The position numbers were made by a program, and so were the translations under genes. The notes beneath the pieces are model-generated. The model was given only the letters and a program-made list of their open reading frames with translations. It had not been told where the DNA came from and made no database searches. From a virus, in IMG/VR virus record IMGVR_UViG_3300025928_000014, positions 1 to 46,900 of that record: a stretch of 46,900 bases of DNA; one strand, 5' to 3'. Shown here one piece after another: positions 1 to 46,900 of the stretch (position 1 is the stretch's first letter; each line of letters begins with the position of its first letter).

Positions 1-136
1 CTACGCCCGTGGTGGCAGTCTGCGCCACGGGCGGCACAGCCGTCGTAGCCGCTCACGATTTAGGAGTCGTGCCGAACAGCATTAGCGTGGTGCCATGGAT
101 TGATGCGCGATGGTGGGCTGACGAGGGCGACCGCAA
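1..136. repeat. Terminal redundancy, left copy
   Basis: This stretch recurs at 46766-46900. The two copies match base for base except that the run of three G at 125-127 has only two G in the right copy. The repeat lies inside a gene that is open only when the two ends are joined, so it marks the closure point of a circular or circularly permuted assembly, not a biological end. The right copy's missing G would shift the reading frame, so the left copy is probably correct. Confidence 0.95.
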
Positions 137-212
137 AATGTGGACTGAACGGGCGATCGTGTTTCATGCGAGCGCCAAAGGCCGCTACACCGTAAAGGCC
201 GGATCTTTATGA
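1..212 (+). CDS. Small phage protein, C-terminal part (gene begins at 46678)
   Basis: This is the 3' part of a 99-residue protein that starts with GTG at 46678 and crosses the genome junction. The frame is continuous through the terminal repeat and ends with TGA at 210-212, overlapping the ATG of the next gene (ATGA). The protein has no signal peptide or membrane segment and matches no family I recognise. It lies in the late operon between a small structural gene and the nozzle-like gene, so a small virion or tail component is the likeliest role; that is inference from position only. Confidence 0.75.
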   Translation, partial: TPVVAVCATGGTAVVAAHDLGVVPNSISVVPWIDARWWADEGDRKMWTERAIVFHASAKGRYTVKAGSL

Positions 213-2509
213 CGCAGACGGGAAAGCGCACCGCCACGATTCCGATGCGTTCGGAAAAAGGCATGTGGGCGATTAATTCGTCTGCGCCCGGCGATGCCGC
301 CGAAGTTCCGGATGGCTATGCGCTACTGCTGCACAACTATCTGACTCGCCCACTCCGGCAGATTCGCAGGCCACCCTTCGTCTATGACTCGCTGATGAGC
401 GTCGCGAACCTCTTGCGATGGGAGGATATGGCGAATCAAGTCACAAAAACGCTCGCCGTTGATGCGTCGCAAAATCTCCGCACGAAGGATTCTACCGGCC
501 TGGGTTACACGGCGGCGGTTGTCACCGGAACGCCGTCTGGGCGTCTGACTGATTTCGCTAACTTCATGGGGAAGGTTTACCAGATGTTCGACGACGGCGC
601 AGGAACGCCCGCTGGCGCCTCGGTCTATGACGGCTCCAGCGTGTCCTCGTCGCCGTTCAACACCGCTATCACTGCCCGCACAATCACATCCTTTATCGAG
701 CGTTTGTTCTTGGCCTGTCCCCGCGTCACGGTCAATAACCTACTCGGAACCACGAAAGCCTACCGTGCCACTGCCGGAAACTGGACCCTGGGCAACGTGG
801 ATGCAGACGACGTCGTCGCTGGCGGAACGACGACGGGGAGACTCACCCCGACCGATGCAACGACGGCTTTCGCCTACGCCGACGCGGAAACGCTAGTCGG
901 GCAGGCGTCAGTTACAAAGCGCGTATACCGCTGTGATCTTCAAGCCGTGTCGGCGAGCTATGACATGCCGGTGACGATCGCCGTGCGCTTGGCCGCGACG
1001 TGGAACGTCGGCGATGCCGTTTCGAGCGGCGGCCTCATAACACCTTCCGCTCGAAACGGGTTTGTGTATCGCGCGCAAAACGCCGGGACGACTGGAGGGG
1101 CGGAGCCAACGTGGGCGACGACGCTTGGCAGCACTGTTACTGACAACGGAATCACTTGGATTTGCTACCAATCAGACACCTTGGGGTTTGTCGAGACTTC
1201 GATTTTCAACAGCACGGCGATACCGTCGTGGCAGCCCGTTTATGTCTCGGCTGATCTACCTCCAGATCCGGATACCTACGTTGTTCGCACCTGGATTATT
1301 TTCGGAAACAGCGCTACGCCGACGTACACGCTGGCACCGCTTAATTTCGCGTACCGCGACGGCCTCGCGGACGGCAACCCGGCGAAGCAAAATCACGGGC
1401 AGCAATATACGGCCGGAGACTTTTACCCGCCATTCTTCAACCAGGAAGCGTCCGCGACTGCTACTGTCAACTTAGATGCCGTGGTGTGGTCTGAGATTCA
1501 GGAACCGAAGCGCATCCTCGCCAAGAACACGTTCACGCTGCCGGAAGTCGCCGGACTCCCGATCGCAGCGTGCCAAGTCGCGGGGCGGTATGTCGTGTTC
1601 AAGCGGCGCGGCTTTTGGGTTTTCAAGCGCACGACGGACAAGAACGTGCCGATTCTACCGGAGAAGCCTGCAAACACAGAGATAGGCTGTATCGGGCCTC
1701 GCGCATGGGACACATTCGGCGCCGGACAAACCACGGACTTCCGCAAGGCGCAGGGCGATACACTCTACTGGATCGGCGAGAATGGTATTTATCGCATGGG
1801 CGACGACTGGAATCCGGAAGAGATCGGCGGCCCGGCCATGCGTGAAGAGATCATGGCGCGAGGCGCGGGATGGGTCGAAAGTCAGGCGACCTACAACATC
1901 CCCTTTCTCGTCGTCGAGCACGCAAATAGAGAAGTGTGGGTTTATACGCAGGCGGGTAAAATCTACGTCTACCACATCCTTTCTGGCGCATGGTCATACA
2001 TCGACGTGAGCGGGGCGCCCCCCGTGCGTTCCATGCTCTACGACTTCGTCGGCGGCCGAATGCTTGTCTCCTTCGGAGGTTTTGGCGTGACGCGGCTCAT
2101 GGAGACATCCACCGCGAAGGACACCATTGACAACACCGCTACGCCGCTCACAGTGACGGCGGACGTGATCTACAAGCCGCTGGAGCTTTATGCTCCTCGT
2201 TATGAGGCTTACCTCGAGGAAGTCGGCGTGTTTCACCTTGCGACAGCGAGTCAGACTGGACAGACTGTTACACCATCCTATAGCTACGACCGCGGTACAA
2301 CGTTCACAACGCCTGCCGGATACCCGGCCACGATCAGCCTTTCGACTCCTCGCGTTCGTCTTCCGATTGGCGCGATGGGTCCTTCAGTCACCGTGAAGAT
2401 CAGCGCCGCCGGGGGCGGCGGGCAAACGAATTGGTCGATTTCGAAGGCGGATGCTACACTTCAGGTCAAGCGCGGCGAGCTGCCGTGGGTTAACGCAACG
2501 ACTGCGTAA
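209..2509 (+). CDS. Nozzle-like / DNA-stabilisation tail protein
   Basis: A 766-residue late protein that starts with ATG overlapping the previous stop. It is rich in beta-forming sequence and has repeated short motifs typical of propeller blades, such as RGFWVFKRT near residue 470, YWIGENGIYRMG near 520 and EVWVYTQAGKIYVYH near 575. This combination is characteristic of podovirus tail proteins that plug the exit channel after packaging (P22 gp10 and T7 gp12 type proteins). Its position after the adaptor gene and before the ejection proteins fits. The exact homologue is not certain; it could also be a general virion structural protein. Confidence 0.65.
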   Translation: MTQTGKRTATIPMRSEKGMWAINSSAPGDAAEVPDGYALLLHNYLTRPLRQIRRPPFVYDSLMSVANLLRWEDMANQVTKTLAVDASQNLRTKDSTGLGYTAAVVTGTPSGRLTDFANFMGKVYQMFDDGAGTPAGASVYDGSSVSSSPFNTAITARTITSFIERLFLACPRVTVNNLLGTTKAYRATAGNWTLGNVDADDVVAGGTTTGRLTPTDATTAFAYADAETLVGQASVTKRVYRCDLQAVSASYDMPVTIAVRLAATWNVGDAVSSGGLITPSARNGFVYRAQNAGTTGGAEPTWATTLGSTVTDNGITWICYQSDTLGFVETSIFNSTAIPSWQPVYVSADLPPDPDTYVVRTWIIFGNSATPTYTLAPLNFAYRDGLADGNPAKQNHGQQYTAGDFYPPFFNQEASATATVNLDAVVWSEIQEPKRILAKNTFTLPEVAGLPIAACQVAGRYVVFKRRGFWVFKRTTDKNVPILPEKPANTEIGCIGPRAWDTFGAGQTTDFRKAQGDTLYWIGENGIYRMGDDWNPEEIGGPAMREEIMARGAGWVESQATYNIPFLVVEHANREVWVYTQAGKIYVYHILSGAWSYIDVSGAPPVRSMLYDFVGGRMLVSFGGFGVTRLMETSTAKDTIDNTATPLTVTADVIYKPLELYAPRYEAYLEEVGVFHLATASQTGQTVTPSYSYDRGTTFTTPAGYPATISLSTPRVRLPIGAMGPSVTVKISAAGGGGQTNWSISKADATLQVKRGELPWVNATTA

Positions 2510-2524
2510 TGGAGGGCTGGCAGA

Positions 2525-3415
2525 ATGGCACTTTCCGATTGGGCTCAAATCGCTGCGCTCCTATATGGCATCCATAAGTCGAATCAGGCGCCGAACTTCT
2601 ACACGGCGCCGCCGACGCCTACCGAGCAGTGGAAAACGGATGCGCTCAAGAATCTATTTAATTACACGTCCGAGTTTACCGACCAATACCTCAACGGAAT
2701 CTCCAACCTGAACCCCGACTTCCGGCTGAATACGGATGCTGTTGGAAACCCGGCGTTCATGGGCGGCATCCACGTGCCGACCTTCGACACATCGAAGATG
2801 CACAAGCCCACGGCGAACGCAACGAACAACAACACCACGGCGCCTGGGCCGCAGGGCAATCCCAACGATGGCGTGACTGGAGATCCTTTCGGACACATGG
2901 GGGCGCCAGCAGGTACGTCCGGAGATCCATTTGGCAATCTTCCAGATCAGACCAATTCTAAAACGATCAGTAATTGGGACGATATCAAGTCTCTCGGCTC
3001 AGCCGCGTTTAATTTCGCCATGTCGCTCAATTCTGCCGGAATGCCGTTCGGGGCGATTGTCGCAACCATCAAGCGCGTGTTCGCAGATCAGTTGCCAACA
3101 CCTAAGCCAAATGACGTGAGCGCCGACAATCTGCGCCCGTCCGGCATCGTGTTCCCTCCGGAGCAGACGATGCCCCGCGAACACATTCCTGATCAAACCA
3201 ACGCGCAGCGTTCCGGCAACGCCTTTATCAATAGCCAGAATATCGGCCTGGGCAATCTCGGATGGACTGCGCCAGAGGGCCAAGGTCAGAATCAGCCCGG
3301 CTTCGGTTATGGACTTCCCTATAACGCGTTTTACGGCGGTGATGGCAGTTCCGAATGGAACGCACCGAATCCGAGCTCACCGTTCCGCCGCAGCTCTGTG
3401 GGACAGAAGGTCTAA
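2525..3415 (+). CDS. Virion or ejection protein, unknown family
   Basis: A 296-residue protein with a good ribosome site (GGAGG at 2512-2516). It is rich in Asn, Gly, Pro and Gln and poor in charged residues. A short repeated element, GDPFGHM / GDPFGNL, occurs near residues 119 and 135, and an amphipathic or weakly hydrophobic stretch lies around 155-185. It is the first of four adjacent large genes with ejection-protein-like composition. I recognise no enzyme motif, and its assignment as an internal virion protein rests on composition and neighbours. Confidence 0.6.
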   Translation: MALSDWAQIAALLYGIHKSNQAPNFYTAPPTPTEQWKTDALKNLFNYTSEFTDQYLNGISNLNPDFRLNTDAVGNPAFMGGIHVPTFDTSKMHKPTANATNNNTTAPGPQGNPNDGVTGDPFGHMGAPAGTSGDPFGNLPDQTNSKTISNWDDIKSLGSAAFNFAMSLNSAGMPFGAIVATIKRVFADQLPTPKPNDVSADNLRPSGIVFPPEQTMPREHIPDQTNAQRSGNAFINSQNIGLGNLGWTAPEGQGQNQPGFGYGLPYNAFYGGDGSSEWNAPNPSSPFRRSSVGQKV

Positions 3416-5737
3416 ATGACAGTTCCGAGCGCATGGGCCAATCCTTCCGTATGGCCTGAATACAACCCGGCCGGCGACACCGCCAACGGGCAGCTTGGCG
3501 CCTACACGCCGCAGTCGCAGACAAACGCCGTCACGCAACAGCCGACGAGCTCGGACAATCCGTTCGCGGATGTGCTGAACCATGTAGGCAACTGGCAGCC
3601 GTACACTGCGCCACCGCCACAGCCTGACAACACAACCTCGCCGAATTCGAATCCGTTCGCGAAAGCTGCTACGAACTTCAACGCCGCACCGAACAGCACG
3701 AGCCCTGATGATCCGTGGGCTCAAATGTTAGCCAAGGCGCAGAGCTATGTTTACGATCCAATCTCTGGCGCGCCTGACCTAACGGCCTACTATAAAGCGA
3801 TTCTAGGCAATGGCGCAGGCCCGCAGTCCGTCAAAAATCCAGACGATCCGGCGCTCGGTCCTGGCGATGGGTCTGGTCCGCAGCCGAATCCAGATCCGAC
3901 GACGCCAGACCCAAACGACCCCGGCAAGCATCGTGCTGCCGCGCCCGGGCAACGGCCAAGCGATACTGACTACGAAAATCTCGCGGCGTGGTACAGAAAG
4001 ACGCAGGTCGGGCCGAATGGCGACTTCAAGGGCGCTACGCCGATGGACGTCTACAACTGGCAAAAAACAGCCAGCAACGTGCCTTTCGAGCAGTGGTACG
4101 ACCAGAACGTGCGACCGCATTTACCACCCGCGCCGGCCGGTGGCGATGCTGACCCGAACGCCGCCGCAGCATGGTATAGACAATTCACCGGCTACGAAGG
4201 TGTGACGCCCGCCGATGTCGTCGAGTATCGGCAAAATCCCGGTGCGATGGATTTCGCGCAGTGGTATGACGCCAACAAACGTATTTACGACAACCAGCGT
4301 TATCCATGGCAGCCAAATCCGTTTTCTGGTGGTACAAAGCCGTTCGGGTTAGGCGCGGAGGACCCTGTCGTCGCTGCCGCGTGGTATCGCACGTTCAACG
4401 GGCCGACTGGCGATTATCACGGCGTCACCGCGATTGACGTCAACGATTACCGAGCCAGCCAAGAAGCTGCACAGGGGATGACCTTCGCCGAGTGGTACGA
4501 CAAATTTCGAAGACCCGATGTCCCGCCGGCTCCAGTCGGCGGCGACGCCGATCCCGATGTCGCCGCGAAGTGGTACGCGAAGTTCAAGGGCTACGAGAAC
4601 GTCACGGCCGACGATGTGAAGGCGTATCGTGATTGGGCGGCATCCGCATCGCCGAATGATCCTCTCGTCAAAGCATACGGCGGCCAAGTCGATTTCGCTC
4701 TATGGTATGACCTGAATCGCCGAGGCGGGGGGAAGAATCTCTATCCGTGGATGCGTCCAGATACGAATCCCGGTATGACGTGGCCGGGCGCATCTGACTA
4801 CGTTGATCCTAACGCGCCGAAAAATCCGGACCCGAACACCACGCCTCCGCCGCCTCCGCCTGGCACTGGCGCCCCTCCGCCCCCCGACAACGCGCCGCCC
4901 CCTCCGCCCCCTCCGCCCCCAAGCACGGCGCCCCCTCCGCCCAATACGACACCGCCCCCGCCACCTCCGAGTGTCACGCCACCGCCGGGCAATAACCCTG
5001 ACGCCAACATACAGAATCTCATCGACCTCTTCACCAAAAACTACACGAACAATCAGAAGCAGCCGGGGGTTGAATCGCTGCTCGATCCGATGTTTACGCA
5101 GCAGCGCCAAAACCTCATCGGTGACTTGAGGGCCGACGCGGCCGCCACTGGCGCTATCAATTCTGGTGGATTCGGCGAAAACGAAGCGTTAGCCGTGAGT
5201 AACCTTTCCGCTCAGCAATCGGGGCAGCTCGCCGGAGAGCTCGGCAAGGAATACCTCGCCGTTGTCCAGCAAAACACCGACCTCGCGAAAATCTCGACCG
5301 AGGCGGGTATGCAGCAGTACGTCACTGATCTAAATAACGACCTCGAAAAGTTCAAAGTCGTCAGTAATGATGACCTTCAAAAGTATCTCGACAACAACGA
5401 TAACATTCTTAAAAAGTACGGCATCGACACGAACGACGTGATGCAGCGCTACATCGCGAATCTCGATCTCCAAGGAAAGAAGTATCAGGCCGACAGGGCG
5501 GTAGATGCTGCGCAACTCCAAGCTGCCGCGGCCTCGGCTGCGTCCATCGCGGCATCGAATGCGGCAAACATGCGCGCTCAGCTCGAAAACCAGCTTGGTT
5601 TGGCGCAGCTTGGCGTGCAACGTGAGGCGAACATCGGCAACTTCATTCTCGGTCTGATGGGGCTCGGCGTCACGAATCTTGACCAACTCCAAAACATCCT
5701 AAACGGTCTGCCGAATGGAACCGTGGTGACGAAGTGA
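3416..5737 (+). CDS. Large ejection-type protein with four WY repeats and poly-Pro linker
   Basis: A 773-residue protein starting directly after the previous stop. Residues about 185-440 hold four divergent tandem repeats of 60-70 residues. Each begins AxWYrxF (Trp near 191, 253, 323 and 386) and ends with a dFaqWYDxnR-type motif. A poly-proline linker with repeated PPPPPP blocks covers about 476-525. The C-terminal 240 residues are Ala/Gln-rich and predicted helical or coiled coil, with an AAATGAINSGGFGE stretch of a type seen in phage injection proteins. The architecture suggests a repeat head, a flexible linker and a helical bundle, delivered with the DNA. The function is inferred from architecture and position. 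Confidence 0.6.
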   Translation: MTVPSAWANPSVWPEYNPAGDTANGQLGAYTPQSQTNAVTQQPTSSDNPFADVLNHVGNWQPYTAPPPQPDNTTSPNSNPFAKAATNFNAAPNSTSPDDPWAQMLAKAQSYVYDPISGAPDLTAYYKAILGNGAGPQSVKNPDDPALGPGDGSGPQPNPDPTTPDPNDPGKHRAAAPGQRPSDTDYENLAAWYRKTQVGPNGDFKGATPMDVYNWQKTASNVPFEQWYDQNVRPHLPPAPAGGDADPNAAAAWYRQFTGYEGVTPADVVEYRQNPGAMDFAQWYDANKRIYDNQRYPWQPNPFSGGTKPFGLGAEDPVVAAAWYRTFNGPTGDYHGVTAIDVNDYRASQEAAQGMTFAEWYDKFRRPDVPPAPVGGDADPDVAAKWYAKFKGYENVTADDVKAYRDWAASASPNDPLVKAYGGQVDFALWYDLNRRGGGKNLYPWMRPDTNPGMTWPGASDYVDPNAPKNPDPNTTPPPPPPGTGAPPPPDNAPPPPPPPPPSTAPPPPNTTPPPPPPSVTPPPGNNPDANIQNLIDLFTKNYTNNQKQPGVESLLDPMFTQQRQNLIGDLRADAAATGAINSGGFGENEALAVSNLSAQQSGQLAGELGKEYLAVVQQNTDLAKISTEAGMQQYVTDLNNDLEKFKVVSNDDLQKYLDNNDNILKKYGIDTNDVMQRYIANLDLQGKKYQADRAVDAAQLQAAAASAASIAASNAANMRAQLENQLGLAQLGVQREANIGNFILGLMGLGVTNLDQLQNILNGLPNGTVVTK

Positions 5738-5746
5738 GGCGATCGA

Positions 5747-7480
5747 ATGGCTAACGTAGTTGCGCTCAATCGCCCCTCCACTATGGATTATATAAACCAG
5801 TTCGTGCAACATTTGTCTCAGCGCGAAGCCGACCAAAAAAATGAGGACGCACAACAGGCGACCGAGGATGTGCGGCAACAGGATTTGGCGCTGCGCCAGC
5901 AACAGCTACAGCAGACCGGCGATTATCAGCAGGGAATGCTCAAGCAAGGGCAGGACACGCTCGCCAGTTCGCAGCGTCTTGCTGCGGCGCAAAACGTCAT
6001 CGCTGGCGTGAAGCATCACATGGAGGCGGGGGATAGAGACGGCGCGCTGAAGGTGATCAACGACGCGCTCACCGCAGATCCGTCACTCGGAAGCCTGCAT
6101 CTTGGCGCCTTAGTTGGTAGCGGCACGACCGCACTCGACACGACAGCCGCCAACGCCGCGAAGTATTCGGCGGACCAGACCGGAATCGCGGCGTCGGGGG
6201 GCACTGACCCGAACGCGATCAACCTTACAATGAAAGTAGGCTCGGCGCAGTCTTTCATGCCGCCAGAGGGATTCAGGCAGCAGCAGGCGACCGACCTTCA
6301 GGCGCGGACCTCGTCTCCCGCGCCGCAACCGCCTCCTGTGGCTCCAGGGAGCGCGCCATCGGCTTCCTCGCCCGGCGCCCCACCATCGACACCGGCAGCG
6401 CCGATCTCGTCCCCGGCGGGCCAGCAAGGGCCTCCCACGCCGCCTCCGAACCCGTTCTTGGCCTCCATCCCGAAGCCGACCGGGAACGCCGTGACGGACT
6501 ACGAGGCGCGCTCCACGTCGGCCATGCCGACTTCCGCCGAGAATCTGACCGCGCAGACGACTGAGAACGACTCTCGGCGCTCGGCGCAGGCGCAGCGTGA
6601 CGTGGCGGCGATGCACATCAAGGCGCAAAAGGATATGGAAGCGATGCGGCAGGGCGCCGCGCCTGCCATGTTCGGGGCAACGCCGAGCGGTCAGGGCGGC
6701 AGCGCGTCGTTAGCCGACGCGTCGCCAATCGTGAAGGCTCTCATTAACCGTGACTACGACCCGATGCTGATGCGACGGTGGAAGCCGGAACAGCAAGCCG
6801 CGATTATGGCCGAGGTTCAGAAGTACGACCCCGGTTTCAACATGAACGACTACCCCACGCAGGCGGCGACGAAAAAGGACTTCAACTCTGGTAAGTCGGC
6901 CGCCGCAGTGCGATCCATCAATCAGCTTATCGGCCATCTGAACACGCTGAATACATACGGCGACAAACTAAATAACTCGCGTTTCCCGATGTGGAATGCC
7001 GTCGCCAACACCGTGGAACGGCAGGCCGGGAACGAAGGCTTACAGGAATCCATGGGGCAGTACGATCGCGCGGCGCACGCTGTGGGGAATGAGCTCGAAA
7101 CGATGCTACGCGGGTCGTCCGTCTCTGGTGAGAAGGAGCGCGAGGCCGTTCAGTCGGCGTTCTCTCACAACACGACGCCGGCCGATCGTAAGGGCGCAAT
7201 CAACGCCGCACTTGACCTAATGGCGAGCCGCCTGCGCGAGCTCGATGACCAGTACACGAAGGGTGTTGGCCGCCAGCGCGATTTTTCGATCCTCAATCCA
7301 GCCTCGCGCTCGATCTTACAGAAGTTCGGCGTATCGGCGGACTCTCTTGATGCGCCGGGCGTTGGCGGCGGTGCTGCGCCGCAGACGCAGCCGACAGGAC
7401 AGCCCAAAGTAGGCGACAAGAAAACCTTCCCGAATGGGCGCGTCGGCGTTTGGGATGGCGTAGGCTGGATGGCTCAGTGA
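5747..7480 (+). CDS. Internal virion / ejection protein with N-terminal coiled coil
   Basis: A 577-residue protein with an SD-like GAGG at 5737-5740. Residues 20-75 are strongly coiled-coil-like and Gln-rich. Residues about 185-245 form a Pro/Ala/Ser linker, followed by a long helical region with few aromatics. A compact C-terminal end reads KKTFPNGRVGVWDGVGW, reminiscent of small beta domains at the ends of ejection proteins. It sits between two other ejection-type genes. I see no catalytic motif. Confidence 0.6.
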   Translation: MANVVALNRPSTMDYINQFVQHLSQREADQKNEDAQQATEDVRQQDLALRQQQLQQTGDYQQGMLKQGQDTLASSQRLAAAQNVIAGVKHHMEAGDRDGALKVINDALTADPSLGSLHLGALVGSGTTALDTTAANAAKYSADQTGIAASGGTDPNAINLTMKVGSAQSFMPPEGFRQQQATDLQARTSSPAPQPPPVAPGSAPSASSPGAPPSTPAAPISSPAGQQGPPTPPPNPFLASIPKPTGNAVTDYEARSTSAMPTSAENLTAQTTENDSRRSAQAQRDVAAMHIKAQKDMEAMRQGAAPAMFGATPSGQGGSASLADASPIVKALINRDYDPMLMRRWKPEQQAAIMAEVQKYDPGFNMNDYPTQAATKKDFNSGKSAAAVRSINQLIGHLNTLNTYGDKLNNSRFPMWNAVANTVERQAGNEGLQESMGQYDRAAHAVGNELETMLRGSSVSGEKEREAVQSAFSHNTTPADRKGAINAALDLMASRLRELDDQYTKGVGRQRDFSILNPASRSILQKFGVSADSLDAPGVGGGAAPQTQPTGQPKVGDKKTFPNGRVGVWDGVGWMAQ

Positions 7481-7481
7481 C

Positions 7482-10004
7482 ATGCCTACCTATCTCGACA
7501 GCAGCGGCAATCCTGTTTCGGCGACTCCGCCGCCACAGGCCACCTACCTCGACGAGCAGGGCAACCCGCTGAGTGTCGCCGACGCCGCGACTGCGCGCCT
7601 TGCCGCGCGCGGCCTGACACCAGCCGCAGTTAAGGCGGGAGCGGGCGTCACAACGCCTGATCAAATCACCTTTCAAGAGCCGCCGTCGCGATTCCTATCT
7701 GGCGTCGGAAGTGCCATCAATCCTTTGAACTTGGTTCGCATGGACCCCGTCACCAAGACGCTCATCGCATTGACGGGTCACGGCGACATGCCAGGGCAGC
7801 AGGGTATCCGCGCCGCCCAGGCCCGCGGCGAGACGCCTGGTTTATCTGATCTCGCGAGCGGGTTTCTGCAAGAGGCCGGACTGCCGGACCCGATCGGTAC
7901 GGCGAAAGAGTCCTACCATCGCGGCGAGGCGAACCAGACGCGATCTGATCTTTATGGCGGTGTCGCCGGGGCGGCGGCGCTCGCCGGGTTGACTCACGGC
8001 GTGACGAAGGCGTTACCCGCGATCGCGCCTGGGTTGCGGCGCGCTGGGGTTGCTCAGTATGCCGACACGCTCGCGCCAGACGAAAGTGCAAATCGCCCCT
8101 TGGCCGAGTCCATCGCGTCGCGCCTCGGCGATGAAGGCGTTACGCTGCAAAATCCAAAGAAGCAAATCGCTGGAGTCGCGCAACAGCACGCCGACGCGAT
8201 CGACACCACGACTCCTATCCTGAATCGCCCGCAGGCTGCGCGTGTTGGGCCGATTTTGTCCGACATCGAAGCGCAGCGAGATGCTCTCTTCAATGAGGTT
8301 CAGCGTGTGCCAGCGCCAGTAGATCCGGAGTATCGTGCGGCGCTGATCGACAAGCTTAAGCGCCCGATGGGCGAAGTCGTGCAGGATGGCGACGAGTTAG
8401 TAGTGCGGGAGATTGCGCATCCTGATTTCTGGAACAAGGCGAATGAGCTGAACAAGCTGGCCGAGCACATCACCCAGAGTTCGAATCGCGGGATGATTCG
8501 CAACGACGTTCTCGCGAAACTCACGAAGGATTACAACTACGTCGGCGGCACCGTGCAGGGCGGTTACCAGAATCCCGGCATTGATCCGAGATACTTGCCG
8601 GCAAGCACTACCGCGGCCGACGCTATCCGCGATGTAGTGAATCAAGATCCCGCTGCGGCGGCGGCGAACTCCGATAAATCAATGTGGCTTGACGCTATGA
8701 ATAAGCTTCCCAAGGATGCGCAGAAGCCGGTGCCGGTCGCGGCACTTGGTGATACCACGCGCATCCTTCGGAAGACGGTTCTTGGCGGCGCTGCTACCGG
8801 GGCGGCCGGACTACTCGGCGGCCCCGCCGCAGCGGCAACGACGGCGAAGGTAGCCGGGGTTGTTGGCGGCGGCCTGGAACTGATGGACATGCTGAACCGC
8901 GTGCGCGAGAACCCGCTTTACCGGACAACGGTGGGCGGCTACAAAATGCGCCTCGCGAAGGCGATCCAGGCGCGCGATGCGCAGGGCGTCTCGGACCTCG
9001 CCACGCCGCTCATGACGGGCGTCGGATTATCGGATGCTTTCGGTCACGACGCGGCCATCCATCAGGCGGTATCCAATGCGTACGCGCAGTCGAACGGCGA
9101 TCTGAATCTCGCGCGGCAGAATCTATTTTCACAGGAGGCCGTTTATGTCAATCCAGACGGATCAACAGTCCCCGTCCCTCAGCACGTCACAAGGGCCTTC
9201 ATCAACAGCGTCGGAGCCGATTCTAAACACGCCAATTTTGGGATGGCTCCGAGCAATGCGCAAGGCGGGCAAGATCAAACCGGGGGGGCAACTGGCGTTC
9301 GTCAACAAACAGGGACGCCAGATGGCGGGCAGATAACGTCTCCGAAAAGGCAAGGCACAGCCGTAGAGTTTCCGGCTAGCGGTGAACGCGATGAAAATGA
9401 CGCCTTGTTTATGAAACGCACCGCGCCGGATGGCAGCGTGGCGAAGTTTCCGACGCCAGTTCCGCCGTCAACATTGTTGCCGCCTCAGTTCAAGAATGCG
9501 CGCAGCGTTACCTACGGAACGCCAATACCAGGCACCGGCACAATGCCTCCTGAGGACCGCGGACTTTATGGGCTGGCGTTTGAACCCAGCGCGCGCCGCC
9601 AGCAAACCGCCCCGGCTAATACTGTCCTAGTCGATCGCTCGGCCACGGACGAACCAGGCACCTACGCGCACGAGGTCAATCACGCCGTCTATCAAAAGGA
9701 CCTACAACCTCAGCAAAGGCAGCAATTCCAGCAGATGGTAGTGGATGCCATCAATAAAGCTGCCGCCGCTCGCCAATCTGGCGGCCTGCCCGCCGAGCGT
9801 GCGGTTATCGCGACAATCCCGAAAGCAGTCGTGGCATACGCCAATGCCTATCCGCAGAATCACGATCGCGCCTTCAACGAAATGTACGCAGAACTCGGCG
9901 CGCAGTACATGCTGAACCCAACCGCGTTCAAGTCAACGTACCCTCAATGGTATGACCTATTCAAGCAACACTATGGCGGTAAGGAATACGTCCAAACGAA
10001 ATAG
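7482..10004 (+). CDS. Large ejection-type protein with C-terminal zinc metalloprotease motif
   Basis: An 840-residue protein. The N-terminus carries a duplicated YLDxxGNP motif (residues 4 and 22). The middle is Ala/Gly-rich and helical, with glycine-rich segments near 420-465 that could be membrane-active. The C-terminal region has HEVNH at residues 730-734, a classic HExxH zinc site, followed about 66-70 residues later by FNEMYAEL (Glu800 and Glu804), either of which could be the third ligand, as in gluzincin-type proteases. The domain could process virion proteins or open a barrier during DNA entry. The motif is seen directly; activity is inferred. A second reading frame with its own ribosome site lies inside this gene at 9145-9336. 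Confidence 0.65.
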   Translation: MPTYLDSSGNPVSATPPPQATYLDEQGNPLSVADAATARLAARGLTPAAVKAGAGVTTPDQITFQEPPSRFLSGVGSAINPLNLVRMDPVTKTLIALTGHGDMPGQQGIRAAQARGETPGLSDLASGFLQEAGLPDPIGTAKESYHRGEANQTRSDLYGGVAGAAALAGLTHGVTKALPAIAPGLRRAGVAQYADTLAPDESANRPLAESIASRLGDEGVTLQNPKKQIAGVAQQHADAIDTTTPILNRPQAARVGPILSDIEAQRDALFNEVQRVPAPVDPEYRAALIDKLKRPMGEVVQDGDELVVREIAHPDFWNKANELNKLAEHITQSSNRGMIRNDVLAKLTKDYNYVGGTVQGGYQNPGIDPRYLPASTTAADAIRDVVNQDPAAAAANSDKSMWLDAMNKLPKDAQKPVPVAALGDTTRILRKTVLGGAATGAAGLLGGPAAAATTAKVAGVVGGGLELMDMLNRVRENPLYRTTVGGYKMRLAKAIQARDAQGVSDLATPLMTGVGLSDAFGHDAAIHQAVSNAYAQSNGDLNLARQNLFSQEAVYVNPDGSTVPVPQHVTRAFINSVGADSKHANFGMAPSNAQGGQDQTGGATGVRQQTGTPDGGQITSPKRQGTAVEFPASGERDENDALFMKRTAPDGSVAKFPTPVPPSTLLPPQFKNARSVTYGTPIPGTGTMPPEDRGLYGLAFEPSARRQQTAPANTVLVDRSATDEPGTYAHEVNHAVYQKDLQPQQRQQFQQMVVDAINKAAAARQSGGLPAERAVIATIPKAVVAYANAYPQNHDRAFNEMYAELGAQYMLNPTAFKSTYPQWYDLFKQHYGGKEYVQTK
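9145..9336 (+). CDS. Possible nested small gene inside the ejection-protease gene
   Basis: A 63-residue reading frame in the +1 frame of the host gene. Its ATG is preceded by CAGGAGG at 9131-9137, a near-perfect ribosome site at normal distance. The protein has a Ser/Thr/Gln-rich N-terminus, a middle IxGWLRAMRKAGKIK segment and a basic C-terminus. Out-of-frame ORFs of this length are common in GC-rich DNA, so the main support is the ribosome site. It may also be a chance match. Confidence 0.35.
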   Translation: MSIQTDQQSPSLSTSQGPSSTASEPILNTPILGWLRAMRKAGKIKPGGQLAFVNKQGRQMAGR

Positions 10005-10013
10005 GAGGCGCAG

Positions 10014-10151
10014 ATGCTCGTACTCATTCTCTGGATTGCGGCGTTCGTTCTATTCGCACTGGCGGCGTTCAATGTGCCGTCGAAATGGAATCTCGGCTGG
10101 CTCGGCGCGGCGTGTGCGACTCTGGCCTATCTCATCGCACATTGGAAGTGA
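10014..10151 (+). CDS. Tiny two-TM membrane protein (holin candidate)
   Basis: A 45-residue protein with GGAGG at 10003-10007, seven bases before the ATG. Residues 2-19 and 28-43 are hydrophobic and separated by a short polar turn (NVPSKWN), giving a two-pass hairpin. It is the first of a group of small membrane or coiled-coil genes closing the late operon, where phages often place lysis genes. Holin function is inferred from size, topology and position. Confidence 0.6.
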   Translation: MLVLILWIAAFVLFALAAFNVPSKWNLGWLGAACATLAYLIAHWK

Positions 10152-10196
10152 GGAAGTGCGACCATGTCGCTAGCATTGATTCGGGAGGACGCAAGG

Positions 10197-10550
10197 ATGG
10201 CCGAGGAAACCCCTGGAGAGGACACCGAGCGCATACCGCGGCAAAACTACGGGCGCCGTGTATACGACGACAAAGCGCCATCCGATTGGCAAAAGCCTGG
10301 TTTCTGGCTTTCTGCGCTCGGCTTCCTTCTGACAATCGCGCTCGTGTTGTTGTCGTCGATTTGGAACAAGGTCACTTCTATTGAGGCCGGGATTGCCGCC
10401 TTGAACGTGGACAGCGGAAAGTTGGCCGCAAAACTGGAGTTTCACCAGCAGCAAATGAACAAGATCGAATCGCGCGCCGACATACTTGAAGCGCGTATCA
10501 TTTCCCTGGAGAAAGCGGCGGCCAGACTGGAAGCCGAAAGGAGCAAGTGA
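10197..10550 (+). CDS. Single-TM coiled-coil protein, lysis-module candidate
   Basis: A 117-residue protein from the ATG at 10197, chosen because GGGAGG ends eight bases before it. An in-frame ATG at 10164 with a weaker GAGGA would add 11 residues. A charged N-terminus is followed by a membrane segment at about residues 36-56 (WLSALGFLLTIALVLLSSIW) and a heptad-patterned coiled coil to the C-terminus. The topology resembles membrane-anchored phage lysis accessories such as an inner-membrane spanin, but no family is recognised. Its TGA overlaps the next start. Confidence 0.6.
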   Translation: MAEETPGEDTERIPRQNYGRRVYDDKAPSDWQKPGFWLSALGFLLTIALVLLSSIWNKVTSIEAGIAALNVDSGKLAAKLEFHQQQMNKIESRADILEARIISLEKAAARLEAERSK

Positions 10551-10819
10551 TGTGTGCAGCATGCAAGATCATCATCGACGGATACGGCGCCCTGAAGTCT
10601 TCTGCCGATGCTCTCGGCCACGTCGGCGAAGTGTTCTGCGAATCACTCATGAAGGGACGCGAGGCCGGAACGCTCACTGAGGAGCAGATGGACCGCGCTG
10701 CGGTATTCAGCCAAGAGCTGTGCGACTACGCGAAGGAGCTCGACTCTTTCCGGTGGAAGATCATCTACTTCGTCGGCGAGTTGGCGCAGGAGAGCGTACA
10801 CAAAAAGGCGCCGCAGTGA
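10550..10819 (+). CDS. Small protein of unknown function
   Basis: An 89-residue protein from the ATG at 10550, which overlaps the previous stop (TGATG) and follows a GGAG site. An in-frame GTG sits one codon upstream. The N-terminus has a CAAC motif (Cys2 and Cys5) and further Cys residues occur near 30 and 58. The rest is helical and soluble. No known family is recognised. It lies between two membrane/coiled-coil genes of the presumed lysis cluster. Confidence 0.6.
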   Translation: MCAACKIIIDGYGALKSSADALGHVGEVFCESLMKGREAGTLTEEQMDRAAVFSQELCDYAKELDSFRWKIIYFVGELAQESVHKKAPQ

Positions 10820-10820
10820 C

Positions 10821-11207
10821 GTGACTGATGCCGCACAGATCGCATTAATCTCTGGCGGGTTCACGCTCGCCGGCGTTGTCTTTAACGGCCTGTTCGCGCT
10901 GGCATTGAAGTGGAACCAGCGGACATTGCGGGACGAGTCACACGCCGAACACGTCGTCACTGGTGAACGTCTCGGCGCACTGGCCGAACAAGCCGCAGTC
11001 GTAGTGACACAGCAAAACGTCGTCGCGCAGCAGCTATCCGCGCAGCTCGCCCAGAACACGGCCATGACGGGCGAAGCTGCGGCGGCAAGCAAGGAGGCGG
11101 CTTCTGTCGCGAACGACGTGAACAACAAGATCGCCGCGACGCTCAGCGTGGTTCAGGAACAGCAGGCGCAGGAAGCGCAGCGGCAGGACGACGAGCATCA
11201 CCGCTAG
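10821..11207 (+). CDS. N-anchored coiled-coil membrane protein, end of late operon
   Basis: A 128-residue protein with a GTG start one base after the previous stop. Residues about 6-29 form one membrane segment, and the remainder is Ala/Gln-rich helical coiled coil. It is the last rightward gene. Its stop TAG shares the palindrome CTAG (11204-11207) with the stop of the convergent leftward gene, so no intergenic terminator separates the two. A role in lysis or in the envelope is plausible but not shown. Confidence 0.6.
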   Translation: MTDAAQIALISGGFTLAGVVFNGLFALALKWNQRTLRDESHAEHVVTGERLGALAEQAAVVVTQQNVVAQQLSAQLAQNTAMTGEAAAASKEAASVANDVNNKIAATLSVVQEQQAQEAQRQDDEHHR

Positions 11208-11383
11208 GTCGTCGTCACCTCATCCATCCGCAGCCTGAAAATGTGGTCCTCGTCGAATTCCACGATGACGACGCCGAGTTTCGGGTAGACGCGTAGCACG
11301 CGGCCCTGTCGTTCGCCGAACACGATCGCGGTTAGGCGAGGGGCTGGCACCTGATAGATTCGCACCTTGTCGTTAGGCTTCAC
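11204..11383 (-). CDS. Small beta-rich protein, unknown function
   Basis: A 59-residue protein from the GTG at 11383. In-frame ATGs at 11413 and 11443 lie within the upstream gene and give an unnatural Ser/Gly-rich start. The sequence (DKVRIYQVP..., VLRVYPKLGVVIVEF) looks like a small SH3- or KOW-like barrel. It overlaps the 3' end of the DUF5131 gene by 11 bases and is the last gene of the leftward block. No function is assigned. Confidence 0.55.
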   Translation of the reverse strand: MKPNDKVRIYQVPAPRLTAIVFGERQGRVLRVYPKLGVVIVEFDEDHIFRLRMDEVTTT

Positions 11384-12281
11384 GTGGGAACTCGTTCCAC
11401 TCGCGCCCATCGAGTAGGCGACCGGCGGTTTTCTTGCCGACACGATTCATTTCGACGTTGTCGCGTTCCCTCGTGATGCCGTTGAAGTCGCCGTGCTTGT
11501 CGATTCGCATCTCGACTTGTGATGCGTGAGCGCATAGCTGCGGATTCTGATCGGTGGGAAGCCACTCTCCCCACTGCTTAAAGTGAAAGGCCACGCCCGC
11601 CGCGATGCACTGATCGCGAAGTGTCCGTGCCCAATCGGGATGCATCGGACGCGCTGCCGGGCCGCTCTCTCCACCGACAACAACCCACTCGATTCCGCGG
11701 CCTTTGTGTGGCACGGCTTCATAAAGCCACGTATGCGAATCAAGATCGACCGACCCCAACAACGGCTCAATGCTAAGCCAGAGTGGCGCATCGCCGACGA
11801 GAGCACGCAGTTTCAGCAACTCCGGTATTCGCTGGTTTGCCGTCGCCTGATCTTCGACCGAGCAACCCCACCATGCGTTCTTCGGAATCAGCGACGGAAA
11901 CGCGCCGAGGTACCTGCGCATCTTGGCGAGTCGTTTCGTGAGCACGAGCCAATCGAGATGCGGCGTGCTGCCGATCGTGCGCATCAGCGCATCACGCCAA
12001 TCGTCAGGTACTTCCTCGTCGAAGACATCAGAGAGCGAGGCGGTGAAGACCTTGATTCGTCGGCCTTCCTTGATCGCCTGCCGCTCCCACGCGAACGGCT
12101 TCCGCCTGTTGGCTTCCGATGTGAGGTAACGAGCGTTGCCCTTGCCCCACTTCGCACGACCGTAACGGTGATCCTGCTCGCGCTCCGCGTAACAGTTGTC
12201 GCAACCTGCCGACACCTTCGTGCAACCGATCCACTCGTTATGAGTGTTGTCGGTCCACGTGATGTGAGAATTCTCAGCCAT
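11373..12281 (-). CDS. Phage Gp37/Gp68 family protein (DUF5131)
   Basis: A 302-residue protein with GAGG nine bases before the ATG. The N-terminus has the family hallmark: a Trp/Gly lead-in followed by Cys20, Cys27 and Cys30 (GCTKVSAGCDNCYAE). Downstream it has DVFDEEVPDDWRDAL, WLVLTKR, SVEDQATANQRIP, WLSIEPLLG and VVVGGESGP blocks, all typical of the Gp37/Gp68 family. The Cys cluster and overall pattern suggest a radical-SAM-like TIM-barrel enzyme binding an iron-sulfur cluster. The substrate is not established. Family assignment is firm; chemistry is inferred. Confidence 0.85.
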   Translation of the reverse strand: MAENSHITWTDNTHNEWIGCTKVSAGCDNCYAEREQDHRYGRAKWGKGNARYLTSEANRRKPFAWERQAIKEGRRIKVFTASLSDVFDEEVPDDWRDALMRTIGSTPHLDWLVLTKRLAKMRRYLGAFPSLIPKNAWWGCSVEDQATANQRIPELLKLRALVGDAPLWLSIEPLLGSVDLDSHTWLYEAVPHKGRGIEWVVVGGESGPAARPMHPDWARTLRDQCIAAGVAFHFKQWGEWLPTDQNPQLCAHASQVEMRIDKHGDFNGITRERDNVEMNRVGKKTAGRLLDGREWNEFPREA

Positions 12282-12292
12282 TGGTTGTTACC

Positions 12293-12487
12293 TCATTGCC
12301 GTAACTTGACCTGCGCCTTCCCGTCGTTGACCGCGCGCCGTTCGTAGAAAGAACTGTCACGCTGAACCGCCCGTTCAAGCCGCGCGACGCGTGCCCGAAG
12401 TTCGGCGTTCTCTTGTTCTTTCAAACGACAGCCCTCGCAGCGCTCGGAATCGGTGACGGGTCGGAACGGGTGAACGGATTGGGCCAT
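12293..12487 (-). CDS. Small CxxC coiled-coil protein
   Basis: A 64-residue protein with GGAGG before the ATG. It has one CEGC motif near residue 17 followed by a charged helix with heptads (LKEQENAELRARVARLE). Such proteins may dimerise through the coiled coil and a shared zinc site. The stop region contains the ribosome site of the DUF5131 gene, so the two are probably cotranslated. Function unknown. Confidence 0.6.
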   Translation of the reverse strand: MAQSVHPFRPVTDSERCEGCRLKEQENAELRARVARLERAVQRDSSFYERRAVNDGKAQVKLRQ

Positions 12488-12499
12488 ACGCCCTCCAGC

Positions 12500-12964
12500 C
12501 TACACCGAAACAGCGTCGAGGGCCGCTCGCAACTCTCGCCCCCCGCTGCAAATCTTGGCATCGCGGTACATGAGTTCCGGCTCCTGCTGTTCAATGCCAT
12601 CGGGGTAGTAAACAATCGCCGACCCGAATTCGCGGTAGCCGCACTCGATTCGTCCGAGATGAAAGCCGAATTCCGTGTGCGCTGAACGATTGCACGGGAG
12701 AACGAGAACGCACGCATCGGCGTCGCGCAGGGCCTCCATATCGCGCGTGTGGCCCGCTGCCGCCATGGGATGCTGAAGGCACGCACGAAAAGCGGACGGT
12801 GGCCACGGCTGCCAGCTCGGGATTTGCTCCCACTGGAATCCGCCAGGGATACCCTCGCCGTCAGGTTCGCGAAAGTCATAGACCGCGTGCCCAATGCTGC
12901 GCAGAAACCGTACAGCTTCGGGCTGATGTGGGTTGCGCCAGGAAGAGGCGACGTAAATCTTCAC
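12500..12964 (-). CDS. Nucleoside 2-deoxyribosyltransferase-like protein
   Basis: A 154-residue protein starting with GTG that overlaps the previous stop (GTGA), after a purine-rich AGGGGGCG site. The start MKIYVASSWRN, the motif GHAVYDFR, and the nucleotide-site segment ADACVLVLPCNRSAHTEFG (Glu98 as probable catalytic residue) fit the 2-deoxyribosyltransferase fold (a Rossmann-like flavodoxin topology). Enzymes of this fold exchange or hydrolyse bases of (deoxy)nucleosides or related N-glycosides. In a phage this could serve nucleotide salvage, base modification or removal of a signalling nucleotide; the context does not decide. Confidence 0.7.
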   Translation of the reverse strand: MKIYVASSWRNPHQPEAVRFLRSIGHAVYDFREPDGEGIPGGFQWEQIPSWQPWPPSAFRACLQHPMAAAGHTRDMEALRDADACVLVLPCNRSAHTEFGFHLGRIECGYREFGSAIVYYPDGIEQQEPELMYRDAKICSGGRELRAALDAVSV

Positions 12965-13443
12965 TTCGCCCCCTTCTTCTTCCCCTTTGGCTCGGTCGCA
13001 TTCTCCGTCTTCGGCTGCCGAGGACCGCGCTTGAAACTCGGCGTGAAGTCGAGAGCAGATTCCGTCGTCGTCTTCACCGTCTTCACGTACGGGGCCACGC
13101 TGGTGTCCTGAAGGATGCGGTACCGGCCTGCACCGAACGTGTCGGAACTCTTCAATTCCTTCCGCACGTCGGTGACTTCGCCCTCCCGGTGCGCGACGAG
13201 TACCAGATCGTCCTCGGCGTTGTCAACACTAGCCTTCATCGCGCGAGGGGATGCGTGCTGCTGTAGCGGCACTCCCTGCAACTCGTCCAACCGTTTGAGG
13301 TCGCGTTGCAAAGATTCGATGCGCCGCTCGATCTCTTCGCGGCAGTTGATGGCGCGGTCGGCTAATTCGCGCGCACGATGTCCCATCGCTTCGATCTCAC
13401 CTACGGGCGGTTGTTCGGGGCTGGTTTCGTTATCTCTGTACAT
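12961..13443 (-). CDS. Helical protein with basic tail, unknown function
   Basis: A 160-residue protein with GGGAGG before the ATG. Residues 20-60 form a charged coiled coil (REEIERRIESLQRDLKRLDEL), the middle part is mixed, and the C-terminus is Lys-rich (KGKKKGAK), which could bind nucleic acid. Its TGA overlaps the GTG of the deoxyribosyltransferase-like gene. No family is recognised. Confidence 0.6.
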   Translation of the reverse strand: MYRDNETSPEQPPVGEIEAMGHRARELADRAINCREEIERRIESLQRDLKRLDELQGVPLQQHASPRAMKASVDNAEDDLVLVAHREGEVTDVRKELKSSDTFGAGRYRILQDTSVAPYVKTVKTTTESALDFTPSFKRGPRQPKTENATEPKGKKKGAK

Positions 13444-13464
13444 GCTGCCTCCCTCTTGATTCGC

Positions 13465-13674
13465 TCAGTGGATGCGGGTGTAGTCGTAACCGCTCGCCAC
13501 CCGCTGTTCGATGTACGACTCGTACTTTTGCTCTCGCTTCAACTCGCGCGCGGCCTGTCGCGTCGGCGCGCCGACGAAATGCCCATCGTCGCCCATCACG
13601 CGGTACGGCGGGTTGTGCCTGTCGTGCAGTTTGGCGGCGAGTGCGGTGCGCCGGGCCAGTTTCTTTCTGTTCAT
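13465..13674 (-). CDS. Small basic protein, unknown
   Basis: A 69-residue protein from the ATG at 13674, chosen because GAGGG lies eight bases upstream; the longer frame to 13809 has no ribosome site and Ser/Arg-rich sequence. It is rich in Lys, Arg and Tyr (MNRKKLARRTALAAKLHDRH, then YESYIEQRVASGYDYTRIH). Nucleic-acid binding is possible. Function unknown. Confidence 0.6.
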   Translation of the reverse strand: MNRKKLARRTALAAKLHDRHNPPYRVMGDDGHFVGAPTRQAARELKREQKYESYIEQRVASGYDYTRIH

Positions 13675-13720
13675 TCTCAACCCTCTATTCAAGAAAGAGA
13701 ACGGCCAACCGCGACGGCTA

Positions 13721-13855
13721 TCAGCAGCGGAGGGTGAGTGCGCGACGGATTTTCGCGGCGGCTGACCGTTCCGATGTGATGACGAGTGGCACGATTTTCT
13801 CACTGCCACCTTCTTCTACCTGGTACGTGCTTCCGTCATCCAGAGTTCTCGTCAT
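13721..13855 (-). CDS. Small protein of 44 residues
   Basis: A short frame with ATG at 13855 (GTG one codon upstream). The protein is acidic then basic, with a DDGSTYQVEEGGSEKIVPL segment and a C-terminus AKIRRALTLRC. Its coding character resembles neighbouring genes and it fills an otherwise empty stretch on the coding strand. No strong ribosome site is visible, so support is moderate. Function unknown. Confidence 0.45.
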   Translation of the reverse strand: MTRTLDDGSTYQVEEGGSEKIVPLVITSERSAAAKIRRALTLRC

Positions 13856-13879
13856 CACACCGCAACGCTGCCGTTCCGA

Positions 13880-14008
13880 AAGGTGCCCGTCCTGAGAGCC
13901 GCATCGCAGTGGCGCCGACCCGCGGCTTCTGCAATGCGAACATGAACGGGCACCTACCGCAACGGGCGACTCGGCGCTGTAGGCAGTGGCGCCGAATCGC
14001 CGCGCCGC
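13880..14008. other. Gene-free stretch with repeated and hairpin-forming sequence
   Basis: No gene is supported here. The 13-base word GCAGTGGCGCCGA occurs at 13906-13918 and again at 13983-13995. AGGTGCCCGT at 13881-13890 is the exact inverse complement of ACGGGCACCT at 13946-13955. On the minus strand TCGGCGC and GCGCCGA can pair around an 11-base loop next to the second copy. The stretch lies between two leftward genes and could be a structured leader or a small RNA. Confidence 0.4.
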
Positions 14009-14359
14009 TTACTTCTTCGCGGACGCCTCTTTCGTGATGTCGTATTGCAACGTCTCTTTGTCGAGGATGGCCGCGTAGTAATCGCCGTTGCGGTACACGC
14101 GCAGCTTGTTGCCTTTCTTATCTTCTTCCTCGGTGAGCTCGTCGCGGTGTTCCTTGAGCGCTTCGTAGAGCTTGAATTCCTTCGCTTTCAACTCTTCTTC
14201 CAGCCCTTCGGTGATCTCCGCAACTTCGACGCGCTTCTTCTTCGCCTGTGCAATTGCCGTCTCGATTGCGGGGATCTTCTCCCGCTCGGCGCGCACATCG
14301 CCGATGGTGTCCACCATTTCATCGTCGCCGGGGCGGTCACTCTTGCTGTTTTTTGCCAT
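14009..14359 (-). CDS. Charged coiled-coil protein, unknown
   Basis: A 116-residue protein with GGAGGAG right before the ATG. It is highly charged and helical (ETAIAQAKKKRVEVAEITEG, EELKAKEFKLYEALKEHRDE), ending in a short beta segment KLRVYRNGDYYAAIL. This is a common architecture for small phage proteins without known function. It follows the 48-residue zinc-finger-like gene by nine bases. Confidence 0.6.
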   Translation of the reverse strand: MAKNSKSDRPGDDEMVDTIGDVRAEREKIPAIETAIAQAKKKRVEVAEITEGLEEELKAKEFKLYEALKEHRDELTEEEDKKGNKLRVYRNGDYYAAILDKETLQYDITKEASAKK

Positions 14360-14368
14360 CGTCTCCTC

Positions 14369-14515
14369 CTACGTCCGTACGTGCCGCGCGTGTATGCGTT
14401 TCGTTCCTTGGTGTCGGATCTGCGATCCCGGCTTGATGTTCTCGCCGCACTTGTCGCAGATTGCCGCCTTCCGAGCCGTCCGGAGTGCCCACAGTTTGTA
14501 ATTCGGCTTCGCCAT
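14369..14515 (-). CDS. 48-residue zinc-finger-like protein
   Basis: A short gene with a perfect AGGAGG site five bases before its ATG. The protein is basic. It has one CDKC motif (Cys19, Cys22), a turn ENIKPGSQIRH, and further His residues near the C-terminus that could complete a zinc site. It belongs to the string of small Cys/His proteins in this operon. Function unknown. Confidence 0.65.
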   Translation of the reverse strand: MAKPNYKLWALRTARKAAICDKCGENIKPGSQIRHQGTKRIHARHVRT

Positions 14516-14561
14516 CTGTACCTCCTGAGCGCGGCAGTTTATACATGGAGTTATAAACGTG

Positions 14562-14828
14562 TCAAGGAATATTCTTCAATGTCCCATAAACGCGCCGAAG
14601 TTTCGAGTTCGCGTTGTTGCAGTCGCCGCAGCCGCCGCGCCCCTTCCTGCGACTTACGGCCATCACGTGAAGTCCCGCGGCGCACATCTCCTGCGGCTTG
14701 CGGCCTCGTCTTGTTGGCGCGTTCCGGACTGCCTCGCGCAGCATCTTCCGCTGCGTTCGGTACAGCGGCATGGTGCGGATCATCGCGGCCAGCGATTCAA
14801 TATCGGATATTGAAAATGCGTCGCTCAT
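14562..14828 (-). CDS. Small basic Cys-containing protein
   Basis: An 88-residue protein with GAGGACC before the ATG. The N-terminal half is helical. The C-terminal half is Arg/Lys-rich, with CAAGLH near residue 49 and CGDC near 67, a plausible zinc-binding arrangement. It overlaps the gene upstream by 32 bases. Function unknown; nucleic-acid binding is possible. Confidence 0.55.
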   Translation of the reverse strand: MSDAFSISDIESLAAMIRTMPLYRTQRKMLREAVRNAPTRRGRKPQEMCAAGLHVMAVSRRKGRGGCGDCNNANSKLRRVYGTLKNIP

Positions 14829-15000
14829 GCGGTCCTCGGAAGTCTTCGATGATGACGCAATTGCAGCGCGGGCAGAGCAGATCAGCGCGCCCGTCGATTG
14901 CGACCTGTACCCAGCGCGGATCGTATCGGTGCGTCCGGCAGCAAAACGGGACCGGTTCGGGGACGAACGCCCCGTCGTTCATCGCGTCATCGATGTACAT
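14797..15000 (-). CDS. Small zinc-ribbon-like protein
   Basis: A 67-residue protein from the ATG at 15000; an ATG six codons in is also possible. It has CC near residue 20 and a CPRCNC motif near residue 43, flanked by short beta segments, typical of a zinc ribbon. The upstream sequence in the same frame also looks protein-like (ARALWIVGSF before the Met) but reaches a TAG without a normal start, so the true 5' end is uncertain. Function unknown. Confidence 0.5.
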   Translation of the reverse strand: MYIDDAMNDGAFVPEPVPFCCRTHRYDPRWVQVAIDGRADLLCPRCNCVIIEDFRGPHERRIFNIRY

Positions 15001-15109
15001 GAACGAGCCAACGATCCAAAGTGCGCGAGCGACCGCATGCCAGAGCCGCCCGCGCAGAGTCCGAAACTAAAACCACACGAAGCCTGCATGCCTCCACTGT
15101 AAAGAACGG

Positions 15110-15268
15110 TCACGCTTTCGCGCGAGCGTCGGTCGACGCCTTATCAACTTCGTCCGGCTCGACGGTCACTTCGAACGCCACGATCGCCTCGCGACGCAGC
15201 GCCGCTTCGATGACCTCGCGGACGGCTAGTTCGTCATGATCCGCGACGTAGACGACGATGCGGCTCAC
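15110..15268 (-). CDS. Small protein coupled to the upstream gene
   Basis: A 52-residue protein with GTG at 15268 overlapping the TGA of the upstream gene (GTGA). The sequence has a compact beta-alpha start (RIVVYVADHDELAVREVIEA) and an acidic then basic tail. The longer frame reaching 15736 is mostly out-of-frame Arg-rich sequence and is not accepted. Function unknown. Confidence 0.55.
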   Translation of the reverse strand: MSRIVVYVADHDELAVREVIEAALRREAIVAFEVTVEPDEVDKASTDARAKA

Positions 15269-15678
15269 GGCGTCGCCTTCGTGGCATTCTGTTGGAACGT
15301 TGCGGTGCCGCTGACAGACTCGGTGCCGAGCGGGCCGCCGAGCGGCTTCCCGACCGGAAGCGGCGCGGTCGGACCTTCCAGAACGTTCGTGGGCGCGATC
15401 TGACCCGCCGCAAGCAGTACATCGTGCGTGGCCTTGACGAGCTCTCCGATCTCGGCCTTGTGTGCTGCGTCGCCGGAATTGTTGATCGCGATCTGCCCTC
15501 CCGCGTCGAGCGCCGGTGGCACGAGCGGCGCTACGAAGTCCACGACGGCATCGTGCTTCTGCTCCCCGGTCATGCCGCTGCGGCGCCTGCCGAAGAATCC
15601 GATGAGCGCCGCGATGAGGTACGGGACCTCCTGAACTGCAAGGTTGACTCCGACTGCTGTATTTGCTCCACCTGACAT
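15265..15678 (-). CDS. Phage protein with one N-terminal hydrophobic segment
   Basis: A 137-residue protein with GAAGGAGAAG before the ATG. Residues about 18-31 (VPYLIAALIGFF) are hydrophobic and followed by RRR, a weak membrane anchor or amphipathic helix. The remainder is Ala/Gly-rich and ends in a Pro/Gly-rich tail. It lies directly downstream of the glycosidase and may belong to the same envelope-acting group. No family is recognised. Confidence 0.55.
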   Translation of the reverse strand: MSGGANTAVGVNLAVQEVPYLIAALIGFFGRRRSGMTGEQKHDAVVDFVAPLVPPALDAGGQIAINNSGDAAHKAEIGELVKATHDVLLAAGQIAPTNVLEGPTAPLPVGKPLGGPLGTESVSGTATFQQNATKATP

Positions 15679-15782
15679 TGCTCTTCTCCTTCTGCCGAGC
15701 TTTCGGCTCGGTCACTTGATTGGTCGCTTGTTCCATGGGCGGGCTCGTGAATCTCGTCTTCGGTCGGGAAGTTCGCGCTCAC
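15570..15782 (-). CDS. Possible small acidic protein overlapping its neighbour
   Basis: A 70-residue frame whose GTG at 15782 overlaps the TGA of the glycosidase gene, the coupling used throughout this operon. The first 37 residues are acidic and Ser/Glu-rich (SANFPTEDEIHEPAHGTSD). The last part overlaps the following gene out of frame by 109 bases and is Ser/Arg-rich, which weakens the case. Confidence 0.35.
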   Translation of the reverse strand: MSANFPTEDEIHEPAHGTSDQSSDRAESSAEGEEQCQVEQIQQSESTLQFRRSRTSSRRSSDSSAGAAAA

Positions 15783-17035
15783 GACCGCACCACCCTTCGC
15801 TTCCCATTCACTTCCAGCAGCAGTGCGCGCATAGCCTCCCCGTCAGCCGTCGCTTTCGTCTCACCCTGACCGAAGCCATCGACGAACCGATAACCTTCGT
15901 TACCGATGAAGAAGAGCGGCGCTGGATCGAGGTTCAGAGCGAGCAGGCCACGAAGCCAGCCCGTCATGTCAGGCGAATCGAATTCGGAGACGCCCCAAGG
16001 CAGGCGCGCCGCTTTCGCTTGGGCCGCGTACTGAGCAGCGTGTGCGTACGATGATTCTTCGACGCTTCCGTACGTGTGTACGCCGGTAACGTCGACGCGA
16101 TCGAAGATAGGCGAGAAGCGCGGAAGAGTTCCTGGATACGCCACCTCTGGACCGATGAACCTCGGCACGCGCAGCAACGGTGCTTGCTTGAGGATGTTTC
16201 GCAGGCCAGTAGTGAACGGGACTACATGCTCGGCCAATGTTCGGTCACGAATCGTGTCGCCGCCGTCACCGCCGTTCACGCCGTCGAAGGCGATGAGTGG
16301 GTTCGATAGGGCGATGTCCGGTTCATTCAGCCCGACGCCGAAGAAATCAACAGAGTCGGCATAGCGGTCGGCCAGCGCCTCGCCCATGTACTGCATGGCT
16401 TTCGGGTCGATGTGCGGCATGGCGGCGGCACTGAGGAGCCAAGGACGCGGCGCGGAGAGCTTGTCCTGCTCGACGAATCGCGGATCGCCCCAAACGTGGA
16501 CGTGGCCGTCCGGCGCCTCCGGGTTATCCCACGCAAGCGCGCTGGTTAGTTCGCGGCGGTAGTTATCGACGAAGTGCCACGCGATGCCGTAAGGCGCTAC
16601 GAGTAGTCCTTCGGCGCCGAGTAGAACGTTCACGATCCTACTCTGCGCATCAAGATCACTCGTGGAGTCTGGATTCGCGGCCAGCATCGCAGCATAGCAG
16701 GCAAGCCATCGTTCCTCCGGCACATGCCACTGCGCGAGCACCTGACAGCTCGAGCCTTCGACCGAGCACACACACGCCGCCTTGCCGCCGCTCGCCCATG
16801 CCGGCACATCGACAGGGCCGAGCAGGATGCGCCAGCCGGTCGAGAGCGCTCGTTCGATCAGCGTGTCGAGCGCGTCGAAGTTGGTTGTCGTTGCGGTCGG
16901 GAAGAGCTTCGCGAGGCTGCCCCCGGTGCGCAGGAGCGGCGGTCGCGGGCCGAGGATGTTGGCGAGCACGCGGAGTTCTTCGGTCGTGAGCTCGGAGTCG
17001 AACGGGTTGCGACAGATTCCGCCGATGATGGTCAC
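15779..17035 (-). CDS. Clan GH-A type glycoside hydrolase
   Basis: A 418-residue protein. The GTG at 17035 is preferred over the ATG at 17050 because GGAGG lies six bases upstream and the GTG overlaps the stop of the previous small gene (GTGA). The sequence reads as a TIM barrel: GLNEPDIA with Asn237-Glu238 as the acid/base pair after strand 4, GVHTYG with His320 and Tyr322 after strand 6, and GVSEFDSP with Glu351 as nucleophile after strand 7. This is the clan GH-A pattern; the exact family and sugar are not clear. No signal peptide is visible. It could be the lysin, a capsule or exopolysaccharide depolymerase, or an intracellular enzyme. It is in the early-strand block, not among the virion genes, which is unusual for a depolymerase. 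Confidence 0.7.
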   Translation of the reverse strand: MTIIGGICRNPFDSELTTEELRVLANILGPRPPLLRTGGSLAKLFPTATTTNFDALDTLIERALSTGWRILLGPVDVPAWASGGKAACVCSVEGSSCQVLAQWHVPEERWLACYAAMLAANPDSTSDLDAQSRIVNVLLGAEGLLVAPYGIAWHFVDNYRRELTSALAWDNPEAPDGHVHVWGDPRFVEQDKLSAPRPWLLSAAAMPHIDPKAMQYMGEALADRYADSVDFFGVGLNEPDIALSNPLIAFDGVNGGDGGDTIRDRTLAEHVVPFTTGLRNILKQAPLLRVPRFIGPEVAYPGTLPRFSPIFDRVDVTGVHTYGSVEESSYAHAAQYAAQAKAARLPWGVSEFDSPDMTGWLRGLLALNLDPAPLFFIGNEGYRFVDGFGQGETKATADGEAMRALLLEVNGKRRVVRS

Positions 17036-17139
17036 CTGACCTCCGTGCATTCCGTTCTCTTCTCGCGCATTAGCGCCCGCAGTACCTCGGCCGCGAGGTC
17101 CTCAATAACATCAACCGGAATCGTAGCGGTTGCAATCAC
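17032..17139 (-). CDS. 35-residue protein bridging two coupled genes
   Basis: A short gene with GTG at 17139 overlapping the TGA of the membrane protein upstream, and a TGA overlapping the GTG of the glycosidase downstream. GGAGG lies seven bases before the start. The peptide begins with a hydrophobic IATATIPVDVIEDLAAEVL stretch and ends charged. The perfect coupling on both sides supports a real gene; function unknown. Confidence 0.6.
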   Translation of the reverse strand: MIATATIPVDVIEDLAAEVLRALMREKRTECTEVR

Positions 17140-17906
17140 TGCGTACCTCCAATGCTCGGCCGCTTCCGAATCGTCGGCGACAGGTTCGGCAGCCGCAGAT
17201 CATCACCCGTAAACGAGAGATCCATCGGCCATGGCTCCAGCATTAGCCTGCCCGTCGCCTTGCTGCGCACAGAGATGAGCATGCGGCGTCTCTGGCCGAC
17301 CGCCATAAACGCCTCCGCCGCGTTGGATGTGTACTGCGGCACTTCGACGACCAGCGGGAACGTCGCGCAGTTACAGACGTAGCGGCGCTGCTCAGGACGA
17401 AACACGCGCAGACACGACGCGGGGCATTCACCGGTTTCGTCGAACGCGTTGTTCCATCGACCGGTTCCACAACTCGCGTTGACGAAGGGATTATTCATGT
17501 CTCGAAGGAACGGAACATCGACTTCGGTGGAGACGCTGTCTCCGGGACCGAGGGCCGAGCTTGCGAAGCGTTCATTGTCGCCGTAGACGCTTGTCTCGCC
17601 GTCTGGCTTCTGCCACACGGCAGTAACGCGCAGCGGTTCGGCCCATGCTGAGCGATCAATAGGAACCGTAAATGACTCGATGGCGGAGGGCGGCGGGATC
17701 GGCACGGATGGGCGTCGGCGGGACGGTTGCGAGGCTTCCGGACACGTCCCCCGTGCAGTCACTCCCCACAACATCAGCAACACGAAGACAAGCGCCGCAA
17801 CGAGAAACGGGTTGACGGGCGGTATCGGATCGCGGCGAAGGGGCTCGTCGGGGCGGATGTTCATGCAGCACACTCTCTCGTTGCTATGTAGAATCTCATC
17901 CGCCAC
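17136..17906 (-). CDS. Membrane-anchored protein with large Cys-containing outer domain
   Basis: A 256-residue protein with GGAGG six bases before the ATG at 17906; an internal ATG at 17864 is an alternative. Residues about 33-49 (PFLVAALVFVLLMLWGV) form one membrane segment following an Arg-rich N-terminus, so the C-terminal 200 residues are probably periplasmic or external. That domain is beta-rich with several Cys residues (CGTGRW, GECPASCL, CNC) that could form disulfides. It is coupled to the glycosidase through the 35-residue gene, suggesting a joint envelope role. No family is recognised. Confidence 0.6.
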   Translation of the reverse strand: MADEILHSNERVCCMNIRPDEPLRRDPIPPVNPFLVAALVFVLLMLWGVTARGTCPEASQPSRRRPSVPIPPPSAIESFTVPIDRSAWAEPLRVTAVWQKPDGETSVYGDNERFASSALGPGDSVSTEVDVPFLRDMNNPFVNASCGTGRWNNAFDETGECPASCLRVFRPEQRRYVCNCATFPLVVEVPQYTSNAAEAFMAVGQRRRMLISVRSKATGRLMLEPWPMDLSFTGDDLRLPNLSPTIRKRPSIGGTQ

Positions 17907-18117
17907 CTCCGCCGAGCAGGCACCGTCTCCCGACGCGACCCGCCCCTTTCGCTGCGCCGTTTCGCACTACACCGAAGTTCGCTTGCTTCCATCGTCAGAG
18001 CCAGATCAATGTTGAAGGTGTTCGGTTACACCTGCTGAGTGCCATTACCGCCGAAACGACGACTACGCCCGGCGACGCGCCGGAAGCGCTGAATTACGCA
18101 AAGAACATTAAAAGAGG
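17907..18117. other. Intergenic stretch with GC-rich hairpin
   Basis: No convincing gene occurs in these 211 bases; a 43-residue Arg-rich frame on the minus strand is weak. CCGGCG at 18069-18074 and CGCCGG at 18078-18083 form a perfect 6-bp stem with a three-base loop, and GGTGT/ACACC pairs around TCGGTT near 18016-18031. There is no T tract on either strand, so a classical terminator is not supported. It may act as an mRNA processing or pausing element. Confidence 0.4.
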
Positions 18118-18471
18118 TCACGGATAGCACTCTGCGCCGCCAGACTTCTCGGCGACCTTCCGCAACTCATCAGGAGTGACGCACATGACCGCGATCTCGT
18201 TTGGCACCTTGCGCCAGCCGTATCGCCATCCGAGCCATTGCCGATGCTCGCCGGGATCGTAGGTGGCGCCCTTGCAGTTCTCTCGCACGATGACCGTGAA
18301 CGGGATGGAGCGGCGCAACTCTTCGGCGTTGCGGCGGTCCTGTTCGCGACGCTCGATCGTTGAGGGATCAACACGCGGGCGCGTATCGGTGTACGGAATC
18401 AAGTTCATGCAGGAAGAGAGCAGAAACGGCAGAGTAAAGAAGATGAACTTACGCATTCCGGCGCTCATCAT
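18118..18471 (-). CDS. Putative lipoprotein
   Basis: A 117-residue protein whose ATG at 18471 overlaps the stop of the upstream membrane gene (ATGA) after a GGAG site. It has a basic start (MRKF), a hydrophobic stretch and the lipobox LSSC, placing the lipidated Cys at residue 21. The mature part is polar, with a charged helix and three further Cys residues. Together with the 44-residue single-TM protein just upstream it could form part of an envelope-disruption pair, such as an outer-membrane spanin, though the mature domain is larger and more folded than usual. The signal peptide is clear; the role is inferred. Confidence 0.65.
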   Translation of the reverse strand: MMSAGMRKFIFFTLPFLLSSCMNLIPYTDTRPRVDPSTIERREQDRRNAEELRRSIPFTVIVRENCKGATYDPGEHRQWLGWRYGWRKVPNEIAVMCVTPDELRKVAEKSGGAECYP

Positions 18472-18602
18472 CGCTCCGTTCTCCACCAGTCGCCGCGCCA
18501 CTCGCTGAAGAGGACGCGCAGCATCACCGCGGCAGCCGATAGCAGCGCTGCCGTTAGCGACAATTGCATGATGACGTCAAGCCAGTCTTTCGTGAATACC
18601 AT
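18468..18602 (-). CDS. 44-residue single-TM protein
   Basis: A short gene with AAGGAG eight bases before the ATG at 18602. One membrane segment at about residues 9-30 (VIMQLSLTAALLSAAAVMLR) is followed by a Trp/Arg-rich tail (EWRGDWWRTER). Its stop overlaps the lipoprotein start. A holin-like or inner-membrane accessory role is plausible from size and pairing. Confidence 0.6.
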   Translation of the reverse strand: MVFTKDWLDVIMQLSLTAALLSAAAVMLRVLFSEWRGDWWRTER

Positions 18603-19131
18603 TTGCGACTCCTTTCGGATCAATGCCGACTTCCGCGCAAGCATCTTTCCAGCGCTCCCATCGACCCTCATGCGACTCGCGAACGAACGATGCCGCCCAC
18701 ATCTCAAATCGCGCCCTCGCGCCGCTGTTCGTATCCGGATCTCCCTCGGCGTTGATAAACGCAGCAACCGAAACGGCGCGTTCCCGAATCATCTCCTCGC
18801 GAGACAGTTCTTTCGTCGCCGTCTTCGTCGGGACGAGCGTCGCTTCCCAATCGCGCCAGTTGTGCATGAACGTCTTGAGGTTCATCGGCTGGCGCCATTT
18901 CTGATCGTCACGAGCGAGGAAGGCGATGTATAGCCGCTTCGTTGTCTGAATGCGCTTTGGCGCTTCTACACCAAGCTCTAAACGATCAGCAGTGTAATAC
19001 TTCAGCGCCTGTTCGCGTCCGATCTGATTCGGATAGCCCGCACGCACCTCGTCGAATTCGGCCTCATAATCGAGCGGCGGCGTTGCGAAGAGGGCATCCA
19101 TGGCGGCTTTCGGGAGTTTAGCGCGGCGCAT
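18577..19131 (-). CDS. Replication-organiser C-terminal-domain-like protein
   Basis: A 184-residue protein from the ATG at 19131; the frame extends upstream only as Arg/Ser-rich shadow of the Ro60 gene, with which it overlaps by 14 bases. The segment FDEVRAGYPNQIGREQALKY followed by a LKTFMHNWRDWE motif matches the domain found at the C-terminus of many phage replication initiator or helicase-loader proteins. Here it occurs without an obvious initiator domain. It may recruit the host helicase. The family call rests on these two motifs. Confidence 0.5.
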   Translation of the reverse strand: MRRAKLPKAAMDALFATPPLDYEAEFDEVRAGYPNQIGREQALKYYTADRLELGVEAPKRIQTTKRLYIAFLARDDQKWRQPMNLKTFMHNWRDWEATLVPTKTATKELSREEMIRERAVSVAAFINAEGDPDTNSGARARFEMWAASFVRESHEGRWERWKDACAEVGIDPKGVANGIHERLA

Positions 19132-20500
19132 CGGTCGATTCCAGCACGCGAATGTAGTCGATGACGGCTTCGGACCAGCCGTCGATGTGGTGCCACTTCC
19201 GCTTGTAGCCGGCGCCGTTCTGATAGGCCGCCACGTTGATAACGTACGCGCGCGCTGCGATTGGGGCCGGTAGCGCGTCGTGCGACTGCTCATCCGTGAT
19301 AACAATCAGTCGGTCGTGCGGCGACCGGTTCGCGTAGGTTACGGCACGACCGGTGTACGTTGAACTGTGCGACTGACTCCGATTGATGGCGTCGCGCAGC
19401 GCAAATCCGTGTCGCCTCGGGATGTCTACGTTGCGCTCCGAAAACGAGACGACTTGAACGGATTCGCACACTTCGCGGAGAAGGATAGCCAGACCGCACG
19501 CAGCATCCATGCGCTGTAAATCGCTCTTCGCGGAGATCGGAGAATCCATCGATCCCGAGACGTCCACGAGCAACACCGTGCGCCCGCTCAACTTCTCCGC
19601 GTCTCCAAGGCACTTCAGCATCGCCGGTTCGATTGCATCTTCCAGCCTCGGAGCGTACCGCGCTGCGGCGATGAAGCGGAACGGCAGAACACGCTCTGTC
19701 TTCATCGTCGCGAGTCCAGCGCGAATTGCCACCTCATCAACACCCGCCTGTTGCATATTGCGAAGGTTGCGCAGGAGTGCAAGCGCGCCTAGCTTGCCTT
19801 CCATAAGCAGCCGCGTCCACTCGGCCTTCTTTTGATCGGCGGGAGCGGCAGAGATCGCGACCTCCCACGTATCCGGCGTTTCGAGAGTGCGATTGACGAC
19901 GGCGGCGAACAACTCGGACCCGTCTGGCGCAGGCGCCCCGGCCTTCCGCGCCATCTTCGTGTAGCCGCGAACTGCCTTTGCCGGTCGGGCGTGCGATAGA
20001 AACAACACGTCACGCAGCTTCACGGCCTCGTCACGGTCGTACTTCGCGAGTTGGTACGCGTCGAATTTTAAGAATGCCGCCGCAAGCCCCTTCTTCACCT
20101 GGGCAGAGAGCGGTTGCTTACCATCCCTCCAGTAGATCGCGAGGAACTCGGTCAGCTCGTCGGCGCGCTGAATGACGCGAGCGAGCGTCTTCGATACGAG
20201 GCCGGGCGCCACATCCTTGCGTCGCGCCAATTCGCGCACCAGGAAGAGCGGCACGTGACGGAGCTTCTGTTTCTCTCGCGCGTCGACGGCGATCTCTGCG
20301 ACGACCTCGGCGGGCACCTTGGAGACTGATTCGGCGATGATCTCGGCCTGCGACACGCCATCGATGTAGAACTGATTCTCCCACAGCATGCAGGCCATCA
20401 CGACGCGCCGGAGCTGGAGTTCCGCGTTGATGCGCACGGCGGGCGCGCCTTCGTGAGTCGTGATCTTCGGAGCGGGAATCTTGACGTTGAGTTTCGCCAC
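19118..20500 (-). CDS. rsr: Ro60-like TROVE/vWA protein (Rsr)
   Basis: A 460-residue protein, close to the length of bacterial Rsr proteins. GTG start with GGAGG five bases upstream. The N-terminal 290 residues form a helical-repeat TROVE domain (RRVVMACMLWENQFYIDG, LFLVRELARRKD, RLLMEGKLGALALLRNLRNM, LPFRFIAAARYAP). The C-terminal von Willebrand A domain has an intact metal site: DVSGS at 313-317, TYTG near 381-384 and ITDEQ with Asp403. Ro60 forms a ring that binds misfolded RNA and Y RNA; in Deinococcus its Y RNA tethers it to PNPase. The Y-RNA-like array immediately upstream on the same strand supports this identity. It lies among replication and recombination genes of the early operon. 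Confidence 0.92.
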   Translation of the reverse strand: MAKLNVKIPAPKITTHEGAPAVRINAELQLRRVVMACMLWENQFYIDGVSQAEIIAESVSKVPAEVVAEIAVDAREKQKLRHVPLFLVRELARRKDVAPGLVSKTLARVIQRADELTEFLAIYWRDGKQPLSAQVKKGLAAAFLKFDAYQLAKYDRDEAVKLRDVLFLSHARPAKAVRGYTKMARKAGAPAPDGSELFAAVVNRTLETPDTWEVAISAAPADQKKAEWTRLLMEGKLGALALLRNLRNMQQAGVDEVAIRAGLATMKTERVLPFRFIAAARYAPRLEDAIEPAMLKCLGDAEKLSGRTVLLVDVSGSMDSPISAKSDLQRMDAACGLAILLREVCESVQVVSFSERNVDIPRRHGFALRDAINRSQSHSSTYTGRAVTYANRSPHDRLIVITDEQSHDALPAPIAARAYVINVAAYQNGAGYKRKWHHIDGWSEAVIDYIRVLESTDAPR

Positions 20501-20514
20501 GCTACCTCCAAAAG

Positions 20515-20565
20515 TAAGCCGAGGAACAAGCGGATGCGGAGCTTTTTGCAGAAGTAACCGCGGCC
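20515..20565 (-). ncRNA. Third Y-RNA-like element, degenerate
   Basis: The 10-base core CGGTTACTTC, shared with the two elements upstream, occurs here (20551-20560 as its complement). GCGG at 20558-20561 can pair with CCGC at 20530-20533 or 20536-20539, closing a short hairpin that contains TGC/GCA. CGCTTGTTCC at 20523-20532 is repeated at 20731-20740 after unit 1. It lies within the leader of the Ro60 gene. It may be a truncated Y RNA or an autoregulatory Ro60-binding site. Confidence 0.4.
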
Positions 20566-20594
20566 TTCACCATCGGCAGTTAGTGTCTACTGAC

Positions 20595-20710
20595 ACACGC
20601 GGTGATTTGTTCTTTTGCTCTACCAGCCTGAGCTAACGCCACACGAGGCGACGTGACGGATTCGAACCGCCGACCCTAAAGATTAGGAAGTAACCGCCTG
20701 CTACGCCACG
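20595..20710 (-). ncRNA. yrlA: YrlA-like Y RNA with circularly permuted tRNA domain
   Basis: Reading the minus strand, all tRNA parts occur in permuted order with exact sizes. They are: anticodon-stem 3' strand TCTTT (20682-20678), variable loop AGGGTC, T arm GGCGG-TTCGAAT-CCGTC (20671-20655), acceptor strand ACGTCGC (20654-20648), closing loop CTCGT, acceptor strand GTGGCGT (20642-20636; 7 pairs, two of them G-T), TA as bases 8-9, D arm GCTC-AGGCTGGTA-GAGC (20633-20617), A26, and AAAGA (20615-20611) pairing with TCTTT. Below it GCGGT (20697-20693) pairs with ACCGC (20603-20599) to form the probable Ro-binding stem. There is no free CCA end. This matches the known YrlA tRNA mimic. Confidence 0.85.
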
Positions 20711-20734
20711 CAGATGATTCGAAAGTCAGGGGAA

Positions 20735-20825
20735 CAAGCGAAGCCGGTAACAGTCGTGCGCTGCCGCCCGAAGACGACCCGCTTCCGTCTTCCAAAAAGA
20801 AGTAACCGACCCCTACGCCACCCGA
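20735..20825 (-). ncRNA. Y-RNA-like element with hairpin effector domain
   Basis: A 23-base stretch (complement of 20799-20821) matches the 5' part of the YrlA-like element (20687-20709) at 20 of 23 positions, including CGGTTACTTC. GTCGGT (20810-20805) pairs with ACCGGC (20748-20743), with a mismatch then further pairs, like the second element's stem. Inside, GAAGACG/CGTCTTC (20770-20792) forms a perfect 7-bp hairpin with a nine-base loop. A TTTCGAATC T-loop-like word occurs after it, near 20717-20725. It appears to be a Y RNA with a simple hairpin instead of a tRNA domain. Boundaries are approximate. Confidence 0.6.
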
Positions 20826-20847
20826 CGCTAATTTTCAAAAGATCAGA

Positions 20848-21018
20848 CTACGAAAACAGCCACGCGAGCAACTTCACGAATGCCTTGGCGTCGCACGCGT
20901 TCGTACCGCTCTCCATCCGGCAGAGCGTGGATGCCGAGATGCCGATCTCCTTCGCGAGCGCACGTTGGTCTACCTCGCGCTTGAATCGGTACGCTTTGAG
21001 TGCTTCGCCAATTCGCAT
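20848..21018 (-). CDS. Small XRE-family HTH regulator (Cro/CI-like)
   Basis: A 56-residue protein made almost entirely of one lambda-repressor-type helix-turn-helix: IGEALKAYRFKREV, then LAKEIGISASTLCRMESG with the recognition helix at about 30-38. It lacks any dimerisation or cleavage domain, like Cro proteins. It lies just upstream of the Y RNA array and Ro60 gene, so it might control that part of the operon, or act with the second HTH gene at 28381 as a switch. No strong ribosome site is visible upstream of the ATG. Confidence 0.75.
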   Translation of the reverse strand: MRIGEALKAYRFKREVDQRALAKEIGISASTLCRMESGTNACDAKAFVKLLAWLFS

Positions 21019-21102
21019 GCGCGTTCAGTTTAGGTCCGCGATTCCTGAAAAGCAATAGGCCAAACGAAGAAATACCTAACGGGGAAGTTACCAGATAAGG
21101 AA

Positions 21103-21822
21103 TCAGCCCGTCTTTGCGAGCATGTGCCGCACGTAACCCTCGGCGTCTTCGGGAGTCCACCCGTCCGCGTTGCGTCGTTTCACGATGGCGCCGAGGTAGG
21201 CAGTAGTAGGATGTCCGCGCAGGTTGCCTTGTTCCTCGCAAACTAGGGCGAGAAACCACCAGAGCCCGCGAACGGTAAGCCACGGTTTCAGCTCCCGCTT
21301 CGTGAGTTGAAGATCTGGCGCGAGCTTTCCGAGCGCGTCCCAAGCCTGCCTCCATTCGTCCGGCGACAACGTAGTTTTTGAAGGTGACGGTGTAGGTGGT
21401 GGTGACGGTGTAGGTGGTAGGACAGGCGGGACGGAAACGGACGGTGTCCGGTTTTGGTCGTACCTGTCCGCGCGTTTCCTTGCAGCCTCCCTAGCCTTGG
21501 TTATGAGCTGTTGCTGCCCCTCGTAGCTCACCATGCGGTATTCGTTGGGCACGCCAGTAGGCACCAGGCGGCGCCCGTCCTCGTCTTGGCAGGCTGAGAA
21601 CGGGTCAGGCGACAGGAAGACCCTCAACGCGTCCTGGGCCTCCTCAATCGTGCAGGCGGCCATACGGGAGAGCTGGAAGGCGGTCAGGCCCGGAATGATG
21701 CCGTCGCGGAACTGACCTTCGATGATGAGCGCGAGCCAAGCCCATCGAACGTGCGCGGGGTGAGCGAGGATTGAGCTTTGAGAAACGAGGGTAGGATTAA
21801 TTACGGCATAGCTCAGTTTCAC
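21103..21822 (-). CDS. Phage replication protein (winged-helix N-terminus, Pro-rich linker)
   Basis: A 239-residue protein with a GTG start. The N-terminal part (MKLSYAVINPTLVSQSS, W near 27-29, GIIPGLTAFQLSRMA) resembles the winged-helix domain of phage replisome organisers. An Arg/Lys-rich segment and a proline-rich linker (about 130-148) follow, then a helical C-terminal domain typical of helicase-loader contacts. DNA binding at the phage origin with recruitment of the host replicative helicase is the likely role. No initiator repeats are evident nearby. Confidence 0.6.
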   Translation of the reverse strand: MKLSYAVINPTLVSQSSILAHPAHVRWAWLALIIEGQFRDGIIPGLTAFQLSRMAACTIEEAQDALRVFLSPDPFSACQDEDGRRLVPTGVPNEYRMVSYEGQQQLITKAREAARKRADRYDQNRTPSVSVPPVLPPTPSPPPTPSPSKTTLSPDEWRQAWDALGKLAPDLQLTKRELKPWLTVRGLWWFLALVCEEQGNLRGHPTTAYLGAIVKRRNADGWTPEDAEGYVRHMLAKTG

Positions 21823-21879
21823 GTCCGGTTAATTCCTCTCGCGTCCGATTGTATCCGCAAGAGTCCGTAGGGTCAACCC

Positions 21880-22710
21880 TCACTCCCGCCAAAGCACCTG
21901 CACGTCGGACCGGGAGCCGTCCGCCTTGACGTTGCTCACGTTGTTCCCTGCGCTATTTCTTCCGATGAACGAGCGCTGACCGGCGTCGCCGGGATCGCTG
22001 CACCACATCGCCTCCCTGGCTTCCTTCCGCCTTCGGAGACGCGCGCCTCGGTTGTTGATCGTCGTCGTTGACTTGATGTATTCGAAGGGCAGCCACTTCG
22101 CGCCCGCCGCCTCGCACACGATTACCTGCCCGCTGCGCAACCGGCACCATTCGCCTAGATCTGCGTACTCGAGCGGCAGGCCACGGCGGTAGTGCCTGCC
22201 CGCTGGACCCTCGTACGGCGCGTCGATGAACCACGTGGCCTCGGCGTCGGGTAGCGCGTCGTAGGAGGCGTGCTGGACGCGCCAGTGCCGAATACGCTCA
22301 ACCTGAGCGGCGATGCGGGCGCGCACCGTCGCGCTCCACAGCGAAGACTCGTACTTGCCGCTCTGCATCCACTTCGACGGCTTACGTCGCGGCGATGCGG
22401 CCCCACGCACGATCCAGAATCCGAGAAACCATTTGGCCTCTTGCGGAGCCTTGACGTCATCGATATGGCCGAAGATCGCCGGCAGGCTCATGATGTCGTC
22501 TCGTGTGGCGGAAGTCAGGAAGCGCCAGATTCCAACGATTCTCTCGTCCACATCGGCAAGTGTCACATCGCGGTCAGAGTGGCGCGTGGCGTAACCAGCG
22601 GAGCCGCAGAAGGGTTCTATGATGCGCGGATACCGAGGCGCCGGGTAGAGTTTGGCAATGCGATGCTTCGCGCCGTAGTAGCTGAAAAACGGACGGAGCG
22701 CCGCACTCAC
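21880..22710 (-). CDS. DNA adenine methylase (D12 class)
   Basis: A 276-residue protein. The GTG at 22710 overlaps the previous stop (GTGA), so it is preferred over the GTG at 22719. The N-terminus has FFSYYGAK (residues 8-15), then IIEPFCGSAGY (30-40) as the S-adenosylmethionine site, and FIDAPYEG with Asp163-Ala-Pro-Tyr166 as the catalytic motif. The usual motif is DPPY; Ala in second place is uncommon but leaves the catalytic Asp, Pro and Tyr. This order of motifs is that of Dam-type N6-adenine methylases. It probably protects phage DNA from restriction or marks it for replication control. Confidence 0.85.
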   Translation of the reverse strand: MSAALRPFFSYYGAKHRIAKLYPAPRYPRIIEPFCGSAGYATRHSDRDVTLADVDERIVGIWRFLTSATRDDIMSLPAIFGHIDDVKAPQEAKWFLGFWIVRGAASPRRKPSKWMQSGKYESSLWSATVRARIAAQVERIRHWRVQHASYDALPDAEATWFIDAPYEGPAGRHYRRGLPLEYADLGEWCRLRSGQVIVCEAAGAKWLPFEYIKSTTTINNRGARLRRRKEAREAMWCSDPGDAGQRSFIGRNSAGNNVSNVKADGSRSDVQVLWRE

Positions 22711-22886
22711 GGCGTCCACAGCTTTCGGTCGAGCACATCGAAGATCAGGCGCTCCTGCTCGCCCTCGGTTAGCGGCGTCAGCGCCTCCTCACCGAAGCGC
22801 TTCCCCCACCTACCGACAGCGCACCTCTCGGCGTTGACGGCGAGCGACACTTCTCGCGCGAGTTCACGGATTTCGTCAAGGCTCAC
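22707..22886 (-). CDS. Small protein upstream of the methylase
   Basis: A 59-residue protein with GGAGGG before the GTG at 22886, which also overlaps the preceding stop. It is helical and charged (DEIRELAREVSLAVNAERC, GEQERLIFDVLDRKLW). The longer frame to 23168 is a shadow. It is coupled on both sides by GTGA overlaps. Function unknown. Confidence 0.6.
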   Translation of the reverse strand: MSLDEIRELAREVSLAVNAERCAVGRWGKRFGEEALTPLTEGEQERLIFDVLDRKLWTP

Positions 22887-23044
22887 GCTGCCCTCCGAAT
22901 TGTGCAGTCCCGGCAGATGTCGCGCAGCCTGAATCTGTCGTCCAGTCGATCCAGAACGCGCCGAACCAGCGGGTAGCCGAAGTGCCAGGCGAGTTGCGCG
23001 AGGGCGAGCGTCCCGACGCCGCAGAGGAAGGCGAGGAGGGTCAT
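22883..23044 (-). CDS. Small single-TM protein
   Basis: A 53-residue protein whose ATG at 23044 overlaps the upstream stop. Residues 2-20 (TLLAFLCGVGTLALAQLAW) are hydrophobic, and the remainder is Arg/Asp-rich with CRDC near residue 45. It is probably an inner-membrane protein with a cytoplasmic or periplasmic basic tail. Function unknown. Confidence 0.6.
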   Translation of the reverse strand: MTLLAFLCGVGTLALAQLAWHFGYPLVRRVLDRLDDRFRLRDICRDCTIRRAA

Positions 23045-23256
23045 ACGCACTGCCCGCTTTCGGCCGCGCATCGGTGAAGAAACATACATTTCGGGCAAAT
23101 GCCGAGTGTTCCAGCACCGAGGCCGCACGCTGCACATCCGTCAAGCATCGCCCTCGGCCACCGATCACCGCATTTCGAGCACGGCTTCGCGTGACGATCG
23201 ATCGCGTTGTCGATGGTCGAATAGGTGCGGCGGTCGAAATATTCGTCGTCGTTCAT
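23041..23256 (-). CDS. Small zinc-ribbon protein
   Basis: A 71-residue protein with ATG overlapping the RusA stop (ATGA). It contains CSKC near residue 26, CAAC near 41 and CPKC followed by HRC near 54-63, enough for two zinc sites. Such small multi-ribbon proteins are frequent among phage early genes. No function is assigned. Confidence 0.65.
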   Translation of the reverse strand: MNDDEYFDRRTYSTIDNAIDRHAKPCSKCGDRWPRAMLDGCAACGLGAGTLGICPKCMFLHRCAAESGQCV

Positions 23257-23711
23257 GCTTGGGTCACGTAGATGACGGCGCCGGGCGAGTCCAGCGCGTC
23301 AGGATCTTCGTTAGCGAAAACCTTCGCCAGCCGCAGGTACTCCGACACCTGGGCGTCATCGTTCCAGACGCGGGCGGTTGTTAGTGCATCCTCGGTCGAG
23401 CGCGCAAGTTTTGACAGGTCCGGCTTCGTGAACGGCTGCGAAGGGGCGCCGTCGCGTAGCTGTCGGGCGTTCTTGCCAGTGCGGTAATGGCTCTGCGGCC
23501 GTACGACTGTGAACACCATGCGCACATGAAGCGGGCCACCCAACGGCAACGCCCCGTCGCGCGCCTCCACGGCGGCGCTCACTACGGCGTCGCGCCAGTT
23601 CTTAATTCGATCATGCAACTGCTCTACGACGATGACGCGCTTCGTCCGCGGATTGTTGAAGCCGCGTTTCGAACCTTGGGGAGCTGGAGTGCCGCGCACT
23701 TCGATTCTCAT
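23253..23711 (-). CDS. rusA: RusA-family Holliday junction resolvase
   Basis: A 152-residue protein with the ATG at 23711 overlapping the upstream stop (ATGA) after AAGGGG. The start RGTPAPQGSKR, the acidic motif TKPDLSKLARSTEDAL (Asp98 and Asp108), then VWNDDAQV (Asp118, Asp119) and a late Lys130 reproduce the RusA active site. The enzyme cuts four-way DNA junctions made during recombination and replication. It lies in the same operon as the exonuclease/annealing pair, completing a phage recombination module. Confidence 0.88.
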   Translation of the reverse strand: MRIEVRGTPAPQGSKRGFNNPRTKRVIVVEQLHDRIKNWRDAVVSAAVEARDGALPLGGPLHVRMVFTVVRPQSHYRTGKNARQLRDGAPSQPFTKPDLSKLARSTEDALTTARVWNDDAQVSEYLRLAKVFANEDPDALDSPGAVIYVTQA

Positions 23712-24028
23712 TGGTCGCACCCCTTGCAAATCCGCGCATTCCCTGGCACATCCTCGCGCGCGCGAAACTCACGGCGAAAGCGAGGAGCAATTGCCGTGGC
23801 GAGCCCGCAAACCGGCGCGAGCATGTTGGGACTGGCGAACCATTCCGCCCAACGGTGCCAGAGGCATTTGCGGTTGCGACGGAACCAAACGTTCATAGGG
23901 TCCTGCATCGGCGCAGGAAACGACACGACGGGATGCGGCTCAACCACGCGTCCGAATGCTGCGGTCCACGCTTCCGAAGTTCCATGCAGTTCAGCCATCA
24001 GCCTGCGGTCCTCTTCGTCGCCAATCAT
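23708..24028 (-). CDS. Protein of unknown function next to RusA
   Basis: A 106-residue protein from the ATG at 24028, which overlaps the stop of the 45-residue gene upstream. The middle has a Trp-rich RRNRKCLWHRWAEWFASP segment, and the C-terminus ends in CKGC, suggesting a metal or nucleic-acid site. No family is recognised. Confidence 0.55.
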   Translation of the reverse strand: MIGDEEDRRLMAELHGTSEAWTAAFGRVVEPHPVVSFPAPMQDPMNVWFRRNRKCLWHRWAEWFASPNMLAPVCGLATAIAPRFRREFRAREDVPGNARICKGCDQ

Positions 24029-24162
24029 GCGACGGCCTCGGCGCGTCTTCGTCGGAAGTATTCGTGCGCCGCCCACGCGAAGGCTACATTCCAAACTAGA
24101 AGGCAATCACGGCAAGTGAGCCAGTCATCGCAGGCAACATCCAAATGCTTAAACCACGACAT
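24025..24162 (-). CDS. 45-residue Trp/Cys-rich protein
   Basis: A short gene with GGAG seven bases before the ATG at 24162 and an ATGA overlap with the next gene. It contains CDDW, CRDC and a hydrophobic LLVWNVAFAWAAHEYF stretch followed by RRRR, so it may associate with the membrane. Function unknown. Confidence 0.55.
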   Translation of the reverse strand: MSWFKHLDVACDDWLTCRDCLLVWNVAFAWAAHEYFRRRRAEAVA

Positions 24163-24373
24163 CGGCCGCTCCAATGCCACGCCTCACGCGCTCAGCAACG
24201 GCCAGCGCATGATTGTACGCGCCACGGCAGCCGTAAACGACACCAGCAGTGAACGAGGTCCACGCGACGGACTTGATAAACTCGCGCGTCTTTGAGTCGA
24301 ACAACTCCTCGATTCCGTCGCTCATTTCGGCCCACTCGATTTCGAATGCTTCGCGCTGCTGTTGGTCGCTCAT
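24149..24373 (-). CDS. Small protein with a central hydrophobic helix
   Basis: A 74-residue protein from the ATG at 24373, supported by GGAGG seven bases upstream and overlap with the previous stop. An acidic helical N-terminus (FEIEWAEMSDGIEEL) is followed by a moderately hydrophobic segment (SVAWTSFTAGVVYGCRGAY) and an amphipathic end. Function unknown. Confidence 0.6.
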   Translation of the reverse strand: MSDQQQREAFEIEWAEMSDGIEELFDSKTREFIKSVAWTSFTAGVVYGCRGAYNHALAVAERVRRGIGAADVVV

Positions 24374-24585
24374 GTAAGCGCCTCCGATGGCATCGTGGAC
24401 GGTTGCTCGGCGATATAGGTGCGACTGCCGCATGGACAGACGCATTGGCCCGTCTGTTGATCATGCATCCGGCAGAGATGCTTCAATTCCAGCGGGACCA
24501 TCTCAGGGTTCGGCGTCGGCATGACTGCCGTAAAAACGCGACCGCAGCCGACAGATAAGCGCCTGCTCTTATCGCAAAGTTTCAT
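24370..24585 (-). CDS. Small zinc-ribbon-like protein
   Basis: A 71-residue protein whose ATG overlaps the stop of the Bet gene (ATGA). The C-terminal half has Cys38, His41 and a CVCPC cluster near 48, a probable zinc site. It is coupled on both sides. Function unknown. Confidence 0.6.
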   Translation of the reverse strand: MKLCDKSRRLSVGCGRVFTAVMPTPNPEMVPLELKHLCRMHDQQTGQCVCPCGSRTYIAEQPSTMPSEALT

Positions 24586-25541
24586 TGCCCCTCCTGAAGT
24601 TGTTGCAGCCGCTCCGTTTTCGCGCCTTCGATTCGGTCGATGGAGGCGGAATCTTGGGCGGTTTCCAGCTCCCCCAGCAACGCGTTACACTTCGCGTACG
24701 CCGCCTCTACGCCGTCCTTTGTTTTGCACGTCTTGATGTAGTCGATTGCTTTCGTGACGCGCTCGGTGAGATCGGTGGCTGCCGGCGGTCGAGACGGATT
24801 GGCCTCGTAAAACACTTCCAGCTCGCGCAAGAGTTCGGGATCGGCATCACCAATGCTGTGCCGAAACGCTGCCGCCTGTTCCCATTTCTGCGTGCGCTCC
24901 TCTTGTGTCGTCGCGGCGAGCAGCACACCCTTGAACACACCCACACGGTGCGCGAGCGTTTCCTTCTCCGAAGTCTCGATATTCGGCGCGGTCATTTCCT
25001 CGCGCATAAATAGGCCGCTAAGCTCTTGCGGAAACGCGCGCCGCAACGCCAACGCCTCGGCGCATTTCGCGATCTGGTGAGGCCCCATCTTCTTCCACAT
25101 GAAATCGTTTGGCGGTCCAGGCGCGAAGTCTTTGAAGCGCGCCACGGCCCAAAGCGGCTCGCTAAAGTCGGAGCGGAGAGCCGCCACGCGCGCGGCGAAA
25201 GGGCTCTCGGTTTTCGTCCACACATCAACCCATTGCGCGCCATCGCCCGTCCACTGCGGACCGATCTGTCCCCTGTACTTACCAGTGCGTTCCGCGATGA
25301 GGCGATAACCGTCGATCGATGTTTGGATCGTCATCTTGCCGTCGCGCTTAACCGCGTAAATTTGTCGCGCGAAAGGATCTAGTCCCGTGCGTCGGCAAAC
25401 GTGCAGGAACAGTTGCAATTCCTCGTCCGTGGTGCCCTTTGCGACCGTGTTCTTGAGGATCTGAACCTGTTGCCGCGTGAGTGACGATGCGGATAGGATT
25501 TCCTGCGTCTGAGTTGTGACCAGCGCGGTTTCGTCGCTCAA
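24582..25541 (-). CDS. bet: Bet/RecT-family single-strand annealing protein
   Basis: A 319-residue protein. The TTG at 25541 is the start: it overlaps the exonuclease stop (TTGA) and lies five bases after GAGGTG. The longer frame has no ribosome site. Family blocks are plain: FLHVCRRTGLDPFARQIYAV (45-64), TIQTSIDGYRLIAERTGKYR (71-90), and IAKCAEALALRRAFPQELSG (157-176). These define the lambda Red beta type phage recombination protein, which anneals complementary strands. With the adjacent exonuclease and RusA it forms a complete recombination system; the C-terminal 80 residues are variable and helical. Confidence 0.92.
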   Translation of the reverse strand: MSDETALVTTQTQEILSASSLTRQQVQILKNTVAKGTTDEELQLFLHVCRRTGLDPFARQIYAVKRDGKMTIQTSIDGYRLIAERTGKYRGQIGPQWTGDGAQWVDVWTKTESPFAARVAALRSDFSEPLWAVARFKDFAPGPPNDFMWKKMGPHQIAKCAEALALRRAFPQELSGLFMREEMTAPNIETSEKETLAHRVGVFKGVLLAATTQEERTQKWEQAAAFRHSIGDADPELLRELEVFYEANPSRPPAATDLTERVTKAIDYIKTCKTKDGVEAAYAKCNALLGELETAQDSASIDRIEGAKTERLQQLQEGQ

Positions 25542-26488
25542 AAGATCACCTCTCCTGTTTCGGCGGATCTTTCTTGGCGCCGAGATGATTCGTTGATGAG
25601 CCAATCGGGCGGGGGCATCGAACAGCGGCGCCCGATTGGCGCCCAAGAGTTAGAACGCAAGCAATAGGCGTAACGCGCAGTCGCCCAATCGATGTCCGCC
25701 TTTGCGATCTCAAGCCACTGCGGCTGCTGTTCGTCGATATCGAAGAATCTCGCTTGGTAAGGGTAGACCAGCTGCGCCACGGGAAAGCGGAAGTGAAGTT
25801 GCCCGCGAAGATCAGGTGCTAGTGATTCTACGGCCTCGATATACCACTGCTGCTGAATATGCCACTTCTCCGCTGCTGCTTTATTTTGCAGCGAGCGGTC
25901 GTCAATCTCGCGCTTCGTAAACTTCGGATCGAGGATCAACACATGCCGCCGCGAAAGATGATCCAACATTGCCCGGCACCAAATGGGGCCGTGAGCGGTC
26001 TCGGTCTGCCAGATGATCACCTGTTCTGACTCGCCAAGTGGCCAGTCTCCGTACTCCTCAGCGAGAAGGTCACGCATGGACGATGCCGCCGCTTCGACGC
26101 CCGCAGAACGCTCGCCGCCGCGCGTCAGTACGATGTTGCCCTTCGCTTTCTCAGCGTCCTTCCATTTCTTCGCATCACCGGACCAAGACGCGTACGGCTT
26201 CTTCGTCGTCGGCGAAGTGAAGTCTGATGGATGCGCCTCAACGTAGCGCGCGCCTTTGCCGAGGACGATAGCGTGCGCAATCGAGCCCGTTTCCATGGCT
26301 TCAGTCGCGCGTTCGTCGGCGAGTTGTTCATGCCAGGAGGTAAGGCGAGGATGGTGCGCCGCAAACTCGGTGGGCGAACCGCTCAGTAGCCGCTTGATCC
26401 CCGAAGAACTGAGCGACGGTTCAGGCGCCGGATCAGAATGGTATTCCTCCGGCGTGATGTCGTAAATTCCGGCAGCCATGATGGTCAT
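25538..26488 (-). CDS. RecE-like PD-(D/E)xK exonuclease
   Basis: A 316-residue protein from the ATG at 26488, chosen because it overlaps the stop of the gene upstream (ATGA); the frame opens 18 bases earlier. It begins with the family start GIYDITPEEYHSDP and SLSSSGIKRLL. The nuclease core shows ETGSIAHAIVLG near 66-77, Glu155, CRAMLDHLS with Asp176, LILDPKF with Asp187 and Lys189, and QQWYIEA as the QxxxY motif. It digests one strand of double-stranded DNA to supply substrate for the Bet protein encoded immediately downstream. Confidence 0.85.
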   Translation of the reverse strand: MTIMAAGIYDITPEEYHSDPAPEPSLSSSGIKRLLSGSPTEFAAHHPRLTSWHEQLADERATEAMETGSIAHAIVLGKGARYVEAHPSDFTSPTTKKPYASWSGDAKKWKDAEKAKGNIVLTRGGERSAGVEAAASSMRDLLAEEYGDWPLGESEQVIIWQTETAHGPIWCRAMLDHLSRRHVLILDPKFTKREIDDRSLQNKAAAEKWHIQQQWYIEAVESLAPDLRGQLHFRFPVAQLVYPYQARFFDIDEQQPQWLEIAKADIDWATARYAYCLRSNSWAPIGRRCSMPPPDWLINESSRRQERSAETGEVIF

Positions 26489-26652
26489 CGGCGGCACCCA
26501 TGGCATTCAATCGACGGAGGGAAGAGGCTGATATGGTACGAACCCCACGGCGTTTGAACCCAACTAACGAGCGACCAGACAACCAAGATGAACACGACGA
26601 TACTCACGCAGCCGCAACCACATCCCGCGGAGCCGCTATCTGAATCAGCCAT
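26485..26652 (-). CDS. Small Cys-rich single-TM protein
   Basis: A 55-residue protein with GGGAGG before the ATG at 26652 and an ATGA overlap with the exonuclease. Its N-terminus reads SAGCGCGC, followed by one membrane segment (VSIVVFILVVWSLVSWV, about 16-32) and a Pro-rich tail with CxxC. The Cys cluster just before the membrane is unusual. Function unknown. Confidence 0.6.
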   Translation of the reverse strand: MADSDSGSAGCGCGCVSIVVFILVVWSLVSWVQTPWGSYHISLFPPSIECHGCRR

Positions 26653-26869
26653 TCATCGCCTCCCGCACGCAAGCGAACTCGCCGCAGATGGAGCATTGCG
26701 TAGAGTGTCTAGGGTCGGTTACGTACTTCTGCGCGTCGATACGGTGACGATGAATGTCACACCGCGCCCAATGCTTCTCATCCGCGTGGCCGCTCTTCGT
26801 GCACAGCTTAACGAGCGCTTGCTGTAACGCCGTGACTTGGTCGCGGAGATCCTCAACAATGCCACTCAT
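26645..26869 (-). CDS. Small protein with CxxC motif
   Basis: A 74-residue protein from the ATG at 26869 with GGGAGG upstream; the long frame above it is Arg/Ser-rich shadow. A helical N-terminus (VEDLRDQVTALQQALVKL) is followed by His/Cys residues (HWARCDIHRHR, CSICGEFAC), a likely zinc-binding end. Function unknown. Confidence 0.6.
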   Translation of the reverse strand: MSGIVEDLRDQVTALQQALVKLCTKSGHADEKHWARCDIHRHRIDAQKYVTDPRHSTQCSICGEFACVREAMNG

Positions 26870-26940
26870 CGGTTTGCCTCCCTGCGCTCTTGCGCACCCG
26901 GACCGAGTTCGTCTTGAAGGTGCAGGGTGTGATGGTTCAT
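26866..26940 (-). CDS. 24-residue coupled peptide
   Basis: A very short frame from the ATG at 26940 with GGAG upstream, overlapping the stop before it and the start after it (ATGA on both sides). The peptide is His-rich at its start (MNHHTLHLQDEL) and charged afterwards. It may be a translated linker that couples ribosomes between neighbours. Support is the coupling alone. Confidence 0.4.
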   Translation of the reverse strand: MNHHTLHLQDELGPGAQERREANR

Positions 26941-27131
26941 GGCGTCGGCTCCTTCGCACTCCGCGCCTCGTACTCGTCGATGTAGCCCTGTGCGACGCGC
27001 ACACTGACGCCGAGTTTGAGCGCGATCCACGCGGCACGAGTCGTGCGCTGCCGACTCTCCTCGTTCGGACCGTCGTAGGCTCGGTAACCCGCGAGAAAAA
27101 AGGATTCGTGCTTCTTCGGTACGCGGCTCAC
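26937..27131 (-). CDS. Small helix-turn-helix-like protein
   Basis: A 64-residue protein from the GTG at 27131, which overlaps the previous stop. The segment TTRAAWIALKLGVSVRVAQGYIDEYEA resembles a small HTH domain, preceded by a short aromatic N-terminus. It may bind DNA or be structural. No specific family is recognised. Confidence 0.55.
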   Translation of the reverse strand: MSRVPKKHESFFLAGYRAYDGPNEESRQRTTRAAWIALKLGVSVRVAQGYIDEYEARSAKEPTP

Positions 27132-27547
27132 GACCGCACCGCCTGGGGGTTGCGAGACTCTTCGATCTCCATCAGAGAGTTCATCAGGCGGCAATAGTCC
27201 CCTTGGGACATCTCAAAGCGGGCGCCATTCCGCAGCAGCGCAACCTCTCCCGGCCTAGATTGATCGCGCTCGATTCGAATTTCATGGTTAGTGGCGTACG
27301 CGATAGCCTCTTGGTACATCAACACGAGCCGATCAATCGCCTGCCTTTTGGTTCGCGTGAGCGCGCCGCCCTTCGTCACGGCGCGTTCTTGACCGCCGCA
27401 GAAGTATGCTGGCAGCAGCACATAGCCGGCGCCGTATTCGTATCTCCGAAATCGCCCGATGCGCAAGCCGTCCATGTAGACGTCGTGAACGTACGTTCCT
27501 CGCGCTTGCCGGTATCTAATGATTTGTGGCACAGCGGCGTCCGTCAT
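27128..27547 (-). CDS. Early protein of unknown function
   Basis: A 139-residue protein from the ATG at 27547, just after the 23-base repeated leader and overlapping the previous stop. It has beta-rich N-terminal sequence (GTYVHDVYMDGLRIGRFRRY) and a helical middle. The C-terminal NPQAV word recurs near the end of the upstream 78-residue protein, where it is also coded by a DNA repeat. Function unknown. Confidence 0.6.
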   Translation of the reverse strand: MTDAAVPQIIRYRQARGTYVHDVYMDGLRIGRFRRYEYGAGYVLLPAYFCGGQERAVTKGGALTRTKRQAIDRLVLMYQEAIAYATNHEIRIERDQSRPGEVALLRNGARFEMSQGDYCRLMNSLMEIEESRNPQAVRS

Positions 27548-27566
27548 CTCACTCTCCATTCGCCCG
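27544..27566 (-). repeat. 23-bp direct repeat at a translation start, copy 1
   Basis: The 23 bases are identical to 27777-27799. On the coding strand each copy ends in the start codon of a gene and carries GGAGAGTGAG as the ribosome site, so the repeat is a duplicated translation-initiation leader. The proteins that follow differ, apart from a shared NPQAV word at their ends. Confidence 0.8.
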
Positions 27567-27780
27567 GAACGAACACCGCCTGGGGGTTGTCGCAAGGCTT
27601 GATCGTGAAGCCGTCGCGCACAAGGCCGCAAACGTTCGTAGCGCCAGACCAGCCGACAAGGTCGCGAGGATACTGCACGAACTGACCGTCACTGATTCGC
27701 GCGACGATCGGAAACGCGTCCGAGCGGCTGGGATGCGTGGCGTCTAACTCGACGAAGTACTTCGGGTCGTACTTGCTCAT
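27544..27780 (-). CDS. Early protein of unknown function
   Basis: A 78-residue protein from the ATG at 27780, chosen because the GGAGAG site of the repeated leader precedes it; a GTG at 27807 overlapping the previous stop is an alternative. It is a compact beta-rich protein (YFVELDATHP, FPIVARISDGQFVQYP, GFTIKPC). Function unknown. Confidence 0.6.
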   Translation of the reverse strand: MSKYDPKYFVELDATHPSRSDAFPIVARISDGQFVQYPRDLVGWSGATNVCGLVRDGFTIKPCDNPQAVFVPGEWRVR

Positions 27781-27799
27781 CTCACTCTCCATTCGCCCG
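27777..27799 (-). repeat. 23-bp direct repeat at a translation start, copy 2
   Basis: Identical to 27544-27566. It carries the ribosome site and start codon of the 78-residue gene. Either a recent duplication or selection for one initiation signal could explain it. Confidence 0.8.
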
Positions 27800-27803
27800 C
27801 CGT

Positions 27804-28106
27804 TCACGGTCGCACCGCCGGCGGGAACTTGGTAGGTGGATTCAACGGCTCAACGTTGCATTGCCACGCCGCATTGATTGCGCGGGCGCAGAGAGCATCG
27901 GCGGGTTGCGTCGAGCGGAATGGGCCGTAGAGCACGTTGACCGCCGCACGGCTCGTGCCCACGTGGCCGACTACGCGCGCGACGTACCACTTCGGCGCAG
28001 GCTGCGCGAGATACGCCCAGCCGGCGGCCGTGATCCCGTGACGACCCTTAGCCGACGCGACGGAAGCAACGAACGTGAACAATAGGGGTAGGAGAATACG
28101 CTTCAT
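27804..28106 (-). CDS. Secreted or periplasmic small protein, first gene of the early operon
   Basis: A 100-residue protein with GGAGG seven bases before the ATG at 28106. It has a clear signal peptide: KR, a hydrophobic stretch LLPLLFTFVASVASA, and a probable cut after ASA near residue 18. The mature part is small, with two Cys residues that could pair. It is the promoter-proximal gene of the long leftward block. An exported early protein may alter the host envelope, for example by superinfection exclusion; this is inference. Confidence 0.65.
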   Translation of the reverse strand: MKRILLPLLFTFVASVASAKGRHGITAAGWAYLAQPAPKWYVARVVGHVGTSRAAVNVLYGPFRSTQPADALCARAINAAWQCNVEPLNPPTKFPPAVRP

Positions 28107-28380
28107 GTCAAAACCTCCACAGGGTTCGCCCGCCCCATCATGCTTCGGTGTGTGATCAGCCGCTTGGTCGTTCGCACCCCTGACGGACAAACTCGCCCGG
28201 TCAGGCGCGGCGCTCAGGTGGTCGCGGCACGAAGATTGAGAGGTCTGCACCGAAGCATGATGCGGTGGGCGAGGTTGAAGGTTACGGCTGATCACGACGA
28301 CAATCTAAAGTCCGAGGGCGAGGGTTGTCAAGAAGTATTTTCAGGATTGCGCATTTCTTGAAACGTGGTATCCTCACCTC
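28107..28380. promoter_or_regulatory. Divergent control region with inverted repeats
   Basis: This gene-free stretch separates the leftward early operon from the rightward HTH gene. CATCATGCTTCGGTG at 28136-28150 is a perfect inverse of 28248-28262. GTGATCAGCCG at 28152-28162 is a perfect inverse of 28285-28295. The two pairs interleave, so they are more likely operators or looping sites than one hairpin. TCAAGAA at 28328-28334 and TTCTTGA at 28355-28361 flank the HTH promoter region. A TATCCT box at 28369-28374 with TTGCGC 16 bases upstream would start transcription at about the GTG of the HTH gene. Confidence 0.6.
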
Positions 28381-28626
28381 GTGAGCGCGAGTAAAAACCG
28401 AAGTTACTACTCCATCAACCTCGAAATCGGCGAGCGTATCAGGGCTGCGAGGAATCGCGCCGGACTGCGGCTTGATGAACTCGCGGAGGTCATTTCGAAG
28501 TCGCCGATCACCATGCACGGCATCGAGACGGGCAAGGTTGGCATCAAAGCCGCGCACGTGGCCCTGATCGCGCTGGCGCTGAAATGCACGGTGCGCAGCC
28601 TCTTTCCGAAGGGCATGCTGCGATGA
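28381..28626 (+). CDS. XRE-family HTH repressor-like protein
   Basis: An 81-residue protein with a lambda-repressor-type helix-turn-helix: IGERIRAARNRAGLRLDELA, then EVISKSPITMHGIETGK with the recognition helix near 44-53. A short C-terminal extension follows (TVRSLFPKGML), of the kind seen in small regulators. The GTG start has no ribosome site and the likely transcription start coincides with it, suggesting leaderless translation as for lambda CI from PRM. It faces the early operon across the repeat-rich control region and is the natural candidate for its regulator. Confidence 0.8.
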   Translation: MSASKNRSYYSINLEIGERIRAARNRAGLRLDELAEVISKSPITMHGIETGKVGIKAAHVALIALALKCTVRSLFPKGMLR

Positions 28627-28832
28627 TCTTTCATGCCTACCTCATAACGTGCGTGACGACGGGGAAGCGGTACGTCGGCATCACGTCTCGTTCGGTCGAG
28701 CGTCGATGGAGAGAGCACGTTCACGAAGCGGCGCGCGAGATTCCGCGCATGGCAATCGGGCGCGCTATCGCGGAGCACGCTCCGCATTCCGCCGCCGCAG
28801 TGGCTGGAGGGGAAGTGAGATGTCCGACCTGA
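28623..28832 (+). CDS. Short GIY-YIG domain protein
   Basis: A 69-residue protein whose ATG overlaps the HTH stop (ATGA). The N-terminus has AYL at 5-7 and KRYVGI at 15-20 (the GIY and YIG elements) followed by SVERRWREH with the conserved Arg and His. The metal-binding Glu expected later in the domain is not evident, so the domain looks truncated after about 45 residues. It could be a remnant of a homing-type nuclease or a non-catalytic protein. Confidence 0.65.
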   Translation: MIFHAYLITCVTTGKRYVGITSRSVERRWREHVHEAAREIPRMAIGRAIAEHAPHSAAAVAGGEVRCPT

Positions 28833-29005
28833 ACGAAGAAGTAGGTACGTGTGGTTTCTTCTGCTGCCCTGCGCGGTGGCCTGAGAGTGGGCAAGCGGAA
28901 GATCAGCGCGACTGCGCACATCCGAAGGAGAGTCACTACTCGATTGATGGCGAGGCACTCGGATGTTTCAAGTGCGAGGCAGGGGACGCTTCCAGCACGC
29001 AGTAG
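28820..29005 (+). CDS. Cys-rich small protein
   Basis: A 61-residue protein with GGAGGGG before the ATG at 28820, overlapping the GIY-YIG gene by 13 bases. Cys residues at CGFFCC, DCAH and CFKC suggest a zinc fold. It converges on the leftward 97-residue gene and overlaps it by 70 bases. Function unknown. Confidence 0.55.
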   Translation: MSDLNEEVGTCGFFCCPARWPESGQAEDQRDCAHPKESHYSIDGEALGCFKCEAGDASSTQ

Positions 29006-29229
29006 CCGAGCAGCAGTGCCAGCCGCCACCAGAAGCAATCGGCGCAGCGGTCGTGAAGACCGAGAGCATCGAGCAATGGTGACGGCGCCGTGTTTTGCAA
29101 AAAGAGTCGTAGTTCAGGATCGCTCGTAACGTCGCCCGTCACGAAGTAACACGCCATCTCCATCGCGCAGTACCAGTCGAGCGAAAACGTCACCGGCTCC
29201 GCAGTCGATTCGCAGGTGCAGCAGATCAT
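28936..29229 (-). CDS. Cys/Trp-rich protein, unknown
   Basis: A 97-residue protein from the ATG at 29229, which overlaps the stop of the 39-residue gene (ATGA). It starts MICCTC and has further Cys pairs (WYCAMEMAC, RCADC), giving probable metal sites, and a hydrophobic WWRLALLLGYCVLE segment. The 3' end overlaps a convergent gene. Function unknown. Confidence 0.55.
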   Translation of the reverse strand: MICCTCESTAEPVTFSLDWYCAMEMACYFVTGDVTSDPELRLFLQNTAPSPLLDALGLHDRCADCFWWRLALLLGYCVLEASPASHLKHPSASPSIE

Positions 29230-29345
29230 CGGCGTGTACGCCATAGCGCGGCAGCGGAGAGCGACATACCGGCGATGGACAGCAGCGCACTCAAGGCATT
29301 CCACAGCGGCAGGTGCGCATCGTAGAGCTGCCAAAATGTCTTCAC
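29226..29345 (-). CDS. 39-residue membrane protein
   Basis: A short gene with GGGAGG seven bases before its GTG, which overlaps the previous stop (GTGA). One hydrophobic segment (LWNALSALLSIAGMSLSAAALW) is followed by RTRR. It is probably a one-pass inner-membrane peptide. Function unknown. Confidence 0.55.
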   Translation of the reverse strand: MKTFWQLYDAHLPLWNALSALLSIAGMSLSAAALWRTRR

Positions 29346-29554
29346 GAGTTCGCCTCCCGAGCGTTCTCGCGAAGTACAGTTACCCGATCAAACAGCGAGA
29401 GGTCAAGATAGCCGTCGTCGAAGGTGAGTCGTGTTGAATTCGCCAATCCAAAATCGTAGGCTATGTTTCGCACGGTGCCGACGACGAAGCCGGTAGCAGA
29501 TAGGATCTTGTCGCCAATCTGAATTTCACACTCAGGCACGGTCAGCTTGTTCAT
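29342..29554 (-). CDS. Small beta-rich protein
   Basis: A 70-residue protein from the ATG at 29554 with AAGGGG upstream. It is beta-rich (IQIGDKILSATGFVVGTVRN, TRLTFDDGYLDLSLFDRVTV), resembling small OB- or SH3-like proteins. It is coupled to the next gene. Function unknown. Confidence 0.6.
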   Translation of the reverse strand: MNKLTVPECEIQIGDKILSATGFVVGTVRNIAYDFGLANSTRLTFDDGYLDLSLFDRVTVLRENAREANS

Positions 29555-29568
29555 ATTCGTTGTCCCCT

Positions 29569-29757
29569 TTAGTACCCGAGCCACGACATCAGCTCGCCGC
29601 GGCTGCGGACGAAACGCGTTTCGTAAACAGTTGCGTGACTCGCCAGATCCACGAGCGGCAGTTCGACCTCGACTCCGTCTTTCGCGGCGCGAACGTTCAC
29701 TCCATGCTTGCGGGCCATGCGGATGAGTTGTTTTTGGTTTTCGGTCAGGCTGTTCAT
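29569..29757 (-). CDS. Small protein, unknown
   Basis: A 62-residue protein from the ATG at 29757 with AAGGGG upstream, a ribosome site like that of the next gene. It has a helical N-terminus (LTENQKQLIRMARKHGVNV) followed by a short alpha/beta part. Function unknown. Confidence 0.6.
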   Translation of the reverse strand: MNSLTENQKQLIRMARKHGVNVRAAKDGVEVELPLVDLASHATVYETRFVRSRGELMSWLGY

Positions 29758-29813
29758 GACGTCCCCTTCCATGCGAGCAATCTAACTCCCGGATCGTGAA
29801 AAGTCCGTCAGAG

Positions 29814-29828
29814 GAAGATAAAATCTTC
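29814..29828. promoter_or_regulatory. Perfect 15-bp palindrome, possible operator
   Basis: GAAGAT-AAA-ATCTTC is a perfect inverted repeat with a three-base centre, upstream of the leftward small-gene operon (start 29757) and next to a TTGACG box on the minus strand. Its form is typical of a repressor operator. Confidence 0.45.
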
Positions 29829-29918
29829 GTCAAAGCGAGCAGGGTGAGAATCCGCTAAAGTGTGTAGAAACGTAACGCTTTTCGAGCCGCATGGCATTTA
29901 TTTTCGCGCTTGTCAAGA

Positions 29919-30098
29919 GGGGCGGTTCATTGACATCGAGCGTAGCATCTATCTACGCCTTTAGTGAGCCACCACGGGAGAACGAAGCCAGAGGGGATAC
30001 GGCATCGGGAAGCCGAGAAACTGGACAGTTGCTGCGGAAGAGACTGAAGCGCTGAAAGCTAGGTCGCGAGGGCGGCGCGACTACATCCGAACCGCCCC
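29919..30098. ncRNA. Candidate structured RNA in a gene-free stretch
   Basis: No gene fits 29758-30099. GGGGCGGTTC at 29919-29928 pairs perfectly with GAACCGCCCC at 30089-30098, closing a 180-base domain. Inside are GCGTAG/CTACGC (29940-29958, seven-base loop), CGGC/GCCG near 30001-30016, and GTCGCG/CGCGAC (30063-30081, seven-base loop). The palindromes do not tell the strand. Several helices nested within a long closing stem suggest a folded RNA; it is not a tRNA, and I recognise no family. Confidence 0.5.
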
Positions 30099-30099
30099 A

Positions 30100-30342
30100 T
30101 CACTTCAGCAACGTGAGCGCACCCAACGCGATCACCCGCTCGCTCCGAACAACCGCAAGCATTGCTCTCGTAGTCTCCAGCCATCGGGCCAGATCGACGT
30201 ACACGTCCGACTCGGCGGGAGGAACGGTGAGAATCGAGGCGAGGGCAGCGAGTCGCGCTTCCGAGTCGTTAATCTCGCAGCACAACCCGACCTCTATCAT
30301 CGTCACGGCTTCCGGCGAAAGTTCGATCCATTTCGTTCGCAT
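30100..30342 (-). CDS. Small helical protein, unknown
   Basis: An 80-residue protein from the ATG at 30342 with GAGGGG upstream. The longer frame is Ser/Arg-rich shadow. It is helical and Ala/Leu-rich (SEARLAALASILTV, DLARWLETTRAMLAVVRSER). It is transcribed toward the candidate RNA. Function unknown. Confidence 0.55.
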   Translation of the reverse strand: MRTKWIELSPEAVTMIEVGLCCEINDSEARLAALASILTVPPAESDVYVDLARWLETTRAMLAVVRSERVIALGALTLLK

Positions 30343-30493
30343 GCACAATCCCCTCGCTCCCTCTCCAGCTGAATCTGGCGATGAAAGAAGGTGATGCCGA
30401 AGTGATAGACGACATGCGTCGTATTGACCGCCCGGTGTAACGCCGTGGGACTGGACATCCCAACCGGCCGAATCTGTGGGAGAATGAAGGGCC

Positions 30494-30763
30494 ATGAATT
30501 TAGACGCAGCGATCGATGAGGCGCTTGACTCTCCGGACGAGCTTACCCGTGCGGATGAGGTTCGGATTCTCCGTAATCTCTGCATCGCCCTAGAGCAACG
30601 CATCGCCGCCCTAACCCTCCGAGTCGAGCAAGTCATCGACGCGATGGGAACGACGAATCAGGACATCGGAGGTCTGATAGTCCGAGTCGAAGCGCTGGAG
30701 GAGCAGTTGCGACGACTCGCCCCAATCTTTCGTGACGGCATGAAGGTATTGCAAGCCCGCTGA
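30494..30763 (+). CDS. Coiled-coil protein, first gene of the fibre island
   Basis: An 89-residue protein with AAGGG before the ATG. It is almost wholly helical with heptads (RILRNLCIALEQRIAALTLR, VRVEALEEQLRRLAP). It begins a short rightward set that ends with the tail-fibre gene. It could be a fibre chaperone or simply an oligomerising protein. Confidence 0.6.
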   Translation: MNLDAAIDEALDSPDELTRADEVRILRNLCIALEQRIAALTLRVEQVIDAMGTTNQDIGGLIVRVEALEEQLRRLAPIFRDGMKVLQAR

Positions 30764-30796
30764 GCCGTCGAGCCCCCACCTGATCCCCTTTGAAGC

Positions 30797-31039
30797 GTGG
30801 CCGTGAATCGCGCCGAGAGTTGGGCCCCGCGAGCCGAGTTTCGAATCCTTCAGTACCAGGCGAAGGCCCGCGCGTCCACCCACCCGATCATCAGCATGCG
30901 CGGCGCAGTCGAGAAGGCGGCGAGCAACGCAGCAGCAGGGCCGCCACGCCACGACCGCCGCGACACCCATCCGGAGCCCCCACCCCCACCCGTCACACCG
31001 CCCTGGACCCGAAATCCGTCACTCCCCACAAAAATTTAG
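30797..31039 (+). CDS. Possible small protein with proline-rich tail
   Basis: An 80-residue frame with GTG at 30797. The N-terminal half looks protein-like (ESWAPRAEFRILQYQAKARA), while the last 30 residues are Pro/Arg-rich (HPEPPPPPVTPP). No clear ribosome site is visible. It fills the gap between two rightward genes but is weakly supported. Confidence 0.4.
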   Translation: MAVNRAESWAPRAEFRILQYQAKARASTHPIISMRGAVEKAASNAAAGPPRHDRRDTHPEPPPPPVTPPWTRNPSLPTKI

Positions 31040-31051
31040 AACGGTTCCATC

Positions 31052-31279
31052 GTGAAACGGAGTAAATTGCTGGCTCAGATGTGCGAATGCCCATGCGTTT
31101 CTGAGCTTGGTGACGGACCACCTTATAACCGAGCCGTTTGCAGCGATTGCATGCGGTCGCATCACGCGGGGTGTCTTCTGCGAAAATGGGCCAGATTTCC
31201 CCAACCCGCCACCACGAACATCTTCACCGAAGATCGAACATCGCCCATGCGCTCTCCGCGCTATTGGCGAACTCATTGA
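31052..31279 (+). CDS. Small Cys-rich protein
   Basis: A 75-residue protein with a GTG start at 31052; an ATG at 31079 is also possible. Cys residues at CECPC, CSDC and HHAGC suggest a zinc-binding domain. It directly precedes the tail-fibre gene. Function unknown. Confidence 0.5.
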   Translation: MKRSKLLAQMCECPCVSELGDGPPYNRAVCSDCMRSHHAGCLLRKWARFPQPATTNIFTEDRTSPMRSPRYWRTH

Positions 31280-31292
31280 AATATAAAGGCTT

Positions 31293-32099
31293 ATGCCAGG
31301 CTATCGCGCAATCGTAGATCCTACCCGCTGGGTTGCGACGCTATCGCTCGAGACGGATGTGCTCTACCCGGCAGCGCGCGTACTTTCCGACCTCGGCACG
31401 GGGCTCGGGTTGGCAGGCACGCATACCCCGCTCATGGACGGAACGGGAGCGATCGGGACGGCGGTCCTCTACGCGCGCGAGGACCACGTGCACCCGACCG
31501 ACACGAGCCGAGCGCCTCTCGCGTCTCCTACCTTCACCGGGACGCCTGCGGCACCGACAGCCGCCGTGGACACGAACACAACGCAGCTCGCATCCTGCGC
31601 GTTCGTCATCGGCCAGGCCAGCGCATCAGGCGACGGTACGCCTGCCGCAGTCGGGACGGCGGCGCGTGGCACATCGACCCACTTCGCGCGTGCGGATCAC
31701 GTGCATCCCAAGCCCGCCGTTGGCGATCTCTCCGACTTCACGAACTGGCAGGCGTTTACGCCGACGCTCGGCGCCGGTGCGGGAACTTTTACAGCGACGG
31801 TCAAGAATGCTCGGTACGTGGTGATCGGCAAGACGCTCGTCATCCAGGTAGACATTCAGGGCGCTTCGGTCAGCCAAGCCACGACGAACCTGACGATCAC
31901 GGTGCCGGGCGGTTTCTCGGCAGCGGCGAACTTCTACACCACGTGCTCGTACAAGGATAACGGAACCTTTGGCGTCGGAAGCATCACCGTCCAGGGTACG
32001 ACGATCTACTTGGCGAAGGACATCGACCTGAACGGTTCTTGGGCCGTATCGTCAGGCAACAGCCGATTCGGTTTTGTCATCGCGATTCAGATCAGCTAA
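31293..32099 (+). CDS. Tail fibre / receptor-binding protein
   Basis: A 268-residue protein. It contains two copies of a DHVHP motif (YAREDHVHPTDTS near 66 and FARADHVHPKP near 134) and the APLASPTFTGTPAAPTA element common to phage tail fibres. HxH pairs of this kind bind iron in T4 gp12-type trimeric needles. The C-terminal 110 residues are a Gly/Thr/Ser-rich beta domain likely to contact the receptor. It stands alone, away from the main late operon, flanked by leftward genes. Its TAA overlaps the stop of the convergent gene. Confidence 0.78.
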   Translation: MPGYRAIVDPTRWVATLSLETDVLYPAARVLSDLGTGLGLAGTHTPLMDGTGAIGTAVLYAREDHVHPTDTSRAPLASPTFTGTPAAPTAAVDTNTTQLASCAFVIGQASASGDGTPAAVGTAARGTSTHFARADHVHPKPAVGDLSDFTNWQAFTPTLGAGAGTFTATVKNARYVVIGKTLVIQVDIQGASVSQATTNLTITVPGGFSAAANFYTTCSYKDNGTFGVGSITVQGTTIYLAKDIDLNGSWAVSSGNSRFGFVIAIQIS

Positions 32100-32329
32100 C
32101 ACTTCTCATCCATTACAAGATTGACGCGGTGGATGAAGCGCGTGCCTGCCGTGAGAAGTTCGAAGAGCTGCCCGTCGTACGGCGCCTCGTACTTTTTGTT
32201 GTCGGCGAGGAGGACGGCCAGACCTTGGAACTGTTCTCCCGCTTCCAGCCGATTCAGCACGTCGCGCACAATAGCGATCTTCTTTTCGTCTCGCGCGACG
32301 ACGGCGCGAATCGGTACGGGTTCGCTCAT
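32096..32329 (-). CDS. Small protein, unknown
   Basis: A 77-residue protein convergent with the fibre gene; their stops overlap by four bases (CTAA). It is a compact alpha/beta protein (AVVARDEKKIAIVRDVLNRL, FELLTAGTRFIHRVNLVMD). No family is recognised. Confidence 0.6.
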   Translation of the reverse strand: MSEPVPIRAVVARDEKKIAIVRDVLNRLEAGEQFQGLAVLLADNKKYEAPYDGQLFELLTAGTRFIHRVNLVMDEKC

Positions 32330-32343
32330 GTCACGCGTTAAAG

Positions 32344-32625
32344 CTAGTCCCCATGAAAGCCGGCGATATAAAACGTCGGTGCGTTCTCGTTCACGTCGTC
32401 TTCGACGGCAGCGGGCGGCGCCTCCTTTGGCAGCAGGAAAGCGCGACTAGAGGACATCATCACAGAGACGGACATCATCGGGTTAAACATGGACGAGAGG
32501 GCTCGATCCGGACGGCGGTACATCTCCGCTAGGGCCGTTTGTAGCGCTGCGAGCGGCGCGCCGCAGCCGTAGCAATTGAGAGCGTGCTGGCGTTGACTTG
32601 ATCGACCGCAATACGCGCAGTTCAT
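32344..32625 (-). CDS. Zinc-ribbon protein with Met-rich middle
   Basis: A 93-residue protein from the ATG at 32625, overlapping the previous stop (ATGA). It opens with CAYC and CYGC (residues 3-23), a zinc ribbon like those of small phage or ribosomal proteins. A Met/Ser-rich stretch (MFNPMMSVSVMMSSS) and an acidic tail follow. Function unknown. Confidence 0.6.
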   Translation of the reverse strand: MNCAYCGRSSQRQHALNCYGCGAPLAALQTALAEMYRRPDRALSSMFNPMMSVSVMMSSSRAFLLPKEAPPAAVEDDVNENAPTFYIAGFHGD

Positions 32626-32849
32626 ATCGGCGCCACCGCCGCATCCTCGGCGACGTTCTCCGCTGGCTTCGGAGTGTACGTCTCTCTTCGGATGCGCTCC
32701 TTCTCGATTCGCGCGAGCCCAACGATGATCGTATCGTTCATGACGCCGACCATCCACCCTTCCAGCCGGAAGAGAAACGAGCCGTTTTCGTCATACGCCG
32801 AGATGCCGCGTTTCGACCACGTGAGGCGGGAGAAGATTGCGTCAGGCAT
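32622..32849 (-). CDS. Small protein, unknown
   Basis: A 75-residue protein from the ATG at 32849, overlapping the stop of the DUF551-like gene by eight bases. The N-terminal half is beta-rich (GISAYDENGSFLFRLEGWM), and the C-terminal half is charged. Function unknown. Confidence 0.55.
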   Translation of the reverse strand: MPDAIFSRLTWSKRGISAYDENGSFLFRLEGWMVGVMNDTIIVGLARIEKERIRRETYTPKPAENVAEDAAVAPI

Positions 32850-33276
32850 TTTCGGGCGGCTCCGGTAGCTGCTGCCAGTGATCTGGCGCCGGGCAGAGTT
32901 GCATCCGCCCCTCGGCAAGGCAGTGCGGCACGAACCACCATTTGCCGTTTTCGCGGACGCCGGCAGCCATGTCGCCCCTCGCGCTCGTCCAGACGACCTT
33001 ACCTTCTTCCGGAAGCGATAGCTCGCAAGGAATCCATGGCAACCCGAACGCCACCTTCACTTTTGATCCGGCGTACATCAGAGCCATCGCGCGCAACCGC
33101 TTCACCTCGGCGAGGAGGGCCTTTAAATCGTCGGCGATTGGGTGATTGTGCTCAGTCCGAGCAAAGCAGCGCCAGCCGATCGTGCTGCTGAGCAGTTCCG
33201 CGCGCTTCTCAATCCTTCGCAGTTCGTCATTACTCAGCACTGCGCCTTGCTTCGATGATGCGCTGCCTGGTATCAT
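32842..33276 (-). CDS. DUF551-like protein
   Basis: A 144-residue protein with AGAGGA before the ATG. Residues 10-65 are helical. The C-terminal part has the block CELSLPEEGKVVWTSA, NGKWWFVP and DHWQQLPEPPE, matching the short DUF551 domain common in phage genes, whose function is unknown. Confidence 0.7.
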   Translation of the reverse strand: MIPGSASSKQGAVLSNDELRRIEKRAELLSSTIGWRCFARTEHNHPIADDLKALLAEVKRLRAMALMYAGSKVKVAFGLPWIPCELSLPEEGKVVWTSARGDMAAGVRENGKWWFVPHCLAEGRMQLCPAPDHWQQLPEPPENA

Positions 33277-33288
33277 CGCGTCCTCTTT

Positions 33289-33489
33289 TCATACCTCTGG
33301 CGGGGATGGGCGGTTTGGACGTCCGCTCATCTCCGCCATCAGCTCAGTTGCCCGCTTCTCGATTGCGTCGAGATCCGCTTCCCATTCGCGAACCGGATCT
33401 GTCTGCGGTTTCAGCGCCGATGTGCGAACATCGTGAAGCATGCGGGCGATCTCGCGAACGAGTACGAGCGTTTCGGTTACGCGGTCCAT
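33289..33489 (-). CDS. Small helical protein
   Basis: A 66-residue protein from the ATG at 33489 with GGAAG upstream, overlapping the end of the GroES-like gene by 13 bases. It is helical (ETLVLVREIARMLHDVRTSA) with a basic, proline-rich tail. Function unknown. Confidence 0.6.
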   Translation of the reverse strand: MDRVTETLVLVREIARMLHDVRTSALKPQTDPVREWEADLDAIEKRATELMAEMSGRPNRPSPPEV

Positions 33490-34058
33490 AGGACTTCCTT
33501 CTTTGCTGAAAAATGATGGCTCGCTTTTGTTAGCGTTCCGCACCCATTGCACCATCCGAGCAAAGAATGGAACTCCCGCTCGTGGTTGCAGACGACGCAC
33601 CGCACCGAGTAGTCGATGCCCGGCTCCGTCGCAATCGGCCCATCCTGCGCAACCGGCATTTCCCCGACGCCTCCGAGTTCGTTCCCGCCGACGAGCGTTG
33701 CCGCGAAGTCGTCGATGCGAAAGAGACGGATATCTGTGAGCCATGCGAACGGCTTGAAGCCTTCCGGCCGTGCCTCGTCGTACAGCGTCAACTCGCACAT
33801 CTCCTTCGTGCCGAACTCCATCCCATTCGCGGGAGAGAAGATGCAGCGTTCGCCCGATTCGCGGCGCGCCAACAGAATCGCGCGCAGCTTCTCTTCGCGT
33901 TCGGTCGTCGCTTCGCCGACGTCGAGAATCGTGCCGATGTACGGCTGGTAGATGTAGCGCGACTCCAGCGCGATGCGGCTGCCTGGAAACTTGTCGAGAC
34001 GTTCGACCATTTTCACGATCACGCGGCCGGGCATTGGGTTTAATCTCGGTGCACTCAC
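33477..34058 (-). CDS. GroES/Cpn10-like protein with C-terminal zinc ribbon
   Basis: A 193-residue protein with AAGGAGG before the GTG, which overlaps the previous stop. Residues 6-50 follow the Cpn10 pattern: LNPMPGRVIVKMVERLDK, a mobile-loop-like variable part, then YIGTILDVGEA. A later FRIDDFAATL resembles the C-terminal Cpn10 strand. Residues about 153-175 add a zinc ribbon (CVVCNHE, WCNGCG) not found in GroES. Phage co-chaperonins such as T4 gp31 help fold capsid proteins; whether this one does is inferred. The match is by pattern only. Confidence 0.55.
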   Translation of the reverse strand: MSAPRLNPMPGRVIVKMVERLDKFPGSRIALESRYIYQPYIGTILDVGEATTEREEKLRAILLARRESGERCIFSPANGMEFGTKEMCELTLYDEARPEGFKPFAWLTDIRLFRIDDFAATLVGGNELGGVGEMPVAQDGPIATEPGIDYSVRCVVCNHEREFHSLLGWCNGCGTLTKASHHFSAKKEVLWTA

Positions 34059-34144
34059 TCGTGTACCTCCTTCGTCGGGTATCCGATGATCCCGACCGAG
34101 TGCGAGAAGTCAACCTTCATCGGCATTCGAATCGAGAATGGCAT
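34055..34144 (-). CDS. 29-residue coupled peptide
   Basis: A short frame from the ATG at 34144, which overlaps the preceding TAA (TAATG), ending in a TGA that overlaps the GTG of the GroES-like gene. Its 3' part contains the AAGGAGG ribosome site of that gene. It may be a real small protein or a leader peptide. Confidence 0.4.
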   Translation of the reverse strand: MPFSIRMPMKVDFSHSVGIIGYPTKEVHE

Positions 34145-34632
34145 TACTGGTCGGTCTGAGCTACATGCGCACCCGGTCTGCTGGTCACCATCCAACTTGT
34201 CGGGTTCCTCTTTCGAGTCAGGAGCGCATGGCGGAAGTGCCACACCCCGCGACCTACGGCTTGCGCCGTTGCTCTTTTGTCGGACGGCTCCTGTTCTGTG
34301 AGAGTCTTCGCCGGTTCGCTGTCGGCGGTTGCGGAACGCATTAGCGGCTGTTGCGGCTTGAAACTATCAATGTCCCAAAAGTAGGCCCGCGTGTACCCCG
34401 TCTCGGCGTTGCCAACCATGTACGCCTTACGGATGTAAAAGGTCTCGGCGTATGGGATCAACTCCAAAGTACCAGCCGTCAAATCTACATCGATGCGAAC
34501 ATATCCATCACGCTCGCGGCATTTCGGCCACGGGCACGGCAGTCGCCCGCGCCAGTTGTGCATCGTGCACTCATGCGTCGTCTCGTTCGTCACGAAATCC
34601 CTTCCTTCGTGACAACAGAGCAGATCTGTCAT
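34144..34632 (-). CDS. Protein of unknown function with N-terminal Cys/His site
   Basis: A 162-residue protein from the ATG at 34632, overlapping the upstream stop (ATGA). The N-terminal half has CCHE, HECTMH and CPWPKC, a likely zinc site, followed by beta strands (YVRIDVDLTAGTLELIPY). The C-terminal 50 residues are basic and probably disordered. Function unknown. Confidence 0.6.
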   Translation of the reverse strand: MTDLLCCHEGRDFVTNETTHECTMHNWRGRLPCPWPKCRERDGYVRIDVDLTAGTLELIPYAETFYIRKAYMVGNAETGYTRAYFWDIDSFKPQQPLMRSATADSEPAKTLTEQEPSDKRATAQAVGRGVWHFRHALLTRKRNPTSWMVTSRPGAHVAQTDQ

Positions 34633-34838
34633 CGCCGCCCTCCGTGCTTTCTGAGGTATGCGCCCCATGGCCGCAGCCGCTTCCCGTCGCCGTGCCGCCG
34701 AAAGCGGTTCAGGCACCGCGTGCACATCGGAATCGCGTTCCAGTAGCCGATAGCCGTTCGGCCGCACGCGTCGTCAGGGTTTTTGCAGGTTTCGTTCACC
34801 GATGCATGCAGGATAGGCCGAATTGTTCGGATAATCAA
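34629..34838 (-). CDS. Small basic Cys-containing protein, first gene of its operon
   Basis: A 69-residue protein; the frame opens with TTG at 34838, and a GTG at 34799 is an alternative. It has Cys18, Cys25 and CTRC near 39, then a very basic tail (RFRRHGDGKRLRPWGAYLRK), suggesting nucleic-acid binding, perhaps HNH-like but without the required motif. Only 40 bases separate it from the divergent terminase gene, so the two promoters must overlap or lie inside genes. Confidence 0.5.
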   Translation of the reverse strand: MIIRTIRPILHASVNETCKNPDDACGRTAIGYWNAIPMCTRCLNRFRRHGDGKRLRPWGAYLRKHGGRR

Positions 34839-34877
34839 CGCTCAGCCCGTTGACTTCCGCGTGACTGGCACAGCACC

Positions 34878-35450
34878 GTGAGTCTGATGGTCTACAAGCC
34901 AAAGCGCCCAAAGCCGCCCGATGACGACGATATCAAAATCGGCATCATGCTCGGCCTCGACTGGAAGCCAGGGAAGATCGCGGAAGAGTTGGGCAAGGGC
35001 TACGACACCGTTCACCAGCGCATCAGAGGGCCGAAAGCGGCCTTCATCGCCTCGGTGGGCGCATGGACGAAGGCGTACGTTTCCGGTGAAATCGCCGCAA
35101 AACTGGCCGCCGCAGATCTGAAAACGCGCATCGTTCGCAAGTCCTACAAGGTCATCGACAAGGGGCTTGAACACGCCCTCGGCGACGACGTGAAGGAGAT
35201 CACTCCCGTTCATCTCGCCGCCGCGAAGGAAGGGCTCGACCGCGGCGAGGGCAAGGCGCTCGATCGCAAGGCCATCCTTTCGCAGCACACCGAAAACGTG
35301 AACGTGACGGTGCACCAGGTAGACGGCGACGCCATCGATTCCATCGCCGAAGAGACGCGCCGCATCAACGAACTGCGCCGCCGCGCACTCCCGCCGCCGC
35401 CTGACGCCATGGAGGCTCAGCTAGTTGACACCGCAACAGTTACTAACTGA
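34878..35450 (+). CDS. terS: Terminase small subunit
   Basis: A 190-residue protein; GTG start, with an ATG three codons in as an alternative. The N-terminal helix-turn-helix (IGIMLGLDWKPGKIAEELGK, then YDTVHQRIRG) fits DNA recognition at the packaging site. A long helical middle (oligomerisation) and a Pro-rich end follow. It starts the late operon and overlaps the large terminase by 26 bases, the usual order. The assignment combines context and the HTH. Confidence 0.75.
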   Translation: MSLMVYKPKRPKPPDDDDIKIGIMLGLDWKPGKIAEELGKGYDTVHQRIRGPKAAFIASVGAWTKAYVSGEIAAKLAAADLKTRIVRKSYKVIDKGLEHALGDDVKEITPVHLAAAKEGLDRGEGKALDRKAILSQHTENVNVTVHQVDGDAIDSIAEETRRINELRRRALPPPPDAMEAQLVDTATVTN

Positions 35451-37356
35451 GCAGCGCGACGCGGAAGAAGTCCTCGATTCCCGCGGGCGGCGCCGTAGCC
35501 TCTCGACGACGAGTTTCGAGCGGTTGCGGGCGCTCCTACTTTCCGACTCGTACCTTTTCGCGAAAAAAATATGCCGTCACGAGGACTTAATCCCTGACTA
35601 CCACATGCCGCTGTCGTACGCCGTGTGTGGCCTTACGGATCGGCTCATCGAAACCTTCGATCTTTTCGACAACTACGTCATCGATCAGTTCAAAAATGCG
35701 CTGCGCACGCGTGGAATCGACTGGCGAACGCGCGCGGGGTACGCCGCACTCGAGTCGGCGCTCGATTACCTCTACATTTGCTGGACGCGCGGCAGCTTCA
35801 AGTCCTCAATCACCACGCACGCATCGCCAGCCTTCCTCGCCACGCGCGATCAGAACCTGACAATCAAAATCACGCACGCCATCGATGACAAGGCATGGGC
35901 CTTTTGCGATCAGATCGGGAAAACGGTGAAGACGGGGCTGTATCGGGACATCTTCCCCGACCGCATTCCCGCCGAAGAGTCGCGCGATATCACGATGAAG
36001 GCCATCAACCTCGGCGGCCGGACGATCTCGCATCCGCAGAAGACGATCAACGCTGGCGGTTACACCTCGAAAGACGAATCGGGCCACTACGACACCTTCA
36101 TCACGGACGATCTCGTAACCGAGTGGAACACCTCGCCACCCGAACTCAAGCAAGTTGACCGTTGGCTCCGCGGCATGTCGGGCTTTTTCATGCCGATGCG
36201 GCGGATTCGCCGGATTCATGTCGGCACGAAGCATGAGCAGGGCGACGACCATGATTTTCTAACGACGAAGGATCGTGCGACCGACTGCCTCACGATCAAA
36301 GTCCCGATCGAGGACCACGGCACGAAGCTGGAGCATGTCCGCGACATTCTGAAGCGTGGAAAGCCGACGCTGCCGCTCATGTTTCCGGCCGCGGTCATCC
36401 CGAAAGTGCAGCGCGCGGTCCTCTCCGATGAAACCGAGACGGACGGCGTGCTGAAATGGTGCTGGAATCATCTCCTCATCGATTCCCTCGGCGCCGGCAC
36501 GCGCCTTTTCCCGCCGTCGCTCGTCGATGATCCCGACCATTGGTGGCTTGGTCCATTCGAACATCCGAAGGGTGAGATGCAGCGGAAGGGACGCTTTCTC
36601 GTCGCGCGGTATCGCCGCGATGAAGAGGGCAATCCGATTCCGAAAAAGAATGCCGTCATCTTCGATGCGCAGGGCGAACTCGTACCCGATTGGCGCGAGA
36701 AAACATCCATCGTCAGCTACGATCCGTGGACGGAGCTCGATCGCGTTTGCCTCGTCGATCCAGCATGGGCGAGTCGCGACGAAAAAGAGGAGAAGGATCG
36801 CGGCTTCAAAGATCCCGACAACTGGGCCGTCTCTGCGGTCGGGACTGATCCCGAACTCGTCGCCTTTCAGCTCGAAACACGTTCCGACAAAACAGGGCTC
36901 GACGGCTGGATTGAAGCACTTGCCGAGATGGACGACTTCTATCACTTCCGCGTTATTGGCTTTGACGGCGCGGCATATCAGGACGCCGTCATTCAAAATC
37001 TCATGGTGACGGACATCCGCCTGCGCAAGCTGCGCTCGCGCATGCAGAAGGTGCCGAACAATGGCGGCTCGAAAACGGCTCGGATGCGCGAGGGCCTAAA
37101 GCACCCGATGGCCCTTTTTCAGTTTTTCCTTCGTCCCGATAGCGAAGGAAACGCGACGCGCGAGGAACTGAAGAACATTCGCCGCCTTTCCACCGATATC
37201 GACGGAATCGCCGACTCGCTCGCGATGCACCGCGCCGTCAACCGACGCACGCGAAGCGAGGAAGAGCGGAAAAAGGGCGATCAGCAGGCCGCCGCGCGCG
37301 AGGCGATGCGCCGCCGTGAGATTAATCCGGTCCTCGGAGTGCCAACAGCCGCATGA
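35425..37356 (+). CDS. terL: Terminase large subunit
   Basis: A 643-residue motor protein. TTG start with GGAGG nine bases upstream. The ATPase part shows a variant Walker A, WTRGSFKSS (residues 120-128), in which Phe precedes the Lys as in several podovirus terminases. The Walker B region is DTFITDDLV (223-231). The nuclease part has LVDPAW with Asp445, and VIGFDGAAY with Asp514. It pumps DNA into the prohead and cuts it. The stop overlaps the portal start (ATGA). Confidence 0.88.
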   Translation: MTPQQLLTEQRDAEEVLDSRGRRRSLSTTSFERLRALLLSDSYLFAKKICRHEDLIPDYHMPLSYAVCGLTDRLIETFDLFDNYVIDQFKNALRTRGIDWRTRAGYAALESALDYLYICWTRGSFKSSITTHASPAFLATRDQNLTIKITHAIDDKAWAFCDQIGKTVKTGLYRDIFPDRIPAEESRDITMKAINLGGRTISHPQKTINAGGYTSKDESGHYDTFITDDLVTEWNTSPPELKQVDRWLRGMSGFFMPMRRIRRIHVGTKHEQGDDHDFLTTKDRATDCLTIKVPIEDHGTKLEHVRDILKRGKPTLPLMFPAAVIPKVQRAVLSDETETDGVLKWCWNHLLIDSLGAGTRLFPPSLVDDPDHWWLGPFEHPKGEMQRKGRFLVARYRRDEEGNPIPKKNAVIFDAQGELVPDWREKTSIVSYDPWTELDRVCLVDPAWASRDEKEEKDRGFKDPDNWAVSAVGTDPELVAFQLETRSDKTGLDGWIEALAEMDDFYHFRVIGFDGAAYQDAVIQNLMVTDIRLRKLRSRMQKVPNNGGSKTARMREGLKHPMALFQFFLRPDSEGNATREELKNIRRLSTDIDGIADSLAMHRAVNRRTRSEEERKKGDQQAAAREAMRRREINPVLGVPTAA

Positions 37357-39659
37357 GCGAAAATTCCGAGCGGTTTGGCGATCTCCTAGAGGCTGAAATC
37401 GAGTCCGTGAAGCTCGAAACGGACACGAACGGCTATATCCGCGTCATGTTCAGCGACGAGGAACTAAAAGAGATCAATTCTTACCTCACCACGGAACTAA
37501 CGACGACCTACAACGACTATCTGCCGATTTGGGCGAACGCAGTCGAAAATCTAGAGACGTACAAAGCCATCCGGATGACGATTCCGGAGTCCGGCCCGGC
37601 GATTTACCCCGCGCCGCTTGCGCGCATTCCGGCAGATCAGGTCATCGCCTCCACGTACAACGACGTTGTGCGGCCTCGGCCTATTTTCGCGTGGGACGCG
37701 TACCTGAACGCGCAGTACGACGTGCCGCAGGCGCCGCAGCCGACGCCGCCGCCTCAGCCCGGCCAGCCGCCCACACCACCGCCGCCGATTCAGGCCGCGA
37801 AAATGACGGCCGAAGACATCGCGAAGCGCCTGCGGCAGGGATATGAATTCATCGTCCGCGAACGCATCCAGTTTCCGAAAAAGCTACTCAAGGCCGTTGG
37901 GAGCGCCGTGAAGGGATGCCCGTACTACTGGAAGGTGTCGGCGCGGCCGAATGAATCCACGAAATTAGTCCCGAAAGTAGCCGGTGCCATCGTCGATCTC
38001 GACGACAAATACGAATCGACGCGAATGCGCGGCGATATCGTGCAGCATGAACTCGTTCCATTTTTCAATTTTATGAAGCCGCTGGATCAGGACGAGATTG
38101 AAACCTCGCCGTGGTGTGGCGAGCGCACGACGCACCGCCCTGATGAGATCATCAAAAGGTGGGCGGCGAAGGAACTCTTCCTTTTGGAAGATGAAGAGGA
38201 AGCGAAAAAGCTCGCGAGCGATACCGCGGATCTGTTTGATCCGTACCGCGCTCGCGCCGCATCCACCACCGAAAAGAAGACGCCGCAAACGCCGACGCAG
38301 GTATGCGACGTATGGCTCACATGGTTCTACTGGACCGTCCGCTACAAAAGCAAGGATGACGGACAGACGCACGTCAAGCGGATGAACCTCATCGGCGACT
38401 TTCACCGCACAGGCGGCAAGATGATGAATTGCTTCGTGAACCAGTACGAGCATCAGGAACGCCCATACGAAATCATCGATCAGATGGATGACGGCGGATC
38501 GACGGTCGAGAACATGCGGTATCACCAAACGGTGTTTACGCACTGCACGCAGGCCGAGATAAAGAATGCCTTCCACGCCAACAACTTCCTGAAGTGGTAT
38601 GACCCCTTCGACACGACGCTAGAAGCTTTTTTTAAAGCGAATACAGTCCTCAGCTCCGGCGACAGCGTGCCGGGCGAATTCGGCAAGGCGTGGGGCGTGG
38701 CTCGTATGGGCGCCGAGCACTACTCGCTGCTGGAATTCATGAAGTTCGTGCTCACCATGTCGCAACTCGATTCAAAGCAAAACAAATATACGAGCGGAGA
38801 CCCCGGTGGGCGTACTCCCGCCTACACGATGAAGCAGGCATTGCAGCAGGCGGGCGAAGAGCCGAACCTGTTCCTTCATCGGCTGTCGAATAAGTTCTCG
38901 CGAATCATGCGGCTCGACGCGGAGACGCGCCGGCAGTTCCAGCCGCTCGGCGAAGTGCTGCCGATGTGGGACGATGAAGCTAAAAAGACGGTAGAAGTGC
39001 CGTTTCAGCTTCCCGTTGGCGACGTGCTCGACAACTTCCGTTGCGCGCTCACCGCGTCGGATGAAGCCCTCGCACAAGAGCAGGACCCGCAGGTCATCAT
39101 GGCGAAGAAACAGGCGCTCATGACGGACGGCGAATATATCGCCAAGGTGCTCACGCCGATCCTCAACACGCAGACACCGATCCCTCCGGAACTCGTCGCC
39201 ATTTTCGCGAAGATCATCCGGCGCGACCAAAAAGCGCTCATGGAACTCATCGGCTCAACGACGACCGAAGAGGATGCGTACGACCTCACGAAGGAATTGG
39301 ATGCCTTCATCGATGCGCGCAACAAGCAAGTCCAAATGCAGCAGCAAATGGACATGGAAATCAAGCACGCGCAGATGCAAAACGGCGGACAGGCGCAGCA
39401 AGGGCCGGCGCCGCAGATCAAGGTATCACTCAAGGGCGAACTGACGCCGGCGCAGGAAGATGCCGCAGCGCAGGCGCTCGGCATTGGAGGGACGAGTGCT
39501 CAGATGCCGCCTACCGGAAGCCAAGGAGCTGTACCCCCTGGAGGCCCCGGCAACCCCGGAGGACCTCCGCAACCTGGAGGACAACCCGCTATTCCGCCGC
39601 GTCCTATCGAGCCTCCTCCGCAAGGCGGCGGAATTGGCGCTCAAGGGCTCGTTCAATGA
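37353..39659 (+). CDS. Portal protein
   Basis: A 768-residue protein following the terminase, long for a portal but usual for large podovirus portals. It has an acidic N-terminus, SYLTTELTTTYNDYLPIWAN early helices, a Pro-rich insertion near 125-145, and a long helical core with GSAVKGCPYYWKV and VLTMSQLDSKQNKYTSGDPG segments. The last 90 residues are Gln/Gly/Pro-rich and probably flexible. Twelve copies would form the DNA channel. Its 3' end is overlapped by another gene in a different frame. Confidence 0.82.
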   Translation: MSENSERFGDLLEAEIESVKLETDTNGYIRVMFSDEELKEINSYLTTELTTTYNDYLPIWANAVENLETYKAIRMTIPESGPAIYPAPLARIPADQVIASTYNDVVRPRPIFAWDAYLNAQYDVPQAPQPTPPPQPGQPPTPPPPIQAAKMTAEDIAKRLRQGYEFIVRERIQFPKKLLKAVGSAVKGCPYYWKVSARPNESTKLVPKVAGAIVDLDDKYESTRMRGDIVQHELVPFFNFMKPLDQDEIETSPWCGERTTHRPDEIIKRWAAKELFLLEDEEEAKKLASDTADLFDPYRARAASTTEKKTPQTPTQVCDVWLTWFYWTVRYKSKDDGQTHVKRMNLIGDFHRTGGKMMNCFVNQYEHQERPYEIIDQMDDGGSTVENMRYHQTVFTHCTQAEIKNAFHANNFLKWYDPFDTTLEAFFKANTVLSSGDSVPGEFGKAWGVARMGAEHYSLLEFMKFVLTMSQLDSKQNKYTSGDPGGRTPAYTMKQALQQAGEEPNLFLHRLSNKFSRIMRLDAETRRQFQPLGEVLPMWDDEAKKTVEVPFQLPVGDVLDNFRCALTASDEALAQEQDPQVIMAKKQALMTDGEYIAKVLTPILNTQTPIPPELVAIFAKIIRRDQKALMELIGSTTTEEDAYDLTKELDAFIDARNKQVQMQQQMDMEIKHAQMQNGGQAQQGPAPQIKVSLKGELTPAQEDAAAQALGIGGTSAQMPPTGSQGAVPPGGPGNPGGPPQPGGQPAIPPRPIEPPPQGGGIGAQGLVQ

Positions 39660-39783
39660 CAAGGGCGACGACGTGCAGCGTGACGCGTTCAGGGCGCAGG
39701 GTGCTCGCGAAATGCTAAGGGTCGTGGAAACTGAAATCGACGCGGTTCGAAAGGCGATGAAAGATGGCGAAGCGGGAAGTTAA
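39496..39783 (+). CDS. Small late protein overlapping the portal end
   Basis: A 95-residue protein from the GTG at 39496, with GGAGGG just upstream. It overlaps the portal coding sequence for 164 bases in another frame; after the portal stop it continues alone. It is helical (NPLFRRVLSSLLRKAAELAL, EMLRVVETEIDAVRKAMKD). The portal's Gly/Pro-rich tail in this segment may be the later addition. Function unknown; it could be a small scaffold or assembly factor. Confidence 0.65.
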   Translation: MLRCRLPEAKELYPLEAPATPEDLRNLEDNPLFRRVLSSLLRKAAELALKGSFNDKGDDVQRDAFRAQGAREMLRVVETEIDAVRKAMKDGEAGS

Positions 39784-40744
39784 AGACGAAGAGGGGAATC
39801 CGATCGATCCGGCGAAGAACCTCGGTGCGTGGCTCGAAACAGTCGGCGCATCCCCAGGCGAAGTAGTCGAAACGCAGACGCCGGTTCCTTCGTGGGAAAC
39901 CGCCGTTTACGATGGCGACGATCCGGAACTCAAGGGGAAAACCGGTAAGGAAGTATCTGTGGCGCTGGCCGAGCGAAAACGGCTCGCCGACGAAGCGACC
40001 TCGCGGGCCGCGCAGCTCCAGGCGCAGCTTGAAGAGCAGAAGCGCACACAGCAGATCGAGGCCACGACGCGGCGTGTGCTGGCCGAACAGCAGGCGGCAG
40101 CCGCGAAGCCTCTGGAGCCGAAAGAAGATCCGCGCGTCGCGCAGGCGAACGAGTTGTGGTTGACCGATCCCGTCGCTGCCCATCAACTCATCAACGAAAT
40201 CAACGAAGAAAAACAGCAAAAAGAACTCAAGCGCGTTGCCGAGGAAACCGAGCGGCGCGTGCTCGGAACAGTCTCCCAGGCAGAGATTCGAAAACAGATC
40301 GTAGCCGCGACGGAGCAGGCCACAAAGGAACTGCTCGACGCTGGCGTACCGCAGGCCGAACTCGACGCACGCGCTCATCACGTGATGCAGGAGGTTTGTC
40401 TTCAAGTGCTTCCGAACGGCAGGCCGAGCAAGTATTTCGCGCAGGGCGGCCCGACGCGCGCGGCGAACATCGTCGCGGCGTACAAGGAGCTTTTCGGCGT
40501 GCCGACACCAGCCGCAGCGGCAGCCGCGCCGTCGCAGGCCGCACCCGTTCCGTTTCAGCCGCCCCCCGCGCCGCCAGGCAGCAATAAACCCGCTCCTGCT
40601 GCCACGACTGCCACGCGGAAGGAAGTTCATCTTAGCAACGACCAAAAACGCGACATTAATCAAATGGCGAACGCGTTTGGTTTGGACCCCGCGAAACTCG
40701 AAGCGCGTCGGCGCAAACGACTTGAAGGAGATGCTCATGCCTAA
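39764..40744 (+). CDS. Scaffolding-like protein
   Basis: A 326-residue protein between the portal and capsid genes, the standard scaffold position. It is acidic at the N-terminus and then a long coiled coil rich in Gln, Glu and Ala (ATSRAAQLQAQLEEQKRTQQ and on to about 215). A Pro/Ala linker (250-290) and a small basic C-terminal helix (LDPAKLEARRRKRLEG) follow. The basic end is typical of the capsid-binding tip of scaffold proteins. Confidence 0.75.
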   Translation: MAKREVKDEEGNPIDPAKNLGAWLETVGASPGEVVETQTPVPSWETAVYDGDDPELKGKTGKEVSVALAERKRLADEATSRAAQLQAQLEEQKRTQQIEATTRRVLAEQQAAAAKPLEPKEDPRVAQANELWLTDPVAAHQLINEINEEKQQKELKRVAEETERRVLGTVSQAEIRKQIVAATEQATKELLDAGVPQAELDARAHHVMQEVCLQVLPNGRPSKYFAQGGPTRAANIVAAYKELFGVPTPAAAAAAPSQAAPVPFQPPPAPPGSNKPAPAATTATRKEVHLSNDQKRDINQMANAFGLDPAKLEARRRKRLEGDAHA

Positions 40745-41246
40745 CCATGGAGATGTTGCCTTAAAACTTCCCGCCGACTGGTCGCGCACGATGCTCGCGT
40801 CAGGGCACGAGTTCATGACTACGTGCGTCGGTCACGAAAACGGCGTCGCGGACTCGCGCTTGAAAGAAGATCCGAACGCGGAGCATCAATTCGCATGGTG
40901 TGACCCGAAAGACGTAGACCGCTTTCACATGCTTCGCTCCAAGCATTACGAGTGGGTCAAGAACGACAAGTGGGAGAAGAACGAACTGCTGTGGGAGTGG
41001 GATGCGGAAGGATTCACCCTTTACAAGGGGCAACGGCTGATGGCTCGCGCCGCCTCGTTCTACCACGCCGAAGAGGCCGAGAAAAAGCGCGCGCGCGACG
41101 AAGAGGCGAACCTGCGCAAGATGCGCCGCAGCCGTCTCGACGAGTCCGACGACTATGCGGCCCGGCGCCTTGGCGCGCAGGGCGCCCGCGTTTTCGACGA
41201 AGATGATCGCGAGCTGAAGCCGCTCAAGAAAGCGGCGAGGGGGTAA
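40737..41246 (+). CDS. Late protein of unknown function
   Basis: A 169-residue protein from the ATG at 40737 with AAGGAG at good distance; it overlaps the scaffold gene by eight bases. The N-terminal half contains aromatic motifs (HEFMTTCVGHENG, HYEWVKNDKWEKNELLWEWD). The C-terminal half is a charged helix ending with basic residues. It may be a second assembly or minor capsid protein. Confidence 0.65.
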   Translation: MPNHGDVALKLPADWSRTMLASGHEFMTTCVGHENGVADSRLKEDPNAEHQFAWCDPKDVDRFHMLRSKHYEWVKNDKWEKNELLWEWDAEGFTLYKGQRLMARAASFYHAEEAEKKRARDEEANLRKMRRSRLDESDDYAARRLGAQGARVFDEDDRELKPLKKAARG

Positions 41247-41249
41247 GAG

Positions 41250-41969
41250 ATGGCGACGCAAGTCACGGCGACTCAACCGGCAACTTTCGGCAAAAACACG
41301 GGCGGCACGACGCCGTTCGCAGTGGACACGATCACCGAATTCACGGCGAATGGCGGCGTGACGGTGGACAAGCTGCTTAAGCCCACCGCAGGCATTTCGG
41401 CAACCGGCAACATCGCCGCTACAGGTAACGTGAGCGGCGTTAACGGCACTTTCACGGGCGCGCTTTCTGGCTCCGGCGTCGCCGCCGCAACGGGACAGTC
41501 GGCGAGCCCGCGCTGTTATCACACTGGCGGCGCTCCCGTTATGATTTCGACGGACGGCAACGACTCTACGCCGGTCATCACAGAGGTGTACATCGCGGAG
41601 GTTTTCGTCGATGCGAACTGCACCTTAACGGGCGTCGCGAATTTCAACGGTTCTGTAGCATCAGGAAACATCAAGGTCGGTCTTGCGGACAGCACTGGGG
41701 CAATCGTAGCCACATCGGCTTCAACGGCGATGTCGGGCACAGATTCGTACCAGCGCGTACCGTTCACGGCGACCTATGCCGCGAACGGTCCGGCGACGTA
41801 CTACGTCCTGCTGTTCATCGATAACACGACGGCGCGCTACAACACGTGGCCGATCGGTAATTTCGGTGCGGCAAAACAGACAGGGCAGGTGTATGCGACC
41901 GGCTTCACGGCGATCACGCCACCGACCACGTTCACCGCGAACTTGGGGCCGCTGGCGAGCCTCTACTAA
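41250..41969 (+). CDS. Capsid-surface or decoration-like protein
   Basis: A 239-residue protein with GGGGG before the ATG. It is a Gly/Thr/Ala-rich beta protein with a repeat-like start (ISATGNIAATGNVSGVNGTF), as in fibre or surface proteins, and a C-terminal domain resembling an Ig or jelly-roll fold (ITEVYIAEVFVDANCTLTGV). It lies just before the capsid genes. A head-fibre or decoration role is inferred. Confidence 0.55.
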   Translation: MATQVTATQPATFGKNTGGTTPFAVDTITEFTANGGVTVDKLLKPTAGISATGNIAATGNVSGVNGTFTGALSGSGVAAATGQSASPRCYHTGGAPVMISTDGNDSTPVITEVYIAEVFVDANCTLTGVANFNGSVASGNIKVGLADSTGAIVATSASTAMSGTDSYQRVPFTATYAANGPATYYVLLFIDNTTARYNTWPIGNFGAAKQTGQVYATGFTAITPPTTFTANLGPLASLY

Positions 41970-42000
41970 TTCAAAACACCGGGAGTGTGAGGGAGGGAGT

Positions 42001-42489
42001 ATGGCTGCTGTAACAGGAAAGACATCAACGATTCCGAGGATTGCGCGCCGCAAAGTCGGTGCAATCGTTCGGAGACTGCCGGAAGCGTCTTCGCAGACGT
42101 TCCCGCAGGGCGCGCTTCTCATCCGCACTGCCGGTTCGATCAAGATGGGCGCGACCGGCACGGCGCAGAGCACTGGACTCGTCGGGCTCGCCCGCAACAC
42201 GGGGCAGAACCTTTCGACGGACGGCCTCGCCAAGTGCGAATACTACGCGTTCGAACAGGGTATGGCGATCAAGCTGACCCTCGGCGGTACGTGGACCGGC
42301 TCAGCGCATCGCGGGGCGACGGCCGGACTGTCCATGAACACGGCGGGCGCGGTGATACTGCAAACGACCGCCGCGAGCGTCGGCACGATTCAAAGCGAAG
42401 TCGAATGGGATTCGGGTGTCGCCGTCGCGGACGGTGACGTGAACGTCGTCGTGTATTTCGTGCCGGCCGATACGGCCATTGCGGTGTAA
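42001..42489 (+). CDS. Head decoration-like protein
   Basis: A 162-residue protein with GGGAGGG before the ATG, immediately upstream of the capsid gene. The beta-rich sequence (GALLIRTAGSIKMGATGTAQ, GQNLSTDGLAKCEYYAFEQG) resembles the small proteins found beside major capsid genes that bind the outer head or form its stabilising layer. Assigned by position and composition. Confidence 0.6.
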   Translation: MAAVTGKTSTIPRIARRKVGAIVRRLPEASSQTFPQGALLIRTAGSIKMGATGTAQSTGLVGLARNTGQNLSTDGLAKCEYYAFEQGMAIKLTLGGTWTGSAHRGATAGLSMNTAGAVILQTTAASVGTIQSEVEWDSGVAVADGDVNVVVYFVPADTAIAV

Positions 42490-42501
42490 GGGGAGGACGG
42501 C

Positions 42502-43449
42502 ATGACATACTGGTCAAAAGCAGACGCAATCAACATCATTCGCGACCTTATCGACGAAGCGTGGGAAGCCGAAACGCCGGATCAGGAGGCTTGCTATCCG
42601 AAGTACATGAACGTCGATGACTTCGGTCGCGGCGAATTCGTGGACATTCAGGTGTCTGGCCTCGGAATGCCGCTGGAGCGGGCCACGCTCGAAGACATCG
42701 ACTACGACACCTACGACGTCGGTCCCGAGCTGCGCGTGATTCCGGTCAACTATGGCCGAGGGTTCCGCATGGCGCAGGAGGATCTCGACGACATCGCCGC
42801 AACCGGCCCGTGGGACGGCAAGAACCTCGCGAAGATGGGCTCCTACCAGGACGTCATGCGGCGCTGGAAGCGCTCCTGTACCGTCCGGGTGGAGAACGCC
42901 TGCGCGGCGAAGATTCTCAACGGCACCACGGCTGGCGCCTACGCGGGCCGCGACGGCCTCGCGCTCCTATCGGCGTCGCACACCACGCTCAAAAACCCGC
43001 CGCAGACGCAGTCCAACGTCACGACTGGAACCTCTCTTTCGCAGGGCGCGATTTACTCGGCCATCACGGCCTTGGATACGCAGCTCGACGACCGCGGGGA
43101 CTGGATCGAAAACACGGGCGGCTACATTCTTCTCTACGCGCCTACCAACTGGTCGCGCGCAGGCGAGATTCTGAAAACGGACCGACAGGTCGATACCCAC
43201 AACTGGAACAAGAACCTGCTGCAAGATCAGGACATCACTCCGGTTGCGTGCAAATACCTCGGCGCGACGTATACGGGGTGGTGGCTCATCGCCAAAAACC
43301 GCAACCCACTTCACTGGAAGTGGCGTCAAAAGCCCGCGTACGATCAGAACGTCGATTTCGATGCCAACGCTGTGAAGTACAAGGTGACGATGCGCGGCGC
43401 GAACTATCATCGCGACTGGCGCGGAATCGCAGGGTATCCGACCTCGTAA
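42502..43449 (+). CDS. Major capsid protein (HK97-like)
   Basis: A 315-residue protein with GGGGAGG before the ATG. Features of the HK97 fold are visible: N-terminal helix, an E-loop region rich in acidic residues (TLEDIDYDTYDVGPELRVIP), a long spine helix near 85-140, GRDGLALLSASHTT (a motif common in this capsid group), and a C-terminal P-domain strand (ANAVKYKVTMRGANYHRDWR). It follows the scaffold and decoration genes. It assembles the icosahedral head. Confidence 0.85.
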   Translation: MTYWSKADAINIIRDLIDEAWEAETPDQEACYPKYMNVDDFGRGEFVDIQVSGLGMPLERATLEDIDYDTYDVGPELRVIPVNYGRGFRMAQEDLDDIAATGPWDGKNLAKMGSYQDVMRRWKRSCTVRVENACAAKILNGTTAGAYAGRDGLALLSASHTTLKNPPQTQSNVTTGTSLSQGAIYSAITALDTQLDDRGDWIENTGGYILLYAPTNWSRAGEILKTDRQVDTHNWNKNLLQDQDITPVACKYLGATYTGWWLIAKNRNPLHWKWRQKPAYDQNVDFDANAVKYKVTMRGANYHRDWRGIAGYPTS

Positions 43450-43450
43450 C

Positions 43451-44086
43451 ATGCACACCACGCGAGGGCGGGCGTCGCCCGCTCTCGCTTCTCCGCTGAT
43501 GCTACTCAAAAAAACGACACATCCGCCTACGAGCTACAACGCGAGAGCGCAATGGCCGCGCGCCATCCGCGAGGGACGCGTCAAGCGCTGCGGCACCTGT
43601 ACGTTTCTCGTGCCGGAGGGCGACATCGTCATCGAAGACGGGGCTGAACACTGCCCGATGTGCAAAGACACGATGACGGCGGAATGGAAATCAAATGAAG
43701 AGAACTCGGTCGCGCAGGTGAAGTCCGATGCGATTCGGCGCCTCTTTCAGCCGCCGCAATTTTCGGTGCGTTCGCTTCAAGAAACTATCGCCCCGGTGGC
43801 GACACGAATATCTGGCTTTCGTGACAGCATGAGCCCAACGGTTATGGACATCACCGCTTCCACACCGTTACCCGTGCCGCTCGGTGGAACCAACACGGCG
43901 TATTTCGACATGATTCGCTACACGGCTGGCTCCAGCACGATTACGCCGTTGCCGAACAACAACGGAATCAGTCTGTCGCAAAGCGATTCGAACACGCGCA
44001 TCGTTTTGACGATCACGGGCAATATTCGCGGAATTTACTCCCTAGTGTTTATTGATCACGTTTACCGCTATGTCGTTGTGAGGTAG
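43451..44086 (+). CDS. Late protein: zinc ribbon plus beta domain
   Basis: A 211-residue protein; the frame opens at 43451, with an ATG at 43499 as an alternative, and no clear ribosome site for either. Residues 47-71 form a zinc ribbon (CGTC and CPMC). The C-terminal 100 residues are a polar beta domain (ITASTPLPVPLGGTNTAYFD) like those used by virion surface proteins. It follows the capsid gene; possibly a minor capsid or head-fibre protein. Confidence 0.6.
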   Translation: MHTTRGRASPALASPLMLLKKTTHPPTSYNARAQWPRAIREGRVKRCGTCTFLVPEGDIVIEDGAEHCPMCKDTMTAEWKSNEENSVAQVKSDAIRRLFQPPQFSVRSLQETIAPVATRISGFRDSMSPTVMDITASTPLPVPLGGTNTAYFDMIRYTAGSSTITPLPNNNGISLSQSDSNTRIVLTITGNIRGIYSLVFIDHVYRYVVVR

Positions 44087-44089
44087 TCG

Positions 44090-45100
44090 GTGCCGGAACT
44101 TCTACCCATTCCATCATCACACCCGCTGAACTTCTGTTGTTCGCGACAGTATCACCCTCACGGGTGTTCGCCGAGCAACTGCTATCAGCTAAGGCATGAG
44201 GACACTGTCTTCAAGAAGAAGCTTGCCGAGATGACCGATGCGGATCTCGCTAAAGAAATAGCCAAAAGACCGGCCAGCGAGATCAAGACAGAACTGATAA
44301 AGGTTGTCGTCGGCGGGACGCAGCACAACGAAGCGTCATCGTTCACAGAGGGCAAGCTGCTGTCCTACACGCAGACGAAGGTCTATCGCGATCAGCGCGT
44401 GCTTTGGGTCTGCCCATCGCGCGGGATGATTCCGACGAGCGTAGTCGTCTCCATGCTCTCCATGCAATGGCCGATGAACCACTTTCGCACGCATTTGATC
44501 GCGGTCGAAGGCTTGGAGGTGGCTGCGGCATACAACCGTCTATTCGGCTTTGCACTGAACGAGACGGAAATGATTCAGTCGTTCGGGCGGGAGTACGGGA
44601 AAGCTATGGCCGCCGCGCCGTTCGTTCTCACGACAGAGGAGGACAACATCATTCCTTCCGATGCCGTGCCGAAGTTGATGGAAGCGATTTACACCTGTCC
44701 GGATTGCGGCGCCGAAGTGGGGGGGCGTGAGTGGAAGTGTGAGGCGGGGCATCGTGGCTTCGACGCCGTGTCCGGACTTTATTGGCTCAAGACAGATCCG
44801 CCGATGCCGATGGCATTCGGCCTGCCCTCCGATCCTGACGGCGACTATCGCCCCGTTGACATAGCGAGCGCCGTGCAGAAAGGCTCGCTCATCGAAGTGC
44901 GCGGGATCGCGATGGGATGCGCCTTGTGGCGCAAAGCGATCTTCCGCAAGATGGATGGACCATGGTTCGAAACGAGCCCGAACTTCACGCAGGACCTTTT
45001 CCTTTGCAAGAAAGCCAAGCGCGAAGTTAATGCGCGGTTTGGCGTGCACTGCGGCGTTCGCGTCGGACATCTCGATTCTGCGACGGGGCACTTTTACTAA
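44090..45100 (+). CDS. Glycosyltransferase-like protein with inserted zinc ribbon
   Basis: A 336-residue protein with GAGG before the GTG. The core looks like a GT-A fold: VLTTEEDNIIPSDAVPKLME with an acidic EEDN (183-186) in the position of the DxD motif. Later come GIAMGCALWRKAIFRKMDGP and TQDLFLCKKAKREVNARFGV followed by GVRVGHLD, a layout typical of family 2 type transferases. Residues about 203-220 insert a zinc ribbon (CPDC, CEAGH). It is placed among virion genes. It might decorate capsid or tail protein, or modify DNA; the target is unknown. Confidence 0.6.
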   Translation: MPELLPIPSSHPLNFCCSRQYHPHGCSPSNCYQLRHEDTVFKKKLAEMTDADLAKEIAKRPASEIKTELIKVVVGGTQHNEASSFTEGKLLSYTQTKVYRDQRVLWVCPSRGMIPTSVVVSMLSMQWPMNHFRTHLIAVEGLEVAAAYNRLFGFALNETEMIQSFGREYGKAMAAAPFVLTTEEDNIIPSDAVPKLMEAIYTCPDCGAEVGGREWKCEAGHRGFDAVSGLYWLKTDPPMPMAFGLPSDPDGDYRPVDIASAVQKGSLIEVRGIAMGCALWRKAIFRKMDGPWFETSPNFTQDLFLCKKAKREVNARFGVHCGVRVGHLDSATGHFY

Positions 45101-45112
45101 GGAGATAGAGCG

Positions 45113-45514
45113 ATGTCTGTAGCCACTGGAGCAACCAAACTACTCAGCCTTGCGGCGGCGACTGCGGACACCACGTCTGCGGATTGGAACCTCCCATGGG
45201 GAGCGACAGGGGCGATTTTCGTGCTCGACTTGACGGCGGTCACACCCGGCGCCACTGGCGCGACGTTCAGAATCCAAGGTAAAGACGAAACTTCCGGAAA
45301 ATATTATCAGATCAACGCTACGCCGGCCGCCGTGAATGCGACCGGCACTACGGTTTACGTCGTCTATCCCTCGGCCGGAACGGTTCCGGGTTCGGGTTCG
45401 GGAATCACGGCAGTGACGAACACGTGCTTCCTGCCGCCGACCGGCAACGTCGTTTTCAAGGTGACGGACGGTACGTTTACCGGCACGGTGTCGATGACGC
45501 CGATCATGCCGTAA
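45113..45514 (+). CDS. Small beta-rich virion protein
   Basis: A 133-residue protein with AAGGAG before the ATG. Thr/Ala/Gly-rich beta sequence (GAIFVLDLTAVTPGATGATF, YYQINATPAAVNATGTTVYV) is typical of small head or tail surface proteins. It is set between the transferase-like gene and the adaptor. Confidence 0.6.
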   Translation: MSVATGATKLLSLAAATADTTSADWNLPWGATGAIFVLDLTAVTPGATGATFRIQGKDETSGKYYQINATPAAVNATGTTVYVVYPSAGTVPGSGSGITAVTNTCFLPPTGNVVFKVTDGTFTGTVSMTPIMP

Positions 45515-45527
45515 GGAGAGATGACCG

Positions 45528-46280
45528 TTGGCATGGACAGAAGTAGATTCGGCCGTTACTTCGCCCGCAGAAGCGGGCTACACGGCTTCGCAGATGATCG
45601 CGAAGGTGGCGCTGAACTGCTCTAACCTGCCGACGCAGCATCCGCACTATTCCTCGCTTCTGTCCTACATCAACGAAGCGAAGGATGAATTCATGACGTT
45701 GATGCTGGAGCCGCGTGGGAAGAAGCTGCTCGATCTCATGCAGAGGCTTCGAAACTGGCGCTGGTATGACGTGACGGTGAACGCGCAGAACTATCTACCG
45801 CTGCCGGACACATTGCTCGATCTTGAGGCGGTGAGTTACACACAATCGCAAGCGGCTTATGCGCCGTCTTCGGTTCGCGAATATCCCTCGTTTCCTGAGC
45901 AGGACCCGGTGCTATTTGGCCTCTTCACAAAGACGCAAACGGGGTGGCCGGTAAAGTGGCGCCGAGCCGGTGCGCGCGTCGAATTGTGGCCGACGCCATC
46001 CTCTACGCCGACCGACTACAGAACGATGCTCGTACTGCGCGGGACGCGCAAGGAAGATGATCTTCTCGCCGATAACACCAATAAGTGGAAAATGGACATG
46101 AAGCTACAGAACTTCGTCGGCGAGCTGGCAACGGCGATCGCGATGGAGAAAATGCAATGGGAGGAGGCACAGGCGCGGCGCACGTCGTTCGAACAGCGCA
46201 TGGAAAAGTACCTTAGCATTGCCACGGAAGAGCGGACGCGTAGTGTGATTCGCTCACAAATCGCGGGAACTCCCCGCTAG
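45528..46280 (+). CDS. Head-tail adaptor protein
   Basis: A 250-residue protein with a TTG start after AAGGAG. Helical N-terminus (SLLSYINEAKDEFMTLMLEP), then RLRNWRWYDVTVNAQNYLPLPDTLLDLEAVSY, WPVKWRRAGARVELWPTPSS and a C-terminal helical part. This pattern of short beta strands between helices is that of podovirus adaptor proteins that ring the portal base (T7 gp11 or P22 gp4 type function). It precedes the nozzle-like gene after two short genes. Confidence 0.7.
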   Translation: MAWTEVDSAVTSPAEAGYTASQMIAKVALNCSNLPTQHPHYSSLLSYINEAKDEFMTLMLEPRGKKLLDLMQRLRNWRWYDVTVNAQNYLPLPDTLLDLEAVSYTQSQAAYAPSSVREYPSFPEQDPVLFGLFTKTQTGWPVKWRRAGARVELWPTPSSTPTDYRTMLVLRGTRKEDDLLADNTNKWKMDMKLQNFVGELATAIAMEKMQWEEAQARRTSFEQRMEKYLSIATEERTRSVIRSQIAGTPR

Positions 46281-46291
46281 GAGGATTCAAA

Positions 46292-46642
46292 ATGACTTGG
46301 TTCGATTTACCCCAGACCTCGACGGCGTTCACGGCAGATTCAGATGCCACATTCACCGCAACGAACGTCGTCGATTACTCGGCCGACTTGCTGAGCGGCG
46401 GCAGTATCGCGATGTCGGTCAATATGGCCGGACACGTCGGCGGCGGCGTCGCGCATGAGCTGTACTTCGCTCTGCCCGCAGGCTATCGCGCACCACGGGC
46501 ACAGCGCAGCGTGGCCTTCACGGATCAGGCTGGCGGCGCGTACGTCACGTCGGAGGGAACGGTCGTCACGGCGCGACGGACCGGCGGCGGCGAGTGGTCT
46601 GGCGACATCGTTATCGCCTTCGATTACGTTTTCGCGGTCTAG
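46292..46642 (+). CDS. Small beta-rich virion protein
   Basis: A 116-residue protein with AGGAGG before the ATG. The sequence is beta-rich (SIAMSVNMAGHVGGGVAHEL, RSVAFTDQAGGAYVTSEGTV). Small proteins of this kind accompany adaptor genes and may be tail or fibre attachments. No specific family is recognised. Confidence 0.6.
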   Translation: MTWFDLPQTSTAFTADSDATFTATNVVDYSADLLSGGSIAMSVNMAGHVGGGVAHELYFALPAGYRAPRAQRSVAFTDQAGGAYVTSEGTVVTARRTGGGEWSGDIVIAFDYVFAV

Positions 46643-46677
46643 CAAACTGGCAGCACGCCTCCGGGGAATGTGGATCC

Positions 46678-46900
46678 GTGAAACAAATCCAGGCCACAGA
46701 CGATGCCAACGTGAACAGCATCAATGCTGCTCTTGAGGGCAATCTACGGCCTGTGACGCGGTGGTCTACGCCCGTGGTGGCAGTCTGCGCCACGGGCGGC
46801 ACAGCCGTCGTAGCCGCTCACGATTTAGGAGTCGTGCCGAACAGCATTAGCGTGGTGCCATGGATTGATGCGCGATGGTGGGCTGACGAGGCGACCGCAA
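46678..46900 (+). CDS. Small phage protein, N-terminal part (continues at base 1)
   Basis: GTG start with GGGGA about ten bases upstream. The frame enters the terminal repeat at 46766 and continues at bases 1-212, giving 99 residues in total. In this right copy one G is missing near 46891, which shifts the frame for the last bases; the left copy keeps it. See the entry at 1-212. Confidence 0.7.
   Translation, partial: MKQIQATDDANVNSINAALEGNLRPVTRWSTPVVAVCATGGTAVVAAHDLGVVPNSISVVPWIDARWWADEATA
46766..46900. repeat. Terminal redundancy, right copy
   Basis: 135 bases equal to 1-136 except for one missing G in the GACGAGGGCG run. The overlap shows that the sequence closes into a circle. The missing base lies ten to twelve bases from the window end, where assembly errors are common. 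Confidence 0.95.

What the first reader, a model, noticed from the sequence alone, without database searches (positions are those of the whole stretch)
20599..20697. Circularly permuted tRNA mimic (YrlA type) with every tRNA element in register
On the minus strand T arm, closed 7-bp acceptor, bases 8-9, D arm, base 26, five-pair anticodon stem and six-base variable loop all occur with canonical lengths, but the acceptor ends are joined by a CTCGT loop and the chain opens at the anticodon stem. A random sequence would not give all of these. The published YrlA structure has the same design. The closed acceptor means it cannot be aminoacylated but could engage tRNA-modifying or processing enzymes.
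Basis: partly seen in the sequence, partly recalled or inferred. Interest (0 to 1): 0.88.

Follow-up and report, generated by a model that had tools for sequence, protein, structure and literature searches.

The report
Phage Y-RNA array beside Ro60
The sequence is a real, circularly permuted tRNA look-alike, the middle of three tandem Y RNAs that a tailed phage encodes just ahead of its own Ro60 (RNA-binding ring protein) gene; related loci show that such arrays swap different modules, some with complete anticodon arms, onto one common Ro60-binding stem.

Summary
A covariance model built from 17 relatives, window excluded, finds one place in the window: 20611-20682 (-), 44.7 bits, E=8e-15, all pairs intact. 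Rfam's YrlA model hits the same place below its cut-off (34 of 69 bits). The next gene, 19118-20500 (-), is a phage Ro60, and the element is the middle of three tandem Y RNAs: Y-A 20725-20826, Y-B 20586-20714 (the finding), Y-C 20518-20577. The same array design precedes Ro60 in most relatives examined (491 units, 175 loci). Searches by RNA pattern alone land on Ro60-bearing contigs in 22 of 25 and 8 of 8 cases. Modules are interchangeable: none, classic tRNA mimic (Y-B), a conserved non-tRNA module (Y-A), or, in relatives, permuted tRNAs with a canonical anticodon arm (55 of 185 against 1.3 expected). Weak points for Y-B: the 'five-pair anticodon stem' loses to a local hairpin when folded (p 0.007 against 0.98), and its 3' Ro-binding strand is degenerate. 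Most likely role: scaffold RNAs of a phage Ro60 particle. Effector recruitment is inferred.

The parts
20611..20682 (-). tRNA-like module of Y-B: open anticodon stem, variable loop, T arm, closed acceptor, bases 8-9, D arm, base 26
   Evidence: Only hit of model R1 in the window, 44.7 bits, E=8.4e-15
20586..20714 (-). Y-B, whole Y RNA (the finding): helix I 20714-20710/20590-20586, 5' box TGGCGTAG 20708-20701, helix II 20700-20694/20602-20596, UUACUUC 20693-20687, tRNA-like module
   Evidence: Folding; 5' box score 26.8 bits, at the 69th percentile of 491 units; RF02553 hit; 3' box degenerate
20725..20826 (-). Y-A, Y RNA with a conserved non-tRNA module
   Evidence: Detector total 58.9; highest score in 1 Mb of shuffled sequence 23.1
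20754..20788 (-). Module A inside Y-A: ACGGAAGCGG[GUCGUC-UUCG-GGCGGC]AGCGCACGA
   Evidence: Recurs in Y units of 10 more viral loci and one Bacillota MAG; covariation; 8 of 8 records found by the motif pattern and tested carry Ro60
20518..20577 (-). Y-C, mini Y RNA without tRNA-like module
   Evidence: Detector total 59.1; outer stem GCCGA/UCGGC; ends 8 nt before the GGAGG of the Ro60 gene
20505..20509 (-). GGAGG, likely ribosome-binding site of the Ro60 gene
   Evidence: Sequence, a few nt before the GTG start at 20500
19118..20500 (-). Ro60 / Rsr-like protein, 460 aa, HEAT-like ring plus vWA domain with DxSGS metal site
   Evidence: Pfam TROVE 1e-10 and vWA_Ro60 2e-7; phrog_850 2e-54; profile match to the TROVE proteins 9l5y and 9kop 5e-47; predicted fold (pLDDT 82) matches 9kop, 9l5y, 1yvp and 2nvo
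20848..21018 (-). Small helix-turn-helix protein, 56 aa, upstream of the array; possible regulator
   Evidence: PF13560 5e-7

Best explanation
A tailed phage encodes a Ro60 ring protein and, directly upstream on the same strand, three tandem Y RNAs that share one Ro60-binding base (helix I, GGYGNAG internal loop, 7-bp helix II, UUACUUC / CGYUUGUUCC) but carry different heads: module A (Y-A), a circularly permuted tRNA mimic (Y-B) and no module (Y-C). I propose that the array is transcribed with, or just ahead of, Ro60; that Ro60 binds and stabilises the units; and that the heads bring partners to the Ro60 ring. For the tRNA-like head the partner would be a host enzyme that handles tRNA or structured RNA, PNPase being the precedent from Deinococcus. 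The phage would thereby redirect RNA decay or quality control during infection. Shown by sequence: the array, the structures, the Ro60 gene and their co-occurrence. Inferred: Ro60 binding (about 0.8), effector recruitment (about 0.4), PNPase as the effector (about 0.3).
For: R1 hit E=8e-15 and RF02553 hit. Strong covariation in relatives. Ro60 as next gene, same strand. 491 units in 175 of 189 Ro60 loci examined, 151 loci with two or more, 454 units upstream and 34 downstream; no shuffled-sequence unit reached the threshold. Blind searches by RNA pattern find Ro60 on 22 of 25 records and 8 of 8, and the outer and inner stems, which were not part of the mini-Y pattern, pair (4.8 of 5 and 6.2 of 7 against 2.8 and 4.2 when partners are shuffled). 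Folding predicts helix I, helix II, T, acceptor and D arms of Y-B. Precedents: the YrlA base binds Rsr and YrlA carries D and pseudouridine (review PMC8394870); Rsr is tethered by Y RNA to PNPase (PMC7790460, PMC8394870).
Against: Y-B's 3' Ro-binding strand (GUGUGUCA instead of CGYUUGUUCC) scores in about the lowest 5% of units, so Y-B may bind Ro60 weakly. RF02553's gathering score is not reached (34 of 69), though no phage relative scanned reaches it either (best 55.9). No convincing sigma-70 promoter near the array (1 found, 0.9 expected). No expression data. No evidence here that any effector binds.
Confidence: 0.62

Rival explanations
1. The tRNA-like Y RNAs are decoys: bound and protected by Ro60, they occupy host tRNA-targeting enzymes such as anticodon nucleases, so the array is a counter-defence locus.
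For: In relatives 55 of 185 tRNA-like units carry a 5-bp, 7-nt anticodon arm with U33 (1.3 expected), and position 37, which was not selected, is a purine in 55 of 55. A paper on the Salmonella operon proposes YrlA as competitive inhibitor of an anticodon nuclease (PMC7790460, read). Titles and abstracts report that phage tRNAs counter tRNA-targeting defences (PMC10264068, PMC11555353).
Against: Y-B has no canonical anticodon loop, and Y-A and Y-C carry no tRNA part. In Salmonella YrlA was not a substrate of the nuclease (PMC7790460). Similar units occur in many bacterial contigs.
Confidence: 0.15
2. The array is mainly a cis-regulatory leader: Ro60 binds the units in its own mRNA, Y-C next to the ribosome-binding site, and represses its own translation.
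For: Y-C ends 8 nt before GGAGG; units lie upstream of Ro60 in 454 of 488 cases, often a few nt apart.
Against: Elaborate, varied heads with tRNA tertiary-contact residues are not needed for this; 34 units lie downstream of Ro60. The two roles are compatible.
Confidence: 0.15
3. A permuted tRNA gene, or the junction of two decayed tandem tRNA genes (3' half of one, 5' half of the next), without Y-RNA function.
For: R1 also matches junctions of tandem tRNAs, for example in L019 and L022, which suggests how such modules may arise.
Against: Acceptor strands pair 7 of 7 across a 5-nt loop, with no CCA or room for processing; no tRNA in the window; both flanks are Y-RNA sequence; Ro60 is adjacent; the same module covaries in relatives.
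Confidence: 0.03
4. Chance resemblance.
For: The anticodon stem alone could be chance.
Against: E=8.4e-15 for the module; unit detector totals of 58.9 and 59.1 for Y-A and Y-C against a shuffled maximum of 23.1.
Confidence: 0.01

Closest known systems
Bacterial Y RNA YrlA (Rfam RF02553; Salmonella structure 6CU1)
   Same: Ro60/Rsr gene adjacent; basal stem with an internal loop; circularly permuted tRNA-like head with T arm, closed acceptor and D arm (PMC8394870, PMC11472068).
   Different: Below the RF02553 gathering score; different 5' box; degenerate 3' box in Y-B; lies in a three-unit array with two other head types.
Y RNAs of mycobacteriophages and suspected Y RNAs of Listeria phage CKA15
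   Same: Phage-borne Y RNAs have been reported or suspected near an Rsr-like gene, in CKA15 as three abundant non-coding transcripts (PMC12282133, citing Chen et al. 2014).
   Different: CKA15 is only a suspicion there. In its relative P100 neither PF05731 nor RF02553 found anything. The primary mycobacteriophage paper was not readable here.
Deinococcus Rsr-Y RNA-PNPase particle (RYPER)
   Same: Proposed working model: a Y RNA tethers Ro60 to an exoribonuclease (PMC7790460, PMC8394870).
   Different: No PNPase partner shown for the phage; several head types.
Ro60 of Thermus phage phiLo (9L5Y)
   Same: Phage Ro60, solved structure; the predicted fold of the window protein matches it (E=6e-17, TM about 0.68).
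   Different: About 26% identity; no YrlA-like RNA detected around it.

Membership tests
Bacterial Y RNA (YrlA type) | Encoded next to a Ro60/Rsr gene | tested here: met
   Ro60 is the next gene on the same strand
Bacterial Y RNA (YrlA type) | tRNA-like head: T arm, closed acceptor, D arm, permuted order | tested here: met
   R1 hit with every pair intact; positions read from sequence
Bacterial Y RNA (YrlA type) | Basal Ro60-binding stem with conserved motifs | tested here: inconclusive
   5' box typical (26.8 bits), helix I and II predicted; 3' box degenerate. Y-A and Y-C have both boxes
Rfam RF02553 as curated | Gathering score of 69 bits | tested here: not met
   34.0 bits; so not filed as an RF02553 member in Rfam's sense. 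No phage relative scanned reaches it
Bacterial Y RNA (YrlA type) | Bound by the cognate Ro60; modified by TruB and Dus enzymes | not testable with these tools
   Needs binding and modification assays
Ro60/Rsr protein | TROVE ring plus vWA domain with metal site | tested here: met
   PF05731, PF25045; DVSGS at residues 313-317; fold match to Ro60 and Rsr structures
tRNA or processed permuted tRNA gene | Free acceptor end with CCA or processing sites | tested here: not met
   Acceptor strands joined by a 5-nt loop; ARAGORN finds no tRNA

The most novel reading that the evidence does not exclude
Ro60 loci of phages and bacteria carry tandem Y-RNA arrays whose head modules are swapped like plug-ins. 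Besides the known tRNA mimic opened at the anticodon loop, they include circularly permuted tRNAs with a canonical anticodon arm, opened between nt 26 and 27 (and, in some bacterial loci, inside the D loop), and a conserved non-tRNA module present in this window. The anticodon-bearing forms act as baits or decoys for tRNA-targeting enzymes.
Probability: 0.22. Interest if true: 0.85.

Novelty: new variant of a known kind. Interest (0 to 1): 0.6.

Why it matters
It shows a phage Ro60 gene with its own set of Y RNAs, gives a consensus that finds such RNAs without reference to Ro60, and explains some phage 'tRNA' annotations as Y RNAs. The finding that one Ro60-binding stem carries exchangeable heads, some with real anticodon arms, makes the open question of what Y RNA heads recruit directly testable by comparing units of one array.

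Tried and rejected
ARAGORN: no tRNA in the window. A strict search for units opened in the D loop gave 0; a looser one gave 7 against 0.9 expected, of which I accept about 6, in bacterial loci only. Listeria phage P100: no TROVE or YrlA match. Thermus phage phiLo: no YrlA-like RNA near Ro60. Promoter and terminator scan uninformative. PADLOC: no defence-system match for Ro60 and three other proteins. The key Y RNA papers (Chen 2014, Sim and Wolin 2018, Sim 2020) are not held, so novelty of arrays and anticodon arms could not be checked against them.

Full report
What is there. On the minus strand, 20682-20611 holds a circularly permuted tRNA-like module: UCUUU / AGGGUC / T arm GGCGG-UUCGAAU-CCGUC / acceptor ACGUCGC-CUCGU-GUGGCGU / UA / D arm GCUC-AGGCUGGUA-GAGC / A / AAAGA. 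The positions used for tRNA tertiary contacts are present (U8, A14, G15, G18G19, C48, T-loop UUCGA). ARAGORN reports no tRNA. Rfam's YrlA family hits 20700-20593 with 34.0 bits, E=1.6e-5 in an 801-base search, below its gathering score of 69.

Is it chance? I collected relatives through the neighbouring protein, aligned 17 tRNA-like modules of the same type without the window (A3) and counted pairs: 95% of cells pair, 17 of 21 pairs show changes on both sides, covariation score 0.71 against 0.21 for shuffles and at most 0.15 for slid structures. These units had been chosen partly for pairing, which favours the structure, but the margin is large. The model built from them finds exactly one place in the window, 20611-20682 (-), 44.7 bits, E=8.4e-15, with no non-standard pair (E-values from this short calibration are rough).

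The next gene on the same strand (19118-20500) is a Ro60/Rsr protein: Pfam TROVE and Ro60 vWA, phrog_850, profile match to solved TROVE proteins at 5e-47. Its predicted fold (pLDDT 82) matches the TROVE structure 9kop, Ro60 of Thermus phage phiLo (9l5y), vertebrate Ro60 and Deinococcus Rsr. The window is a 46.9-kb virus record with a weak terminase match, RecT, exonuclease VIII and RusA, that is, a tailed phage.

An array, not a single RNA. Upstream regions of Ro60 in relatives show a repeated unit: outer helix I, TGGYGNAG, a 7-nt helix II strand, UUACUUC, a variable insert, the helix II partner, CGYNUGUUCC, the helix I partner. A detector using both boxes and both helices finds 491 units (453 distinct sequences) in 175 of 189 loci examined, against a highest score of 23.1 in 1 Mb of Markov-shuffled sequence (threshold 24) and 19.5 antisense. 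The boxes were learned from the same loci, so I made two blind tests. A pattern for mini Y RNAs, run over IMG/VR without any Ro60 information, gave 25 records, 22 of which encode Ro60; helices I and II, not part of the pattern, pair 4.8 of 5 and 6.2 of 7 on average against 2.8 and 4.2 with shuffled partners. A pattern for the Y-A module gave 8 records with the Y context that I tested, all 8 with Ro60. Some of these records overlap with those fetched through the protein. Of the loci with units, 151 have two or more and 105 mix tRNA-like and other units; 454 units lie upstream and 34 downstream of Ro60.

The window's three units are Y-A (20725-20826), Y-B (20586-20714) and Y-C (20518-20577), about 8-10 nt apart; Y-C ends 8 nt before the ribosome-binding site. 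Y-A and Y-C score 58.9 and 59.1. For Y-B the detector paired the typical 5' box with a wrong 3' partner, because the real 3' strand (GUGUGUCA) is degenerate, in about the lowest 5% of units. Folding Y-B alone nevertheless gives helix I (p 0.75-0.90), helix II (0.90-0.98 with one G-G mismatch), T (0.98-0.99), acceptor (0.6-0.7) and D arm (0.71).

The anticodon region. Y-B's open stem UCUUU/AAAGA has p=0.007 in that ensemble; a local hairpin CCUAA/UUAGG takes its place. Folding programs do not know tRNA tertiary contacts, so this is not decisive. Across relatives two architectures are real. Opened at the anticodon loop, as in classic YrlA: 44 of 100 units with at least 4 of 5 pairs at the exact register, 5.6 expected. 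Closed anticodon arm, opened between nt 26 and 27: 55 of 185 with 5 pairs, a 7-nt loop and U33, 1.3 expected; in these, position 37 is a purine in 55 of 55, position 38 A in 44 and position 32 C in 37, none of which was selected for; GUU is the commonest anticodon. Related sequences are not independent, so counts are not probabilities, and part of the stem uses the UUC of the conserved UUACUUC box. A third type, opened in the D loop, is seen in about six bacterial loci. Y-B belongs to the first class by its five pairs, with a 6-nt variable loop.

Y-A's module. ACGGAAGCGG-stem-AGCGCACGA recurs at the same place in Y units of ten other viral loci and one Bacillota MAG. Its apical stem ranges from 3 to 6 pairs with GNRA or UUCG loops, and four pairs show double changes. 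No Rfam family matches it. I do not know what it binds.

How it probably works. Established for other bacteria: the YrlA base binds Rsr, its head is modified by DusA and TruB, and in Deinococcus a Y RNA tethers Rsr to PNPase (reviewed in PMC8394870; PMC7790460). By analogy the phage Ro60 binds this array and the heads recruit partners; the Y-B head would attract tRNA-handling enzymes or PNPase. Rivals: a decoy for tRNA-targeting defences (suggested for YrlA in PMC7790460, and attractive for the anticodon-bearing relatives, less so for Y-B), and autoregulation of Ro60 through its leader. These are not exclusive.

Known or new. The tRNA-mimic design is known, and phage Y RNAs have been reported or suspected (PMC12282133 discusses three abundant transcripts near an Rsr-like gene in a Listeria phage). 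The array with exchangeable heads, the conserved non-tRNA module and the anticodon-bearing permuted tRNAs appear in no text I could read, but the primary Y RNA papers are not held, so novelty is provisional. Y-B by itself is a new member of a known kind; the array is a variant.

Noticed in passing
L001:2289-2418 (Xanthomonas phage 10KY502B), L004:1624-1788 (Caulobacter phage CcrColossus): Annotated tRNA-Thr (L001 2292-2359) and tRNA-Gln (L004 1628-1695) lie inside Y-RNA units; they look like misannotated permuted tRNA mimics.
   Followed up: partly
L001, L002, L004, L013, L018, L019, L022 and others: Y units whose tRNA-like head has a canonical anticodon arm (for example UUCGA-CUGUUAA-UCGAG), 55 of 185 parsed units against 1.3 expected.
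   Followed up: yes
L141, L148, L152, L158, L166, L185: Y units in which the tRNA seems opened inside the D loop: D 3' strand at the 5' end, D 5' strand at the 3' end.
   Followed up: partly
window 20754-20788 and L009, L010, L138, L218, L221, L225, L236, L272, L302, L310, L317: Conserved non-tRNA module GGAAGCGG-stem-AGCGCACG in Y RNAs; function unknown.
   Followed up: partly
L026:4481-4562 and 4724-4863 (Bacteroides phage crAss001): Two candidate Y-RNA units of modest score (29 and 34) just downstream of the phage's TROVE gene.
   Followed up: no
L013, L019, L022 tRNA arrays: The permuted-tRNA model also matches junctions of tandem tRNA genes, a possible origin of the modules.
   Followed up: no
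L008:1696-2089, L015:4027-4386: tmRNA genes close to phage Ro60, in L015 reported as permuted.
   Followed up: no
window 20848-21018 (-): A 56-aa helix-turn-helix protein just upstream of the array; larger HTH proteins also precede Ro60 in L003, L004 and L024.
   Followed up: no
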